A DNA stretch of 64,000 nt. Origin: an alpha proteobacterium IMCC14465 (lineage in GTDB: Bacteria > Pseudomonadota > Alphaproteobacteria > RS24). The translations under genes and the position numbers were made by a program. The notes beneath the pieces are model-generated. The model did no database searches. It saw only the letters and a list, made by a program, of their open reading frames with translations, and was not told where the DNA came from. Below, one piece after another: positions 1-64,000 of the stretch (positions within the stretch are counted from its first letter, which is position 1; each line of letters begins with the position of its first letter). Where the stretch lies: contig ALYF01000003.1 of the NCBI GenBank assembly GCA_000293845.2, forward strand, positions 496,001 through 560,000, in the 5' to 3' direction.

Positions 1-2
1 TT

Positions 3-44
3 ATAAGCTGGGTGCTGGCCTATAAATTTATGGGAGCGTTTTAA
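3..44 (+). CDS. sdhC: succinate dehydrogenase cytochrome b subunit, C-terminal end (partial)
   Basis: Only the last 13 codons and the stop are present; the gene begins before the window. The frame encodes a short hydrophobic tail ending in GAF, and its TAA stop shares one base with the sdhD start codon, the usual translational coupling of sdhC and sdhD. The call rests on position directly before sdhD and the overlap rather than on a recognisable domain. Confidence 0.55.
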   Translation: MSWVLAYKFMGAF

Positions 45-421
45 TGTCTGAAATGCGTACACCACTTTCCCGTGTCAGGGGTCTGGGCTCTGCCAAAAAA
101 GGCACAGAGCATTTCTGGCTTCAACGTGTGACGGCACTGGCGAATATTCCGCTGGCTGTTTTTTTTGTGAGTGCGATGGTTGCTCATGCAGGGGCTGATT
201 ATTTGACCGTGACAGCCTTTCTGTCTCGCCCAATTGTGGCGCTGGTCATGCTTTTACTGATTTTAAGCATGGTTTGGCACATGCGTTTGGGTTTACAAGT
301 CGTTATAGAAGACTATATCCATGGTCATACGGCCAAACTCTTGGCGCTTATCCTGAATACTTTTTTTGCCTTAGCTGTCGGTACTGCAAGTGTGCTGGCC
401 ATTTTGAAACTTACACTTTGA
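44..421 (+). CDS. sdhD: succinate dehydrogenase hydrophobic membrane anchor subunit
   Basis: This 125-residue protein is the membrane anchor of respiratory complex II and helps bind haem b and ubiquinone. Three membrane segments are visible at about residues 31-50, 62-84 and 96-120. His79 in the second segment is the likely haem ligand, and the Asp90-Tyr91 pair that follows is in the place of the quinone-site residues of the family. The gene is coupled to sdhC by a one-base overlap and followed by sdhA and sdhB. Its last codons lie inside a 14-base tandem repeat that continues into the sdhA leader. Confidence 0.93.
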   Translation: MSEMRTPLSRVRGLGSAKKGTEHFWLQRVTALANIPLAVFFVSAMVAHAGADYLTVTAFLSRPIVALVMLLLILSMVWHMRLGLQVVIEDYIHGHTAKLLALILNTFFALAVGTASVLAILKLTL

Positions 422-490
422 AATTGGCACTTTGAAATTGGCACTTTGAATTTGGAACTTTGCAATTGGCACTTTGAAATTTACACTGGT
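407..490 (+). repeat. 14-base tandem repeat between sdhD and sdhA
   Basis: About six head-to-tail copies of a 14-base unit close to AAATTGGCACTTTG run from the last sdhD codons through most of the sdhD-sdhA gap. The copies at 421-434 and 435-448 are identical; the others differ by one to three bases. The unit is not a multiple of three, and the array stops about 18 bases before the sdhA ribosome binding site (GGAG at 508-511). It could be a simple expansion or a binding array; no palindrome is obvious within the unit. Confidence 0.85.
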
Positions 491-517
491 CTGAAATGGC
501 CTCGCGTGGAGTAAAAA

Positions 518-2314
518 ATGAGTGAATATGAATATATAGATCACACTTATGATGTCGTTGTCGTTGGCGCTGGCGGTTCAGGTCTGCGTGCTGCGCTGGG
601 TTGTGCTGAACGGGGTCTGAAAACGGCTTGTATCTCCAAAGTCTTCCCCACACGTTCGCATACGGTTGCGGCTCAGGGCGGTATTTCCGCCGCGCTTGGT
701 AATATGGGTGATGATGATTGGCGCTGGCATATGTATGACACGGTAAAAGGGTCAGACTGGCTAGGCGACCAAGATGCGATTGAATATCTCTGTCGTAACG
801 CATCCGAAGCGGTTTATGAGCTTGAACATTTTGGCGTGCCTTTTTCCCGCACGGAAGAAGGCAAGATTTATCAACGTCCATTTGGCGGCATGACCACTAA
901 TTTTGGTGAAGGCATTGCCCAGCGCACTTGCGCGGCGGCTGACAGAACAGGTCACGCTATTTTGCATACGCTTTATGGTCAGTCTTTGCGTCATTCAACT
1001 GAGTTTTTCATTGAGTATTTCGCGCTGGATTTGATGATGGATGATGAAGGCCGTTGCATTGGTATTACAGCTTTATGCATGGCGGATGGGTCACTTCACC
1101 GCTTTAGAGCGCATGAAACTATTTTGGCGACGGGTGGTTACGGACGCGCATATTTTTCAGCGACATCGGCTCACACATGTACAGGTGACGGCTCTGCCAT
1201 GGCGGTGCGTGCCGGATTGCCATTGCAGGATATGGAGTTCGTACAATTCCACCCAACAGGAATTTATGGCGCAGGCTGTCTGATTACAGAAGGCTCACGT
1301 GGCGAGGGTGGTATTCTGATTAACTCAGAAGGCGAGCGTTTTATGGAGCGCTATGCCCCTTCTGCTAAGGATTTGGCGTCCCGTGATGTTGTCTCGCGTT
1401 CCATGACGATTGAAATTCGTGAAGGACGCGGCGTCGGACCACAAAACGACCATATCTATCTGCATCTTGACCATCTCGATCCGGATGTTCTGGCAGAACG
1501 TCTGCCGGGTATCTCCGAAAGTGCGCGAATTTTTGCAGGCGTCGATGTTACGAAAGAGCCGATACCGGTTCTCCCAACCGTGCATTATAATATGGGCGGT
1601 ATTCCGACCAATTATCATGGTGAGGTGTTGAACCCGACAGAAAACGAACCAGACCGAACTGTTCCGGGCCTTATGGCGATTGGGGAAGCAGCTTGTGTGT
1701 CTGTTCATGGTGCAAACCGTCTTGGCTCTAACTCGCTGATTGATCTTGTTGTGTTTGGTCGTGCCGCTGCTATTCGGGCTGGCGAGCTGGTATCGCCTGG
1801 TCAGTCGCATGCCGCATTGCCTGCCGATGCCGGTCAGAATGCCATTGACCGTCTTGACCATTTCCGTCATGCAGATGGCGGTACGCCAACATCTGAGCTT
1901 CGTCTTGAGATGCAACGTACTATGCAGGAAAACTGCGCCGTGTTCCGCTCCGGTGAGGTTCTGGAAGAAGGTTGTCAGCGTATGCGTAAGGTTGTCGAAG
2001 GCATGTCCGATATTTCCGTATCTGACCGCTCATTGATTTGGAACTCCGATTTAATCGAAACGCTTGAGTTTGATAATCTGGTTGTTCAGGCGGTCACGAC
2101 GGTTGAAGGTGCGAATGCACGCAAAGAAAGCCGTGGTGGTCATGCGCGGGAAGATTTCCCGGAACGCGACGATGAAGAGTGGATGAAGCATACTCTTGTC
2201 TGGGTTGGCAGTACCCGCGAAGGTGCCAAGCCGTCCATCGGGTATCGCCCTGTCCATGAGCATACACTGACCAATGAAATCAGTTACATTGAGCCTAAGG
2301 CTCGCGTTTACTAA
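518..2314 (+). CDS. sdhA: succinate dehydrogenase flavoprotein subunit
   Basis: Catalytic subunit of complex II, which oxidises succinate to fumarate and passes electrons to SdhB. The 598-residue length is normal for the family. The N-terminal dinucleotide-binding motif VVVGAGGSG lies at residues 14-22, and the covalent FAD attachment site is His48 in [10 protein letters not shown]. The active-site region FHPTGIYG...LITEG follows, with the conserved C-terminal helical domain ending near Tyr598. The ATG is preceded by GGAG seven bases upstream. It sits in the sdhCDAB operon, 18 bases before sdhB. Confidence 0.98.
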
Positions 2315-2332
2315 TCACGTAAGGAAGCCGTT

Positions 2333-3112
2333 ATGGTTGAGATTGCCCTGCCTAAAAATTCCCGTGTCCAAAAAGGCATTGTTCATAAAGCTGATAAGAA
2401 GCTTGAAAAACCACGGACATTGAAAATTTATCGCTGGGATCCTGAAGATCCGGCTAATCCGCGCATGGATACCTATGAGATTGATGCCGCCGATTGCGGG
2501 CCAATGCTTTTGGATGCGTTGATTAAAATTAAAAATGAAATTGACCCGACGCTGACTTTCCGCCGTTCTTGCCGTGAGGGTATTTGCGGGTCATGCGCCA
2601 TGAATATTGACGGGCAAAACACGCTGGCCTGTACCAAAGGTCTCGATGAGACAAAGGGCAAAATTACCGTGCGTCCTTTGCCGCATATGCCGGTCATTAA
2701 AGATTTGGTGCCGGATTTAACAAATCTCTATGCGCAATATCAATCTATTGAGCCATGGCTGAAAACTGATACGCCGCAACCGCAAAGCGAGTGGAAGCAA
2801 TCCCGTGAGGATCGCGAGAAGCTTGATGGTCTTTATGAGTGCATTTTATGCGCATGTTGTTCGACATCATGTCCGTCCTACTGGTGGAACTCCGATAAAT
2901 ATCTTGGCCCTGCTGTTTTGCTGCAGGCCTATCGCTGGTTGATTGATAGTCGGGATGAGGCTACGGGCGAGCGTTTAGATGATTTGGAAGACCCATTCCG
3001 CGTCTATCGCTGTCATACAATCATGAATTGCGCCAAGGCCTGCCCGAAAGGGTTGTCCCCTGCCAAGGCTATTTCTGAGATTAAAAAAATGATGGTGACA
3101 CGCGAGGTTTAA
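2333..3112 (+). CDS. sdhB: succinate dehydrogenase iron-sulfur subunit
   Basis: Electron-transfer subunit of complex II (259 residues). The N-terminal plant-type ferredoxin domain carries the [2Fe-2S] ligands in [10 protein letters not shown] plus a later Cys in NTLAC. The C-terminal half has [12 protein letters not shown] and [14 protein letters not shown], which supply the [4Fe-4S] and [3Fe-4S] ligands. A good ribosome binding site (AAGGAAG) precedes the ATG. It is the last gene of sdhCDAB and is followed by zapE after about 80 bases, the usual alphaproteobacterial order. Confidence 0.98.
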
Positions 3113-3194
3113 TTTCCCTCGTTTATTCTTATCGTTTATTCATCTGGCTCATTTCGGGCTGGTCAAATGGCGATGAAATCAGTAAACCCTCATT

Positions 3195-4337
3195 ATGAGT
3201 TCGGAGCCTCTCGCAAAATATAATGCTCTGATTGAGAGCGGTATCCTGCAACCAGATGGTGGTCAGGCTGATATTGTTGCGCGGCTTAACAGCCTTCATG
3301 AGGCGCTCAAGCCCTCAGGTTTTTCGCAAATTTTCAAAAAAAAGCCCGCGCCGCGTGGAATTTATATTCATGGTGATGTCGGACGCGGCAAGTCCATGCT
3401 GATGGATTTGTTTTATGAAAGCGCGACGGAACCAAAAAAAAGACGGGTTCATTTTCACGCTTTCATGCAAGAAGTGCATGAGCGTATTCATGACTATCGT
3501 CAGCAGCTTAAAAAAGGGCTCGTCCGCGGTGACGATCCAATCTCCCCCGTGGCTGCCGCTTTTTCGAAATCTGCACGATTACTGTGTTTTGACGAGTTTC
3601 AGGTTAAGGATATTGCCGATGCCTCCATTCTTGGCCGTCTGTTTGAAGCGTTATTTTCCGCAGGCGTGATTGTCGTGGCAACGTCTAACCGTGTGCCGGA
3701 TGAATTGTATCAGGGCGGCTTGAACCGACATCGCTTTTTACCCTTTATTGATTTGTTGAAGGCGCGGGTTGATGTGCTTTATCTCGACAGCCCGACGGAT
3801 TATCGCCTCGACCGGTTAAAAGGTTATCCTGTTTGGTTCAAGCCGATTGGTTCTGCCGCTCGTGGGGAAATGGACAATGCATTTGCGCGCATGACGGGCG
3901 GCGCGGATGCTGCGCGCAGTTCCATCACCGTAAAAGGGCGGGAGGTCGTTATTCCAAATGCGGCGCAAGGTGTGGCGCGGTTTGAGTTTACCGACCTATG
4001 CGATGCTCATCTGGGCGCGGGCGATTATTTGGGATTGGCGCGGACATTCCATACGGTCTTTATTGATAATATCCCTGTTTTATCACCTGAACGCCGCAAT
4101 GAGGCCATCAGGTTCGTCAATCTGATTGATGCGCTTTATGAGCATAAGGTGAAATTGCTGGCGTCCGCTGAGGCTGACCCGCCCGCGCTTTATCCTGCGG
4201 GGGACTCGGCATTTGAATTTCGCCGCACAGCCTCACGATTACAAGAAATGCAATCCGAAGATTATTTTGGCCTCGGTCATAATTCTGGTGCCGACGGGCC
4301 AGAATTGGAGGGCGTCGGGGTTGCATCAGACCTTTAA
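3195..4337 (+). CDS. zapE: cell division protein ZapE, AFG1-like ATPase
   Basis: AAA-type ATPase of 380 residues related to E. coli ZapE and mitochondrial Afg1/Lace1; ZapE acts on the Z-ring, and family members are also linked to quality control of respiratory proteins. Walker A is GDVGRGKS at residues 60-67, and Walker B is LLCFDEF. The sensor region VVATSNR and the C-terminal IRFVNLIDALYEH segment are typical of the family. Its place between sdhB and mdh is common in alphaproteobacteria. No ribosome binding site stands out upstream of the chosen ATG. Confidence 0.93.
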   Translation: MSSEPLAKYNALIESGILQPDGGQADIVARLNSLHEALKPSGFSQIFKKKPAPRGIYIHGDVGRGKSMLMDLFYESATEPKKRRVHFHAFMQEVHERIHDYRQQLKKGLVRGDDPISPVAAAFSKSARLLCFDEFQVKDIADASILGRLFEALFSAGVIVVATSNRVPDELYQGGLNRHRFLPFIDLLKARVDVLYLDSPTDYRLDRLKGYPVWFKPIGSAARGEMDNAFARMTGGADAARSSITVKGREVVIPNAAQGVARFEFTDLCDAHLGAGDYLGLARTFHTVFIDNIPVLSPERRNEAIRFVNLIDALYEHKVKLLASAEADPPALYPAGDSAFEFRRTASRLQEMQSEDYFGLGHNSGADGPELEGVGVASDL

Positions 4338-4346
4338 AAAAGGTAA

Positions 4347-5342
<996 letters not shown>

Positions 5343-5364
5343 GACGGGTAATATTTGTTTTGTG

Positions 5365-5479
5365 GCACAATAAGCCATATTATTTACAATAAGTATTACT
5401 TTATATATCCAAAATGGCCTTATTGGGTGCAACAGCTGCTAAAAAAGCTTATTTTTGCGGTTTTCTGCACCGAATAAGC
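5365..5479 (+). promoter_or_regulatory. three GCAC-N-AATAAG elements upstream of sucC
   Basis: The mdh-sucC gap (5343-5540) holds three copies of a related motif: GCACAATAAG at 5365-5374, its inverted relative GCACCCAATAAGG read on the other strand at 5430-5418, and GCACCGAATAAGC at 5467-5479. The first two form an imperfect inverted repeat with arms about 14 bases long, around an AT-rich centre. They look like candidate regulator sites for the suc operon promoter. No -35/-10 pair could be assigned with confidence. Confidence 0.45.
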
Positions 5480-5505
5480 TTGTCTGGATTCGGTCAATCA
5501 GTTAG

Positions 5506-5533
5506 CCTCAGGTGAAATAAACTTAATCTGAGG
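5506..5533 (+). promoter_or_regulatory. stem-loop overlapping the sucC ribosome binding site
   Basis: CCTCAG at 5506-5511 is the exact inverted repeat of CTGAGG at 5528-5533, with a 16-base AT-rich loop. The right arm runs into the Shine-Dalgarno sequence (GAGGG at 5530-5534) of sucC, whose ATG is at 5541, so the hairpin could hide the ribosome binding site. The stem is short, so the effect is an inference. Confidence 0.4.
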
Positions 5534-5540
5534 GTCAATA

Positions 5541-6710
5541 ATGAATATTCATGAGTATCAGGCTAAAGCTGTCTTAAAGGGCTTTGGTGTTTCTGTGCCG
5601 CGTGGAGGCATTGCTTTTTCTGCGGAAGAGGCCGTTCAGCATGCTGAAAGTCTTGGCGGTCCGGTATGGGTTGTCAAAGCACAAATTCATGCTGGTGGTC
5701 GCGGTAAAGGCGGCGGTGTCAAAGTTGTCAAATCTGTGGATGACGTCCGCGCTGAAGCTGACCGTATGCTAGGCATGACCCTCATTACCCACCAGACAGG
5801 CCCTGAAGGCAAAGAAGTCGGCAGGGTTTATGTTGAAGAAGGCTCCGAAATTGACCGTGAGCTTTATCTGTCCATTCTGGTAGACCGCGCGACATCTATG
5901 GTGTCTTTCATTGCCTCGACTGAAGGCGGCATGGATATTGAAGAAGTTGCTGCTGAAACACCTGAAAAGATTTTAACTGTTGGCGTTGACCCTGTTGCAG
6001 GTATGACAGACGCAAACGGCCGAGAAATCGCTGCCGCTCTCAAGCTGACCGGTCATCAGGTCGAGCAATGTGTGGCGCTGGTTAAAAATCTTTATAAGGC
6101 TTTCGTCGAAACGGATATGAGCCTGCTCGAGATTAACCCTTTGGTGGTGAACGGTGCCGGTGATCTGATTTGTCTTGATGCGAAAGTCAATTTTGATAGC
6201 AACGCGCTTTATCGCCATGACGATATTGTTGAATTGCGCGACCTATCCGAAGAAGATCCGGCAGAAGTTGAAGCCTCTAAATATGACCTTAGCTATGTCA
6301 AGCTGGACGGTTCAATTGGCTGTATGGTGAATGGAGCCGGTCTTGCCATGGCGACCATGGATATCATCAAACTTTACGGTGAAGAGCCTGCCAATTTCCT
6401 TGATGTTGGGGGTGGCGCAACTAAAGAAAAAGTGACCGAAGCTTTTAAAATCATCCTCTCTGATCAAAACGTCAAAGGTATTCTCGTGAATATTTTTGGT
6501 GGCATTATGCGGTGTGACATCATTGCGGAAGGAGTGATTGCTGCGGCGTCCGAGCTTGCGCTTTCTGTGCCTCTGGTGGTGCGTCTTGAAGGGACGAATG
6601 TTGAACAGGGTAAGGAAATTATGGCGGCCTCCGGTCTGGCTATTATTCCTGCCGATAATCTTGAAGATGCCGCGGAAAAAATTGTTGCCGCTGTCAGGGA
6701 GGCCGCGTGA
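5541..6710 (+). CDS. sucC: succinyl-CoA synthetase (ADP-forming) beta subunit
   Basis: Makes succinate and ATP from succinyl-CoA together with SucD; 389 residues. It has an ATP-grasp domain over roughly residues 1-235 (MNIHEYQAK start, [12 protein letters not shown] nucleotide loop, LEINPLVV metal-binding segment) and a C-terminal CoA-ligase domain with the GGGATKEKV and [10 protein letters not shown] segments. Its TGA stop overlaps the sucD ATG, so the two subunits are translationally coupled. It is the first gene of sucCDAB-lpdA, after a 198-base leader region with repeated elements. Confidence 0.98.
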
Positions 6711-7585
6711 TGTCAGTACTTATTGGAAAAGAAACAAAAGTTATTTGTCAGGGCTTCACAGGTAGTCAGGGGACGTTCCATTCTGAACAAGCCATTGCCT
6801 ATGGCACGCAAATGGTTGGCGGTGTGACGCCCAAACGCGGTGGGGAAACTCATCTTGGGCTGCCCGTTTTTGATACGGTGGCCGAAGCTGTCGACAAGAC
6901 AGGCGCAACAGCGAGCGCGATTTATGTGCCACCACCTTTTGCGGCCAATGCAATTCTCGAAGCAATCGAGGCAGAGATTGAGCTTGCGGTTTGCATCACC
7001 GAAGGTATTCCGGTCATGGATATGATTAAGGTGAAAAGTGCCTTGCAGGGATCCAAGACAAGGTTGGTTGGCCCGAACTGCCCCGGCGTTATAACGCCCG
7101 GCGAATGTAAAATCGGTATCATGCCCGGTCATATTCATAGACCCGGTAGTGTTGGTATCGTGTCACGTTCTGGGACGCTGACTTATGAGGCTGTGGCGCA
7201 AACAACGGCGGCAGGTCTTGGTCAGTCTACCTGTATCGGTATTGGTGGTGACCCCGTGAACGGCACGAACTTTATTGATTGTTTGGAGTTATTTCTGGGC
7301 GATGAGCAAACCGAGTCCATTATCATGATTGGTGAAATCGGTGGTTCCGCGGAAGAAGAGGCCGCCGAGTTTTTGAAATCATCTGCGGTGAAAAAACCGG
7401 TTGTCGGATTTATTGCGGGGGTTACAGCCCCTCCCGGGCGTCGTATGGGACATGCGGGTGCAATTATTTCAGGTGGTAAAGGTGGCGCTGAGGATAAAAT
7501 GGAAGCCATGCGCTCTGCAGGCATCACAGTGTCTCCATCGCCTGCCGCATTGGGTACAACGCTGTCACAGATTTTAAACGGATAG
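6710..7585 (+). CDS. sucD: succinyl-CoA synthetase alpha subunit
   Basis: CoA-binding and phosphohistidine-bearing subunit of succinyl-CoA synthetase; 291 residues from the ATG at 6710. The CoA-binding Rossmann domain begins [15 protein letters not shown] with [10 protein letters not shown]. The phosphorylated histidine is His248 in RRMGHAGAI, and GPNCPGVI is the other hallmark. A GTG three bases earlier (6707) is also possible, but the ATG overlapping the sucC stop is the usual arrangement. It is followed at once by sucA. Confidence 0.97.
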
Positions 7586-7613
7586 GTTGATAGACCGCAA
7601 AGAAAGTACGTTC

Positions 7614-10601
7614 ATGAGTGCACAAAGTGATAATGAGAATATGGTGACTGGTGAAGCCGGTCACCGCACGTCTTTTCTCGATGGTGCGAATGCCTATTAT
7701 ATTGAGCAGCTTTATGAGCAATATCTATCAGCGCCGGCAACAGTAGACCCGGGTTGGAAAGAGTTTTTTGATAATCTTGGTGCCCCTGAAAAAGGCAATG
7801 AAACTTTACGCCCAAGTTGGGAAAAACCGCATTGGCCTGAAACACCCAATGGAGAGATTACCTCTGCGCTGGACGGGAATTGGGGAGATGATACGCCGCC
7901 AATTCAGATAGCTGGTCAAATAGCTGATAAAATCGCGACCCGCTCAACCGAAAATGGCGCGATATTGAACGAAGAATCACTTCGTGCGGCGACGATTGAC
8001 TCGGTGCGTGCGATTATGATGATTAGGGCGTATCGGGCGCGGGGTCACCTTGCGGCAGATCTTGACCCGCTGGGTCTTGAACCCCCTAAATCGCATCCCG
8101 AGCTTGAGCCTGAAAGCTACGGTTTCACAGAAGCCGATTATGACCGCAAAATTTTCATCGACTATGTTCTAGGGCTTGAATTTGCCTCGATCAGAGAGAT
8201 GCTGGAAATCCTGAAGCGAACCTATTGCGGGCGTCTCGCGCTGGAATTTATGCATATTAATGATCCTGAGGAAAAGAGCTGGTTGCAGGAACGCATGGAA
8301 GGCCCTGACAAGGAAATCAGCTTTACCCCTGAAGGTAAAAAAGCAATTTTCTCTAAGCTTGTCGAAGCTGAGGGGCTGGAGAAATTTATCGACGTCAAAT
8401 ATACTGGCACGAAGCGTTTTGGGCTTGATGGGGCGGAATCGATTGTTCCGGCACTGGAACAGATTATTAAACGCGGCGGTAATCTTGGTGTTAGGGAAAT
8501 TGTGATTGGCATGCCACATCGGGGCCGTTTGAATGTCCTGACAAATGTGATGTCTAAACCTTTCCGTGCGCTGTTTAGTGAATTTAAAGGCGGCGCGGTG
8601 CATCCTGATACTGTTGAGGGTTCCGGCGATGTGAAATATCATCTGGGGACGTCTTCTGACCGTGAGTTTGATGGGAATAAAGTCCATCTATCTCTGACCG
8701 CAAACCCGTCTCATTTGGAAGCGGTCGATCCGGTTGTGCTAGGTAAGGCGCGCGCCAAACAGGATACATATCAACTCGATAATGGTAAATCAGACCGTTC
8801 CAGTGTTATTCCATTGCTCTTGCACGGAGATGCGGCTTTTGCCGGTCAGGGTATTGTGGCGGAATGTTTTGGTCTGTCGGGTCTTGTTGGTCATAAATCT
8901 GGCGGGTCAATTCATTTTATTGTGAATAATCAAATTGGCTTTACGACCAATCCGAGATTTTCCCGGTCATCGCCATACCCGTCTGATGTCGCGAAAATGG
9001 TCGATGCGCCGATTTTCCATGTCAATGGTGATGACCCTGAGGCTGTGGTCTATGCGACGAAAGTGGCGACAGAATTCAGGCAAAAATTTCTAAAGCCCGT
9101 CGTGATTGATATGTTCTGCTATCGCAGATTTGGTCATAATGAAGGCGATGAACCCGCATTTACGCAACCGCTTATGTATTCGCGTATTAAGGAACACCCA
9201 TCGGTTGTGAGTATTTATGCGCGCCAGCTGGTTGAAGAGGGTCTGCTTTCTCAAGAAGAAGTTAATACTCAATTGAGTAATTACCGCGCCATGCTGGAAA
9301 CAGAATTTGAGTCTGCCAATGAGTTTAAGCCGAATAAGCCGGACTGGCTTGATGGTCGGTGGTCAGGCCTAGAAAGCAAACGCCGTGAAGAGTTCATCAG
9401 AGGCGAAACCGGCGTTGATGCTGACCGCCTGCGTGATATTGGTGAAAAACTGACCGAAGTGCCGGAAGGCTTTAACCTGCATAAATCCCTTATTCGCCAG
9501 TTGAAGAATAAACAAAAAATGTTTGAGACCGGCGAAGGGTTTGATTGGTCAACCGCCGAGGCATTGGCTTTTGGCAGTTTGTTGCGGGAAGGGTATCCGG
9601 TGCGTCTGTCCGGTCAGGATAGTGAGCGCGGCACATTCTCCCAACGTCATTCTGTTTGGACCGACCAACAAAATGAAGACCGCTATAAGCCATTGCAAAA
9701 CCTCGGAGACGATCAAGGTTCTTATGAGGTGATTAATTCCATGTTATCCGAAGCAGCCGTGCTTGGATTTGAATATGGCTATTCACTTGCTGAACCGAAT
9801 GCACTCGTCTTGTGGGAAGCGCAATTTGGTGATTTCGCTAATGGCGCGCAGGTAATGGTGGATCAATTTATTTCATCCTCAGAAGCGAAATGGTTGCGCA
9901 TGTCTGGGCTGGTGATGCTTTTGCCACATGGTTATGAAGGGCAAGGCCCTGAACACAGTTCCGCACGATTGGAGCGGTATCTGCAATCTTGTGCTGAAGA
10001 AAATATGCAGGTTGCGAATGTGACAACCCCGGCGAATTATTTCCATATTCTGCGCCGCCAACTCCACAGAAATTACCGCAAACCGCTTATTCTGATGACA
10101 CCAAAATCTTTGTTACGGCATAAGGAATGTGTCTCTACGCTTGAGGATATGTCTCTAGGGTCAACATTCCACCGCGTGTTTTGGGATCATGATGATGTGC
10201 GGCTTGACGGGCATCTGAAAGAGGCAAGTAAAATCCGCCGCGTGGTGATGTGTAGCGGCAAGGTCTATTATGATTTGCGGAAGGCAAGAAATGAGGCTGG
10301 TCTTGATGATGTTTACATCATGCGGGTTGAACAGCTTTATCCCTATCCGGAAACGGCGGCAAAGCAAATGCTGAGCGCTTTCCCGCAAGCTGAAATGGTT
10401 TGGTGTCAGGAAGAACCAAAAAATATGGGTGCATGGTCCTTTATTGAGCCTTATCTCGAGCAGACCTTAACGTCGATTGATGCCAAGCATACACGGCCTG
10501 TTTACTCAGGGCGGGCAGCTTCTGCTTCAACGGCAACGGGTCTGATGGCTCGCCATATGGCTGAAATGGAAAGATTTATGAATGATGCTCTCGGATTGTA
10601 A
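7614..10601 (+). CDS. sucA: 2-oxoglutarate dehydrogenase E1 component
   Basis: Thiamine-diphosphate-dependent decarboxylase of the 2-oxoglutarate dehydrogenase complex; 995 residues from the ATG at 7614. The frame also opens at a TTG at 7587, but MSAQSDNENM followed by the conserved FLDGANAYYIEQLYEQY segment favours the ATG. GMPHRGRLNVL, the TPP motif (GDAAFAGQG ... NNQIGFTT) and the C-terminal transketolase-like region with EEPKNMGAW are present. It is followed by sucB and lpdA, completing the complex. Confidence 0.97.
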   Translation: MSAQSDNENMVTGEAGHRTSFLDGANAYYIEQLYEQYLSAPATVDPGWKEFFDNLGAPEKGNETLRPSWEKPHWPETPNGEITSALDGNWGDDTPPIQIAGQIADKIATRSTENGAILNEESLRAATIDSVRAIMMIRAYRARGHLAADLDPLGLEPPKSHPELEPESYGFTEADYDRKIFIDYVLGLEFASIREMLEILKRTYCGRLALEFMHINDPEEKSWLQERMEGPDKEISFTPEGKKAIFSKLVEAEGLEKFIDVKYTGTKRFGLDGAESIVPALEQIIKRGGNLGVREIVIGMPHRGRLNVLTNVMSKPFRALFSEFKGGAVHPDTVEGSGDVKYHLGTSSDREFDGNKVHLSLTANPSHLEAVDPVVLGKARAKQDTYQLDNGKSDRSSVIPLLLHGDAAFAGQGIVAECFGLSGLVGHKSGGSIHFIVNNQIGFTTNPRFSRSSPYPSDVAKMVDAPIFHVNGDDPEAVVYATKVATEFRQKFLKPVVIDMFCYRRFGHNEGDEPAFTQPLMYSRIKEHPSVVSIYARQLVEEGLLSQEEVNTQLSNYRAMLETEFESANEFKPNKPDWLDGRWSGLESKRREEFIRGETGVDADRLRDIGEKLTEVPEGFNLHKSLIRQLKNKQKMFETGEGFDWSTAEALAFGSLLREGYPVRLSGQDSERGTFSQRHSVWTDQQNEDRYKPLQNLGDDQGSYEVINSMLSEAAVLGFEYGYSLAEPNALVLWEAQFGDFANGAQVMVDQFISSSEAKWLRMSGLVMLLPHGYEGQGPEHSSARLERYLQSCAEENMQVANVTTPANYFHILRRQLHRNYRKPLILMTPKSLLRHKECVSTLEDMSLGSTFHRVFWDHDDVRLDGHLKEASKIRRVVMCSGKVYYDLRKARNEAGLDDVYIMRVEQLYPYPETAAKQMLSAFPQAEMVWCQEEPKNMGAWSFIEPYLEQTLTSIDAKHTRPVYSGRAASASTATGLMARHMAEMERFMNDALGL

Positions 10602-10685
10602 AACACAGACTTTAAAAATAGAGCCTTCCGAGAAACTGACCCGCATGAAGCAACCAGCGTAAAATGAAAAGAGTGAGGATATAAA

Positions 10686-11948
10686 ATGAGTACAGAAATC
10701 CGCGTTCCAACTTTGGGCGAGTCCATCACCGAAGCGACTGTTGCCCAATGGTATAAAAAACCCGGCGAAGCTGTTTCTGCCGATGAACCCCTTTGCGAGC
10801 TTGAAACGGATAAGGTGACCATTGAAGTCCCTGCACCCTCAGCAGGTGTCATGGGCGATGTTGCCGTTGAAGATGGAGCAACAGTAGAGGTCGGCGCCTT
10901 GCTTGGCGAAATCCTCGAAGGTACGGGCGCTGCACCCGCTTCTGCACCAAAAGATGCACCACAAGAAATGCCTGTTTCTGCACCAGCAGAAACTCAAGCC
11001 ACAACACCCAGTGACGCATCTGCGCCAAAAGCCGCACCAGCCGATACGCAAGATGGCGTGTTAGCACCCTCTGTTCGTCGTCTCGTTGATGAGCATGGCC
11101 TTGATGCCGCCGCGCTGTCGGGGTCGGGTAAAGGTGGGCGTTTGACCAAAGGCGATGTGTTGGAGGCTGTTGAAAAAGGTGTCACGGCACCAGCTAACAT
11201 CCCTGCGCCATCCGTTAGTACGAGACCGGATGATGCGGTCGGTGCGCCAGCCCTCGAAGAGCGTGTGAAAATGACCCGCCTGCGCCAGACAATTGCCAAG
11301 CGTTTAAAAGAGTCACAAAACACGGCAGCTATGTTGACGACTTTCAACGAAGTCGATATGTCGGAACTAATGTCTGTTCGTAGTGCCTATAAAGAGCAGT
11401 TTGAGAAAAAACACGGCGCTAAGCTCGGCTTTATGAGTTTCTTTGTGAAAGCCTGTGTTGTTGCCTTACAGGAAATCCCTGCTGTGAATGCTGAGATTGA
11501 CGGCACTGACATCGTCTATAAGCATTATGTGAACATGGGTGTTGCCGTTGGCACGGATAAAGGGCTGGTTGTACCGGTTGTTCGCAATGCACATTTGATG
11601 GGCTTTGCCGAAATTGAAACCACGATAGCCGACTATGGAAGAAAAGCCCGTGAAGGGTCGCTGGCGATTGATGATTTGCAAGGCGGCACTTTCACGATTT
11701 CTAATGGTGGGGTTTACGGCTCGCTTATGTCGACCCCAATTCTAAACAGTCCGCAATCCGGAATTCTGGGTATGCATAAAATTCAGGAACGCCCAATTGT
11801 TGTCGATGGTGAAATTGTTGTGCGTCCGATGATGTATCTAGCCCTAAGTTATGACCACAGAATTGTCGACGGTAAAGAAGCCGTGACTTTCCTTGTGCGC
11901 GTCAAAGAGGGGCTGGAAAACCCCGAGCGGCTCTTATTGAATCTCTAG
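10686..11948 (+). CDS. sucB: 2-oxoglutarate dehydrogenase E2, dihydrolipoyl succinyltransferase
   Basis: Core subunit of the complex (420 residues). It has one lipoyl domain with the lipoylated Lys43 (ETDKVTIEV), then an Ala/Pro/Thr-rich linker at about residues 85-120. A peripheral E1/E3-binding domain ([12 protein letters not shown] ... GRLTKGDV) and a C-terminal acyltransferase domain follow; the latter ends in YDHRIVDG, which carries the catalytic His. The single lipoyl domain and GESITEA start distinguish it from pyruvate dehydrogenase E2. GAGG lies ahead of the start, and lpdA follows nine bases after the stop. Confidence 0.97.
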
Positions 11949-11957
11949 GAGAATAAA

Positions 11958-13397
11958 ATGCCTAATGAAGTTGGTGAAGAATTTGATCTTGTTGTGATTG
12001 GCTCGGGACCGGGCGGCTATGTGTGTGCTATTCGCGCCGCACAATTAGGCCTGCGCGTTGCCTGTATAGATAAGCGCCCCAGCCATGGTGGCACATGTCT
12101 GAATATTGGCTGTATTCCCTCAAAAGCACTGTTGCATGCTTCTGAGGTCTTCACAGAGGTTTCTCATGCAGGCGATATGGGTATTCAGCTGGGGAAGCCG
12201 AAACTCGATTTGCCGGCAATGATGACCTATAAAGAAAACGGCATTACCGGTAATACGCAGGGCATTGATTTCCTGTTCAAGAAAAACAAAGTTGAGGCGC
12301 TTCATGGCGCGGCGGTGATTGTTGCCCCCGGCAAAGTTGATGTCAGCCTGCTTGATGGCGGCACACGGAGCCTGACCACAAAAAATATTGTGATTGCGAC
12401 GGGTTCTGAAAGCACACCGCTTCAAGGTGTCGAAGTTGATGAGAAGCTTGTTGTCTCTTCAACAGGGGCGCTTGAATTTGATGCGGTGCCGAAACATTTA
12501 TTGATTGTTGGTGCTGGGATTATCGGGCTGGAGCTTGGTTCTGTCTGGGCGCGGCTGGGTGCGGAAGTCACAGTTGTTGAATATCTGGACCGCATTACGC
12601 CCGGTGTGGATGAAGAAGTGGCGAAGCAGTTCCAGCGGATTTTACAAAAGCAGGGATTTAAATTCCTGCTTGGTAAAAAAGTTACAGAAGTTAAACCGCT
12701 AAAGGCCAGTGTGAAGGTGACGATTGAACCGGCGCAATCTGCCAATGAGTCTGCCAATAAATCTGATGCTGAGAAAGAAACTCTGTCGGTTGACAAAGTG
12801 CTGGTGTCTATTGGTCGACGCCCCTTTACGGAAGGGCTTGGGCTGGAATCGGTGGGCGTTCAGCTAGATGCTGCAGGGCGCATTGAAACCAATGGCTTCA
12901 AGACCAATGTGGATGGTATTTATGCGATTGGTGATGTTATTACCGGTCCGATGCTGGCGCATAAGGCAGAGGATGAAGGTGTCGCGGTTGCCGAGATGCT
13001 TGCGGGTAAGCCAGGCCATGTGAATTATGATGTGATACCTGGCGTGATTTATACCGCACCGGAAGTGGCTTGGGTTGGGCTCAATGAAGAAGAGCTGAAC
13101 CAGCAAGGCGTTGATTATCGCATTGGGAAATTTCCGTTTATGGCGAATGGTCGCGCCAAGGTGAACAATACCACGGACGGTTTTGTGAAAATTCTTGCAG
13201 ATGCCAAGACCGACCGTATTCTGGGTGTGCATATTGTCGGCCCCGAGGCAGGGAATATGATTGCCGAGGCGGCAGTTGCTATGGAATTTGGCGGTAGTGC
13301 AGAAGATTTGGCGCGGACCTGCCATGCGCATCCAACTTTGACGGAAGCTGTGAAAGAAGCTGCGCTGGCCGTGGAAGACCGCGCCATTCATATGTAA
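11958..13397 (+). CDS. lpdA: dihydrolipoyl dehydrogenase (E3)
   Basis: FAD- and NAD-dependent reoxidation of lipoamide; 479 residues. The FAD motif is [10 protein letters not shown], the redox-active pair is Cys47 and Cys52 in [12 protein letters not shown], and the NAD motif is [12 protein letters not shown]. The C-terminal dimer segment [10 protein letters not shown] carries the catalytic His. A Ser/Ala/Asn/Lys-rich insertion at about residues 259-276 ([17 protein letters not shown]) lengthens a surface loop in the NAD domain and is not usual. A strong AGGAG precedes the ATG. It converges with xerC, only three bases away. Confidence 0.96.
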
Positions 13398-13400
13398 ATT

Positions 13401-14333
13401 TTACAGCTTTGATCTGGGATGTGCTGCTTGGTAAATGCGTCCAAGTTCAGCATCTTCTATTTCAGTATAGACCTGAGTGGTGCTCAAACTGCTGTGACCG
13501 AGCAATTCTTGGATGGTTCTTAAATCACCCCCTGCAGCCAGCAAATGCGTAGCAAAACTGTGTCGAAAGGCATGCGGTGTTACTTTGTCAGATAGTCCCA
13601 ATAAGCGTCGGCATTTTGCAACAATCAACTGAACCTGCCGCGCTGATAAACGCCCGCCTTTGATACCTTTGAAAAGCGGGTCGCTCTTTTGAAAGTCAAA
13701 CGGCGCCGCTTGGATATAGTGATGAATGGCATCTTCGATAAGTGGCAGGATAGGGATATCGCGCTGCTTATTGCCCTTGCCGGTAATGCGGATGGAGAGT
13801 TGGCCAGCGGTCGGGCGGTCACCATAAGACAGGTTCAATGCCTCTGAAATGCGTAACCCACAGCCATAAATCAGCACCAGCAGAGCACGGTTACGCATAT
13901 TTTCCCAATGGCGTTTGGAGGTCTCCCCCGCAAGCTGGATGATTTTGAGAGCATCATCTTGAGAAATAGGGCGCGGCAGAGATTTTGGGATTTTAGGTGA
14001 TTTGACAATTTCAAAGGCTGGGCTGACCGGATAATTTTTTTCTGACAGATAAAGAGCAAAAGAACGCAGACCCGACAAGCTTCGCGCAAGTGACCGACTT
14101 TGCGTGGTTTCCTGCTCACGCCGTTTCGCTAAAAAACTTCTTACATCCATAGCTTTTAAAGCTGCAAAACAAGCTGGGCTGGCTTCTTGTTCTGCATGTC
14201 CGGCTAGAAAGTCAATAAATTGGGTGATGTCTCGCTGATAGGCTTCAACCGTATGTAGGCTGAGTTTGCGCTGGTGTGTGAGCATAGCCAGCCAGTCGCC
14301 GATTAGGTTTTGAAGTTCGGTATTGGCTGTCAT
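13401..14333 (-). CDS. xerC: tyrosine recombinase XerC
   Basis: Site-specific recombinase that, with XerD, resolves chromosome dimers at dif; 310 residues from the ATG at 14333 (an in-frame TTG at 14348 is less likely). The N-terminal SAM-like DNA-binding domain covers about residues 1-100. The catalytic set is complete: Arg161 (GLRISE), Lys187 (GKGNK), His254 and Arg257 (HAFRHSF), His280 (LGHSS) and the nucleophile Tyr289. It lies next to priA, divergently, as in many alphaproteobacteria. XerD is the alternative, but the neighbourhood and length fit XerC. Confidence 0.9.
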   Translation of the reverse strand: MTANTELQNLIGDWLAMLTHQRKLSLHTVEAYQRDITQFIDFLAGHAEQEASPACFAALKAMDVRSFLAKRREQETTQSRSLARSLSGLRSFALYLSEKNYPVSPAFEIVKSPKIPKSLPRPISQDDALKIIQLAGETSKRHWENMRNRALLVLIYGCGLRISEALNLSYGDRPTAGQLSIRITGKGNKQRDIPILPLIEDAIHHYIQAAPFDFQKSDPLFKGIKGGRLSARQVQLIVAKCRRLLGLSDKVTPHAFRHSFATHLLAAGGDLRTIQELLGHSSLSTTQVYTEIEDAELGRIYQAAHPRSKL

Positions 14334-14377
14334 GTCAAGACACCACAAAAGGGGTTTAAATGTTTTCTCACTAGCAT

Positions 14378-14406
14378 TTGGTCAAAATCAAAGCTTCACC
14401 TATGAT
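14378..14406 (+). promoter_or_regulatory. possible promoter for priA
   Basis: TTGGTC at 14378-14383 and TATGAT at 14401-14406 are separated by 17 bases, 45 bases before the priA start. The -10 matches the consensus at five of six positions, the -35 at three. It lies in the divergent xerC-priA gap, where nothing stronger is seen. Confidence 0.35.
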
Positions 14407-14450
14407 GTAACAAACTATGCCATAAAACCAAGAATGGGACACGCAACATT

Positions 14451-16670
14451 ATGCAGAGGATAGAAAATGACGACATTCAGATTGTTGCCGTTTGCCTCGC
14501 CGCACTTGTACCCAAATTATTCCATTATGCCGTGCCGCAAGGCGCGGCACTCGCGCCTGGTCAATTTGTGTTGGTTCCATTTGGCAAAAAGAAACTGCCG
14601 GGGGTGATATGGGAAGCCCCCCGCCCATGGCAGGAAAATGATCCGCCAAAAGATAAATTAAAATTTATTGAACAGATTTATGACCTCCCGCCACTTTCTG
14701 AAGAAAACCGGCAATTTGTGGATTGGGTGTCGTCCTATGTGATGAGTCCGCAAGGTGCGGTTCTGAAACTCTTACTGAGCGTGCCGGATGCATTGTCGCC
14801 TGAAAAGCCGGTCATGGGTTGGCAGGTCTCCGACAAACGCCCCCCACGCTTAACGGAGGCGCGGCGCAGAGTATTTGCAACGCTCCTGCCCGGCATGGCG
14901 ATGCGCACGAAAACTTTGACCGAAGCAGCCTCTGTCTCGGCGGCGACCTTGGCTTCATTAGAAAAAGAAGGCGCGCTGATTAAGGCTGAAATGCCGCCAG
15001 AACTTATGGAAGAAACATTATTTGATGTGCCGGATCCTGCACATAGCCGTGTACAGTTTTCTGACGAGCAGGCGGAAGCTGTGCGGCAACTGACAGATAA
15101 AATCGACACGAGAGGTTTTCAATGCCATTTGCTCGATGGGGTCACTGGCTCTGGTAAAACGGAGGTGTTTTTCGAGGTTATCGCGGCAGCGCTCACCAAT
15201 GGAAAGTCTGCGATTGTCTTGCTTCCGGAAATTGCTTTGACGGAACAATTACTGGCGCGCTTTGTTGAGCGTTTTGGCTGTCGTCCTGCCTTGTGGCATT
15301 CGGGGCTGACACCATCCGAACGTCGGCGAACATGGCGTGCGGTGGCTGAGGGTAAAGTAAAGGTCATGGTTGCCGCGCGGTCAGGTCTGTTTTTGCCATG
15401 GCAGAATCTCGGTGTGATTGTTGTGGATGAAGAACACGACCCCGGTTTCAAGCAGGAAGAAGGCGTGATTTATAATGCACGCGATATGGCGGTTGTGCGC
15501 GGACGACTGGCTGATGCGACGGTTATTCTGTCTTCTGCAACGCCATCTCTTGAAAGCTATGTTAATGCGCGTGATGAGCGGTATCATCTTGTGAAGCTTC
15601 CCAGCCGTCATGGGGCGGCGGGTATGCCGGATTTATCTATGATTGATATGCGGCTTGACCCGCCGGCGCGCGGGCAATGGTTGTCTCCGGCGATGGTATC
15701 TGCCATGCAAGATGCGCTTGATCTTGGTCAGCAGACTTTGCTGTTTCTTAACCGCAGGGGGTATGCGCCGCTGACCCTGTGCCGCAACTGTGGGCATCGT
15801 TATGCTTGTTCTGATTGTGATGCTTGGCTGGTTGAGCATCGGCGGAAAAATCTTATGGCCTGTCATCAATGCGGCAGTGTGCGGAATGTCCCCGATACAT
15901 GCGAAGAATGCGGTGAAGCAGATTGTTTAACGGCTTGTGGGCCAGGTGTGGAACGTGTGCTGGAAGAAGTTGGGCATGTCTTTCCCGATAAAAAGGCGGC
16001 TGTTTTGTCCTCTGACATGGTTGGACAGAGCGGAGAACTGCAAAGTCAGTTAAACCTTATTCAAAGCGGCGAAATAGATATTATAATTGGGACGCAGATT
16101 ATCGCGAAGGGTCATCATTTCCCTGCGCTGGGCTTTGCCGGCGTCGTCGATGCTGATTTGGGGTTGGGCAATGGCGATTTGCGGGCGGCTGAACGGACGT
16201 ATCAAACATTATTGCAGGTCTCGGGGCGGGCGGGGCGCGAATCCGCGAAAGGCACTGCCATGCTGCAAAGCTATATGCCCGACCATCCGGTGTTACAGGC
16301 ATTAATTGCGGGGGAACGGGATATATTTCTGGAGCGCGAGGCTGAGATGCGGGCGCAATCTAGCATGCCCCCTTTTGGGCGTTTAGCAGGTCTTGTATTG
16401 TCCGGCCCTGATTTAGCCGCACTGAACCAATTTTCCAGAGATTTGGCGGCGCTGATACCAGCTTCGGAACCAGCCTTGGGGGAGGTGCGCGTATTGGGCC
16501 CCGCGCCGGCGCCTATTGCGCGTATTCGTAACCGATATCGCATGAGATTCCTCGTCAAGGCTGGAAAACAGGCAAAAATCCAGCGTTTTATCGCCCATTG
16601 GTTAGCCAAGGCAAAAATACCCAGCCAAATTCGTGTGGCGATAGATATTGACCCTTACAGTTTCTTTTAA
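14451..16670 (+). CDS. priA: primosomal protein N', replication restart helicase
   Basis: Superfamily 2 DNA helicase (739 residues) that recognises stalled forks and reloads the replisome. The N-terminal 3'-end-binding domain spans about residues 1-105. Walker A is GVTGSGKT at 230-237 and the DEEH box is at 326-329. The two zinc-binding Cys clusters follow in the CRNC ... CSDC ... CHQC ... CEEC region, then GTQIIAKGHHFP and GRAGR. It sits divergently from xerC and ahead of the ATP synthase operon. Confidence 0.97.
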   Translation: MQRIENDDIQIVAVCLAALVPKLFHYAVPQGAALAPGQFVLVPFGKKKLPGVIWEAPRPWQENDPPKDKLKFIEQIYDLPPLSEENRQFVDWVSSYVMSPQGAVLKLLLSVPDALSPEKPVMGWQVSDKRPPRLTEARRRVFATLLPGMAMRTKTLTEAASVSAATLASLEKEGALIKAEMPPELMEETLFDVPDPAHSRVQFSDEQAEAVRQLTDKIDTRGFQCHLLDGVTGSGKTEVFFEVIAAALTNGKSAIVLLPEIALTEQLLARFVERFGCRPALWHSGLTPSERRRTWRAVAEGKVKVMVAARSGLFLPWQNLGVIVVDEEHDPGFKQEEGVIYNARDMAVVRGRLADATVILSSATPSLESYVNARDERYHLVKLPSRHGAAGMPDLSMIDMRLDPPARGQWLSPAMVSAMQDALDLGQQTLLFLNRRGYAPLTLCRNCGHRYACSDCDAWLVEHRRKNLMACHQCGSVRNVPDTCEECGEADCLTACGPGVERVLEEVGHVFPDKKAAVLSSDMVGQSGELQSQLNLIQSGEIDIIIGTQIIAKGHHFPALGFAGVVDADLGLGNGDLRAAERTYQTLLQVSGRAGRESAKGTAMLQSYMPDHPVLQALIAGERDIFLEREAEMRAQSSMPPFGRLAGLVLSGPDLAALNQFSRDLAALIPASEPALGEVRVLGPAPAPIARIRNRYRMRFLVKAGKQAKIQRFIAHWLAKAKIPSQIRVAIDIDPYSFF

Positions 16671-16866
16671 AGCCTAATCTAACACACTGACAGTCAACGC
16701 AAATTAATCCCCAAAAGCTGTGTCAAAACGCCCCCATCCTCTATTGCAAGCGGGCGCGTGCTGTGCTAACTGACACCAAATATTAATGTCATTCCTACTG
16801 TGAATTGCTTACCGATTTAAGGCAAACACAGCAGTCAGCGCACAAAGGTAGATCATTGGTTTTGAA

Positions 16867-17472
16867 ATGGTTTCTGATATGAGTTCATCCAGTGTTGAGT
16901 CATCCAAACCAGAATTTATAGGTTCTGTCTCCGGTCTTTCCGGTCGTTATGCCTCTGCGCTTTTTGAACTTATGCAAGAAGCTTCCGAAGCTGACCAGAA
17001 GGATATTCATCAGTCAATGGACGTGCTTTCCGGCCTGTTCGGCGTGGATGAAAGCTTTGGCGATATGCTGGTAAGTCCGGTGATTTCTGTCGAAGATAAA
17101 GAAAATGCGCTGGTGGAGATTTTCTCTAAAGCATCCATTGGACAGATTGTGTCGAATTTTGCTGTTCTGGTTGTAAAAAACCGTCGCGCTTTTCTGCTTC
17201 AGGACATCTGTAGAACCTTTAAGGCGCTGGAAGCCAAGGCGCGCGGCGAAATGACAGCGCATGTGACAACGGCGAGCAAGCTCTCTGAACAGCATGAAAA
17301 TGACTTAAAGCAGCAGCTTAAAAATAAATTCGGGCAGGACATTAGTGTCATTTCCGAAGTCGATCAGACGCTACTGGCAGGCATGATTGTGCGTGTTGGT
17401 AGCCGAATGATTGATGACTCTTTACGAACCAAACTTTTTACATTGAAACAAGCCATGAATGAGGCGGGATAA
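16867..17472 (+). CDS. atpH: ATP synthase F1 delta subunit
   Basis: OSCP/delta subunit (201 residues) joining F1 to the peripheral stalk. The N-terminal helical bundle begins near [13 protein letters not shown], and the C-terminal conserved segment has the [18 protein letters not shown] signature. The annotated ATG gives a slightly long N-terminus; an internal ATG at 16879 is possible. It is the first gene of atpHAGDC, and its TAA overlaps the atpA ATG by one base. The 196-base gap before it shows no clear promoter. Confidence 0.95.
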
Positions 17473-19004
17473 TGGACATCAAAGCATCCGAAATAACTTC
17501 CATCCTAAAACAGCAAATCAAGGACTTCGACAGCAAGTCCGAGGTTTCAGAAATCGGACAGGTTCTCTCTGTCGGTGATGGTATCGCAAGAATTTATGGT
17601 CTGGATAATGTGCAGGCCGGTGAGATGGTTGAATTCCCTGGCGGTATTCGCGGCATGGCGCTCAACCTTGAAGAAGATAATGTCGGTGTCGTGATTTTTG
17701 GCTCTGACCGTGAAATTCGTGAAGGTGATACTGTCAAACGGACGGGCGATATTGTGTCTGTGCCTGTTGGTAAGGAACTTCTGGGCCGTGTTGTTGATCC
17801 GCTGGGTAACCCGTTGGATGGCAAAGGTCCGATTAACGCCTCTGAAAACCGCAAAGTGGACGTGAAAGCACCGGGTATTATCCCTCGTAAATCTGTGCAT
17901 GAGCCAATGCAAACAGGTCTGAAGGCAGTGGATGCGCTTATACCGATTGGTCGTGGTCAGCGTGAATTAATTATTGGTGACCGCCAGACTGGTAAAACAG
18001 CCATTGCCATTGATGCGATTTTGAACCAGCGCGCCGTGAATGAAGGCGATGATGAAAGCGCGAAGCTTTACTGCGTTTATGTCGCTATCGGTCAGAAACG
18101 TTCTACAGTCGCTCAGATTGTTAAGACGCTGGAAGAAAATGATGCGCTGAAATATACAATTATCGTTGCCGCGACAGCTTCTGAAGCGGCCCCATTGCAA
18201 TATCTCGCACCTTTTGCGGGCTGTACTATGGCTGAATATTTCAGGGATAATGGCATGCATGCCATGATTACCTATGATGATTTGTCCAAACAGGCGGTTG
18301 CCTACAGACAAATGTCTCTCTTGCTGCGTCGTCCACCAGGGCGTGAAGCCTATCCGGGTGATGTTTTCTTCTTGCACTCACGTCTCTTGGAGCGTGCGGC
18401 GAAAATGAATGACGAATTTGGTTCGGGCTCCATGACGGCTCTGCCGATTATTGAAACACAAGCCAATGACGTGTCAGCGTATATTCCAACCAATGTGATT
18501 TCGATTACAGATGGTCAGATTTTCCTAGAAACAGATTTGTTCTATCAAGGTATTCGTCCTGCGGTGAATGTTGGCCTGTCCGTTTCTCGTGTTGGGTCTG
18601 CGGCGCAAATTAAAGCCATGAAACAAGTGGCGGGTAAAATTAAAGGTGAGCTGGCTCAATATCGTGAAATGGCGGCCTTTGCCCAGTTTGGTTCTGACCT
18701 TGATGCGTCAACGCAACGCCTGCTTAATCGCGGTGCCAAGCTGACTGAATTGCTGAAACAAGGCCAGTTTTCGCCGCTTCAGGCTGAAGAGCAGGTTGTT
18801 GTGATTTATGCGGGTGTGAATGGTTATCTAGATGATTTGCCGGTCGCTTCTGTTGGCCGCTTTGAGGAAGAATTGCTGTCGCATGTTCATACAAAAGAAA
18901 GCGACTTGCTCTCAACTATCCGCACGGAAAAAGCGCTGTCCGACGATACAGAGTCTAAGCTCAAATCCGTTATTGAAAGTTTCGCGGCTAAGTTTGCGGC
19001 CTAA
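17472..19004 (+). CDS. atpA: ATP synthase F1 alpha subunit
   Basis: Non-catalytic nucleotide-binding subunit of F1 (510 residues, normal length). It has the beta-barrel domain with [17 protein letters not shown], then the Walker A motif GDRQTGKT and the signature [17 protein letters not shown]. It is coupled to atpH through a one-base overlap and precedes atpG by about 50 bases. It works with AtpD in the alpha3-beta3 ring. Confidence 0.98.
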
Positions 19005-19056
19005 TTAAGCGATTATAAAAAAAGCAGGGCAGAAAGCAGAGTAGAAGGCAGAGCAG

Positions 19057-19935
19057 ATGGCGTCTTTAAAAGAACTTCGGAACAGGATTTCCAGCGTTAA
19101 GGCAACGCAGAAAATCACGCGTGCCATGCAGATGGTTGCAGCTTCCAAACTTCGCCGTGCGCAGGATGCTGCCATATCGGCACGCCCTTATGCTGAACGT
19201 ATGAGCCTGGTGCTTGCTAATCTTGCCGCCGGTGTTGCCGGACAGGATGGCGCGCCTGCGCTACTCTCCGGCACAGGTAAAGAGGACACGCATTTATTGA
19301 TTGTCGCCACGGCGGAGCGGGGACTGTGCGGGGGGTTCAACGCCTCTATTGCAAAATTGGCAAAAGAGCGTGCGCTTGCGCTGAAAGCTGAAGGTAAAAC
19401 CGTAAAAATTCTGTGTGTCGGGCGTAAGGGCGGTGATTTGCTCAAACGTGATTTTGAAGCTGATATGCTCGAGACTGTGACCTATCAGGGGCTAAAATCT
19501 GTCGGTTTTGAACAGGCACAAGAAGTAGCCACGCAAGTTTTGGCGCTTTTTGAAACGGAAGCCTTTGATGTTTGTACGCTTTATTATTCTGAATTTGTGA
19601 ACGTTATTACGCAAATTCCGAAAGAGTTGCAGATTATCCCGGCGCATCTTGATGAGGATTCCACGCTTGATTTGGGTGGGGCGGCTTATGATTATGAGCC
19701 TGAAGAAACTGAAATCCTGGATGCTCTCCTGCCGCGTAATATTTCTATTCAGATTTTGCGGGCCTTGCTGGAAAATGCTGCGAGTGAGCAAGGTGCGCGC
19801 ATGAGCGCCATGGATAATGCCACGCGGAATGCGGGTGAAATGATTGATAGTTTGACCATCACCTATAACAGGTCTCGTCAGGCGCAAATCACCAAGGAAT
19901 TAATTGAAATTATATCTGGAGCTGAAGCACTTTAA
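19057..19935 (+). CDS. atpG: ATP synthase F1 gamma subunit
   Basis: Central rotor shaft of F1 (292 residues). The N-terminal helix ([20 protein letters not shown]) and the C-terminal helix with [15 protein letters not shown] and [16 protein letters not shown] form the coiled-coil shaft. The Rossmann-like middle domain contains ERGLCGGFN. Order and length are as usual for an alphaproteobacterial atp operon. Confidence 0.97.
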
Positions 19936-19960
19936 TTGCTCCCAACTAAATCGACTTTAA

Positions 19961-21415
<1,455 letters not shown>

Positions 21416-21420
21416 CCATT

Positions 21421-21807
21421 ATGAGCGACCGTCTTACATTCGATATGGTTTCCCCCGAAAAGCATCTGTTTTCCGCAGAGGTTGACGTTGTCACCGTGCC
21501 GGGGAGTGAAGGTGATTTTGGGGTGCTTGCCAATCACAGTCCGATGATGTCGGTTTTGCGTCCAGGCATTGTGCTTGTCGAAGATGGCGGCACCACCACA
21601 CGTTATTTTGTCCAAGGTGGGTTTGCGGATGTAACGCCAGATGGCTTGACCATTCTTGCCGAACAAGCCTTGGCTGTTGATGGTGACGATAAAGATGCCC
21701 TGCAAGATGCAGTCACTCAGGCAAGAAGCCGTGTTGAGGCTGAAACGGATGAGCAGAAAAAAGCTGAAGCTGAAACTGTGTTGAGGGTTTTGGAAGAAAT
21801 CCTGTAA
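21421..21807 (+). CDS. atpC: ATP synthase F1 epsilon subunit
   Basis: Regulatory and rotor subunit of F1 (128 residues). The N-terminal beta-sandwich begins LTFDMVSPEKHLFSAEVDVV and includes VPGSEGDFGVLANHSP. The C-terminal helical hairpin is short and charged (EAETDEQKKAEAET). Last gene of atpHAGDC; it converges with purU ten bases downstream. Confidence 0.95.
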   Translation: MSDRLTFDMVSPEKHLFSAEVDVVTVPGSEGDFGVLANHSPMMSVLRPGIVLVEDGGTTTRYFVQGGFADVTPDGLTILAEQALAVDGDDKDALQDAVTQARSRVEAETDEQKKAEAETVLRVLEEIL

Positions 21808-21817
21808 AGCCGTTCGT

Positions 21818-22675
21818 TTAATCGAAAACGACTGTCTTACCTTCATTCAGTAGAATACGATGTTCCGTGTGCGCGCGTACGGCTCTTGCCATGACGCTTT
21901 GTTCATTCTCTTGACCAGCGCCTATCATATTTTCAACAGACATATCATGCCTGACCGGAACAACTTGTTGCGCAATAATTGGGCCTTCATCGAGATTGGG
22001 GGTCACATAATGTGCGGTTGCCCCAATCATTTTTACGCCGCGATGATAGGCCTGACTATAAGGCTCGGCCCCTTTGAAACTTGGCAGGAATGAATGATGG
22101 ATATTGATGATCTGTCCGGGATAGCTGTCGGTCATCTCTGCCGAGAGAATTTGCATATATCTTGCGAGTATCACCAACTCAGCGCCGGTATCTGTAATGA
22201 TTTGTTTAATTTGCGCTTCAGCAGCTTGTTTGGTGTCGGGGGTAACCGGAATATGGTGAAAGGGAATATTCTCGCGGGCAACAAGTTCGCGAGAGGTGTC
22301 GTGATTGGAGATAACGGCCGCAATATCCATTTTTAATGTGCCGGTGCGACAGCGATACAGCAAGTCAACGAGGCAATGGTCAAATTTTGACAACATAATA
22401 ATGGCGGGCGTGTTAACGCTCATATCGAATATTTGCCAATCCATCTCAAATGAGTCGGATATAGATTTAAATTTTTCCTTTAAATCACCCTGATTAACTT
22501 CCACTGACGCGTCAGCAGTCGTTAAAGCCACACGCATGAAGAAGCGTCCGGTTTTTGGGTCACCAAATTGGTTACTTTCCAGAATATTTAATCCCGCCTG
22601 ATGGATAAACGAGCTGACTGTGGCGACAATGCCTGGGCGGTCTATGCAAGATAAAAGCAGTGTAAATGTTTTCAT
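21818..22675 (-). CDS. purU: formyltetrahydrofolate deformylase
   Basis: Hydrolyses 10-formyl-tetrahydrofolate to formate and tetrahydrofolate, balancing one-carbon pools. The chosen ATG at 22675 gives 285 residues; a longer frame would overlap the upstream oxygenase gene. An ACT-like domain covers residues 1-85 (LLSCIDRPGIVATVSSF), followed by a formyltransferase-fold domain. Key segments are NIHHSFLPSFKGAEPY (residues 191-206) and DEGPIIAQ with Asp229. It starts eight bases after the oxygenase gene, so the two are probably co-transcribed. Confidence 0.95.
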   Translation of the reverse strand: MKTFTLLLSCIDRPGIVATVSSFIHQAGLNILESNQFGDPKTGRFFMRVALTTADASVEVNQGDLKEKFKSISDSFEMDWQIFDMSVNTPAIIMLSKFDHCLVDLLYRCRTGTLKMDIAAVISNHDTSRELVARENIPFHHIPVTPDTKQAAEAQIKQIITDTGAELVILARYMQILSAEMTDSYPGQIINIHHSFLPSFKGAEPYSQAYHRGVKMIGATAHYVTPNLDEGPIIAQQVVPVRHDMSVENMIGAGQENEQSVMARAVRAHTEHRILLNEGKTVVFD

Positions 22676-22682
22676 TTCAGAA

Positions 22683-23687
22683 TTACCTATTTTGTTGGTA
22701 GCTAAAACTGTCACCAATTTTTTGTAACAAGTGGTCCAATGCGGTTTTGACCTCATTATCTGCTTCGGATGTTGCCGCAGAGTTCATGTTGGGATTATTC
22801 GTTAAGTTTGACAAAGGTGTATTATAAGCCGGGTCATAAAAAAAGGCTAAACTTTGGCGTGGACGCCCGCTTCTATTTTGCACACGGTGAAGCGTCGAGC
22901 GATATTTACCGCCTGACCAGAAAGCCAGCATATCACCAATATTGACGACAAGCGTTTTCTCAATCGGGGGAACACTCAGCCACGTGCCGTCTGGCATGGC
23001 AATTTCCAGCCCTTCATTGTCATCCTGCGCGAGCAGGGTTAGGCAACCAAAGTCGGTATGCGCGCCGGCGCTTAATTTTTTATCGTCCGGCTCAAGTGGC
23101 GGATAGCGAATAGGGCTGAGGGTTGCCATGGGTTCAGCCTGTGGGGGGGTGAGCCAGCAATCAAAATAATCAGCCTTTAGATTAAGCGCCATGGCGAAAT
23201 ACTGCATAAGTTCCAAACCGGTTGCACAAAAATGCTCATATGTCGTCTGCATGGTGTTTTTCCATTCAGCCGCGTTTATATCTTGATCGGTTTGAGGCCA
23301 TAAATTTGGGCCATGCAGCGGTATATTTTTTGTAACAAGCGGGTGAGTGAGGGGTAGGTCATTTCCGATTTTTAGCCCCTCTTTTATATCGCCTTCCTGC
23401 TGATGCACAGGGTCAAGAATTTCACCACCAAGCGCATACCAGCCGCGATGACAGGGGGATTTCTCAATGGCAATTTGGCTTTTTACCGAAGGCGAGAGGT
23501 CAAAAAAAACTCTGGCGGCCTCAAAGCAGTCTTTAATTAATTGTTCTGGAATCTGATAGCCGGTGAGATAAAAAAACCCGTATTCATGCGCCGCGCTGTG
23601 AATTTCCGCGGCGATTTTTTGCTTATGCGTGGTATCAGCATCCGTAGAGGGGCTTATATCAATAATCGGTAAATGTGTGACTGGCAT
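22683..23687 (-). CDS. 2-oxoglutarate/Fe(II)-dependent oxygenase, isopenicillin-N-synthase-like
   Basis: Soluble oxygenase of 334 residues with a DIOX_N domain (PIIDISPS start, EYGFFYLTGY) and a C-terminal jelly-roll domain. The iron ligands are His210, Asp212 and His267, and the 2-oxoglutarate-binding Arg277-x-Ser279 is intact. The family hydroxylates or ring-closes diverse small molecules; the substrate here cannot be told. It stands between rppH and purU in one transcription direction. Related genes in other alphaproteobacteria are usually left as hypothetical oxygenases. Confidence 0.85.
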   Translation of the reverse strand: MPVTHLPIIDISPSTDADTTHKQKIAAEIHSAAHEYGFFYLTGYQIPEQLIKDCFEAARVFFDLSPSVKSQIAIEKSPCHRGWYALGGEILDPVHQQEGDIKEGLKIGNDLPLTHPLVTKNIPLHGPNLWPQTDQDINAAEWKNTMQTTYEHFCATGLELMQYFAMALNLKADYFDCWLTPPQAEPMATLSPIRYPPLEPDDKKLSAGAHTDFGCLTLLAQDDNEGLEIAMPDGTWLSVPPIEKTLVVNIGDMLAFWSGGKYRSTLHRVQNRSGRPRQSLAFFYDPAYNTPLSNLTNNPNMNSAATSEADNEVKTALDHLLQKIGDSFSYQQNR

Positions 23688-23696
23688 AAAGTCTTT

Positions 23697-24206
23697 TTAA
23701 GCCTGTCCGGTGCTGGATGCAACAAAAGGGGCAAACTGCGCCGCAATGCTCAAATAGATATCGCGCTTAAAATCCACGACCATATCGGGACACGTATCCA
23801 GATGTCGCCATGTCCAATCGTCAAATTCTTGATGTTCGGTCGCCATGAGATTCACATCATCATCATGGCCGTCAAATTGCATAGCAAACCATTTTTGTCT
23901 CTGACCACGAAAGCGGCCTTTGAGCGCTTTGCCACGAAGTTCCGGCGGTAAATCATAGGTAAGCCAAGATGGACTTTCATAAACCACATGTGCCTTTGTG
24001 ACCCCGGTTTCTTCTGCAAGCTCGCGTTTGGCGGCGGTTTCAGGTGTTTCACCCTCATCAATGCCGCCTTGAGGTAATTGCCAGCGTGGTGCATCTGGGG
24101 GTAAGTCCCCCATCACGCGGTGGCCGGACCAAACAAGCCCATCTCGATTAATCAGGACAATACCGACACAAGGGCGGTAAGGCAGGGTGGTTTCAAGCGG
24201 TGACAT
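23697..24206 (-). CDS. rppH: RNA pyrophosphohydrolase (Nudix)
   Basis: Removes pyrophosphate from 5'-triphosphate RNA to start decay; 169 residues. The beginning YRPCVGIVLINRDGLVW and the Nudix box GGIDEGETPETAAKRELAEE (about residues 47-66) match RppH/IalA. The C-terminal WRHLDTCPDMVVDFKRDIY segment also fits. Its ATG shares one base with the ctpA stop, so it is translationally coupled to the protease gene, a common alphaproteobacterial pairing. Confidence 0.92.
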   Translation of the reverse strand: MSPLETTLPYRPCVGIVLINRDGLVWSGHRVMGDLPPDAPRWQLPQGGIDEGETPETAAKRELAEETGVTKAHVVYESPSWLTYDLPPELRGKALKGRFRGQRQKWFAMQFDGHDDDVNLMATEHQEFDDWTWRHLDTCPDMVVDFKRDIYLSIAAQFAPFVASSTGQA

Positions 24207-25654
24207 TAGTTTCCTAGAAGACGTTGTTTTGAAGCATCCATTGCCAGCATAATATCAATGGCTTTCTGGAGTTGTTTGTCTTTTTCAAGATCACGCGGCA
24301 CATAGGCGAAAGACTTACCTTTTTCGGTATTTTTATCTTTTTTCTGGGCCTCTAAATCATCTGAATTATCATCTGATTTTTCAGAATTTTTATCGGCTGG
24401 CTCTTTATCGGCTGGCTCATTATCGGTTGGCTCATTATCGGCTTCATCATCGGGACGACTGCTAAGGTGTCCTCTCAGGCTGGCTTCGCTTCGTCTCGGG
24501 CGTGGCTTCATATCTTCAGGGAGTTCTTGGTCAATAATGACATCCGGCGTGACGCCCAAAGCCTGAATGGACCGCCCTGATGGGGTAAAGTAACGTGCCG
24601 TGGTCAGGCGTAATGCGCCATCATTGGGCAGCGGGATAACTGTTTGGACCGAGCCTTTGCCAAAACTTTGTGTGCCGACAATCAAAGCACGGTGATGATC
24701 TTGTAAGGCACCGGCAACAATTTCCGAGGCTGAGGCCGATCCACCATTAATCAGCACCAGCACAGGCGCGCCTTTTGACATATCACCCCGCCGCGCATTA
24801 AAGCGGATATTATCTTCAGCTTTGCGCGCCCGCGTGGAGACAATCTCGCCCTGACTGAGAAAACTGTCGGACACCTTTACGGCTTCACCCAGCAACCCGC
24901 CGGGATTATTGCGCAAATCAAGAATATAACCCGCGAATTTTTCCTTGCCGGCACTGGCAGAGAGTTCCGACATGGCTTTGCGCAGATTTTTGGTGGTGTT
25001 TTCATTAAAAGTTGTCAGCCGGATATAGGCAATCTGACCATCCGGCCCCTCGGCACGATACCGCACGGCTTTAATTTCAATAATATCGCGAATAATATCT
25101 ATTTCCAGCGGGTCTTCCTCGCCTTCGCGCAGAACCGTCAGCGTAATCTTGGTGCCTATCTTACCACGCATAATATCGACAGCCTCTGACAGGGTGAGGC
25201 CGAGAACATCCTCGCCATTCAATCGGGCAATGAGGTCATTTGTGAGAATACCTGCACGTTCGGCAGGTGTGTCCGCAATCGGTGCGACGACTTTAACCAA
25301 ACCTCTTTCCATAGTGACTTCAATGCCAAGTCCGCCAAATTCTCCTTTGGTCTGAACTTTCATATCCTCGAAGTTTTTGGGCGGCATATAGGCAGAATGC
25401 GGGTCAAGAGACTGCAACATGCCAATCATCGCGGCTTCAATCAGCTCACGGTTTTCCGGCTCATCGACATATTCTCTCTGCACCTTTTCAAGAACGCCAC
25501 CAAATATTTTAAGCTGCTCGTAAAGGTCATCGGCCTCTGATTGGCTGCTGGTGCTAGCTTGTGTGTCCTCTGCCACAGCCTGAAAGCTGATGGCTGGCAG
25601 GAGCAAGAAAGTAAATAAGATTGAAAAAATAATGGAGGAGGGAGCGCGTTTCAT
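24206..25654 (-). CDS. ctpA: carboxyl-terminal processing protease, S41 family
   Basis: Periplasmic serine protease of 482 residues with a signal peptide (residues 1-28, cleavage after AVA), a PDZ domain at about 100-180 and the S41 catalytic domain. Ser308 (GGSASASEI) and Lys333 (SFGKGSVQ) form the dyad. The C-terminal region (about 385-445) is acidic and low-complexity and contains pentapeptide repeats of the NEPAD type, encoded by a 15-base tandem repeat. The gene follows the EnvC-like gene, as is typical, and the pair probably acts on cell-wall hydrolases. Confidence 0.94.
   Translation of the reverse strand: MKRAPSSIIFSILFTFLLLPAISFQAVAEDTQASTSSQSEADDLYEQLKIFGGVLEKVQREYVDEPENRELIEAAMIGMLQSLDPHSAYMPPKNFEDMKVQTKGEFGGLGIEVTMERGLVKVVAPIADTPAERAGILTNDLIARLNGEDVLGLTLSEAVDIMRGKIGTKITLTVLREGEEDPLEIDIIRDIIEIKAVRYRAEGPDGQIAYIRLTTFNENTTKNLRKAMSELSASAGKEKFAGYILDLRNNPGGLLGEAVKVSDSFLSQGEIVSTRARKAEDNIRFNARRGDMSKGAPVLVLINGGSASASEIVAGALQDHHRALIVGTQSFGKGSVQTVIPLPNDGALRLTTARYFTPSGRSIQALGVTPDVIIDQELPEDMKPRPRRSEASLRGHLSSRPDDEADNEPTDNEPADKEPADKNSEKSDDNSDDLEAQKKDKNTEKGKSFAYVPRDLEKDKQLQKAIDIMLAMDASKQRLLGN
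24390..24449 (-). repeat. 15-base in-frame tandem repeat inside ctpA
   Basis: Four near-identical 15-base units (close to TTATCGGCTGGCTCA on the + strand) run end to end and encode an acidic pentapeptide repeated in the CtpA tail. The unit length is a multiple of three, so copy-number change would keep the frame. Confidence 0.8.
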
Positions 25655-25712
25655 ATCTATCTAATGTGACCTATTTTTGACTAATCTGATCAGCTACAAC
25701 TTGATTTCATAT

Positions 25713-26888
25713 TTATCTATACCATGAAAGCGCGTCTTGCGGCTGGCCTTTATACCTTATTTCCATATATAGCGTTTTTGGCGTGTTTGTAAGGGGTTCG
25801 GGAATAATTTGCCCTACGGGTTCGCCTGTCAGAATGACCTGCCCAACATCCACTGAAATCACACTTAGTCCGGCAAATAACAAATGATAGTCTTTGCCGA
25901 CCCCGAGAATAAGCATATTGCCATAATCACGGAATGGCCCTGCATAAAGCACCTGCGCGTCATAAGGCGCTGTGACGAGGGTTTGCGCCCGTATCATCAT
26001 ATAAGCGCCCTCGCGTCCGGTTTCTGTATTTCTTCGGATGGTCTCTTGCCTGGAAAGTAAGGCGCCTGAAACAGGAAGCGGCAGTTTGCCTTTGGTGCGG
26101 GAGAAGCCTTTTATCTGATTATGCTGTCTCGTGCGGCGTTTTTCCAGCTTGGTGACAAGGTCTTTCAAGTTTTTGGCTTTTGCGGCCAGCTGTTTAATTG
26201 CTTTTTGTTCGCTTGCCGCTTCCTGACGGCGCGCAGTTTCGGCCTTTTGTTTTTCGGCCACAAGCGTATCAAGTTTGGCGCGGTCGCTTTCAGCCTTTGC
26301 CAAAGCCATATCCAGCTCTTGCTGACGATTAACAATCTGGCGTCGAATAGCTGACAGCTCATCCAACCTTGCGTGGATTTCGTCTACTTTCTGCTTAAGG
26401 CTCGGCACAATACCTGCCATGGCAAGCGCACCACGTATGCCTTCAAGCGCATCATCCGGTCTGACAGCCAATGCGGGTGGGGTAGATTTTTCGAAGCGTT
26501 GCAAGGCCGCGAGAGATTGGGAGAGACTCACACGGTCTTTGTTTAGGGCTGCCAACAAATCAGTCTGCGTGGTGAGCAGGGCTGCCAGCTTTTTGTGAAT
26601 TTTGATTTGTCGGTCTTCATTAGCGCGAATCTGCTCGGCGATGAAAATCATATTGAGCTGAAGTTTGCGGCGTTGAGTGGCTATTTCTTCGGCTTGTTTT
26701 TCAAGCGCCACTCTTTTTTCATCTCTTGCTCGAATTTCTTTTTCAAGCGTTTTTAATTGGCGTTTTTCTTGGCTCTGAGCATAGGCCTGCATACCCAAAT
26801 CCATACCCATATCCATGCCCATATCTGGCACACCAACCGTCGCGAAGAGGCCGATAAAGAAAAAAGCTGCCATTCCTTTTGATGTCAA
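25713..26888 (-). CDS. EnvC-like murein hydrolase activator, degenerate LytM/M23 domain
   Basis: Periplasmic protein of 391 residues: signal peptide, long coiled coil (about residues 35-260, Lys/Glu/Gln-rich), then a LytM fold at the C-terminus. The LytM metal ligands are not all there (the region reads YHLLFAGLS rather than a HxH motif), as in EnvC, which activates amidases and is not itself an enzyme. The signal region contains an odd Met-Gly-Met-Asp repeat before the AYA cleavage site. The start is TTG at 26888 with CGGAG well placed; ATG at 26873 is the alternative. It lies upstream of ctpA and downstream of rlmH. Confidence 0.85.
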   Translation of the reverse strand: MTSKGMAAFFFIGLFATVGVPDMGMDMGMDLGMQAYAQSQEKRQLKTLEKEIRARDEKRVALEKQAEEIATQRRKLQLNMIFIAEQIRANEDRQIKIHKKLAALLTTQTDLLAALNKDRVSLSQSLAALQRFEKSTPPALAVRPDDALEGIRGALAMAGIVPSLKQKVDEIHARLDELSAIRRQIVNRQQELDMALAKAESDRAKLDTLVAEKQKAETARRQEAASEQKAIKQLAAKAKNLKDLVTKLEKRRTRQHNQIKGFSRTKGKLPLPVSGALLSRQETIRRNTETGREGAYMMIRAQTLVTAPYDAQVLYAGPFRDYGNMLILGVGKDYHLLFAGLSVISVDVGQVILTGEPVGQIIPEPLTNTPKTLYMEIRYKGQPQDALSWYR

Positions 26889-26907
26889 AACAGGCTCCGA
26901 AAGGACT

Positions 26908-27381
26908 TTAATCCCTGTGATAGGGATGGTTGGTCAGAATAGATACACACCGCCACAATTGCTCAACCAGCATGACACGAACCAGCTGATGCGGCCATGT
27001 CATTTTACCAAGGCAGATTTTATCGTCTGCCAATTCAAGCACAGTTTCGGACAAACCGTCCGCACCGCCAATAACAAAACACAGATTTTGAACACCCTGA
27101 TCGAGATTTTTTTGCATCATAGTCGCCAGCTCACGGCTTGAAACGTGTCGGCCATGTTCATCTAATGCGATGAGTTTTCTATCGCTAGGCATTTGCGCCA
27201 AAAGGAGATCCGCTTCCAGGGCTTTTCTATTGTCAGTGGATCGTTCTTTAGCCTCGATAATATCTATGTGTGATATGCCAATTTGCCTCGCTTGCCCGCG
27301 TAATCTTTTGAGATAATCGGCAACGAGGTCAGATTCGGGTCCTTTTTTGAGAAGGCCAATGGCACTTATAATAAGGCGCAT
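26908..27381 (-). CDS. rlmH: 23S rRNA (pseudouridine1915-N3)-methyltransferase
   Basis: SPOUT-family methyltransferase of 157 residues acting on assembled ribosomes. The start MRLIISAIGLLKKGPE, the knot segment FVIGGADGL and the C-terminal NHPYHRD are diagnostic. It follows rsfS by four bases in the same direction, so ribosome-related genes are grouped here. Confidence 0.95.
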   Translation of the reverse strand: MRLIISAIGLLKKGPESDLVADYLKRLRGQARQIGISHIDIIEAKERSTDNRKALEADLLLAQMPSDRKLIALDEHGRHVSSRELATMMQKNLDQGVQNLCFVIGGADGLSETVLELADDKICLGKMTWPHQLVRVMLVEQLWRCVSILTNHPYHRD

Positions 27382-27385
27382 CTAT

Positions 27386-27751
27386 TTAGGTGAGAGCTGT
27401 CTCATTAGGAATATCTACATCCCACATTTTTTCAATATTATAAAAGTCTCTGACTTCTGGCCTGAATATATGCACCACGACATCGCCGGCATCTACAAGC
27501 ACCCAGTCGCAATTTGGGAGACCCTCAACCTGAATATTTTTTAGGCCAAGGCTTTTTAGGCCTCTCAGAAGATGGTCAGCAACCGCACCGACATGACGTT
27601 GGGAGCGGCCTGAAGCCACAACCATATAATCAGCAAAAGCTGTTTTTCCGCGCAAATCGATTGTCAGAATCTCTTGAGCCTGATCATCATCGAGGCTCTG
27701 AAGAATATTTTGGATGAGACTGGACTCGTCGTCAGCTAACAAACGCATCAT
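27386..27751 (-). CDS. rsfS: ribosomal silencing factor RsfS
   Basis: Protein of 121 residues of the RsfS/Iojap family that binds L14 and blocks subunit joining when nutrients are scarce. The family core is visible: AFADYMVVASGRSQRHVGAVAD, then the GLPNCDWVLVDAGDVVVHIF segment. Two successive ATG codons open the gene (27751 and 27748). It lies between nadD and rlmH, the usual order. Confidence 0.95.
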   Translation of the reverse strand: MMRLLADDESSLIQNILQSLDDDQAQEILTIDLRGKTAFADYMVVASGRSQRHVGAVADHLLRGLKSLGLKNIQVEGLPNCDWVLVDAGDVVVHIFRPEVRDFYNIEKMWDVDIPNETALT

Positions 27752-27824
27752 CCTTATTTCTTATATGGGCTTTTATTAAAAGCATGATTTTATTTAGCCT
27801 TAATTTTCGGAATTTTTCAATATT

Positions 27825-28424
27825 TTAAGATGAATTATTTCTCAATTCTGTTGAGGAGATATCATCCATCCTGCCTGTGAGCAAGACCCATGCTGGTGCC
27901 TCAATGGTTTTAAGATGCGTGGCTTGGTCGGCGGCAATGCGATAATTGCCAAATTGTTGTGCTGCCGGACTTAGGCCTGCCTTAACCACATAGCCGGGGC
28001 GCGGATAAATTGCCATTGGCACGTCATGCATTAAGACCTGCCAATCTTTCCAGTGATGCAGGGTTGCCATATTATCGGCCCCCATCAGCCAGATAAATTT
28101 CACCTGCGGGTGGGCTTGTCTCAGCCTTTGAACTGTATCAACCGTATGGCGCGTGCCAAGGCGGGTTTCTTCATCAGAAATATAAACACGGTTGTTTAAC
28201 GGGCCGACAAGCTCCCGACAGGCCTTGAGGCGGTTTTCCATTGTGTCGGGGCTGGCACTTTTAAGAGGGTTTTGCGGTGCAACCAACCACCAGACAGCAT
28301 CAAGGCCAAGTGCGGCTTGAAGCTTGGCACTGACCAGAGAATGTCCTTTATGTGGTGGGTCAAAACTTCCCCCAAACAGACCGACCGTCATGCCGGGCAT
28401 AAAAAGTTTGCGCCTATTAGACAT
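27825..28424 (-). CDS. nadD: nicotinate-nucleotide adenylyltransferase
   Basis: Forms deamido-NAD from nicotinate mononucleotide and ATP; 199 residues. The nucleotidyltransferase motif GLFGGSFDPPHKGH is at residues 15-28, and the SSTELR motif is near the C-terminus. The frame opens at ATG 28424, two bases after the proA stop; an internal ATG at 28400 would give the more usual short N-terminus, so the start is uncertain. It is followed by rsfS. Confidence 0.93.
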   Translation of the reverse strand: MSNRRKLFMPGMTVGLFGGSFDPPHKGHSLVSAKLQAALGLDAVWWLVAPQNPLKSASPDTMENRLKACRELVGPLNNRVYISDEETRLGTRHTVDTVQRLRQAHPQVKFIWLMGADNMATLHHWKDWQVLMHDVPMAIYPRPGYVVKAGLSPAAQQFGNYRIAADQATHLKTIEAPAWVLLTGRMDDISSTELRNNSS

Positions 28425-28426
28425 GT

Positions 28427-29701
28427 TTATCGAGGGCGCGTTTGCCCGCTACCCCGTACCTGATATTTGAAAGTTGTGAGCTGTTCCAGCCCAACAGGGC
28501 CTCGCGCATGAAAGCGTCCCGTGGCAATGCCAATCTCCGCGCCCATGCCAAATTCCCCGCCATCGGCAAATTGTGTTGAGGCGTTATGCATCACGATAGC
28601 GCTGTCGACACCATCCAGATAAGCCTCGGCTGCGCTAGCATCTTCAGCGATAATTGCCTCAGTATGCCCCGAACCATGCACGGCAATATGAGAAATTGCG
28701 TCCTCGACACCCTCAATCAGTTTGACGGAAATAATGCTGTCGAGATATTCCGTATCCCAATCCTGCGCCGTCGCTTTAACAATGCGGTCATCCATGCCAG
28801 CGACATCCTCATCGCCGCGCACTTCACAGCCCTCATCCAGCAAAGCCATAATAAGAGGCTTAAGATGCGTCTCGGCGCATTGGCGGTCAACCAGCAGGGT
28901 CTCAGTCGCTCCGCATATACCCGTGCGGCGCAATTTTGCATTAAGCGTGATATCTTTCGCCATCTCAATATCGGCGGATGCATGAATATAAGTGTGACAA
29001 ATACCGTCAAGATGTGAAAAGACGGGGACACGGGCATCATTTTGCACCCGCTCTACAAGGCTTTTTCCGCCGCGTGGCACAATCACATCAATCGTACCCT
29101 CAAGCCCTGCCAGCATCATGCCGACAGCTTCTCTGTCAGGTGTTGGTACAAGCTGGACGCATGTTTTGGGTAGGCCCACGCCTTCAAGTGCCACGTCAAA
29201 ACAGGCCGCGACAGCTTTTGCTGAATTTTGAATTTCTGAACTGCCGCGCAAAATAACGGCATTGCCGGATTTCAAACACAGCGCGGCGGCATCAGCAGTG
29301 ACATTGGGACGACTTTCATAAATCACGCCAATGACCCCGAGTGGCACACGCACACGCGAAATATCCAGCCCATTAGGGCGATTCCAGCGAGCCATGACAT
29401 CCCCAACAGGGTCGGGCAGGGCGGCGACATCTTCCAGTGCTTTGGCGATACCCTCCACACGCTCTGCATCCAGCGCGATGCGATCTAGACGGGCATTATT
29501 CAAACCGGCTTCCTTGGCGATATCCATATCCAGCCTGTTGGCGGTTAGGAGTGCCTCTGTTTGTGCGCGCAAATTTTGGGCGGCGGCAATTAAAGCGTTA
29601 TTTTTCTGCTCGGTGGTGGCGCGGCCTAACTCGCGTGCGGCCATAGCGGCTTGCGCGCCCATGGCGTTCATTGTTTCTGCAAGTGAAGCGTTAAGCGTCA
29701 T
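28427..29701 (-). CDS. proA: gamma-glutamyl phosphate reductase
   Basis: Second step of proline synthesis: NADPH reduction of glutamyl-5-phosphate. It has 424 residues of the aldehyde dehydrogenase fold, with catalytic Cys263 in RRTGICGATETLL and the GVIYESRPNVT segment near residue 125. It overlaps the 3' end of proB by 11 bases, so the two pathway enzymes are translationally coupled. Confidence 0.97.
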   Translation of the reverse strand: MTLNASLAETMNAMGAQAAMAARELGRATTEQKNNALIAAAQNLRAQTEALLTANRLDMDIAKEAGLNNARLDRIALDAERVEGIAKALEDVAALPDPVGDVMARWNRPNGLDISRVRVPLGVIGVIYESRPNVTADAAALCLKSGNAVILRGSSEIQNSAKAVAACFDVALEGVGLPKTCVQLVPTPDREAVGMMLAGLEGTIDVIVPRGGKSLVERVQNDARVPVFSHLDGICHTYIHASADIEMAKDITLNAKLRRTGICGATETLLVDRQCAETHLKPLIMALLDEGCEVRGDEDVAGMDDRIVKATAQDWDTEYLDSIISVKLIEGVEDAISHIAVHGSGHTEAIIAEDASAAEAYLDGVDSAIVMHNASTQFADGGEFGMGAEIGIATGRFHARGPVGLEQLTTFKYQVRGSGQTRPR

Positions 29702-30860
29702 CTTCTTCTCCTCGATTTTGTGTCATCACCAGATTGTCTCTATGCACCATCTCGGTTCGACCGTCATAAGCCAGTTCATTGGTTATTTCTGCTGTTTGCT
29801 TGCCGATGATCTGCGCGGCAGAGCCAGATGAATGTTCTACCAGACCGCGTGCAATTTCAACATTATCAGGGCTCAGTATGGCAACACAATCACCTCTTTC
29901 AAAGTCCCCAGTGATGCTTTTTATCCCAATCGGTAGCAGGCTTTTACCATCCAGCAGCGCCGTGACCGCGCCCGCATCAATATAGATATGCCCGCCAAGC
30001 TGTAAGCTGGCGGCAATCCAGTCTTTGCGCGCAGTACGGGGGCTGGCTTTGCTAGAAAAGAGGGTGCTTTTACCCTTACCGTCCAAAATATTTCGAATAG
30101 GGTGCAAGTCCTGCCCACTTGCGAGAATCATAGACGCCCCCGCATCGGTCGCGATACGCGCCGCTTCCAGCTTGGTTTTCATGCCGCCACTGCCAAAATG
30201 CCCCGCATTATCTCCGGCCATAGCCAGCACATCTTGCGTGATATCAGCTATCTCAGCAATATGCGCATCGGCCTCACCAATACGGTCAGCATCGCTGTAT
30301 AGCCCATCAATATCGGACAGCAAGACCAGACAATCGCCCGAGACCATGCTCGTCACCCGCGCTGCGAGGCGGTCATTATCGCCATAGCGGATTTCCTGCG
30401 TGGCGACGGTATCATTTTCATTAATCACCGGCACGGCACCTAAATCCAGTAACGCATTAAGGGTGCTTCTCGCATTAAGATAACGGCGTCTCTGCTCGGT
30501 ATCTTCAAGTGTTAGAAGAATTTGTGCGATGGTCATGCCTTGCGGGTTCAATGCTTCCTGCCAAGCATGAGCCAGCGCGATTTGTCCTGCGGCGGCCGCG
30601 GCCTGACTTTGTACCAGGGATAAGGGGGCATCCGACAAACCTAAACACCCGCGCCCAAGCGCAATCGCACCAGACGATACGAGGATGACATCCTGCCCAC
30701 GCGCCCGCGCGGCGGCGAGGTCTTCGCCCAGCGTAGCCATCCAAGCGGTATTGAGCGTCCCCGTCCCGCCCTTTATGAGTAAAGACGAGCCGACCTTCAC
30801 AATGAGTCTCTTGGCCTGTGTCAGCGTCGTGGCTGTTTTATGTTGCGTGTCTGTTGTCAT
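29691..30860 (-). CDS. proB: glutamate 5-kinase
   Basis: First step of proline synthesis; 389 residues. It has an amino-acid-kinase domain (VKVGSSLLI near residue 20, the VSSGAIALG and NENDTVA segments, GSGGMKTKLEAA) and a C-terminal PUA domain from about residue 290. Feedback inhibition by proline is typical of this form. It lies 13 bases downstream of obgE in the same direction. Confidence 0.97.
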   Translation of the reverse strand: MTTDTQHKTATTLTQAKRLIVKVGSSLLIKGGTGTLNTAWMATLGEDLAAARARGQDVILVSSGAIALGRGCLGLSDAPLSLVQSQAAAAAGQIALAHAWQEALNPQGMTIAQILLTLEDTEQRRRYLNARSTLNALLDLGAVPVINENDTVATQEIRYGDNDRLAARVTSMVSGDCLVLLSDIDGLYSDADRIGEADAHIAEIADITQDVLAMAGDNAGHFGSGGMKTKLEAARIATDAGASMILASGQDLHPIRNILDGKGKSTLFSSKASPRTARKDWIAASLQLGGHIYIDAGAVTALLDGKSLLPIGIKSITGDFERGDCVAILSPDNVEIARGLVEHSSGSAAQIIGKQTAEITNELAYDGRTEMVHRDNLVMTQNRGEEDDA

Positions 30861-30873
30861 CTTGTTTCTGTTT

Positions 30874-31902
30874 TTAAGGTTGCCAGCTTCCGCTCTGCAG
30901 GTCTATGGACGCGTTTCGGCGGGAAACATGTTCCAGAATATCCGATAATACCTGCTGTACGCCGTCGCCCGTCGCACCTGAGATTAACTGTACGTCCTTC
31001 CCGCTGGCTTTTGAAAGCGCTGATTGCTTTTCCTGCAACGTCTCGTCATCAATCAGATCGCATTTATTAAGCGCCAGAATTTCTTCTTTATCTGCCAGGC
31101 CGTTTTCATAGGCGGCGATTTCCCCTCGAATGGTCTGCCAGTCACCGACAACATCATCTTGAGACGCATCCACGAGATGCAAGAGTATTTCACATCTTTC
31201 AACATGACCGAGAAATCTATGCCCAAGCCCCGCGCCCGCGCTAGCCCCTTCAATGAGACCGGGAATATCCGCAATGACAACTTCATGCCCCTTAACCGCC
31301 ACAACACCCAAATTAGGATGTAGGGTCGTGAAAGGATAATCAGCTATTTTCGGTTTGGCACGGCTGACAGAGGCCAGAAATGTTGATTTTCCCGCATTGG
31401 GCAGACCTACCAGACCGGCATCCGCAATCAGCTTCATGCGCAACCAGATCCACGCCTCACGTCCGGGCAGGCCGGGATTGGCATGGCGCGGGGACTGGTT
31501 AACCGGCCCTTTAAAACGCGCATTACCAAAACCGCCATTGCCGCCTTCAGCCAGCACTATCTCGTCGCCAATTTCGGTTAAATCTGCGATAAGAGTCTGA
31601 TTGTCTTCAGCAAAAATCTGCGTGCCGACCGGAACTTTTAGTATTTTATCAGCACCGTCGCTGCCAGTGCGGTTTTTACCCATGCCGTGGGTTCCGGTTC
31701 CGGCTTTGAAGTGCTGTTGGTATCTATAGTCAATTAACGTGTTCAAGCCATCGACACATCTGACAATGACATTGCCACCACTGCCGCCATCCCCGCCATC
31801 AGGGCCGCCGAATTCAACATATTTCTCGCGCCGGAAGCTAATGCACCCTGCGCCACCGTCACCGGACCGAATAAATACTTTGGCTTGATCAAGAAATTTC
31901 AT
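30874..31902 (-). CDS. obgE: Obg-family GTPase ObgE/CgtA
   Basis: Ribosome-assembly and stress GTPase of 342 residues. The glycine-rich Obg domain occupies residues 1-158 ([20 protein letters not shown]), then the G domain with [18 protein letters not shown] and NKCD motifs. The C-terminal extension is short, as in many alphaproteobacteria. It stands after the rplU-rpmA unit, which has its own terminator, and before proB. Confidence 0.97.
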
Positions 31903-31929
31903 AACAGTTTATTATACAGTTTTGCCTAT

Positions 31930-31963
31930 AAAATAAAAAAGGGAGATACGGCGATCTCCCTTT
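31930..31963 (-). terminator. rho-independent terminator after rpmA
   Basis: A perfect 10-base stem (31938-31947 with 31954-31963) around a six-base loop is followed on the - strand by a T-rich run (31930-31940). It lies 30 bases after the rpmA stop and 35 bases before the obgE start, so it separates the ribosomal-protein unit from obgE. Confidence 0.85.
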
Positions 31964-31993
31964 AAAACACTTAGGTCGTATAGCCGCGCCACT

Positions 31994-32266
31994 TTATTCC
32001 GCAGGGCTCTCCGGTGCTGTGTCAACAGACACATAAGTCCGGTCTCCGGTTGATTTGGAGAAACTGACCTTACCCTCAGTCAGGGCAAAAATTGTGTGGT
32101 CTTTACCAATGCCAACATTGTCACCGGGATGCCACTTGGTGCCGCGCTGACGAATAATGATATTGCCAGGAATAACATGCTCACCACCGAATTTTTTGAC
32201 GCCAAGACGGCGACCGGCGCTATCGCGACCGTTACGGGATGAACCACCAGCTTTTTTAGTAGCCAT
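31994..32266 (-). CDS. rpmA: 50S ribosomal protein L27
   Basis: Large-subunit protein near the peptidyl transferase centre; 90 residues. The start [20 protein letters not shown] and [20 protein letters not shown] are characteristic. No N-terminal processing extension of the Firmicutes type is present. It follows rplU by 20 bases, with a terminator after it. Confidence 0.98.
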
Positions 32267-32286
32267 ATCAATTACTCCTTATCAGC

Positions 32287-32664
32287 TTATGTGTCGGATG
32301 CGGCTTCAGAAGGGGCGTCTTCAGTAGCCGTGGCTTTCGCCTTGCTGGCTGATTTGCTAATCGCCGCAATCTTCACCTTTGTGAGATGCTGTTTATGACC
32401 GAGTTGACGGTGATAATTCTTACGCCGTTTGAATTTAATCACGTCGATTTTATCACCACGGACTTGGTCGAGGACTTCAAGTGTTACGCTGGCGCCGCTT
32501 ACGAGAGGGTCTCCAATTGTGGGAGACTTTCCGGCTTCGCCAATCATCAAAACTTCGTCGAGCTTGATTTTGTCACCGGTTTCACCGTCGAGGCGTTCCA
32601 GTTCCAAAACATCATCTTTAGTTACCCGGTATTGTTTTCCACCGGACCGTATTACGGCATACAT
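32287..32664 (-). CDS. rplU: 50S ribosomal protein L21
   Basis: Large-subunit protein of 125 residues beginning MYAVIRSGGKQYRV. The start at 32664 is chosen over an ATG nine bases earlier because AAGGA lies eight bases before it and the N-terminus matches the family. The core FKRRKNYHRQLGHKQ is followed by an Ala/Lys/Glu-rich tail of about 25 residues. It is first in the rplU-rpmA unit, driven by the promoter at 32757-32784. Confidence 0.97.
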   Translation of the reverse strand: MYAVIRSGGKQYRVTKDDVLELERLDGETGDKIKLDEVLMIGEAGKSPTIGDPLVSGASVTLEVLDQVRGDKIDVIKFKRRKNYHRQLGHKQHLTKVKIAAISKSASKAKATATEDAPSEAASDT

Positions 32665-32756
32665 TATCTTCATCCTTAAATAGGCTGCCTGTCAGGATAT
32701 TAACCCTTAAATAGGCAGAAACCTTGTGCGATGCTTAATCGCCCAATTAGAAGCGC

Positions 32757-32784
32757 AATATACATTTCCACCTTACCAAGTCAA
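32757..32784 (-). promoter_or_regulatory. sigma70-type promoter of rplU-rpmA
   Basis: On the - strand, TTGACT (32784-32779) and TATATT (32762-32757) are separated by 16 bases. Both match the consensus well. The expected transcript would start near 32750, giving a leader of about 85 bases before rplU. The promoter lies between the glycosyltransferase gene and rplU. Confidence 0.7.
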
Positions 32785-32816
32785 GCGAGTTTAAGGCTTT
32801 TCTGGTGGTATAATGC

Positions 32817-33833
32817 TTAGCCAGATGGTGGATAATCTGTTCTGGAAACAAGATGAGAGGCAAATTTTTCAGTCGCGGTCTGCCAGCTGAAACTTTCAGC
32901 ATATTTGCGCGCTGATTTTTTAGAAATATGGACTGCCTCTTCACAAGCTGTTTTCAAATCCTTATGCATCACGGCTGATTTTGTTGTGCCAAGCACATCT
33001 ATCGGGCCAGCAACCGGATAGGCGGCAACAGGTAAGCCACAAGCCATGGCCTCGAGCATAACAAGGCCAAATGTGTCGGTTTTACTCGGGAAAACAAAAA
33101 CATCGGCAGAACGGTAGTAATCCGGGAGTTCTTCCATTGATTTCATGCCAAAAAACGTCACATCCGGATATTTTTGCTTCAGAGAAGCCAAATCAGGGCC
33201 ATCACCAACGACCCATTTCTCACCCTTTAAATCAAGCGCCAAAAAAGCCTCTAGATTTTTTTCAACCGCGACACGGCCTACTGACAGATATATGGGGCCC
33301 TTTTTGCTTGGAAAAGCAGGTTTTCCTGGGCTAAACAGGTCAAGGTCAACCCCGCGTGGCCATAAAACAGGATTGCCAATCCGCCACTCCTTCAAGGCGT
33401 CTACGACGGCAGGCGTCGGCACCATGACCCTTTCCGATTTTTTGTGAAACCAGCGTAAAAACGCATAGCTAATACCTAGCGGGAGACCTGTGCGCGCCTT
33501 AACATATTCGGGAAATCGCGTGTGATAGGCGGTTGTGAAAGGCATGTTTGTTTTGACCGCATAGCGGCGCGCGGCAAGGCCAAGTGGTCCTTCAGTCGCG
33601 ATATGCAGCGCATCCGGTTCAAAGTCTTTGATTTTTTTGCGCACTGCGGCGGCGGCAAAAGGGGCAATGCGAATTTCGGGATAGCTTGGCAGGGGCACAG
33701 AAAAAAATGGCTCTGGCGTGACCATATCGACCTCATTGCCTGCAGCTAAGAGACATTCACGCGTTTTAAACAAGGTGCGAACCACACCATTTACTTGCGG
33801 GAACCAAGCATCACTAATGATAAGAATTTTCAT
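32817..33833 (-). CDS. agt: GT4-family glycosyltransferase, likely diacylglycerol glycosyltransferase
   Basis: Cytoplasmic or peripheral membrane glycosyltransferase of 338 residues. The start MKILIISDAWFPQVNGVVRT, the donor-site segments YLSVGRVAVEKN and DTFGLVMLEAMACGLPVAA, and the GT-B layout are those of family GT4. It begins three bases after the upstream metallophosphoesterase gene. That pairing matches the plcP-agt operons known from marine alphaproteobacteria, in which phosphate starvation replaces phospholipids by glycolipids. The assignment as Agt is inferred from the pairing and fold; another sugar acceptor cannot be ruled out. Confidence 0.7.
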   Translation of the reverse strand: MKILIISDAWFPQVNGVVRTLFKTRECLLAAGNEVDMVTPEPFFSVPLPSYPEIRIAPFAAAAVRKKIKDFEPDALHIATEGPLGLAARRYAVKTNMPFTTAYHTRFPEYVKARTGLPLGISYAFLRWFHKKSERVMVPTPAVVDALKEWRIGNPVLWPRGVDLDLFSPGKPAFPSKKGPIYLSVGRVAVEKNLEAFLALDLKGEKWVVGDGPDLASLKQKYPDVTFFGMKSMEELPDYYRSADVFVFPSKTDTFGLVMLEAMACGLPVAAYPVAGPIDVLGTTKSAVMHKDLKTACEEAVHISKKSARKYAESFSWQTATEKFASHLVSRTDYPPSG

Positions 33834-33836
33834 AAT

Positions 33837-34667
33837 TTAACTGGCCAGAACTGTTTCGGGCAGGTCTTCATTATCAGACAGGCTATCAACCAGATGATCC
33901 CAGTAGATAATTTCGAGACGACCATCATCATGTTCGACAAGTGCCGATAGTGACTCGACCCAGTCCCCGTCATTGGCATAAAGAATGCCGTCAATTTCGC
34001 GCATTTCGGCTTTATGAATATGACCGCAGACTACCCCGTCGCAACCTTTGCGCTTGGTTTGTGTGACCATCACTTTTTCATAGGTGCTGATAAATGAAAC
34101 CGCACCTTTGACCTTATGCTTAAGATATTGTGAGAGGGACCAATAGGGCAGTTTAAATAAACGCCGCACCGCATTCAGATAATTATTAACGACCAGAAGC
34201 GTCGTATAGGCAACGTCACCTAAATGAGCGACCCAGCGTGCATGTTGCATAATGCCGTCAAATTTATCACCGTGAACAACCCAGAGTTGCTTGCCATCGG
34301 CAGTCTCATGAATGGCCTCGTCGACAATTTCGATATCGCCGAATTTCATATCTACAAATTGCCGCGCCGCCTCATCATGATTGCCCGGTACATAAACAAC
34401 GCGTGTACCTTTACGCGCTTTTCTGAGAATTTTTTGAATGACGTCATTATGGGCTTGCGGCCAGAAAAATTTCTTCTTAAGCCGCCAGCCGTCAATTATG
34501 TCACCAACAAGATATATGGTATCGGCTTCAGTGTGTTTAAGAAAATCCAGCAAGCTAGATGCTTTGCATCCTGCCGTGCCAAGGTGAATATCTGAGATCC
34601 AAATTGTACGATATTTAGCCGGCCCAATTTGATCGTTACCTATAAAAGACAAATTCGAATCATCCAT
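33837..34667 (-). CDS. plcP: metallophosphoesterase, PlcP-type phospholipase C
   Basis: Protein of 276 residues with a complete two-metal phosphoesterase site: SDIHLG, GDIIDGW, GNHDE, HGDKFD and GHIHKAE. Such proteins are often annotated as UDP-2,3-diacylglucosamine hydrolase (LpxH-like). The direct coupling to a GT4 glycosyltransferase and the Pho-box-like repeat 23 bases before the start instead fit PlcP, the enzyme that releases diacylglycerol from phospholipids under phosphate limitation. The start has only a close AGAGG as ribosome binding site. Confidence 0.72.
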   Translation of the reverse strand: MDDSNLSFIGNDQIGPAKYRTIWISDIHLGTAGCKASSLLDFLKHTEADTIYLVGDIIDGWRLKKKFFWPQAHNDVIQKILRKARKGTRVVYVPGNHDEAARQFVDMKFGDIEIVDEAIHETADGKQLWVVHGDKFDGIMQHARWVAHLGDVAYTTLLVVNNYLNAVRRLFKLPYWSLSQYLKHKVKGAVSFISTYEKVMVTQTKRKGCDGVVCGHIHKAEMREIDGILYANDGDWVESLSALVEHDDGRLEIIYWDHLVDSLSDNEDLPETVLAS

Positions 34668-34689
34668 ACCTCTTAGGTAGTCGGATTCA

Positions 34690-34707
34690 ATTACAGATTT
34701 GTGACAA
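34690..34707 (-). promoter_or_regulatory. Pho-box-like element upstream of plcP
   Basis: On the - strand the sequence reads TTGTCAC-AAAT-CTGTAAT. This is a direct repeat of 7-base half sites with 11-base periodicity, as in the PhoB box (CTGTCAT, 4 bases, CTGTCAT); 11 of 14 half-site positions match. It ends 23 bases before the plcP ATG. Confidence 0.6.
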
Positions 34708-34720
34708 ATTTAGAGTTTAA

Positions 34721-34740
34721 TCTCTAGAACTCATTAGAGA
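34721..34740 (-). other. short hairpin between aquaporin gene and plcP
   Basis: TCTCTA at 34721-34726 pairs with TAGAGA at 34735-34740 around an eight-base loop, just after the aquaporin stop. There is no T-run, so it is at most a weak terminator or processing site. Confidence 0.35.
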
Positions 34741-34742
34741 GG

Positions 34743-35411
34743 TTATTCTGTGTTATTTTTCGGTAATAATGCCCGTACTAAATAATAAGCAAGTACCGCC
34801 CCTAAAAGTTGAGCTAGGACAAAAAAAGGCATGTCGCATAGCCTGATGCCTGAAAAACTGTCCGTAAAGCTGCGCCCCAGCGTGACCGCCGGATTAGCGA
34901 AGCTTGTCGATGCCGTGAACCAGTAACCTGCTGTGATATAAAGGCTGACCAGACTGGCAACACTTTCGGGTCGATGCCGTAAACCTGTTAGTATCGTTGC
35001 GACAAGACCAAAAGTTGCGACGCTCTCTGCGAGCCATATATTGCTCCCATAACGCATATTGACACTCGTTTGTATCAGGCTTTGATCGAACATGGCGTGA
35101 GCAAGCATCACCCCCGCCATCGCGCCAAGGCATTGAAAGACGATATATTGAGTGCAATCCACCGCGCCAAGCTCCCCTTTGAGCCAGAACACGACGCTGA
35201 CCGCCGGGTTAAAATGAGCCCCTGAGACTGGCCCCAAACATGTTATCAGCACATATAAAATGCCTGCCGTGGCAAGTGTGTTGCCGAGCAAAGCGACAGC
35301 CGCATTACCCTCCGCCAGAGTTTCAGCCATAATGCCAGAGCCGACGACTGTGGCGACAAGAAACAAGGTACCAATAAATTCACTGGCAAGTTTGCGCGTG
35401 TCAAAAATCAT
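34743..35411 (-). CDS. aquaglyceroporin (MIP family), AqpS-like
   Basis: Inner-membrane channel of 222 residues with six membrane segments and both NPA boxes: GAHFNPAVSVVFW in the first half and SFANPAVTLGRSFTD in the second. It lies 15 bases downstream of the arsenate reductase gene in the same direction. In Sinorhizobium meliloti the aquaglyceroporin AqpS sits in the ars operon and lets arsenite produced by ArsC leave the cell. The same role is inferred here. No arsR, arsB or arsH is next to it. Confidence 0.85.
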   Translation of the reverse strand: MIFDTRKLASEFIGTLFLVATVVGSGIMAETLAEGNAAVALLGNTLATAGILYVLITCLGPVSGAHFNPAVSVVFWLKGELGAVDCTQYIVFQCLGAMAGVMLAHAMFDQSLIQTSVNMRYGSNIWLAESVATFGLVATILTGLRHRPESVASLVSLYITAGYWFTASTSFANPAVTLGRSFTDSFSGIRLCDMPFFVLAQLLGAVLAYYLVRALLPKNNTE

Positions 35412-35426
35412 ATCTTTAATTCATCT

Positions 35427-35873
35427 CTATTTTGTCAGGCCAGCTGATATTTCATCATTTATTTTCTTAATAATCATGTCAAAGATCTTCTCGAAATATT
35501 GTCGGGCAGAGACTCTGTCCCCTGAAAATTTGGCTGGGTCTGGAAAAGGCCAGTGATGCGTGACTGGATGCCCCGGCCAAATGGGGCAGGCTTCCCCGGC
35601 GGCATTATCACAAACCGTGACGATATAATCCATCTCAGCCATAGGGGTGCCGCTATTTTGTTGTCCGAACATGTCCCAGTTTTTGGAGTGGTAGCCTTCT
35701 ATGGAAATGTTTCTGTCCGTTAATATTTCCAGAGCCATTGGGTGAACTGCACCTGTTGGTTTGCTTCCCGCGCTATAGGCTTGCCATCTATCCTTGTAGT
35801 GATGATTGACATAGGCTTCAGCCAGAATGGATCTGCAACTATTTCCAGTGCATAAAAAAAGAATGTGTTTCAT
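35427..35873 (-). CDS. arsC: arsenate reductase, thioredoxin-coupled low-molecular-weight phosphatase type
   Basis: Protein of 148 residues with the P-loop CTGNSCRS (Cys8, Arg14, Ser15) and the acid loop WPFPDPAKF. Cys88 and Cys95 in VCDNAAGEAC are positioned like the resolving cysteines of Staphylococcus ArsC (Cys10, Cys82, Cys89), so it should reduce arsenate rather than act as a tyrosine phosphatase. It is the first gene of a two-gene unit with the aquaglyceroporin. A Pho-box-like repeat lies about 90 bases upstream, which would tie arsenate detoxification to phosphate starvation. Confidence 0.88.
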   Translation of the reverse strand: MKHILFLCTGNSCRSILAEAYVNHHYKDRWQAYSAGSKPTGAVHPMALEILTDRNISIEGYHSKNWDMFGQQNSGTPMAEMDYIVTVCDNAAGEACPIWPGHPVTHHWPFPDPAKFSGDRVSARQYFEKIFDMIIKKINDEISAGLTK

Positions 35874-35964
35874 GGATATGCCAAACCAAACTGTTTTGTG
35901 CCTGCTTATGAGGCTTCATCTGTTGGTCCGTTATGTTCAACAAAACCAACCGACTTGAAGACCT

Positions 35965-35982
35965 ATGACACAAATGTGACGT
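35965..35982 (-). promoter_or_regulatory. Pho-box-like element upstream of arsC
   Basis: On the - strand the sequence reads ACGTCAC-ATTT-GTGTCAT, two 7-base half sites with 11-base periodicity and a near-consensus second half (10 of 14 positions overall). It lies in the 196-base gap before arsC, 92 bases from its start. No clear -10 follows, so the call is weaker than for plcP. Confidence 0.45.
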
Positions 35983-36052
35983 AAGTGTTTCACCTGCCGG
36001 TATTTTTAAGGTGTATGGCGCGCGATTTGCAGAGTTATTTTCTTATTATTTG

Positions 36053-36082
36053 TTTACTTATTTATTTACTTATTTATTTACT
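36053..36082 (-). repeat. 12-base tandem repeat at the 3' end of an amidohydrolase gene
   Basis: Two and a half copies of TTTACTTATTTA run across the stop codon of the isochorismatase-like gene into the gap before arsC. The last codons (Val-Asn-Lys-stop) are formed by the repeat. Confidence 0.7.
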
Positions 36083-36738
36083 GTAGCGACGACTTCATCA
36101 GTTGTCATAATCCGCGCCCATAGTCGTCCGAGCATCGTTAGGGTGCTGTCCTGCATTTCTTGACTATCCGTGCCGGTGGCATCGCTCACCACAATAACTT
36201 TATATTGCAGGTCACATGCTTCCATGGCGGTCATGCCGACGCAATTATTGGTCGAGACGCCGACACAAACCAACGTATCCACGCCAGTGGCGCGTAAAAC
36301 CGTGTCGATTTTGGTGGAGCAAAAAGCACCCATGGTGGTTTTGTTCAAAACCGGTTCATTGGGCAGAGGTGCCAGATCAGCGACAATCTCATGTTCCTGC
36401 TGACCTTCTATATTATTCGTGGCTGTGACGATTGGTTTCAAATGATGCGGCACATCATGCGCATCAGGGGTCTCAGCGCCGTAAGTGACATAAATAACCG
36501 GCCAGTTATTGTCCCGAAAAGCTGCAAGTAGCTTTTGAATATTTGGCACGAGTAATTGCTCGATACGGTCAAATCTGTAACCGGCCTGTTCTGCCTTGCC
36601 GCTTTCGGCAAGCAACTTGCCAAGTCCCATATTGCGGTTGCCTGTTGCATTTTGCATATCGACAACGATAAGGGCTGTGGAAGACGGATTGATTTCTATG
36701 GGTTGCGTGAACGCATCAATAAATGTTGGTTGGGTCAT
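36070..36738 (-). CDS. isochorismatase-family cysteine hydrolase
   Basis: Cytosolic hydrolase of 222 residues with the catalytic triad Asp27 (VVDMQNA), Lys133 (NKTTMGAF) and Cys166 (STNNCVGMTA). The family includes nicotinamidases, biuret and ureidoacrylate amidases and N-carbamoylsarcosine amidases; the STNNCV nucleophile region is close to the ureidoacrylate/biuret amidohydrolase groups. It is transcribed away from a second member of the family at 36803. A TGTATACA palindrome overlaps its start codon. Given the hydantoinase genes nearby, an N-carbamoyl or amide substrate is likely. Confidence 0.85.
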   Translation of the reverse strand: MTQPTFIDAFTQPIEINPSSTALIVVDMQNATGNRNMGLGKLLAESGKAEQAGYRFDRIEQLLVPNIQKLLAAFRDNNWPVIYVTYGAETPDAHDVPHHLKPIVTATNNIEGQQEHEIVADLAPLPNEPVLNKTTMGAFCSTKIDTVLRATGVDTLVCVGVSTNNCVGMTAMEACDLQYKVIVVSDATGTDSQEMQDSTLTMLGRLWARIMTTDEVVATVNK

Positions 36739-36746
36739 GTATACAA
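36737..36746. promoter_or_regulatory. GntR-type palindrome between divergent amidohydrolase genes
   Basis: ATGTATACAA, centred on the perfect palindrome TGTATACA (36738-36745), lies across the start codon of the 36070-36738 gene. It matches nine of ten bases of the TTGTATACAA palindrome at 54802-54811. Confidence 0.45.
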
Positions 36747-36802
36747 ACTAATGACAATGGTCTGGACTTTCAATATGATAATGGAAATTAATGGGGGATA
36801 GG

Positions 36803-37414
36803 ATGAGTAATTTTGATAAAGCAGGCTACGGAGCGGACAATATCGGTATTGGCGAAAAATGTGCGCTGTTAATTGTTGATTTTCAAAATGGGTTTACGGA
36901 TGCAGAAAGCCAGATTGGTGGCTCGTCACATGTAAATGCCGCAGTGGATAAAACCGCCGAACTTGTGACATTTGCGAGAAGTGTGGATATGCCCATTGCC
37001 TCCTGCCGGACAAGCTGGAGTGGTCCGGATGAAATGTCCTATTGGAAAGTCGCGCCGCTTTTTGATGGCGGTTTCTTCCATGGTCATAAATTCACCGAAA
37101 TTGACCCGCGTCTCTCGGACCCGGATAATCATTTTGAATTTATCAAATCCGCCCCGTCTATCTTTTTTCTGACGCCGCTTCTAACTTGGCTCACCAAGCA
37201 TAATATTGATACGACTATCATCACCGGATGTACGACAAGCGGATGTATCCGCGCGTCCGTCATTGACAGTTTCTCTTATGGTTACAGAACCATTGTTGCA
37301 GAGGATTGTTGTGGCGATCAGGATGCCGACGCGCATGCAGATAATATCAGAGATGTGGGCAGGCGTTATGCCGACATTATGACCTGTCAGGAAATCATCG
37401 CAGCTTTAAGCTAG
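36803..37414 (+). CDS. isochorismatase-family amidohydrolase, N-carbamoylsarcosine-amidase-like
   Basis: Hydrolase of 203 residues from the ATG at 36803, which has GGGGGA seven bases ahead; an ATG 12 bases earlier is less suited. The triad is Asp26 (IVDFQNGF), Lys115 (FIKSAPS) and Cys148. The nucleophile motif TTSGCIRASVID is the one of N-carbamoylsarcosine and maleamate amidases. A partner for the N-methylhydantoinase-like HyuAB, which would produce an N-carbamoyl amino acid, is plausible. It converges with the prpD-like gene. Confidence 0.85.
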   Translation: MSNFDKAGYGADNIGIGEKCALLIVDFQNGFTDAESQIGGSSHVNAAVDKTAELVTFARSVDMPIASCRTSWSGPDEMSYWKVAPLFDGGFFHGHKFTEIDPRLSDPDNHFEFIKSAPSIFFLTPLLTWLTKHNIDTTIITGCTTSGCIRASVIDSFSYGYRTIVAEDCCGDQDADAHADNIRDVGRRYADIMTCQEIIAALS

Positions 37415-37427
37415 GCTCGATTGAGGC

Positions 37428-38798
37428 CTAAGCGGAAAACAGAGCTTCAGCGATATTGTTCCGGCTTTCCAGTGATAGAATACTGTCGGAAAGCCGCGCC
37501 ATATCCCCATCTGTCATATAGGGGGCGCATAGGCTGTTGAATTTGAACAAAAATTCATCGCCGGACATAAAGTTCTCAGGCTCACCCTTTGGAATCTGAA
37601 CAAAGCGCTCATAGCTTTCATCGCCAGCATGGATTTTCACCTTGGCACTCATATTTTCAGGGCTAAAAGACTCGGCCTCATCATCAATATACACATTGAT
37701 TTTTTTGCACAGTTCCAGCGTGTCATTATCGCTGAGACATTCGCGGTAATCATCCCAAACCAGACCTTGTTTCTTAAAAGCAACGGCGGCGCTGAAAGGC
37801 ATGGAGAATTGACCATCCACAATGCTTTTAGGCTGCTGTTTTTGGTCGAGCGGATTGCCGATAATGCCATAGCCTCTTTTGGAAAGGCCGACATCGATTT
37901 TAATATCGCTGGTGGAGTCGAGATTGCTTTCCTCGAGAATATCCAGAATACCGTCAATTGCGGCATGGCTGTAACGGCAGGACGGGTAAGGCTTCACGCC
38001 CAATGTCATGGTTTTCCAGCTTTTGCCTAGCTCTTCAGTGGCGCGCTCATGATTAGCCGCACTGCTATAGCTGTTAAAGAAGCCCCATTTACCTTCAAAG
38101 GCTTCCTCCGGCCCCTTAAACCCTTCATGGGCATAGAAAGCCGCCATCAGGCCGTTTTGAGAGGCTTGACCGACATGCAGTCTCTTCGTCCAGGCGCCAT
38201 CTGTCAGGAATTGCATGGAGCCAGCTGATTGGCTAAGGGCAATACCGAAGGCATATCTAAATTGTTCACTCGTGAGTTTGAGAATTTTACCCGCTGCGGC
38301 AGCGGCGGCAAAAATACCGCAAGTTGCTGACGGGTGGAAACCACGCTCATAATGATCCGCCGCGCCAACAGCCTCGCCGAGACGAATATGGGTTTCATAG
38401 CCAACCACACACGCGGTCAGAAGCTCACGACCGGAAGCACCGGTTAATTGTGCGGCGGCAATCGCGGCAGGAATAATAGGCGCGCTGGCATGAACTGAGG
38501 CTTCGGCATGTGTGTCATCAAAATCAAGCGAGTGCGCCAGTGTGCCGTTAATGAGTGCTGCTGCTGCCGGGGCATAATTTTGTGTATCGCCAAAGACACT
38601 GCACTTACCGTTTGTGAGGCCGAGCTTGTCGATACCTGCGAGTAAGCTATCAGTCGACTCGCTGTCATGCCTTGCGCGGACAATAATACCAATCGTATCC
38701 AGCAAGAGAAGTTTTGTGCGGTCAATAACGTCCTGAGGAATATCCTCATAGGCAATATTTTCACAGAATTCTGATAAAATACGGGTAGCTTCAGACAT
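37428..38798 (-). CDS. MmgE/PrpD family protein
   Basis: Protein of 456 residues with the all-helical MmgE/PrpD fold. The conserved motif DFDDTH at 92-97 and His103 correspond to active-site residues of the family. Members include 2-methylcitrate dehydratase and cis-aconitate decarboxylase; many catabolic paralogues are uncharacterised. It is the last gene of an operon-like series hyuA-hyuB-yrdC-like-prpD with gaps of 19, 66 and 46 bases. The true substrate is unknown; dehydration or decarboxylation of a hydroxy-acid or C5/C6 polycarboxylate fits the family. Confidence 0.85.
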   Translation of the reverse strand: MSEATRILSEFCENIAYEDIPQDVIDRTKLLLLDTIGIIVRARHDSESTDSLLAGIDKLGLTNGKCSVFGDTQNYAPAAAALINGTLAHSLDFDDTHAEASVHASAPIIPAAIAAAQLTGASGRELLTACVVGYETHIRLGEAVGAADHYERGFHPSATCGIFAAAAAAGKILKLTSEQFRYAFGIALSQSAGSMQFLTDGAWTKRLHVGQASQNGLMAAFYAHEGFKGPEEAFEGKWGFFNSYSSAANHERATEELGKSWKTMTLGVKPYPSCRYSHAAIDGILDILEESNLDSTSDIKIDVGLSKRGYGIIGNPLDQKQQPKSIVDGQFSMPFSAAVAFKKQGLVWDDYRECLSDNDTLELCKKINVYIDDEAESFSPENMSAKVKIHAGDESYERFVQIPKGEPENFMSGDEFLFKFNSLCAPYMTDGDMARLSDSILSLESRNNIAEALFSA

Positions 38799-38844
38799 AA
38801 TTATTTCTCACTCATAAATTGCGGTTAACACTCTTAATTGTGCT

Positions 38845-39528
38845 TTATTCAGCAGGTCTAGGTGGCATCTCAATATTGAAATGCCGTTTTAAAATGTCGC
38901 TGATATTCTCATAACAACACCCAAAACGAACCACCTCTAATGTCTCGACATTTAACAGGGTCGATGACATGCCTTGATGCGTATATTTCACAGGTCCATA
39001 ATTAACGATGAAATCTGCGGCTTCTTTAATCTCGTCCTGAACATCCTCAACACGGAAACGTGTGCCGGTTGTCGAAACATTAGCAGATGATCCAAAGAAA
39101 AGCTGACCGGCCTCGAAAGACAGGCGTGTAATTTCAGCATGGAAACGTCCGGCATTGGTCAGCATGGCGAGCGTGTTGTCGACTGTACTGCGTGTATAAA
39201 GCTCTTCTTCAATCGTGCCAAAAAGCTCATGCTCGGGGTTGCAGGGCGCAATAATGCCCAATGGGAGGTCATAATCCTCAACAATGGCGGAGACGATTTC
39301 ACGCCCTCTGCTGGTGCATTCGTGCAAGGAACGGTGATGATCCATATTCCCGATAAGAGCGTTATATTTTGTGTTCGCGCGCTGCTTGGTGTTGAAAATA
39401 TGCATGACAGGGTCAAGACCCTTTCCCAAGAAAGCATAGCCTACATCCATTGGTAGAATGCAAGTGCCGCCGCCCATAATAACGTCAAAGGCTTGCTTTG
39501 CGTCTTTCTCAATAGCTAAAACGCCCAT
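38845..39528 (-). CDS. stand-alone YrdC/Sua5-like domain protein
   Basis: Protein of 227 residues related to the Sua5/YrdC threonylcarbamoyl-adenylate synthases. The nucleotide-site residues Lys48, Arg50 and Lys54 (KQRANTK) and the SSAN motif at 147-150 are kept. The usual DTVYGL segment is replaced by DVGYAF, and there is no C-terminal Sua5 domain. Its place inside a hydantoinase operon, not with tRNA-modification genes, suggests a specialised paralogue. YrdC folds handle carbamoyl or threonylcarbamoyl adenylates, so a link to carbamoyl chemistry is tempting but unproven. Confidence 0.75.
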   Translation of the reverse strand: MGVLAIEKDAKQAFDVIMGGGTCILPMDVGYAFLGKGLDPVMHIFNTKQRANTKYNALIGNMDHHRSLHECTSRGREIVSAIVEDYDLPLGIIAPCNPEHELFGTIEEELYTRSTVDNTLAMLTNAGRFHAEITRLSFEAGQLFFGSSANVSTTGTRFRVEDVQDEIKEAADFIVNYGPVKYTHQGMSSTLLNVETLEVVRFGCCYENISDILKRHFNIEMPPRPAE

Positions 39529-39554
39529 TATAAATCCTCTCTATTTAGATGTAA

Positions 39555-39590
39555 TAACGCCCACTGCCGTCTTAACGACAATGGGCGTTA
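39555..39590 (-). other. hairpin between hyuB and the yrdC-like gene
   Basis: TAACGCCCA at 39555-39563 is perfectly repeated in inverse at 39582-39590 with an 18-base loop. It lies in the 66-base gap directly after the hyuB stop. No T-run follows on the - strand, so it may be an RNA-processing or partial attenuation site within the operon. Confidence 0.5.
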
Positions 39591-39594
39591 AGTT

Positions 39595-41472
39595 TTACTC
39601 AGCTGCCAAACGGCTTTTTGAAAAGTCAGGAGCTGCTGGTGGTTCAAGACCCGTTTCTGCAAGGCAGTTGGCTCGAAGTTCTTCGAGTTCATCGCCAAAG
39701 TTAAACAGTTTAGCTTCTGATTTATCAGCCGCTTTTTCAGCTCTTAATGCTTCTGTAGCCGCTTCATCAACAGCGCCATCAGCAATAACGACACCGTAAA
39801 TGTCATGTGCAGCTTCTGGACTGACAAGACCAGAATGAACGTCTTGCAGGACGCGCTCTGCTTCTCTGGTCAGCGGGTCGCCGACACCGCCGCCGCCCCA
39901 AGTGTTGAAGTATAAAATATCGCCGCTTTTGACTTCAAAACGGTCACATTTTGATGGCAGCATTTCTGTTTCACCCGTGGCACGCACCAGTTCTTTTGTG
40001 CTGCGCAAGCCAGGATTGGCACCATTAACACCCCATGGGTATGTCAGCCAGCGATCATCGTGAATTGAGATTTCCCCATCTTCAAGGAATCTGTAACCCA
40101 TACGAATACCGTTACCACCTCTGTGATAGCCTGCGCCGCCTGAGTCAGTAATCGACTCATATGTTTCGATGCGAAGCGGGAAATAGGCTTCCAGAAACTC
40201 GTTTGGCACGTTCTTGAAGCCCGGCCAGAGTGAGTGACCGTCAGGCCCGTCACCAATCGGACGTGCCGGAATGCCGCCAAAGCCAATTTGGTAAAGCTGA
40301 TACCACTCACCGTTTTTGTCATAGCCGGAATACATAAAGTGTGGGCTATCGGAGAAACCGGCACCGCAAAGGAAATCAGGATTACCTTGTCCAAGCAAAC
40401 CGCTGAGAACATCAAAAATACGACCCAGCGCATGTGTCCGACAAGACAGTGCCGCCGGACGTCTTGGTTTCAGCAATGATCCTTCTGGAATACGGACATC
40501 CATATAATCATAGAAGCCGTCATTAAAAAGGATTTGCGGGTCAAATGCGGAAATCATAAATGTGCCGCAGAACATTTTGAACATTTCCTCATTGAGCAGG
40601 AAGTTAATTGAACCAGGGCTTTGTGGGTCAGTGCCGTCAAAGTCGAAAATGACCTTTTCGCCCTCACGCCACATTGAGCATTTGATTTTATAAGGCCCGG
40701 AACCCAGCGCATCATCACAGATATAATCTTCGAAAGTTTGCACTTCTTCCGGCACTGTTTCCAAAATCAGTTTTTGCATGGCGCGGCAGTTGCGTTCCAA
40801 CAGCTCATCAAGAGCAGAATAGAAAACGTCATCACCAAAACGCTCCGCCATTTCAATACAGCGACGCTCAGCGATATTACAGGCGGCAATAACGCCCTTA
40901 AAGTCACCTTCGTTCCAATGTGGCATACGCGAGTTACGCAGAACGATTTTGATAATGTCGTCCTGTAATTCGCCTTTGCGGAAGACCTTGACGGGTGGCA
41001 CAGCCACGCCTTCTTCAAAAATCTCACGCGCTTCATTCGGCAATGAACCCGGTGCGCGGCCACCAATATCGGTCATGTGACCAAAATGAGCTGCCCAGCA
41101 AAGGTGACGACCATCTTTATAAACTGGCTTGATGACCAGATAGTCATTGAGGTGACTAACCGCCCCGCCACAGCTATAGGGGTCATTGGTGAAAATCATA
41201 TCGCCTTCTTCAATGGTGCCTTCAAAAGCTTCCATGAAGCCGTGAATAAACGAACCGAATTGTCCAACAACCATTTTGCCATCAACATTGGCAATCATTG
41301 GAAAGGCATCACCTTGTTCCCTAATGCCCGGTGACATGGCGGTACGGAAAAGTGTTGCATCCATTTGCTCACGGGTATTACGAAGCGCGTTTTCGATAAT
41401 ATCCAGTGTGATGGGGTCAACCTCTAGGCGGTTATAAGGGGTTGGGTTTGTCTCGAGAATTTTCTCATGCAT
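39595..41472 (-). CDS. hyuB: hydantoinase/oxoprolinase B subunit
   Basis: Beta subunit (625 residues) of an ATP-dependent hydantoinase, 5-oxoprolinase or caprolactamase-type enzyme. The hydantoinase_B beginning PITLDIIENALRNTREQMDATLFRTAMSP (cut here in the middle of the region), FTNDPYSCG, HLNDYLV and the C-terminal GGGGVGDPL segment are visible. It follows hyuA by 19 bases. Together the subunits would open a cyclic amide or imide with ATP cleavage; the exact ring is not deducible from sequence alone. Confidence 0.93.
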   Translation of the reverse strand: MHEKILETNPTPYNRLEVDPITLDIIENALRNTREQMDATLFRTAMSPGIREQGDAFPMIANVDGKMVVGQFGSFIHGFMEAFEGTIEEGDMIFTNDPYSCGGAVSHLNDYLVIKPVYKDGRHLCWAAHFGHMTDIGGRAPGSLPNEAREIFEEGVAVPPVKVFRKGELQDDIIKIVLRNSRMPHWNEGDFKGVIAACNIAERRCIEMAERFGDDVFYSALDELLERNCRAMQKLILETVPEEVQTFEDYICDDALGSGPYKIKCSMWREGEKVIFDFDGTDPQSPGSINFLLNEEMFKMFCGTFMISAFDPQILFNDGFYDYMDVRIPEGSLLKPRRPAALSCRTHALGRIFDVLSGLLGQGNPDFLCGAGFSDSPHFMYSGYDKNGEWYQLYQIGFGGIPARPIGDGPDGHSLWPGFKNVPNEFLEAYFPLRIETYESITDSGGAGYHRGGNGIRMGYRFLEDGEISIHDDRWLTYPWGVNGANPGLRSTKELVRATGETEMLPSKCDRFEVKSGDILYFNTWGGGGVGDPLTREAERVLQDVHSGLVSPEAAHDIYGVVIADGAVDEAATEALRAEKAADKSEAKLFNFGDELEELRANCLAETGLEPPAAPDFSKSRLAAE

Positions 41473-41491
41473 GATATTAATCTCCCAATTA

Positions 41492-43564
41492 TCAGGATTT
41501 AGGTGACAGCAGCAAATTGCGGCGACTGTCTACCTTGGCTTCATGGCCTGGGAACACAACTGTTGTTGAGTCCATTTCTGTAATGACGGCAGGACCGTTA
41601 ACGATGTGTCCCGGGTCGAGTTTGGCGCGGTCATAGACTTTCGCCTTATGCAATTCACCATTATGGAAAATCTCATGGTCCATTATGGCTGCATCTTCAA
41701 CCGTGCCGGATGAGGCTTCCCCAGAGTCGGAAAGTTCAACATCCGATGGTGGGCCGAGAACAATAGCCCGCAGATTGACGAACTCTTTTTCAGCATCCAG
41801 ACGGAATGTGAATAGCTGTTCGTGCATCTCGTCAAAATCTTGTGCGACCGTGTCGAATTTGCCGGCCTTTATGTCATCCAGAGACACAGGCACGGTCAGC
41901 ACCAAACCTTGGCCTGAATATCTGATGTCAATTTCATAACGATATTCCAGGGTTTTTGTGTCGAGGTTAACTGCATCATTACTGCCGGACATGGTCAGGC
42001 CATCACCGGCACTTTTTGCCAATTCGCCAAGATCTTCAGAGAGTTTGCTACCGTCAGCATTTTTCATATTGACGATGATCGTTTTGGATGCCTCGTTACG
42101 CAGACGTGTCGTCGCGTCACCATAGGCACACAGAATACCAGGCCCCGGGGGAACAATGACAGGCCAAGATTGCGTCAGCTCACCAAGTGCGTTGGCGTGT
42201 AAAGGCCCCGCACCACCAAATGCCATAAGCGAGAAGTCACGGGGGTCATAGCCTTTTTCAATCGACACAAGACGCACCGCGCCAAACATGCGCTCATTGA
42301 CAATTTTAACAATACCTTCCGCGGCTTCATTAACAGTCAGCCCCAGCGCGTCAGCAACTTTCTGAACGGCTTTTTCAGCAAGGTCTTTGCGGATATTCAT
42401 GTCGCCGCCGAGTTTCTGGTTTTCAGGCAGATAGCCGAGAACAACATTTGCGTCAGTCACGGTTGGGTTCTCGCCGCCCTTATCATAAGCGGCGGGTCCG
42501 GGAACAGCGCCGGCAGATTCAGGACCGACACGCAGAGCTTTTGTGAGCTCCGGCACATGGGCAATAGAACCGCCACCCGCTCCGATGGAACGCACATCCA
42601 ACGCACTGGCGCGAACGGTTACGTCCCCGACAGTTGTCTCACGGCGCACCAGCGCCTGACCGTTTTCAATCAGCGCCACGTCAGTAGACGTGCCGCCCAT
42701 ATCGAAGGTGATGACATTATTAATGCCGGCCTGTTCGCCAACCCAAATCGCACCGGATACACCACCAGCAGGACCACTCATCAGCAGGTTTACCGGAAAG
42801 TTAGCAGCAGAAGGTGCTGTGGCAAGGCCACCGTCGGACCTCAGAATTGAAAGGCTGGCACCATTCATCTTTTCGCTAAATTCAGCCTCAAGGTTGGAGA
42901 TATATTTCTCAACTTCAGGGCGCACATAGGAATTGGCAACCGTGGTGACAGTTCTTTCATATTCCTGTAGTTCAGGAATAACTTCGCTTGAAATGGATGC
43001 AGGAATATCCGGCATAACTTCACTTGCAATTTCTCTGATGCGCTTTTCGTGTGCATCATTCGAGAAGCTGTTGATGAGACAAATTGTCAGTGCTTCGATA
43101 TTTTTGTTTTTCAAACCTTCCAGAGATGTTCTGAGAGCAGCCTCGTCAAGACCCCGCACAACTTCACCATCTGCGCCCATGCGCTCATCAGCTTCAATTG
43201 TAAATTCCAAGGGGGCGAGAGGTGGTGTTTTTTGATAATAGAGCCAGCCACCCAGACCGCCCGGTACATAAGAGCGTGCAATCTGCAAAACCTGTCCATA
43301 ACCTTTTGTGGTGACAAGGCCTACTTTTGCGCCTTTACCCGTCAGAATAGCGTTGGTAGCTACTGTCGTGCCATGTGTAATGACCTCAATATCGGCCATA
43401 TCTACATTTGCTAATTCACAAGCTTTTTTGATACCATTTAAGACACCTTGGGAACTGTCCTCAGGTGTTGATGGTACTTTGGATGTGAAAAAACTTGATG
43501 ATTTAGTATCGACCAATAAGACGTCCGTGAAGGTTCCGCCTACATCAACTCCTACTTTAAACAT
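41492..43564 (-). CDS. hyuA: hydantoinase/oxoprolinase A subunit
   Basis: ATP-binding alpha subunit of 690 residues with the ASKHA-type N-terminal domain (GVDVGGTFTDVLLVD at 5-19; ITHGTTVATNAIL) and the hydantoinase_A core (VITFDMGGTSTDVALI, RSIGAGGGSIAH, FGGAGPLHA). It is first in the operon hyuA-hyuB-yrdC-like-prpD and is divergent from a UTRA-type GntR regulator. N-methylhydantoinase, 5-oxoprolinase and caprolactamase are all possible. Acetone carboxylase is less likely because no third subunit is present. Confidence 0.93.
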   Translation of the reverse strand: MFKVGVDVGGTFTDVLLVDTKSSSFFTSKVPSTPEDSSQGVLNGIKKACELANVDMADIEVITHGTTVATNAILTGKGAKVGLVTTKGYGQVLQIARSYVPGGLGGWLYYQKTPPLAPLEFTIEADERMGADGEVVRGLDEAALRTSLEGLKNKNIEALTICLINSFSNDAHEKRIREIASEVMPDIPASISSEVIPELQEYERTVTTVANSYVRPEVEKYISNLEAEFSEKMNGASLSILRSDGGLATAPSAANFPVNLLMSGPAGGVSGAIWVGEQAGINNVITFDMGGTSTDVALIENGQALVRRETTVGDVTVRASALDVRSIGAGGGSIAHVPELTKALRVGPESAGAVPGPAAYDKGGENPTVTDANVVLGYLPENQKLGGDMNIRKDLAEKAVQKVADALGLTVNEAAEGIVKIVNERMFGAVRLVSIEKGYDPRDFSLMAFGGAGPLHANALGELTQSWPVIVPPGPGILCAYGDATTRLRNEASKTIIVNMKNADGSKLSEDLGELAKSAGDGLTMSGSNDAVNLDTKTLEYRYEIDIRYSGQGLVLTVPVSLDDIKAGKFDTVAQDFDEMHEQLFTFRLDAEKEFVNLRAIVLGPPSDVELSDSGEASSGTVEDAAIMDHEIFHNGELHKAKVYDRAKLDPGHIVNGPAVITEMDSTTVVFPGHEAKVDSRRNLLLSPKS

Positions 43565-43594
43565 TGTTACGCCCCCAATTAGAAAAGGATATTT

Positions 43595-43644
43595 TTACTA
43601 GTAATATTTTGAATGCTTGTTAACTATAGTAGCATCAATGATGC
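43595..43644. promoter_or_regulatory. cluster of palindromes in the hyuA-gntR divergent promoter
   Basis: The 112-base divergent region contains TTACTAGTAA (43595-43604), ACTATAGT (43623-43630) and GCATCAATGATGC (43632-43644), each a palindrome. The first two share ACTA/TAGT halves, as expected for operators of a dimeric HutC/UTRA GntR protein such as the one encoded next door. Confidence 0.45.
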
Positions 43645-43676
43645 AGACCAATAAATCAAGACAGATTGTTATTTAA

Positions 43677-44408
43677 ATGCAAAAAAAAATATATAAGGCT
43701 AGATATTCGGAGATTGCCGAAACTCTCATTAGCCAGATAACAAGTGGTCATTATGAGTTGGGACAGCAGCTCCCCTCAGAACAGGCCATGTCCGAATGCT
43801 TTAATGTCAGCCGCTTCACAATTAGAGCCGCGCTGAGAGAAATCGAAAAAATGGGTATGATCAGCCGTCATAGGCGGCGTGGGACTATCCTGTTATCCGA
43901 CAAGCCTATAGAGCTAATCGTTCAAGAAATTAAAGGTTTTGAAGAGTTGTTTCAGTATCCCCAGGATACTGTTCTGCATATGACCAAGTCGATTTCGATG
44001 GAAGCTGATATTTCTCTTGCCAATTTTCTAAAGACCACTCCCGGAACGGAATGGACAAGGCTGGAAGGCCTCAGGGTCACGCAGGATAAAGCACCTTTCT
44101 GCATCACAGATATTTATGTTCCCGCCGACATTAATCTGACCCTTAAAGATGTGAATAAGCCTGACAGACCCGTGTTTAAAATCATTGAAGAAAATTTCGG
44201 GCTGCAAGCAGAAGAAATAAACGCTGAAATTATGGCGGGCAGTCTGGGCAAAGAGCGTGCCGCCAAACTGAATGTTGAAGCCGGGAGTTCGTCAATTATT
44301 ATTGTGCGACGCTACCGTGATACGCAGGGGCGGCTTTTTGAAGTTTCGGTTAGTGAACATCCTGCCAGCCGATTTACCTATTCTTTTAATATGAGTTACA
44401 GGAGATAA
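43677..44408 (+). CDS. GntR-family transcriptional regulator with UTRA domain (HutC type)
   Basis: Regulator of 243 residues. The N-terminal winged helix-turn-helix covers about residues 8-75 (EIAETLISQI ... QLPSEQAMSECFNVSRFTIR), and the C-terminal UTRA ligand-binding domain follows, with the typical late segment IIIVRRYRD. It lies divergent from hyuA and three bases before a CitE-like lyase gene. It probably controls the hydantoinase operon and itself in response to a substrate. Confidence 0.9.
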   Translation: MQKKIYKARYSEIAETLISQITSGHYELGQQLPSEQAMSECFNVSRFTIRAALREIEKMGMISRHRRRGTILLSDKPIELIVQEIKGFEELFQYPQDTVLHMTKSISMEADISLANFLKTTPGTEWTRLEGLRVTQDKAPFCITDIYVPADINLTLKDVNKPDRPVFKIIEENFGLQAEEINAEIMAGSLGKERAAKLNVEAGSSSIIIVRRYRDTQGRLFEVSVSEHPASRFTYSFNMSYRR

Positions 44409-44410
44409 GT

Positions 44411-45298
44411 ATGTCTCAAGAAGATGTGCGTCCATTTTCAGGACTTCGCAGTTTTCTTTTCGTCCCGGGTAATCACCCCGATAAGCTGGCCAAGGTTTTC
44501 ACATATGGGGCGGATGCCGTCATTCTTGATCTTGAAGATGCTTGTGCTGAAGCCGATAAGGTCGCGGCGCGCCAAACTGTTATTGATGTGTTAAAGCAGC
44601 CCCGAAGTGGCAAAGGCTATGTGCGGGTCAATGCGATTGATACGGCTTATTGCTTTCGAGATATAGATACGATTATTGGCCCGTGGCTGGATGGTATTGT
44701 TCTGCCGAAACTGGAAAACCCGGAAGAGCTTTTTGCTGTCGATTGGGCCATAACGGCATATGAAAAAGAGCGCGATTTGCCGGCTGGCAGTATCGACCTG
44801 ATGCCCATTATAGAAACGGCTAAGGGCATGAAAAATCTTGAGGCACTTTGCAAAAAGCCCGGTCGGATGCGGCGCTTCTCATTTGGCGCTGGCGATTTCA
44901 CCCGTGATGTCGGTATTAAGTGGAGTGCCGATGAGGGCGAGCTTTCTTATGTGCGTGGTCATATGATTTTAACGGCGCGTGATGCCGGTCTGGAGCCGCC
45001 AATTGATACGGTGCATATTGACCTGAAAGACGAAGATAGTTTCGAGGAATCCGTCAAAACCGGTGTAAAATACGGCTTTCAAGGGAAATTATGCATTCAT
45101 CCAAAGCAGGTGCCATCTGTTAATCAGGGCTTTATGCCTGACACGGCTGAGATTGACCGCGCGGAAAAAATCATCGCCGCTTTTGAGGCTGCTGAGGCCG
45201 CCGGATCGGCTTCCATTCAGGTCGATGGTTACTTTATTGATTATCCCATTGTCGAAAAAGCTTATGCCATCCGGCGGCTTGCCGAAACATATCGTTAG
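44411..45298 (+). CDS. HpcH/HpaI-type CoA-ester lyase (CitE/citramalyl- or malyl-CoA lyase-like)
   Basis: TIM-barrel lyase of 295 residues. The start SGLRSFLFVPGNHPDKLAK, Arg72 (YVRVNA), Glu135 (PIIETAKG) and Asp162 (GAGDFTRD) are the substrate and Mg ligands of CitE-like enzymes. It lacks other citrate-lyase genes around it, so a stand-alone cleavage of malyl-CoA, citramalyl-CoA or a related beta-hydroxyacyl-CoA is expected. Two class III CoA-transferases in the same region could supply the thioester. It is co-directional with, and three bases after, the GntR gene. Confidence 0.88.
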   Translation: MSQEDVRPFSGLRSFLFVPGNHPDKLAKVFTYGADAVILDLEDACAEADKVAARQTVIDVLKQPRSGKGYVRVNAIDTAYCFRDIDTIIGPWLDGIVLPKLENPEELFAVDWAITAYEKERDLPAGSIDLMPIIETAKGMKNLEALCKKPGRMRRFSFGAGDFTRDVGIKWSADEGELSYVRGHMILTARDAGLEPPIDTVHIDLKDEDSFEESVKTGVKYGFQGKLCIHPKQVPSVNQGFMPDTAEIDRAEKIIAAFEAAEAAGSASIQVDGYFIDYPIVEKAYAIRRLAETYR

Positions 45299-45332
45299 GA
45301 TTAGAAGTCTTAGCTGGGCATCCTGTTAAAGG

Positions 45333-46523
45333 TTATTCGCCAAGCCAGTCTTTCAACACATCTTGTGTATCTGCGCCCAAAGCGCGACCAGCCCAACTAA
45401 TTTGACCCGGCGTCTCGGTAAGGCGCGGGCAAACATTTGGCAGGGTTATCGAACCAAGGCGCGGATCATCTATTTCGACCAGATTTTCACGCGCTTTATA
45501 TTGCGGGTCATTGAAAATTTCTTCGATAGAATAAACCGGACCGCACGGAACCTCCGCGCCCTCACAAGCTGTTAGAATCTCATCGCGGGTGAGGCCTGTC
45601 GTCCAGTTTGTGACAAAGGCATCTACCTCGGCGCGCTTGGATTCTCGCATGGCAATCGTGCCATAAATGCCATCTCCCGTGACGTCATTACGTTCCATCA
45701 GATCCGCGAGACGGTTGAAAATTTTATCATTCGTACAGGCAATCGCCACCCATAGCCCATCCTTAGAAGGGTAATGACTATGCGGCACGGCATTGACTGT
45801 GCCTGCACCCATGCGCTCGCGCACAAAATCCTTATAGGCATAGGCGGGGGCTAATTCGTCAAGAATTCGGAAAACACTTTCATAAAGGCCGACATCAACA
45901 ATCTGTCCACTGCCTGTTTTACCGCGGGACTGTAAGGCGACCAGAACACCCAATGCGGCATAAACGCCCGACATATAATCGGACAGGGTTGCCGTGCCGG
46001 GGGATGCGGGGGGTGAATCTGGCTCACCACATAAATAAGAAATACCGCTAAACGCATTGGCAATACGTCCAAAGCCCGGGCGATGGCGGTAAGGGCCAGT
46101 CTGCCCGTAAGCCGTGATGCGGGCAATGATGAGGGCAGGGTTGATTTCCCGCAGGACATCAGCGCCCAGACCCCATTTTTCAAGTGTACCGACCTGAAAA
46201 TTTTCACATAAAACATCGGCTTCAGCGACGAGTTTTTTAAGTGTTTCCGCCCCTTCTGGAGAGCGTAAATCCAACTCAATAGATCTCTTGTTTCGACCCT
46301 CACTCATCCAGACCAGTGTGTCTCCGCATTCGGTTGGCGTGCCGAATTTTCTGACTGGATCGCCAGTGCCAGGGAGTTCAACTTTGACGACATCTGCACC
46401 AAATTCAGCAAGAAAAGTCGCACAATAGGGGCCAGCGATAAAAGTCGCTAAATCCAGAACCTTGAGACCGTTTAGCGCGCCGGGGGCCGGGCGCATATTT
46501 TCATCTTTGTGAGCTTGCGTCAT
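45333..46523 (-). CDS. class III CoA-transferase (CaiB/BaiF)
   Basis: Enzyme of 396 residues from the ATG at 46523, which has GGAG eight bases ahead; an in-frame TTG at 46535 is rejected. The start LNGLKVLDLATFIAGPYCATFLAEFGADV (shown in part) and NKRSIELDL are typical of the family, and the catalytic Asp is Asp182 in LSDYMSG. It transfers CoA between carboxylic acids; donor and acceptor are unknown. It converges with the CitE-like lyase gene and is divergent from a flavoprotein gene. Confidence 0.92.
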   Translation of the reverse strand: MTQAHKDENMRPAPGALNGLKVLDLATFIAGPYCATFLAEFGADVVKVELPGTGDPVRKFGTPTECGDTLVWMSEGRNKRSIELDLRSPEGAETLKKLVAEADVLCENFQVGTLEKWGLGADVLREINPALIIARITAYGQTGPYRHRPGFGRIANAFSGISYLCGEPDSPPASPGTATLSDYMSGVYAALGVLVALQSRGKTGSGQIVDVGLYESVFRILDELAPAYAYKDFVRERMGAGTVNAVPHSHYPSKDGLWVAIACTNDKIFNRLADLMERNDVTGDGIYGTIAMRESKRAEVDAFVTNWTTGLTRDEILTACEGAEVPCGPVYSIEEIFNDPQYKARENLVEIDDPRLGSITLPNVCPRLTETPGQISWAGRALGADTQDVLKDWLGE

Positions 46524-46537
46524 TATATTCTCCAATT

Positions 46538-46557
46538 GTCCAGACTATATGCTGGAC
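46538..46557. promoter_or_regulatory. inverted repeat in the CoA-transferase/flavoprotein divergent promoter
   Basis: GTCCAG (46538-46543) and CTGGAC (46552-46557) form a perfect 6-base inverted repeat around an eight-base centre, in the 84-base gap between divergent genes. It is a candidate operator controlling both. Confidence 0.4.
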
Positions 46558-46607
46558 TGTTTTCTATAACTGAACTATGTTAAAAATTCAAACGTAAAGG
46601 TAATGCT

Positions 46608-48152
46608 ATGCTTATGACATCTGAAGAATACAGAGAATCTCTCCGTCGGTTATCTCCAAAAGTGTATTTAGGTGGCAATCTGGTGGAGTCTGTCGCAGAT
46701 GAGCCGGGCTTTGCACCGGGAGTGAATGCCACAGGTATCACTTATGATTTCGCCCTTGTCGATGATTACAAAGATATGATGACAGCTAAAGGCGTCAATG
46801 GTGGCACCACCAATCGCCTGCTTGCCATTAATCATAGCCGGCAGGATTTGCTGGAAAAACTCGAAGCCGTGCGTCTTACCTGCCAGTTCGCGGGTTGCGC
46901 CCAGCGTTACCTCACACATGATGCGTTTAACGCGCTCTATGAAGCCACATGGCGGATAAGCGAGCGCACGGGCGGCGAAAACCATGACCGTCTTATGGCT
47001 TATATTCAACATGTTCAGGAAAATGACCTGTCTGTTGGCATCGCCATGACAGATGGGAAAGGTGACCGCTCCAAACGCCCGTCCCAGCAACAGGTTCGTG
47101 ACGCCTATGTGCATGTTACTGAACGCCGCAAGGACGGTATTGTGATTTCAGGGGTAAAAGCCATTATTACCGGCGCGCCTTATATGCATGAATTTCTGGT
47201 CATGCCCTGCCGCCGTATGCAAGAAGATGACAAGGATTTCACCATTGCCTGTGCTGTACCTGTCGATGCAGAGGGCATTACTATTGTTGCCCGCCCGGCC
47301 GGCCGGCCCGAAAACCCTGCTGCCAAAATGAGTGCTAAATTCGCTCAGGCTGTGGGTGTGGCGCATTTTGACAATGTTTTCGTCCCCTATGACAAAGTGT
47401 TTATTGATGGCGAGATTGAAGAAGCGCACATTATGACCACTCATTATGCCACCCATCACCGCCATAGCTGTATTGGCGCGCGGGCGGGGTTTGGCGATTT
47501 GCTCATTGGCGCGGGCGCGATGATGGGCGAGGCCAATGGGCTGGATATCGAGAAAAAAGGCCATATGCGCGAAAAAATGGTCGATTTGATTAAAATTACC
47601 GAGGGCTTTTATGCCTGTGGTATCGCCGCTTCCACCATGGGTGTCCATGATGAAGCTGGGAATTTCCGTCCTGACCAGATTTACGCCAATATCGGAAAGC
47701 TCCTTCTGGCCAATCAGATTTACGATATGCATCGTTTGGCCCACGATCTTTCCGGTGGTCTCATTGTTGCGCTGCCTGGTCCGGATGAAGACCACAACCC
47801 ATCAACTGCTGCGGTACTGCAGGATGTGTTACGTGGCAGCCCCGATGTCACATATGAGCATCGCGCTAATGTGGCGCGTTTTATTGAAGATTTGACCGCG
47901 TCAGAAACCGGTGGTTGGTATTCGGTTATCAGTCTGCATGGTGGCGGGTCACCAGAGGCCATGAAGCTTGAAATCCTGCGTAACTATAATGTTCAGGCGA
48001 GACGTGATTTGGTGCAGGCGCTGTTTGACCGTAATGCGCTGGAACTGGGCAAGGGTATGAAAATTGACCGCCAGCCCGGGCGTTGTTGCGCTAAGGGGTG
48101 TCACGGTGATGAATTGGTTTCCGGTGATGCTGACAATAAAGCGACTGATTAA
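46608..48152 (+). CDS. 4-hydroxyphenylacetate 3-hydroxylase / 4-hydroxybutyryl-CoA dehydratase family flavoprotein
   Basis: Protein of 514 residues. It begins MLMTSEEYRESLRRL, as 4-hydroxybutyryl-CoA dehydratase (AbfD) does, and keeps the acyl-CoA-dehydrogenase-like fold with HDAFNALYE, QENDLSVG and GDRSKRPS. From the remembered AbfD sequence, its four [4Fe-4S] ligands (Cys99, Cys103, His292, Cys299) align here with Cys97, Tyr101, His284 and Ala291. Two ligands are therefore lost and the dehydratase radical mechanism is doubtful. An FAD monooxygenase role or a new reaction is possible. The C-terminus adds a Cys-rich segment (GRCCAKGCHG). Confidence 0.82.
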   Translation: MLMTSEEYRESLRRLSPKVYLGGNLVESVADEPGFAPGVNATGITYDFALVDDYKDMMTAKGVNGGTTNRLLAINHSRQDLLEKLEAVRLTCQFAGCAQRYLTHDAFNALYEATWRISERTGGENHDRLMAYIQHVQENDLSVGIAMTDGKGDRSKRPSQQQVRDAYVHVTERRKDGIVISGVKAIITGAPYMHEFLVMPCRRMQEDDKDFTIACAVPVDAEGITIVARPAGRPENPAAKMSAKFAQAVGVAHFDNVFVPYDKVFIDGEIEEAHIMTTHYATHHRHSCIGARAGFGDLLIGAGAMMGEANGLDIEKKGHMREKMVDLIKITEGFYACGIAASTMGVHDEAGNFRPDQIYANIGKLLLANQIYDMHRLAHDLSGGLIVALPGPDEDHNPSTAAVLQDVLRGSPDVTYEHRANVARFIEDLTASETGGWYSVISLHGGGSPEAMKLEILRNYNVQARRDLVQALFDRNALELGKGMKIDRQPGRCCAKGCHGDELVSGDADNKATD

Positions 48153-48195
48153 AGCTACTGCATAAAGCGGCATATAAAATAAGGATGAATTTCCT

Positions 48196-49101
48196 TTGGA
48201 GCATATTTTCTGGGTTCTCGCCACTTTCACGGCAGCCTTTGGGCAAGCCTTAAGATCTGTCATTCAGAAACGCTACCGTCAGGAGCTTGGTCTTTATGGA
48301 AGTGCCTATGTGCGCTTTCTCTATGGGTTTCCGGCGTCGCTCCTTCTGTTCTGGTTTATTTTTCAGGATTACGATATCCGAACAATAACCCTGCCTGCCG
48401 AATTTTATGTTTGGCTTGTGCCAGCGGCTATTATCCAAATTCTGTTCACGATTATTCTCGGCAAAGCCTTTGAGCAACGCAATTTTGCCACCTCGATTGC
48501 TTTGTCTAAAACTGATGCCATTCAAGCTGCCCTGTTTGAGCTGATTTTACTTTCGCTAGTGCCCGATATTAAAGTCGTGATTGCTATCACGATAAGTTTT
48601 CTGGGTGTCTATGTTATTTCGCTGAGCCGCAATAAGGGCGAGGATGCGATATCTTGGAAACAAAAAGCAAATTCAGTAGCTCTGGGTCTGCTGGCTGGTC
48701 TGGCGCTAGGCAGTTGTTCGGTGTTCTTCCGTATTGCTATGGATAGTTTGCCCTATCTTGATGTTCTGCATCGCGCGGTGCTGACAGCCTTTCTGTCGGT
48801 GGCAATTCAGACGCTCATTATGGGAGCCGCTTTGCTTATCTGGCGCAGGGAAGAATTTTTCGCCTGTCTTGGCAGTTGGCGCGTTTCAACTTTTGCCGGC
48901 ACGGTGGCGGCAATTACGACCTTTATGTGGTTTGTGGCCTTTAGTCTGATTGGTGTCGCGCAGGTGAGAATGTTGGGTCAGGTTGAAATCATTATTAGCA
49001 TGGCATTCAGTTTCTGGTTCTTCAAAGAGCAAATTGGCCGCACGGAAATCATTGGTATCGCTTTGATTATCACTTCTGTGTGGATTTTGCTGAGTCAATG
49101 A
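48196..49101 (+). CDS. EamA/DMT-superfamily transporter
   Basis: Inner-membrane protein of 301 residues with ten predicted membrane helices in two EamA-like halves (first half to about residue 138, second from about 155). The start is TTG at 48196, with AAGGA nine bases ahead; no in-frame ATG lies near. It follows the flavoprotein gene by 43 bases. DMT transporters export or import small metabolites; the cargo is unknown but probably belongs to the local catabolic pathway. Confidence 0.82.
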   Translation: MEHIFWVLATFTAAFGQALRSVIQKRYRQELGLYGSAYVRFLYGFPASLLLFWFIFQDYDIRTITLPAEFYVWLVPAAIIQILFTIILGKAFEQRNFATSIALSKTDAIQAALFELILLSLVPDIKVVIAITISFLGVYVISLSRNKGEDAISWKQKANSVALGLLAGLALGSCSVFFRIAMDSLPYLDVLHRAVLTAFLSVAIQTLIMGAALLIWRREEFFACLGSWRVSTFAGTVAAITTFMWFVAFSLIGVAQVRMLGQVEIIISMAFSFWFFKEQIGRTEIIGIALIITSVWILLSQ

Positions 49102-49175
49102 GGGTTAGTGTTTGCACTGGGTGAAAAAGTCGTATAACCTTTAGTCCATACCATTAAATTCACGTCAGGAATTCC

Positions 49176-50045
49176 ATGTCCCTTAAATCCCATGAGATTA
49201 ATTTAGATATAACCCCGATAACCGAGACATTCGGCGCTATTGTGAGTGGGGTTAAATTATCCAATCAGATGTCACAGGATGAATTGAACCAGATTAAATC
49301 CTACTGGAACAGATACCAAATTCTCCTTTTCAGGGATCAGGACTTATCAAAAGAGGATATTATCGGGTTTAGCCGTGAATTAGGCGATCTGGAAATTCAT
49401 ATCCGCAATGAATGGCTGAACGACGAACACCCTGAAATTCTGCAGATTTCCAACATCAATGTTGATGGCAAGCCAATTGGCGCCCTTTCAGATGGTGAGG
49501 TTGGCTGGCATTATGACCAGATTTACCTGAAACGTCCGGCGCTCGGGTCACTTTTATGCTCTGTTAAAATCCCGCCGGAAGGGGGCTGTACCTATTTTGC
49601 CGATATGACAACGGCTTATGAGCGCTTGCCACTTGACCTAAAAACCGTCATTGACGGGCGGTTAGGTATACAATCTTACGAAAACTTCAATAATCTTTAT
49701 TCAACCAAAACGGATGAAAATCAAACCACTTTAACGCAAAAAATCACGCAACCACTCGTCCGCACGCACCCCGTTACCGGGCGTCGCGCCTTGTATCTAT
49801 GCCCCGGGATGACAGTTGGCATTTCTGGCATTCCGGATGATGAAAGTGGTGCAATATTGCAACAGTTATTCGATTGGTGTTTACAAGACGACTTTGTTTA
49901 CAAGCATAATTGGCGGCTGGGAGATGCACTTTTGTGGGATAATGCCTGCACAATGCACCGCAGAGAGCCATTTGACAGTGTTCATGAGCGGCTTATGTTC
50001 AGAACTACAATCCTTCCACAAGCTGAAAGGGCTGTACCATTTTAG
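49176..50045 (+). CDS. TauD/TfdA-family 2-oxoglutarate dioxygenase
   Basis: Iron/2-oxoglutarate dioxygenase of 289 residues. The metal ligands His112, Asp114 (GWHYDQIY) and His261 (MHRREPFD) and the 2-oxoglutarate-binding Arg272 are present. The beginning DITPITETFGAIVSGVKL is typical of TauD/TfdA. Members release sulfite from taurine or cleave aryl-ether and other bonds. It lies just before a TonB-dependent receptor gene in the same direction; joint action on an imported compound is inferred only. Confidence 0.88.
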   Translation: MSLKSHEINLDITPITETFGAIVSGVKLSNQMSQDELNQIKSYWNRYQILLFRDQDLSKEDIIGFSRELGDLEIHIRNEWLNDEHPEILQISNINVDGKPIGALSDGEVGWHYDQIYLKRPALGSLLCSVKIPPEGGCTYFADMTTAYERLPLDLKTVIDGRLGIQSYENFNNLYSTKTDENQTTLTQKITQPLVRTHPVTGRRALYLCPGMTVGISGIPDDESGAILQQLFDWCLQDDFVYKHNWRLGDALLWDNACTMHRREPFDSVHERLMFRTTILPQAERAVPF

Positions 50046-50089
50046 TTTACATACAATTATTATGTGCTTAGGTTAAACATTAAATAATA

Positions 50090-50101
50090 ATTGTATACTA
50101 T
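50090..50101 (+). promoter_or_regulatory. GntR-type palindrome upstream of the TonB-dependent receptor gene
   Basis: ATTGTATACTAT matches 11 of 12 bases of the palindrome ATTGTATACAAT at 54801-54812. It ends 25 bases before the receptor start, a place where a bound repressor would block transcription or initiation. Confidence 0.55.
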
Positions 50102-50126
50102 GTTGCTTATCCTTAGGGGGATGATT

Positions 50127-52607
50127 ATGAGAAACTTTAAGACACTTGTTTTGTCTGGATGTGCTGCGGCTTTGCTGATGCCCATCCTGCCAGTCAGTGC
50201 TCAAAGCATTGACGAGATTGTTGTCACAGCGCGGCGACAATCTGAAAGCCTCAGAGATGTTCCGGCATCTGTGAGTGTTTTAACTTCAGCTGCTCTAGAA
50301 AAAACTGGCGCTCAACTTGCTGAAGATTTTGTTCAATTAACACCTGGTGTGACTATTGTAACTGGCACGGCTGAAGTCGGTGACAGTCAGATTAACATTC
50401 GTGGTATGAACGGTGCCCGTGATGCTGAGAGTTCTGTTGCTCTTGTTGTTGACGGGATTTTGAAAACAAACACAGCTCAATTGAACCAAAATCACGGTAC
50501 AATGAGCCAGGTTGAGATTCTTAAAGGTCCACAGGGCGCGATTTACGGTAGAAATGCCGCCGCCGGTGCGATTGTTCTTTCAACTCTGAAACCAACGGAT
50601 GAGTATACAGGTAAACTTAAGGTGAGCCTTGCTGAGCATGGCACACAGTCTACTTCGGGTTATCTGTCCGGCCCTGTTGGTTCAAATTCAGGTTTTGTTG
50701 TGTCATTCAACAGAATGGAAACAGACGGTTTTTATACCAATAGATTCCTGCAAAAAGATGTTGTTGATAATGCAGAAACATATGGCATTGACACACGCTT
50801 CATCACAGAACTGGACTCAACAACTTGGGACTTTAAAGCGCGTTACGCCAAAGTGGACAGCGCGTCCATTAACTTCCGTGCCGCGTTTCAGCTTCCAGCT
50901 TTTGGTGCGGGCTTCACACAAGATGTTAATGACATCGATTTTGAAGAAAATGGTGACGCCTATTACGGCAACATTATTCCAACCAATAATCAGGAAACAA
51001 TGGAATTCTCGGCCAAGGTTGACCATGAAATGGAAAACCATATCCTGACAGCTTGGATGCTTTACAGTGATGTCGAGCAGGATTTAATGGCTGACGGTAC
51101 TTCAGCAGACTTTGCTCGTTACTCACTGGCTGCCGTTTCCGGTACTGCTGCAGCGACCGCTTCAGCTGCACAATGTGCTGCAACTATAACTGCGAATAGC
51201 GCCTTTACAATTAACGCACCAGGGGTAATCACCCCGGGCGGTACTCTGGGTCCATACAGCCCAACAAGTTGTGACGGGTCACAGTATCAGGTCAGAAATC
51301 AGCGCGATTTCAGTATTGAAGCCAGACTGGCAAGCAATACAGACAGCCCTCTGCAATGGCAGGCTGGTGTCTATATGCTCGATATTGACAGAGAAGTCGG
51401 TGTCAGCCTTGGTGCAGATCTCGGACAGGGTGTACTTTACAGCCTCTATAATGGCCCAACGACAGTTAACCCGACATCCCAGCTTTATCATGATGACTTC
51501 ACAACCGAAGTTACAGCCATCTTCGCCTCGATCGATTATGCCGCTTCAGACAATCTGAATGTTGGCTTTGCATTGCGTTATGACGAAGAAGAGCGTGAAG
51601 TTAAAAACCTTGTGCCATTGGTTGCCGATCCTATTACGGGCGCGGCTCTGAACCCGGGTCAAGACACGGATGGTGATGGCGTGCTGACAGCTATTCCAGA
51701 TAACAGCGAAACCTATGATGAGCTCCAGCCAAAATTCTCATTGAATTACGCTGTCAGCGATGAAACGAACATCTACGCAAACGCAGGTATTGGTTTTAAG
51801 TCCGGTGGTTTCAATAATTCAGGTGCAGCGCAGATTATTTCTAATAATCTCGTGAATGGCCCAACGCTTCTTGATGCGTTACTTACCGGCACGGCTGCTA
51901 ATGTGAATTCAGAAGTCATCATTGCTGATAATTATGAGAAAGAAACATCAACATCCTTTGAGGTTGGTGTGAAAGGCACGTCAGGCGACCTGACATATGA
52001 ATTTGCCGGCTATTACACAGAAGTTGAAGACATGCAGTTCTTCGAATTCTTCGTCGGTACATTCGGTCTGCTCAGAGTTGTTAACAATATCGATGAAGTT
52101 GAAATCATGGGTGTTGAAGGTAGCCTCAAATATGACGTGGGCAATGATTTGTCAGTCTTTGGTTCATTCAACTATCTGGATAGCGAAATTACCGCCAATT
52201 CAGCTCGGGTATCAACAGTTGGTAACAAGTCACCCTATACATCTGAGTACACAATCAATATTGGCGCAGATTACACGAAAGAGCTGAATAACGGTTCTGA
52301 GCTCACAGCACGACTGGACTACAGAGTTACCGGACCAACGGTATTCCATACGGTTCAAGGTGTGAATACATCACAGTGGGCAAGCTTTGCTCCAGGTGAC
52401 TTCTCTATCGCTGAAAGAGACGAATACGGTGTCGTGAATGCCCGTATCGGTATCTCCAATGGTAATCTGAAAGTGACGGCATTTGCCAGAAACTTGTTTG
52501 ATGAGAAATTCCTCGCAGAAGTTATTCCTGCAGCGGAATTTGCTGGTTCCTTCGTATCACCGGGCGCACGTCGTCTGGTCGGTCTTGAGGCCAGCCTGAG
52601 CTTCTAA
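50127..52607 (+). CDS. TonB-dependent outer-membrane receptor
   Basis: Outer-membrane beta-barrel of 826 residues from the ATG at 50127, which has AGGGGG at 50115-50120 ahead. The signal peptide is about residues 1-25 (VSAQ), the TonB box SIDEIVVTA at 27-35 and the plug domain about 40-160 (LAEDFVQLTPGVTI, NIRGMNGARD, EILKGPQGAIYGRNA). The barrel ends with the aromatic C-terminal LVGLEASLSF. Similar receptors carry siderophores, vitamins or plant-type and aromatic compounds. A GntR-type operator upstream and the surrounding catabolic genes favour an organic substrate. Confidence 0.95.
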   Translation: MRNFKTLVLSGCAAALLMPILPVSAQSIDEIVVTARRQSESLRDVPASVSVLTSAALEKTGAQLAEDFVQLTPGVTIVTGTAEVGDSQINIRGMNGARDAESSVALVVDGILKTNTAQLNQNHGTMSQVEILKGPQGAIYGRNAAAGAIVLSTLKPTDEYTGKLKVSLAEHGTQSTSGYLSGPVGSNSGFVVSFNRMETDGFYTNRFLQKDVVDNAETYGIDTRFITELDSTTWDFKARYAKVDSASINFRAAFQLPAFGAGFTQDVNDIDFEENGDAYYGNIIPTNNQETMEFSAKVDHEMENHILTAWMLYSDVEQDLMADGTSADFARYSLAAVSGTAAATASAAQCAATITANSAFTINAPGVITPGGTLGPYSPTSCDGSQYQVRNQRDFSIEARLASNTDSPLQWQAGVYMLDIDREVGVSLGADLGQGVLYSLYNGPTTVNPTSQLYHDDFTTEVTAIFASIDYAASDNLNVGFALRYDEEEREVKNLVPLVADPITGAALNPGQDTDGDGVLTAIPDNSETYDELQPKFSLNYAVSDETNIYANAGIGFKSGGFNNSGAAQIISNNLVNGPTLLDALLTGTAANVNSEVIIADNYEKETSTSFEVGVKGTSGDLTYEFAGYYTEVEDMQFFEFFVGTFGLLRVVNNIDEVEIMGVEGSLKYDVGNDLSVFGSFNYLDSEITANSARVSTVGNKSPYTSEYTINIGADYTKELNNGSELTARLDYRVTGPTVFHTVQGVNTSQWASFAPGDFSIAERDEYGVVNARIGISNGNLKVTAFARNLFDEKFLAEVIPAAEFAGSFVSPGARRLVGLEASLSF

Positions 52608-52628
52608 GCCAGACTCTTTACAAAATTA

Positions 52629-52661
52629 AACCCCCGTCGCTGATTGCGGCGGGGGTTTTTT
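52629..52661 (+). terminator. rho-independent terminator after the TonB-dependent receptor gene
   Basis: A ten-pair stem with one G-U pair (52631-52640 with 52646-52655), a five-base loop and a run of six T follow the receptor stop by 23 bases. Confidence 0.92.
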
Positions 52662-52679
52662 ATTGAGAAAATTTTTAGC

Positions 52680-53582
52680 TTATTTAGACATCTGATAGGC
52701 CATCCATCCGGCCATACGTCCGCCAATCTGCTGACCGATAATTTCACCTGCAAAATGCGAGGTTTCAAGTAGAGCCTTTTCATCAATACCAGTTTCAAAC
52801 CCCATTTGATGGGCCATGCTGACCAAATCTTCGGTGGCAAGATTGCCCGCCGCCCCCGGGGCGAATGGACAACCACCAAGGCCACCAATCGAGGCATCAA
52901 ATTTTCTAATGCCGCACTCAATGGCAGCATAAGCATTGGCAAGACCCATTGCGCGGGTATCGTGAAAATGCGTGGCAAGAATTTTCTTATCAAATGAAGC
53001 CGTCAGACGGTCAAACAGGCTCTTTACTTGAGATGGGTTGGCCGCGCCGATTGTGTCGGCAATGATAATTTCTTGAGCGCCGGCCTCAAGCAGGGTTTCG
53101 GTCATCTCCATTACTCTGTCCTCAGATACATGACCTTCAAACGGGCACTCAAATGCTACAGAGACATAAGCTTGCCCTTTAATGCCATCATCCTTGGCGC
53201 GTTGCATCAAATCACAACTAAGCGCGAGTATGTCCTCATAGCCCATATTGATATTTTTGCGGTTCATGGTTTCCGTGGCGGATGGCACAACGGAAATAAT
53301 CTTTGCACCCGCATCGCGCGCCATTTCATAGCCTTTTAAATTAGGCACCAGCGCACTCAGCGCCGCCGGGCTATCCTTGAGAGCCGACATAATATCGCTG
53401 GCACCTGCCATGCGCGGCACGGCTTTAGGGCTAACAAAGCTTGCAACTTCCACACCCGGTACACCGGCATCCACAAGTTTTTGTATCAGCTTGACGCGGG
53501 TTTCTGGCTCTACTTGAACGGTTTGATTTTGCAATCCGTCCCGTGGGCCGACATCATTAACGAATATAAAATTATCATTCAT
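52680..53582 (-). CDS. HMG-CoA-lyase-like enzyme
   Basis: TIM-barrel lyase of 300 residues. Arg14-Asp15 (VGPRDGLQNQ), His205 and His207 (THFHDT) and Cys238 (GLGGCPFAPGAAGN) match the catalytic residues of 3-hydroxy-3-methylglutaryl-CoA lyase (human Arg41, Asp42, His233, His235, Cys266). It is 29 bases downstream of a class III CoA-transferase gene in the same direction. The pair could activate HMG or a related branched acid and split it into acetyl-CoA and a keto acid. Leucine catabolism genes (liu) are not in the window. Confidence 0.9.
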   Translation of the reverse strand: MNDNFIFVNDVGPRDGLQNQTVQVEPETRVKLIQKLVDAGVPGVEVASFVSPKAVPRMAGASDIMSALKDSPAALSALVPNLKGYEMARDAGAKIISVVPSATETMNRKNINMGYEDILALSCDLMQRAKDDGIKGQAYVSVAFECPFEGHVSEDRVMEMTETLLEAGAQEIIIADTIGAANPSQVKSLFDRLTASFDKKILATHFHDTRAMGLANAYAAIECGIRKFDASIGGLGGCPFAPGAAGNLATEDLVSMAHQMGFETGIDEKALLETSHFAGEIIGQQIGGRMAGWMAYQMSK

Positions 53583-53611
53583 TCTTGGTCACTCCATAGA
53601 TTGGGTTATTT

Positions 53612-54772
53612 TCAGTCCTTATTGAGCCATTCTTTCATGACATCCTCATTATGCGCCCCGAGCAGTGGTGGTGGCGAATAGGTGTCTCCATCAGTGTCAG
53701 ACAATTTAATCGGATTGCCTGGCACATGGGCGCTCCCTTCCACTGGGTGATTTAACTCGACAACCATATTACGCGCGACAATTTGTGGGTCGGTCATGGC
53801 CTGAGCAACATTATTCACCCGCGCACAAGGGATACGGGCGGCTTCCAGTCGTTCAAGCCAGTAATCTGCCTCGTGGTTTGCCAGAACATTGGTGATACGC
53901 TCTTCAATATAGGCTTTTTCATTCAATCTGGCTGGCGCGAATTCAAGACGCGAATCTCGCAATTCATCATCATCAAGCAAATCTAAAAGCGGCGCCCAGA
54001 ATTGATCCCCGACACAGGCAATGACAATCATGTCTGTTTTGGTTTTAAAGGTGTTGTAAGGCACATGCACAAAATGCGAATTTCCAAGCGGGCCTGGAAT
54101 ATCGCCGGACATTGAATGCATGGTTGCCATGTAATTCATCATGCTGAGCTGGCAGTCCAGCATCGAAATATCAACATGCTGACCTCTGCCCGTTGTATGC
54201 CGCGCATTAATCGCCGCCAGAATGCCCATGACGGCAAACATACCGCCGCCAAGGTCACCAATCGGAATACCAGCGCGGATAACATCTTCAGGATTATTAC
54301 CCGTAATGGACATGCCGCCGCCAAGTGCTTGGGCAATCTGGTCAAAAGCCGGGCGTTTGCAGGCCGGGCCGGTTTCACCAAATCCCGTGACGGTGCAGGT
54401 GATGATGCGCGGGTTCACTTTTGACAGAGTGTCATAGTCAATTTTCAGTTTTTTGGTAACGCCGGCAGAAAAATTATTCATCACAATATCAGCCACTTTC
54501 ACCAGCTCATAAAACTGGTTAAGACCTTCTTCTGTTTTCAAGTCCAGCGTGACACTGCGTTTATTTCTATTCAGAGTGAAAAAATACGCGCCCATGCCGT
54601 CAATTGAATTATTCGGGTCTTTCTCAAGCAGGCGGCGTGTGCCTTCACCAGTTTCAGGTGGCTCGACTTTCACCGTGTCTGCCCCCAGATCCGAAATAAT
54701 CATGGCACCATATGGCCCGGAGAGCATATGCGTTAAATCAAGCATTTTTATGCCTTCAAGTGGCTTTTTCAT
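53612..54772 (-). CDS. class III CoA-transferase (CaiB/BaiF)
   Basis: Enzyme of 386 residues beginning MKKPLEGIKMLDLTHMLSGPYG, with NKRSVTLDLK and the catalytic Asp173 in PIGDLGGGMF. It is first in a two-gene unit with the HMG-CoA-lyase-like gene and has a perfect GntR-type palindrome in its promoter region. A succinyl-CoA:dicarboxylate (for example HMG) CoA-transferase role is a reasonable inference from this pairing. Confidence 0.92.
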   Translation of the reverse strand: MKKPLEGIKMLDLTHMLSGPYGAMIISDLGADTVKVEPPETGEGTRRLLEKDPNNSIDGMGAYFFTLNRNKRSVTLDLKTEEGLNQFYELVKVADIVMNNFSAGVTKKLKIDYDTLSKVNPRIITCTVTGFGETGPACKRPAFDQIAQALGGGMSITGNNPEDVIRAGIPIGDLGGGMFAVMGILAAINARHTTGRGQHVDISMLDCQLSMMNYMATMHSMSGDIPGPLGNSHFVHVPYNTFKTKTDMIVIACVGDQFWAPLLDLLDDDELRDSRLEFAPARLNEKAYIEERITNVLANHEADYWLERLEAARIPCARVNNVAQAMTDPQIVARNMVVELNHPVEGSAHVPGNPIKLSDTDGDTYSPPPLLGAHNEDVMKEWLNKD

Positions 54773-54800
54773 CAGTACTACACCTACTTAAATAGAATGA

Positions 54801-54812
54801 ATTGTATACAAT
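54801..54812 (-). promoter_or_regulatory. GntR/FCD operator palindrome upstream of the CoA-transferase gene
   Basis: ATTGTATACAAT is a perfect 12-base palindrome of the form bound by FCD-type GntR repressors (TTGTATACAA core). It lies 28 bases before the start of the CoA-transferase gene and next to the gene for an FCD-type regulator. Confidence 0.65.
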
Positions 54813-54872
54813 CTATTAGGTAGTCTGCCTAACTGTTTTTGGCAAGGGAAAAAGACCGAAAAAGCCGGGAAA

Positions 54873-55538
54873 TCAGAAATCGTTAAAATGTTCGGCATAA
54901 CTATCTGCGGCGGCAAGAATATGCGCCTGCATGACGGATTTCGCCCATTTTCTATCGCCGGACTTCAGCGCTGTAACAATCATATTATGGTCATGGCAAG
55001 ACTGTTGGATGCGCTTAAAGTCAAAGACCTTTGCAGTGCGATGCACCAGAGGTGGCGGCGAAAGAGCGAACATCAAATTCCTGAGCCTGTCATTTCGGCA
55101 TATTTCATAAAGCTTGTCATGAAAGGCGCGGTTATTTTCTAGAAATAGCGGCAAAATGGTGTCAACATTTTCATTGGCGGATATGTGTGCCGCGATAATT
55201 TCTTCCAGATGAGAGACATTATCTGCAAGAAAAATAATGTCGTCTTCCTGCACTTTGTCAGCGGTGAGTTGGATAATATATCCCTCGACAAGGGCGCGGG
55301 CTTCAAAAACTTCTCGGACTTCTTCTTTTGACCATTGACGCACCCATCCCCCTTGATTTTCTTTCAGAATGATAAAGCCTTCATAATTGAGTTTTTTTAA
55401 TGCGTCGCGCACAGGTGTCCTGCTGACCTGACAAAGGTCGACCAGATCTTCCTCAACAATTTTCTCAGCCTCTTTTAGCTCGCCGTTAAGGATGGCTTCT
55501 CGAATGATGTAATAGGCTTTATCTGCGGCTTTGGGCAT
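54873..55538 (-). CDS. GntR-family transcriptional regulator with FCD domain
   Basis: Regulator of 221 residues. The N-terminal winged helix (about 5-70) contains LCQVSRTPVRDALKKLNYEGFI (shown only to mark the helix-turn-helix at residues 31-52 in shortened form: VSRTPVRDALK). The all-helical FCD domain follows, with metal-site residues in the NRAFHDKLYE and HDHNMI segments. It is upstream of, and co-directional with, the CoA-transferase/HMG-CoA-lyase pair. It is the likely reader of the TTGTATACAA sites found at three promoters in this region. Confidence 0.9.
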   Translation of the reverse strand: MPKAADKAYYIIREAILNGELKEAEKIVEEDLVDLCQVSRTPVRDALKKLNYEGFIILKENQGGWVRQWSKEEVREVFEARALVEGYIIQLTADKVQEDDIIFLADNVSHLEEIIAAHISANENVDTILPLFLENNRAFHDKLYEICRNDRLRNLMFALSPPPLVHRTAKVFDFKRIQQSCHDHNMIVTALKSGDRKWAKSVMQAHILAAADSYAEHFNDF

Positions 55539-55611
55539 AAGTTTCCTCTTATAAGCTTAAGGCACCTTGGCGTGACATAAAAACTTACCTTAATTATAGA
55601 GTGATAGCCTC

Positions 55612-55643
55612 AAAAAAAACCCCGTATCCAAAAGGATACGGGG
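55612..55643 (-). terminator. rho-independent terminator after the small membrane protein gene
   Basis: A perfect ten-base stem (55620-55629 with 55634-55643) and AAAA loop is followed on the - strand by eight T (55619-55612). It ends the transcript of the 75-residue protein gene 23 bases after its stop. Confidence 0.92.
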
Positions 55644-55665
55644 GAATACGCAAATAAGGTCTAAA

Positions 55666-55893
55666 TTAGACTGATTGTTTATTTATGAGGTAAACAATGA
55701 TACCAAGTGCAATCAGTCCAACCAGGCCACCATCGCCAAGCTGTGCAATAATGCTCAGCATATTTTCAACGATGTCCCCTCCAAGAAATGGAACGGTATT
55801 TCCGAAAATGACCTGCAGGATGACGCCAAGAGCGACAACCAGAAGACCTAAATCGATAACTTCTTTTAAGAACATTTTAACTTTAGATAACAT
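55666..55893 (-). CDS. small membrane protein of unknown function
   Basis: Protein of 75 residues starting at the ATG at 55893, which has a very strong GAGGAGGGG ahead. It begins MLSKVKMFLKEVIDLG and has two hydrophobic helices (about 13-32 and 52-70) joined by a glycine-rich loop (GNTVPFLGGDIVENML). A dedicated terminator follows. I do not recognise the family. The strong translation signals suggest an abundant protein, and its position beside the lysis pair may be coincidental. Confidence 0.75.
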   Translation of the reverse strand: MLSKVKMFLKEVIDLGLLVVALGVILQVIFGNTVPFLGGDIVENMLSIIAQLGDGGLVGLIALGIIVYLINKQSV

Positions 55894-56028
55894 AAGCCCC
55901 TCCTCATTTTTTTTGTTATTAGGGTGTAAACAGACTGCCTTAATTCGCATTTTTGGTCAAATTTACGCTTAAATTCATATAAATAGCCACGTTTTCCACG
56001 CTTTTTGGGCTTATGGCATAATTCCAGA

Positions 56029-56442
56029 ATGAATCACATAAGTGCAGAAAACTGGAATCAGGAGAGATGGCCAAATTTCACCATGCGTGAATTTCAGTGT
56101 ACGCAAACCGGCACTTGCCAAATGCAACTCCGTTTTCTTGATGCCTTACAGCTTTTGCGGTCGGCTTTGGGGTTTCCATTTATCATCACATCCGGTTACC
56201 GCAGCCCGCACCATTCTCTGGAGGTAACGAAAGCCTCACCCGGCACGCATGCTCTGGGATGTGCGGCAGATATTGGTGTTTACGGTGAGCGCGCCTATGA
56301 GTTGGTGCAGGCCGCAACATCCCTTGGCATGACCGGTATCGGGGTTATGCAATCAGGGCCTGTTTCAGGGCGGTATATTCATCTCGATAATGCCGCATGC
56401 CGACCCCATGCACCGCGCCCCATGATTTGGAGTTATGCGTGA
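56029..56442 (+). CDS. M15-family peptidase, endolysin-like
   Basis: Peptidase of 137 residues of the small M15 (D-Ala-D-Ala carboxypeptidase / phage endolysin) type. The zinc site is His74 and Asp81 (THALGCAAD) with His118 (YIHLD). ITSGYRSP is another hallmark. No signal peptide is visible, as expected for an enzyme released by a holin. The start at 56029 is preferred to a TTG at 56005. Its stop overlaps the start of the holin-like gene. Confidence 0.85.
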   Translation: MNHISAENWNQERWPNFTMREFQCTQTGTCQMQLRFLDALQLLRSALGFPFIITSGYRSPHHSLEVTKASPGTHALGCAADIGVYGERAYELVQAATSLGMTGIGVMQSGPVSGRYIHLDNAACRPHAPRPMIWSYA

Positions 56443-57014
56443 TGCGTAAGCCGAATAAAGAATGGCAGGGGCTTATTAAGAGTATTGCGCCGCGTGTCAG
56501 TCTCGCTTTGGGCGGCCCTTTTGCCGGCCTTGCGACCCAGACATTGGCCAATGTCCTCTTTCCCGACCAAGATGGTCAGAAGCAGACCGCATGTCTGGCG
56601 AAGCTTGTTTCTGGACCGTTAACTGGCGATGCGACGCTTTTAGAGAAACTCAGACAGGCCGAAAAGAAATTTGACCTACAGATGCGTAAGCTGGATGTTG
56701 AAATCGAGTCGCTGCATGTTCAAGATCGCAATGCCGCACGCCATCGGCAGGAAAAAATTGGCGATCACTGGCCAAACCTACTGGGAATCATTGTTTTACT
56801 TAGCTTTTTTGCCACAGTTGCGTATATTTTAATAAACGGTCTCACCCATCTCGACAGCACGACGGCTGCTTTTTCTGGCACGCTTGTTGGCTATGTTTCC
56901 GCCAAAGCAGACCAGGTTATTGCGTATTTCTTTGGGTCTTCAAGTGGGTCGCGTGAAAAAACCCGTGCTATGGCGGATGCTTTGCATAATGGTAACCACC
57001 CCCGAAACGGTTAA
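56442..57014 (+). CDS. holin of the gene-transfer-agent/phage type
   Basis: Protein of 190 residues coupled to the endolysin by a one-base stop/start overlap. It has a weakly hydrophobic segment (about 20-40), a charged coiled region (66-108), a clear membrane helix (about 112-133) and a second hydrophobic stretch ending VIAYFFGSSSGSREKT. This arrangement matches the 3-TM holins linked with gene transfer agents and alphaproteobacterial phages. No capsid, terminase or tail gene is nearby. Together the pair looks like a lysis cassette kept outside a phage. Confidence 0.75.
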   Translation: MRKPNKEWQGLIKSIAPRVSLALGGPFAGLATQTLANVLFPDQDGQKQTACLAKLVSGPLTGDATLLEKLRQAEKKFDLQMRKLDVEIESLHVQDRNAARHRQEKIGDHWPNLLGIIVLLSFFATVAYILINGLTHLDSTTAAFSGTLVGYVSAKADQVIAYFFGSSSGSREKTRAMADALHNGNHPRNG

Positions 57015-57106
57015 ATCCTTCATATTGTTGTAAAATTATCTCTCGGAATATGTTAAGAATTAACAAGAAACGAATCACTTAACGGTGAAGCGAATACTGG
57101 CTTTTA

Positions 57107-57175
57107 AGGTGACCAAGTAGAAATCTGGAACTTTATGTTTATGCGTTTTCAGATTTATGAACTTCTGGGTCACCT
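57107..57175 (+). promoter_or_regulatory. long imperfect stem-loop in the pilus operon leader
   Basis: AGGTGACC (57107-57114), AAGT and AAATCTG (57121-57127) reappear as reverse complements in the same order at 57150-57175, with small bulges. They enclose a 22-base AT-rich loop. The element ends 34 bases before the pilMN-like start. It could be a structured leader or an operator pair; no known riboswitch core was recognised. Confidence 0.5.
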
Positions 57176-57208
57176 AGCTGGGGGTGTAAAGTTGATTGAG
57201 CAGGTTAT

Positions 57209-58852
57209 ATGAGTAGGTCCGAGGCGTTTCTCAGTAGTGCCGTTCAGGCAGCGCGTAAAATCCATTCGGTTCAGGATAATATTGTTGCGGTTAAAATCCA
57301 TCCTGACTCACTTTCGGTTTTACAGCTTGAGCCGGCTATAGATGTGTCTTCTTCCCCGGATGAATGGCGACTCGACCGGATTGTCACTTGGTCACTCGGT
57401 AAAGATGTTGGTCACGTACCCCTTCAAGAAAATTTCGAGTATCTGGTCAATCAGACCCGACTGGTTCGCATCGAAGCCAAGGTGACAGGTCTTGATGCGG
57501 GCATTTCCATTCCCTTTACTCAATTTGACACGCGCGTGCTTAATCTGCCTTTCATGTTACCCGAGGAATTGGAAGATGAAGCGCAACTTGAAGGCTTTTG
57601 GGGAGATAATGACCCCGAATTAAACGATTTAGACGGCAAGATTGTGCGCTATCAAATCTTAAGCGCCAATGAGAATGAAGACCGGACAACGGTTTTGTTT
57701 TCCAGCATTCCTGAAACCACGGTGAAGCTCTATACTGATTTGCTGCTCGAGGCCGGGCTGATGCCTGTATATATTGAGAATGAAGCCTTTTCGCTGGTGA
57801 ATGGCATTTTCACAAAATTATCATTTGATGATTTGCAAAAACCTCAGCTGATTGTGCATTTATGCCCCGGTCATAATGCGGTTATCGGCTTTACCAAAAA
57901 CAGTATTGAAATCTTTCCAATTTCCGTCAGTGAATTTGACGATGCCTTGCTCTTGGAGCTTGAGGAACTGGATGATATTTCCGGTGAATTCTGGGATGAG
58001 GTTGGTATTAGGGTCGGTGAGCATATCAATCAGGCCATTGCTTATCTCAATGAAGAGAAGAATTTCCCCACGATTAAATCCTTCTGGATGGTCAGTGAGC
58101 ATAAAAATATTGGCAATATCGAAGCCTTGCTCAGGGATAGGGTTGGGTCACTCCGGCTCAAGAAAATGGATTTGCTCGACGATATTGACGTACCGCCAGA
58201 TCAAGCCAAATTCGTAGATTATTTTAATAATAGTAGCGTGTTTACCTCAGCGCTGGGGCTTGCCACGCAAAGCATCAATATTGCCGGATATGACGACACG
58301 CAGCGTTATAAAAGACTGCTGGATATGAACTTCCTACCTAATAGTGGGAATATCAGAACCTTCCGACAATTTGCGGCTGTCAATAAATTGCTGATGGCGA
58401 CGGTTGGCGTGGTTTTTATGGCGTCGGCTTTGTTGATGGGTATCTCGAATATTCCAGAGCTGGTCAGCTCATCTTCTAAGGTTGCCGCCTATGAGGATCT
58501 GCAAGGCGAGGCGCAGACAGAAACCATTCGTTATAAAGGGTTGTCCAAAAAACTTGAGAAGCTGAGAGATAATGAGAAAAAAGTCAGCGACTTTACCGAG
58601 CCGAAGGGTTTCACCATTTTTATGTCCAGCATTGCGACCATGTTGCCGCAAGATGCCGAATTGCAAAAACTGAACATTAAAAGCACTGGCGAGGTGACGC
58701 TGGAGGGGCTGTCTCTTAGCAGTTCCGCGATTAGCACATTTGCGGCGGAGCTGGTGAAAAGCGGCCTTGCTACGCAGGCACCGATTACACAACAAAAAAC
58801 CGGCGGCTATTACCGCTTTACCATTAACGCCATGATACGTCAGAAGGGTTAG
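57209..58852 (+). CDS. type IV pilus PilM-PilN fusion protein
   Basis: Protein of 547 residues combining two usually separate assembly proteins. Residues about 20-365 look like a PilM/GspL actin-like cytoplasmic domain. Residues 370-377 (LDMNFLP) correspond to the INLLP peptide by which PilN docks on PilM. A membrane helix at about 392-412 and a periplasmic coiled coil plus ferredoxin-like domain of PilN follow (to 547). The next genes are PilO- and PilP-like, so this is the inner-membrane alignment complex. The fusion resembles GspL in layout; a type II secretion role is the alternative. Confidence 0.75.
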   Translation: MSRSEAFLSSAVQAARKIHSVQDNIVAVKIHPDSLSVLQLEPAIDVSSSPDEWRLDRIVTWSLGKDVGHVPLQENFEYLVNQTRLVRIEAKVTGLDAGISIPFTQFDTRVLNLPFMLPEELEDEAQLEGFWGDNDPELNDLDGKIVRYQILSANENEDRTTVLFSSIPETTVKLYTDLLLEAGLMPVYIENEAFSLVNGIFTKLSFDDLQKPQLIVHLCPGHNAVIGFTKNSIEIFPISVSEFDDALLLELEELDDISGEFWDEVGIRVGEHINQAIAYLNEEKNFPTIKSFWMVSEHKNIGNIEALLRDRVGSLRLKKMDLLDDIDVPPDQAKFVDYFNNSSVFTSALGLATQSINIAGYDDTQRYKRLLDMNFLPNSGNIRTFRQFAAVNKLLMATVGVVFMASALLMGISNIPELVSSSSKVAAYEDLQGEAQTETIRYKGLSKKLEKLRDNEKKVSDFTEPKGFTIFMSSIATMLPQDAELQKLNIKSTGEVTLEGLSLSSSAISTFAAELVKSGLATQAPITQQKTGGYYRFTINAMIRQKG

Positions 58853-58856
58853 CCGG

Positions 58857-60044
58857 ATGTCATCGTCGCAACGCAAAGAATTGCAGGAAGAAACTGACGG
58901 TCTCTCGCATCTGTCGAGCGATGCTCAGTCTCTGCTGGCAGATTTGGCGACAGATAAGGCAACGCGGAAATATGTAACGCTCCCCGCAAATAATGGGGTG
59001 GCCGAAGAGGCGGATATTCATTCTGATGAGCATCATGAACTCAATGCCATGGTGTTTGATGCGTTTACGCCGCCTGAGCCTGAAGAGACGGTTGATGAGA
59101 CGCAAAATGCAAGCGCTATGGTTTTCGAAGATGCGGAGCTTTCCGGTGCGCTTCCCGTTGAGTTAGATATTCCCGACAGAGGTGGCGACAGGCTCCTGTC
59201 TCTCATGACCGATGTGGAGACAGATTATGCCGACACGGCCACTGCCGCAGGTGAAGCAGGGGATTTGTCAACATTAGTGCGTGATATGCAAGATACGCAT
59301 CCGGATTTTGCCGTATCAGACGAAGATGAGGCGGTATCCGATGATGATGGTCTTGCGACGGTTTCACATCTCGAGCAATTGAAACGGCGTTTTGCGGCGG
59401 GTCTGGCAAAACTAAGAGGTGGGCAGGCGCAAGATATTTCTGATGCTGATGCGCCTATTATCGTACGGAAAATTTTTGAGGCCGAGACATCCGCTTCGCC
59501 CATTCCCAAAACGGCGATATTGGCCTTTGTGTTATTGCTCGTTGCCGCGCTGCCGCCGATTTTGAATTTTACTTATATCCAGCCGACCATTTCGGAAAAT
59601 AACCGCAAAGCAGATGACATCACGATTTTTCAAGGTCAGATTTTGAAAAATAACAAACGCTCTAATGACTTGCTGTCCCAGATTAAACTGCTTGAGAAAA
59701 GGTCTGCAAATATTGCCGGCACGCTGGTTGACCGCGAAAGATTTGATTTCCTCCTGCAACGGTTTCTTGCGGCCTTTGAACGTTTTGGGGTGGAAATTAT
59801 TTCCATTACCAATGATGTTGATGCAGAGAGCAAATTTATTGTCGGCAATAATCTTCCGGTGCTTGTCAATACGGTGACAGTCGAGTTGGAAAGCAGATTT
59901 GAGGTCTATCGTTCGATACGAGAAATCTTTGTCAAAGAAGTCAAAAGTGTTGCCATCATTGAAGAGAATTTAACTGCCAAACCTGGGTCAAATTTGTTAA
60001 GAGTCAGGCTGAAAATGGCAGTTGCGTATAACGGAAAAGAGTAA
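58857..60044 (+). CDS. PilO-like pilus assembly protein with long acidic cytoplasmic region
   Basis: Protein of 395 residues. Residues 1-215 are hydrophilic, rich in Asp/Glu and low-complexity, with two AMVF-containing repeats near 64-67 and 87-90. A membrane helix lies at about 219-241, then a coiled coil (245-290) and a ferredoxin-like periplasmic domain as in PilO. Normal PilO proteins are about 200 residues, so the N-terminal half is extra. It lies four bases after the PilM-PilN gene, and its stop overlaps the next start by one base. Confidence 0.7.
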   Translation: MSSSQRKELQEETDGLSHLSSDAQSLLADLATDKATRKYVTLPANNGVAEEADIHSDEHHELNAMVFDAFTPPEPEETVDETQNASAMVFEDAELSGALPVELDIPDRGGDRLLSLMTDVETDYADTATAAGEAGDLSTLVRDMQDTHPDFAVSDEDEAVSDDDGLATVSHLEQLKRRFAAGLAKLRGGQAQDISDADAPIIVRKIFEAETSASPIPKTAILAFVLLLVAALPPILNFTYIQPTISENNRKADDITIFQGQILKNNKRSNDLLSQIKLLEKRSANIAGTLVDRERFDFLLQRFLAAFERFGVEIISITNDVDAESKFIVGNNLPVLVNTVTVELESRFEVYRSIREIFVKEVKSVAIIEENLTAKPGSNLLRVRLKMAVAYNGKE

Positions 60045-61507
60045 TGCACAGAGTAATGCGGTGTCTTTTATATCCTATATTTGTTTCTGTGTTGGTGTTG
60101 AGCGTCACGACGGGTGTGCGTTATGCCTCAGCGCAGGAGGCCCAACAGCCCGAATATGACGACCCCTTTGTGCGCGGTCTCAAGCGGCTGGAAACATTTG
60201 AAGGCTTCCAGCGGCGTTCATCCGAAAAAGCGCAGACGGCCAATGTTACCGAAGATGGTGAAACGGGCATACGCCAAACCGTGTTACCTGGTTTTGGACA
60301 GGCCTTTGATATACCGCGCTACCGGCTGGATGGAATTTTGGTCTCTGAAGCGCCTGACCTGCCGGTCATTCATGTGAACACATCGGGGCTAAAAACCGCA
60401 AATGAGATTTTGTATTTTGACCCTAATAGCAGACGTTGGGTTTACCGCCCTGGAGACTCTGAAACCCAGAAAGATATTCTCACAAGGTTTCGTCTTCACC
60501 GTCTTGACCTTGCAGATATGAACGGCGTTTCAAAGGCTGAAAATCTCGCTGGACGCGATGAACTTTATGTCTCGCCTGTCGATAATGGTACGCTTATCCA
60601 TAATATTTGCCCCGGCGACACGCTCTCTAAGCTCTCGCGCACCTATAAAATTCCGATTGCTGAATTGAAAAAAAGAAACAAGGTTGCCCCGAATGGCTGG
60701 TTATATATCGGGCAGACCTTGTCTATTCGCGACCGCGCCATCACCGAAGATATGAAAGCCGATGCAGTGTCTTTTGATACAGCCACAAACAGCCGAATTG
60801 AGACGCTCGGTAAAGCGCGCAAATCTTATGTGCGGCTTTTTCGTTTTGATAGTCTAGAAGATGCTTTACGCGACTCTCGCGAATTTTATGCGGATTACCG
60901 AAATTATCTCGACTCCGATATGGTCTTACGTCAGGAAGTCGATAAAAGCGGCGGCGCTTCCTATCATCTCGATATTGGCCCTATGCAATCGCAAAATCAT
61001 GCGGAGGCTTATTGTGTTTTGCTGAAAAGCGATGGGCTGATGTGTGATGCTGTGAAAAGAGTGCCGGGTAATGAACGCCAAAACACTTTTGACAGCACGG
61101 CCATTGTTCGTGTCTCGCCGATTGTTTTTTATGAAGGCGATGTGAATGAGAAAAATATTAAAATCGAAGAGACCAAGACGGTGACCTATAATCTGTCCGA
61201 GGGGCAGGTTCTTGGCGCTTCTGAGGGAACAGTGGTTAAAATCACCCATAAAGAAATTATCGTTACGGATGCACAAAACCACCTTCTGACCTTACCAATT
61301 GATTACCTCCCCGAGGTGGATCAAGAAGAGCTGACAGCCCGTGCGCAAGCGCAACGCCAAGCACAGGCGGCAGCCGTAGCGGGCGCTGCAGGACAAATAG
61401 CCGCCGGTGTCGATGTGCCGACGATTGAAAATCCGGCCATTGTTGACAGACTTGTTGAAAATGAAGCCAAACGCCGTAAAGGCAGCACCGAAGGTGCGCC
61501 ACGGTAA
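60044..61507 (+). CDS. PilP-like periplasmic protein with LysM and SPOR-like domains
   Basis: Exported protein of 487 residues with a signal peptide (1-30, YASA cleavage). A YDDPFVRGL segment resembles the DPF motif of PilP. A LysM domain lies at about 184-228 (HNICPGDTLSKLSRTYKIP), a SPOR-like domain at about 265-345 (SYHLDIGPMQSQNHAEAYC), and a C-terminal beta-rich part with EGTVVKITHKEIIVTD is reminiscent of the PilP lipoprotein fold. Both added domains bind peptidoglycan. It is translationally coupled to the PilO-like gene and probably links the pilus machine to the cell wall. Confidence 0.65.
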   Translation: MHRVMRCLLYPIFVSVLVLSVTTGVRYASAQEAQQPEYDDPFVRGLKRLETFEGFQRRSSEKAQTANVTEDGETGIRQTVLPGFGQAFDIPRYRLDGILVSEAPDLPVIHVNTSGLKTANEILYFDPNSRRWVYRPGDSETQKDILTRFRLHRLDLADMNGVSKAENLAGRDELYVSPVDNGTLIHNICPGDTLSKLSRTYKIPIAELKKRNKVAPNGWLYIGQTLSIRDRAITEDMKADAVSFDTATNSRIETLGKARKSYVRLFRFDSLEDALRDSREFYADYRNYLDSDMVLRQEVDKSGGASYHLDIGPMQSQNHAEAYCVLLKSDGLMCDAVKRVPGNERQNTFDSTAIVRVSPIVFYEGDVNEKNIKIEETKTVTYNLSEGQVLGASEGTVVKITHKEIIVTDAQNHLLTLPIDYLPEVDQEELTARAQAQRQAQAAAVAGAAGQIAAGVDVPTIENPAIVDRLVENEAKRRKGSTEGAPR

Positions 61508-61519
61508 ATTGGGGAAGCC

Positions 61520-62053
61520 ATGATAGGGTATAGTAAAGAAGTTGCGGATCGCGTTTTGAGGATTTTACAGGCTGGTGGTCAGCTCGAGCAGGACCAGTTG
61601 CGCGATATCATGAATAAGCAAAACGGCAAAAGTCCGGAAGTTCTCTCCAGTCTTATTCATAATGGTTTTGACGAGGAGGTCATTCAGACCATTTTATCGC
61701 GCGCTTATGCGCTGCGTCGTAAAACTGTCACGCCGGAGACGATTGATAAAGATATCCTGAAAAGCCTGCCCATTAAATTCATCAAAAAAGAAGGCATTCT
61801 GCCACTTGCCAAAGAAGGTCGGTTTTTGCGCGTCGGTGCTGTTGACCCGACTAAAGCGACGCTTGGTGGCCAAATCAAAGCCCTGACGAATTTTAATGTT
61901 GAGTTTTTTGTCATCAAGCATAAAAAAGCTGGCGGCTTGAGCATTGAGAGAGTCCTGCACATAAATCAGACCTTGTTGCATGGCCGCAGAAACGCTCTTT
62001 GGTGTCCCACCGCCTTCCGCAAAAGCTTCCATCATGCGGTAGATAATTTCTAA
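61520..62053 (+). pseudogene. pilB: pilB/gspE N-terminal fragment truncated by a rearrangement
   Basis: The first ~130 codons encode the N-terminal domain of a type IV pilus/type II secretion assembly ATPase (GspE_N: DILKSLPIKFIKKEGILPLA, then VGAVDPTKATLGGQIKALT). From about 61900-61930 the frame reads nonsense (HINQTLLHGRRNALWCP) because this DNA is the antisense of a GAF-domain gene. The ATPase core with Walker motifs is absent from the window. The gene is in the right place after the PilP-like gene, so the truncation is due to a junction, real or artefactual. Confidence 0.75.
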
Positions 62054-62071
62054 TTGTGGTAATTCGGTCAT
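61900..62071 (-). pseudogene. GAF-domain protein, N-terminal fragment
   Basis: A - strand gene starts at 62071 (MTELPQLEIIYRMMEAF), 14 bases after the STAS gene. It runs into a recognisable GAF beginning (GLIYVQDSLNAQAASFFMLDD). Downstream of about 61900 the frame is antisense pilB, so only about 55-60 authentic residues remain. In other bacteria such genes encode GAF-PP2C phosphatases partnered with STAS proteins. The exact junction cannot be placed because both frames are open across it. Confidence 0.65.
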
Positions 62072-62085
62072 GAAACCAAACCAGT

Positions 62086-62667
62086 CTAGAACGTGCCGGG
62101 TTTAAAAAGGCCACTATTTTCGGTATTTTCGACGTCTTTGGCAGGCTCTGGTTTAGAAGGTTGTGGCGCGTCAACAAAGTTTGACGGCGTGTTATCACTT
62201 TTAGGGGCTGGCTCAGCTTGTGAGGCTGTAACATCGCCGCCAAGATCAGCGAGTTCTTGTGCGATTAAATCATCATCGTTTTTATGAATATTCTGCACAA
62301 TTTTCTTGTCTGCATCTCCCGCATCGGAAAATACATCCACATCAACTAAATCTGCGGGGCCGGTCATCTCATCAATGGTCAGAAGCTTATCCAGATGCGC
62401 CAGCTGGATAACGCGCATCAACTCGTCACTGGCCTTACTTATTGAAAAGTCAATGTTTTTTTGCTTACAGCTTTGCATCGCGATGACCAGTATTGAGACG
62501 CCGGAACTGTCAATATAATTTACGAGGCAACCGTCAATTTCAAGTTTAGAGATATCATCCAGGTTTTCTGAAAGGTCGTTTTTTACATCGGGCGTGATTT
62601 CGAGATCAATATCGCCGGAAAGAGTGAGAATAAGTTCTTCAGCATTTTTCGTAAATTTATATGGCAT
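62086..62667 (-). CDS. STAS-domain protein (anti-sigma-factor antagonist type)
   Basis: Protein of 193 residues with an N-terminal STAS domain (1-100): LTLSGDIDLEITPDVK and the phospho-acceptor region YIDSSGVSILV with Ser54/Ser55. The C-terminal 90 residues are acidic and Pro/Ala-rich with no fold visible. It is followed by the truncated GAF-domain gene, suggesting a partner-switching module. The position between pilus genes may indicate control of pili, or may just follow from the rearrangement. Confidence 0.82.
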   Translation of the reverse strand: MPYKFTKNAEELILTLSGDIDLEITPDVKNDLSENLDDISKLEIDGCLVNYIDSSGVSILVIAMQSCKQKNIDFSISKASDELMRVIQLAHLDKLLTIDEMTGPADLVDVDVFSDAGDADKKIVQNIHKNDDDLIAQELADLGGDVTASQAEPAPKSDNTPSNFVDAPQPSKPEPAKDVENTENSGLFKPGTF

Positions 62668-62696
62668 TTTTTACAACCTTTATTGGATAAGCAACT

Positions 62697-62725
62697 TTAT
62701 CAATACCCTCAAAAAATAATATAAT
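62697..62725 (+). promoter_or_regulatory. probable promoter of the pilin gene
   Basis: TTATCA (62697-62702) and a perfect TATAAT (62720-62725) are 17 bases apart, about 108 bases before the pilin ATG. The leader that would follow carries two inverted repeats. Confidence 0.5.
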
Positions 62726-62733
62726 ATTCATTA

Positions 62734-62804
62734 TATGGTAATTGCAAATTTTACCATAATATTGTTTAATCCAGTCTCGATGGGTTTATCACGCGATGCG
62801 TGAT
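62734..62804 (+). promoter_or_regulatory. two inverted repeats in the pilin leader
   Basis: TATGGTAA (62734-62741) is repeated inverted as TTACCATA (62751-62758). ATCACGC (62788-62794) pairs perfectly with GCGTGAT (62798-62804) around a three-base loop. The second hairpin ends 28 bases before the pilin ATG at 62833 and may stabilise the mRNA or regulate translation. Confidence 0.5.
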
Positions 62805-62832
62805 GAGTAATTTAGAGTTAAGGAGTACTCAT

Positions 62833-63402
62833 ATGGAAATTCTTAAAAAGGATGAAAAAGGTTTCAGTCTTATTGAATTGCTCGTAGTGATTGCCATTAT
62901 TGGTGTTCTTGCTGCGGTCGGTTTAACAAACTATCAAGGATTTATTGAGAGCGCGAAAAAAGATACAACAGAGGCAAGTGCTGAAGATATTCACAGAACA
63001 TTGTCTGCTTACGCTTATAAAGAAAGCTATGAAGTCAGTGACTGTAATTCAGTCACAGACGATGCGACAATGCTCTCATGCCTCCAAGGTCTGTATGCAT
63101 CAGGTGGCCCTTTCGAAAACAAAGACAACCCATATAACCAAAACAACACTGCGATCTCAGCAATTAATGTTGCGACACCGCATAGTGTTTTCCATGACCC
63201 AGATACGGCTGACAGCAATCAAGACTGTACAACTTCAGGCAATGCCGCGGGTGTAAATGGTCAGGTTGTTATTGCAAATGACACATCAGCTTCAGGTAGC
63301 TCATATGACCTATCCGTCTATTACTGTTCAGAAATGACAGTGAGTGGTTCAGGTACAGGCGCGCATTGGACAAAAACAAAGAATACAATTCAGTGGGACT
63401 AA
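62833..63402 (+). CDS. type IV pilin (major pilin-like)
   Basis: Pilin precursor of 189 residues from the ATG at 62833, with AAGGAG ahead. The short leader MEILKKDEKG ends in Gly, the mature protein begins FSLIELLVVIAIIGVLAA with the conserved Glu5, and this forms the N-terminal assembly helix. The globular part has six Cys residues (for example DCNS, LSCLQG, QDCTTSG, YYCSEM), suggesting disulfides. A strong terminator follows, so the gene is monocistronic, as expected for an abundant subunit. Confidence 0.92.
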   Translation: MEILKKDEKGFSLIELLVVIAIIGVLAAVGLTNYQGFIESAKKDTTEASAEDIHRTLSAYAYKESYEVSDCNSVTDDATMLSCLQGLYASGGPFENKDNPYNQNNTAISAINVATPHSVFHDPDTADSNQDCTTSGNAAGVNGQVVIANDTSASGSSYDLSVYYCSEMTVSGSGTGAHWTKTKNTIQWD

Positions 63403-63425
63403 TCTCCTGAACTGAGTAAGATTAA

Positions 63426-63451
63426 GGGCGGCTTCGAGCCGCCCTTTTTTT
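63426..63451 (+). terminator. rho-independent terminator after the pilin gene
   Basis: GGGCGGCT (63426-63433) pairs perfectly with AGCCGCCC (63437-63444) around a three-base loop, and seven T follow. It lies 24 bases after the pilin stop. Confidence 0.95.
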
Positions 63452-63492
63452 ATTATTTTTTAGGTTTTTGGATTTTTTAGATCTCAAAAAAT

Positions 63493-64000
63493 CTATTCCG
63501 GTAAATCATCAATTAAATTCTGCTTGTGCAATTCTTCGATATATTTGTCCATGGTTATCATGCCGAATTGAGCCCCTGTTTGCATGGAGGTGTTAATTTG
63601 CACAATCTTATTTTCCCTAATCAAATTCCGCACGGCAGGGACGCAGACCATCACCTCAAAAGCCCCGATACGCCCGCCGCCTTTTCTTTTCAGCAATTGC
63701 TGGGTCATTACGAGTTGCAGAGATTGCGAAAGTTGGGAGCGTGCTTGCGCCTGTTCCTCGGCAGGGAAAACGTCAATGATACGGTTAATCGTTTCCGGTG
63801 CGCCCGATGTGTGGAGCGTCCCAAAAACAAGGTGGCCGGTCTCGGCAGCCGTTAAGGCCATAGAGACGGTTTCATAATCACGCAATTCGCCGAGCAAGAT
63901 AATATCCGGGTCTTGACGCAGGGCGCCTTTTAGGGCGGCGGCAAAACTTTTTGTGTCTCGCCCGACTTCGCGTTGGGAAATAATGCTCTTAATCGGGGTG
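63493..64000 (-). CDS. pilT: type IV pilus retraction ATPase, C-terminal part (partial)
   Basis: The coding frame runs off the window at 64000, so the 5' part is missing. The visible 168 residues include IISQREVGRDTKSF, the Walker B region LGELRDYET, the His box GHLVFGTLHT and the retraction-type AFEVMVCVPAVRNLIRE segment. This is characteristic of PilT/PilU rather than PilB. It lies downstream of, and convergent with, the pilin gene. Confidence 0.93.
   Translation of the reverse strand, partial: TPIKSIISQREVGRDTKSFAAALKGALRQDPDIILLGELRDYETVSMALTAAETGHLVFGTLHTSGAPETINRIIDVFPAEEQAQARSQLSQSLQLVMTQQLLKRKGGGRIGAFEVMVCVPAVRNLIRENKIVQINTSMQTGAQFGMITMDKYIEELHKQNLIDDLPE

Follow-up and report, generated by a model that had tools for sequence, protein, structure and literature searches.

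A predicted Pho-regulated plcP-agt operon for lipid remodelling lies behind a probable arsenate-disposal gene pair in a small-genome alphaproteobacterium

Results

The plcP-agt locus

The window, a 64,000-nucleotide stretch of contig ALYF01000003.1 from the alphaproteobacterium IMCC14465, carries two complete adjoining genes on the minus strand. The first, plcP (34667 to 33837), encodes a 276-residue metallophosphoesterase, predicted to be an enzyme of the phospholipase-C type, and the second, agt (33833 to 32817), encodes a 338-residue GT4 glycosyltransferase. In Pfam searches the two products match Metallophos/Metallophos_2 and Glyco_transf_4/Glycos_transf_1, respectively, above the cut-offs, and exactly three bases separate the genes. 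A preliminary description of this DNA had reported a complete metallophosphoesterase and a GT4 glycosyltransferase with a three-base gap, and the open reading frames and Pfam domains agree with it. It overlooked the two genes directly upstream of plcP, arsC and aqpS.

The PlcP-Agt pair here is the known type 2 plcP-agt arrangement (Sebastian et al., PMC4796936). It shares gene order, protein families and an upstream Pho box with the type 2 operons of the marine bacteria Ca. Pelagibacter HTCC7211 and Erythrobacter NAP1, but it differs from them in having arsC-aqpS directly upstream and in its PlcP, which groups with sequences from SAR116 and betaproteobacteria. Of the 80 named plcP loci, 63 have agt adjoining plcP, as do all 21 untruncated loci of our first set of relatives (L004-L024). 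The pairing has exceptions, since the plcP gene of Sinorhizobium lacks a neighbouring agt. The distribution of PlcP itself is patchy: it is present in 85 of the 241 sampled genomes of the class and missing from several complete members of the organism's own family. The genome analysed is 1.92 Mb in size and 99.75% complete.

Another close known system is P. aeruginosa PA3219-PA3218 (plcP-agt1; PMC8528852), which likewise has adjoining genes and a Pho box and whose products are 55% and 50% identical to those in the window. The P. aeruginosa copy used for comparison is located on a plasmid with the glycosyltransferase alongside, as in PA3219-PA3218, but arsenic genes are absent from the stretch read around it. 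The S. meliloti protein (SMc00171) also belongs to the PlcP family, but its gene has no adjoining agt. In the record that we used, which is labelled pSymB yet is 3.7 Mb long, an acyl-homoserine-lactone synthase gene and the gene of a LuxR-type regulator lie upstream of the S. meliloti copy, which fits the sinRI neighbourhood of SMc00171, and an MFS transporter gene lies downstream.

A Pho box upstream of plcP

A Pho box, TTGTCACAAATCTGTAAT, is located at 34690-34707 on the minus strand, 22 bp upstream of the plcP start codon, and is kept in the genus. It consists of two 7-mers (TTGTCAC and CTGTAAT, with AAAT between them) in an 11-base register and is one mismatch away from YTGTCAYNNNNYTGTCAY, a relaxed version of the Pho box consensus CTGTCATNNNNCTGTCAT (PMC8528852). 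When the bases of the 75-bp intergenic region were shuffled, only 3 of 20,000 shuffles reached one mismatch or fewer. The earlier observation of an 11-base-spaced direct repeat close to the PhoB box is confirmed. The whole 1.92-Mb genome contains 7 sites with at most one mismatch, or ~0.0003 per 75 bp. The position of the box is conserved in all five members of the genus that have plcP; in the four congeners it lies at -40 and reads TTGTCACAAATCTGTAAC in three and TTGTCACAATTTTGTAAT in one.

A genome-wide scan of the kind proposed in the preliminary description placed the plcP form of the box before pstS as well: the pattern TTGTCACNNNNCTGTAAT recurs 50 bp upstream of this gene. This pstS is part of a full phoR-pstSCAB-phoU-phoB cluster (L057), whose genes were named from sequence and gene order. 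A match to the Pho box with at most two mismatches was found within 300 bp upstream of plcP in 36 of the 80 named loci, compared with 6 when the upstream regions were read backwards, 0.2 when they were shuffled and 0 inside plcP, in a set where many loci are from Burkholderiales and are therefore not independent. The box at the promoter and the encoded PhoR and PhoB support the assignment of plcP-agt to the Pho regulon, with predicted induction at low phosphate.

Two further sites were seen in the genome. A third site of the TTGTCACNNNNCTGTAAT form (L032:1501-1518, G000:C8:30111-30128) precedes a small outer-membrane-like open reading frame on contig C8, for which a Pfam search gave no match; this is possibly another Pho target. 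A Pho-like site with two mismatches, TTGTCACACATCTGTAAG (L058:1493-1510, G000:C3:76992-77009), lies directly before a gene for a GT2-family glycosyltransferase.

The upstream arsC-aqpS pair

Arsenate is a toxic look-alike of phosphate and gets into cells as a phosphate analogue. The gene next to plcP on its 5' side (34743-35411, minus strand) encodes an AqpS-like aquaporin of the MIP family (PF00230) with NPA motifs, the second of which is NPAV instead of the usual NPAR. It is found upstream of plcP in every member of the genus that has plcP. Before it lies arsC (35427-35873, minus strand), encoding an arsenate reductase of the LMW-phosphatase type (PF01451) with the CX5R loop CTGNSCRS and the downstream redox cysteines VCDNAAGEACP. 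Its best NCBIfam match, TIGR02691, scores 91.2 bits and does not reach the curated cut-off of 174.3; we therefore do not claim equivalog membership, and the name rests on the cysteine motifs and the AqpS neighbour. SAR11 HTCC7211 has the same two families side by side in its LMWPc_ArsC-AqpS arsenate resistance pair, and its arsC is reported to be up 2.3-fold under phosphate starvation (PMC6426599). In the window, by comparison, arsC-aqpS and plcP-agt together make up a single same-strand run.

A weaker Pho-like repeat, ACGTCACATTTGTGTCAT, with three mismatches, lies 91 bp upstream of arsC (35965-35982, minus strand). In three congeners it is better formed, reading ATGTCACAATCGTGTCAT with two mismatches, and another half-site precedes it by 11 bp.

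The PlcP-Agt pair could be real and yet be part of what is mainly an arsenate- or general-stress operon, expressed from the arsC promoter, with the plcP box minor or inactive. All four genes indeed share a strand, separated by 15, 75 and 3 bp, and the order arsC-aqpS-plcP-agt recurs throughout the genus as well as in two species of one other genus. However, the box in the aqpS-plcP gap, whose distance is constant, is stronger and better conserved than the repeat before arsC, its pattern is common to pstS, and there is no arsR-like regulator adjacent to the four genes. We thus regard a stress operon of this kind as unlikely and favour control of plcP-agt by PhoB.

Arsenate genes near plcP-agt in other families

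PlcP and AqpS are both present in 35 genomes of the class sample, and in five of these, from five families, their genes are within 3 kb of each other. With the window genome excluded, four such cases were seen in 34 genomes against 0.064 expected by chance, a figure that takes no account of phylogeny or of the clustering to which genes of the same response are generally prone. The four other families (L154, L155, L156 and L157) differ in the orientation of the genes. L154 contains pstA-pstB-phoU-phoB-arsC, with aqpS, dgkA and plcP-agt nearby, and L155 contains phoR-pstS with plcP-agt-aqpS. In L156, aqpS is accompanied by an arsC of the glutaredoxin type, not of the LMW-phosphatase type, and is convergent to plcP-agt; aqpS is also convergent to plcP-agt in L157. 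In a literature search, with most subscription journals outside its scope, we found no paper on a link between plcP and arsenate genes.

Other neighbours were also observed at plcP-agt loci. Diacylglycerol kinase genes (dgkA) are located near plcP-agt at L154:3930-4289 and L159:6765-7208, where they possibly serve to return spare diacylglycerol to phosphatidic acid. The L155 region (G182:C1:137000-152000), from a 1.6-Mb genome, has two plcP-agt pairs ~6 kb apart, adjoining pstS, phoR and a gene for a 699-residue polyphosphate-kinase-like protein.

Agt resembles diacylglycerol glycosyltransferases

Agt (32817-33833) contains both published motifs, GRVAxEKN in the form GRVAVEKN and FPSxTDTFG in the form FPSKTDTFG. 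We checked 13 residues that are required for the activity of SAR11 GTcp or belong to its catalytic dyad, and all 13 are identical in Agt, with the catalytic His and Asp conserved. From GTcp residue 163 onward the two numberings differ by a constant offset of three, and the diacylglycerol-contacting residues His104, Arg160 and Trp317 of Agt correspond to His104, Arg163 and Trp320 of GTcp. Agt shares 49.5% identity with Agt1 of P. aeruginosa, an enzyme that produces MGDG (PMC8528852). Together these features support a lipid glycosyltransferase that would make glycosyl-diacylglycerol, with MGDG or GADG as the predicted product. The donor sugar is not deducible from the sequence, because GTcp takes three UDP-sugars and P. 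aeruginosa divides the glycolipid work between two enzymes, having in PA0842 a second glycosyltransferase for GADG (PMC8528852).

The GT4 family is very large and its members differ in function, and the NCBIfam matches of Agt are all below threshold, which would leave room for an enzyme acting on another acceptor, such as a cell-wall or polysaccharide glycan, with PlcP alone in phosphate recovery. The conservation of every mutationally essential residue that we checked, the three diacylglycerol contacts included, and the closeness to an enzyme that makes MGDG argue against this, and we consider it very improbable.

The metallophosphoesterase belongs to the PlcP family

The window protein shows 52.5% identity to S. 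meliloti PlcP and 55% to P. aeruginosa PlcP. Its calcineurin-like metal site (SD-H, GD, GNHD, H and GH-H) falls in invariant columns of the alignment. We built a tree from the window protein, its relatives in the class, the named loci, the S. meliloti and P. aeruginosa PlcP orthologues, which were picked by gene neighbourhood in their records, and an LpxH set made up of E. coli LpxH and seven sequences from betaproteobacteria that also carry PlcP. The LpxH proteins form one clade with support of 100/100. The window protein is on the other side, with S. meliloti and P. aeruginosa PlcP; this side also includes two divergent alphaproteobacterial phosphoesterases. A motif follows the same division, being GNHDE in 36 of 38 PlcP rows, the window protein among them, GNHDA in the other 2, and GNRDF in all 8 LpxH rows. 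In the seven betaproteobacterial genomes PlcP and LpxH are both present, at separate loci. The protein is therefore supported as a member of the PlcP family, with predicted hydrolysis of phospholipids to diacylglycerol.

LpxH shares the metallophosphoesterase superfamily with PlcP and is the usual annotation of PlcP, but it has a different role. The preliminary description had called the first gene PlcP and warned that it is easily annotated as LpxH-like, and it had proposed a tree as a check. Both statements hold: the tree, GNHDE and the LpxH scores point to PlcP, and public records name the orthologues 'UDP-2,3-diacylglucosamine diphosphatase'. The genome has LpxI at C1:37851-38264, flanked by lpxA and lpxB (neighbours named by sequence), which makes LpxH dispensable. 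The genome yielded only two PF00149 proteins; the second, of 267 residues and followed by YebC-like and RuvC-like genes, is not LpxH-like. An LpxH of the lipid A pathway, paired with a glycosyltransferase of LPS synthesis, is thus strongly disfavoured and was rejected, since the public annotation and the LpxH identity of the nearest solved structures and NCBIfam models, at weak scores, are outweighed by the low scores against the LpxH models (39.7 and 32.6 bits, where the cut-offs are 134 and 190), the separate LpxH clade, the GNHDE motif in place of GNRDF, the lpxI gene and the lack of the plcP gene in many relatives, complete ones included.

Within the PlcP side, the sequences of the window genus (33837-34667, minus strand, in the window) group with SAR116, other single-cell alphaproteobacterial and betaproteobacterial sequences, and the PlcP of other genera of the family groups with S. 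meliloti. This split placement suggests horizontal acquisition.

Discussion

The function of PlcP-Agt has been established experimentally in Phaeobacter, SAR11, P. aeruginosa and Methylosinus (PMC4796936, PMC8528852, PMC9239053). Our reading of the window pair is built on its sequence identities, family placement and catalytic residues, on the conserved promoter repeat and its counterpart before pstS, and on the presence of LpxI elsewhere in the genome. From these we infer the activities of the two enzymes, their induction, the exchange of lipids and the part played by the arsenic genes. In the proposed mechanism, scarce phosphate would act through PhoR and PhoB on the box at 34690-34707. PlcP would then split the phosphate head group off membrane phospholipids, which would free phosphate and leave diacylglycerol. 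With a UDP-sugar as donor, Agt would attach glucose, galactose or glucuronate to the diacylglycerol, and the resulting glycolipids would replace phospholipids. ArsC and AqpS probably remove the arsenate that enters by starvation-induced phosphate uptake. We hold it to be highly likely that the plcP-agt operon is controlled by PhoB and swaps phospholipids for glycolipids at low phosphate, with arsC-aqpS probably disposing of arsenate.

A broader proposal is that arsC-aqpS-plcP-agt is a single phosphate-starvation module under PhoB control, which links the disposal of arsenate with lipid remodelling and has been assembled repeatedly in unrelated alphaproteobacterial lineages, which vary the gene order and even the family of the arsenate reductase, some with dgkA nearby. 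We see the chances of this joint module as evenly balanced.

With plcP and agt, this small-genome bacterium very probably can trade phospholipids for sugar lipids when phosphate is exhausted. Saving phosphate by lipid exchange is a known strategy, and the window adds one more lineage predicted to use it. The plcP gene here also provides a case in which the standard annotation, LpxH, is misleading. Less expected is the location of plcP-agt directly behind a probable arsenate-disposal gene pair, a context that we find modestly interesting. Because arsenate enters cells as a phosphate analogue, the recurring link between plcP and arsenate genes suggests that the two respond jointly when phosphate is scarce, an idea that can be tested. 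If the joint module is real, the arsenate burden would be among the permanent costs of life at low phosphate.
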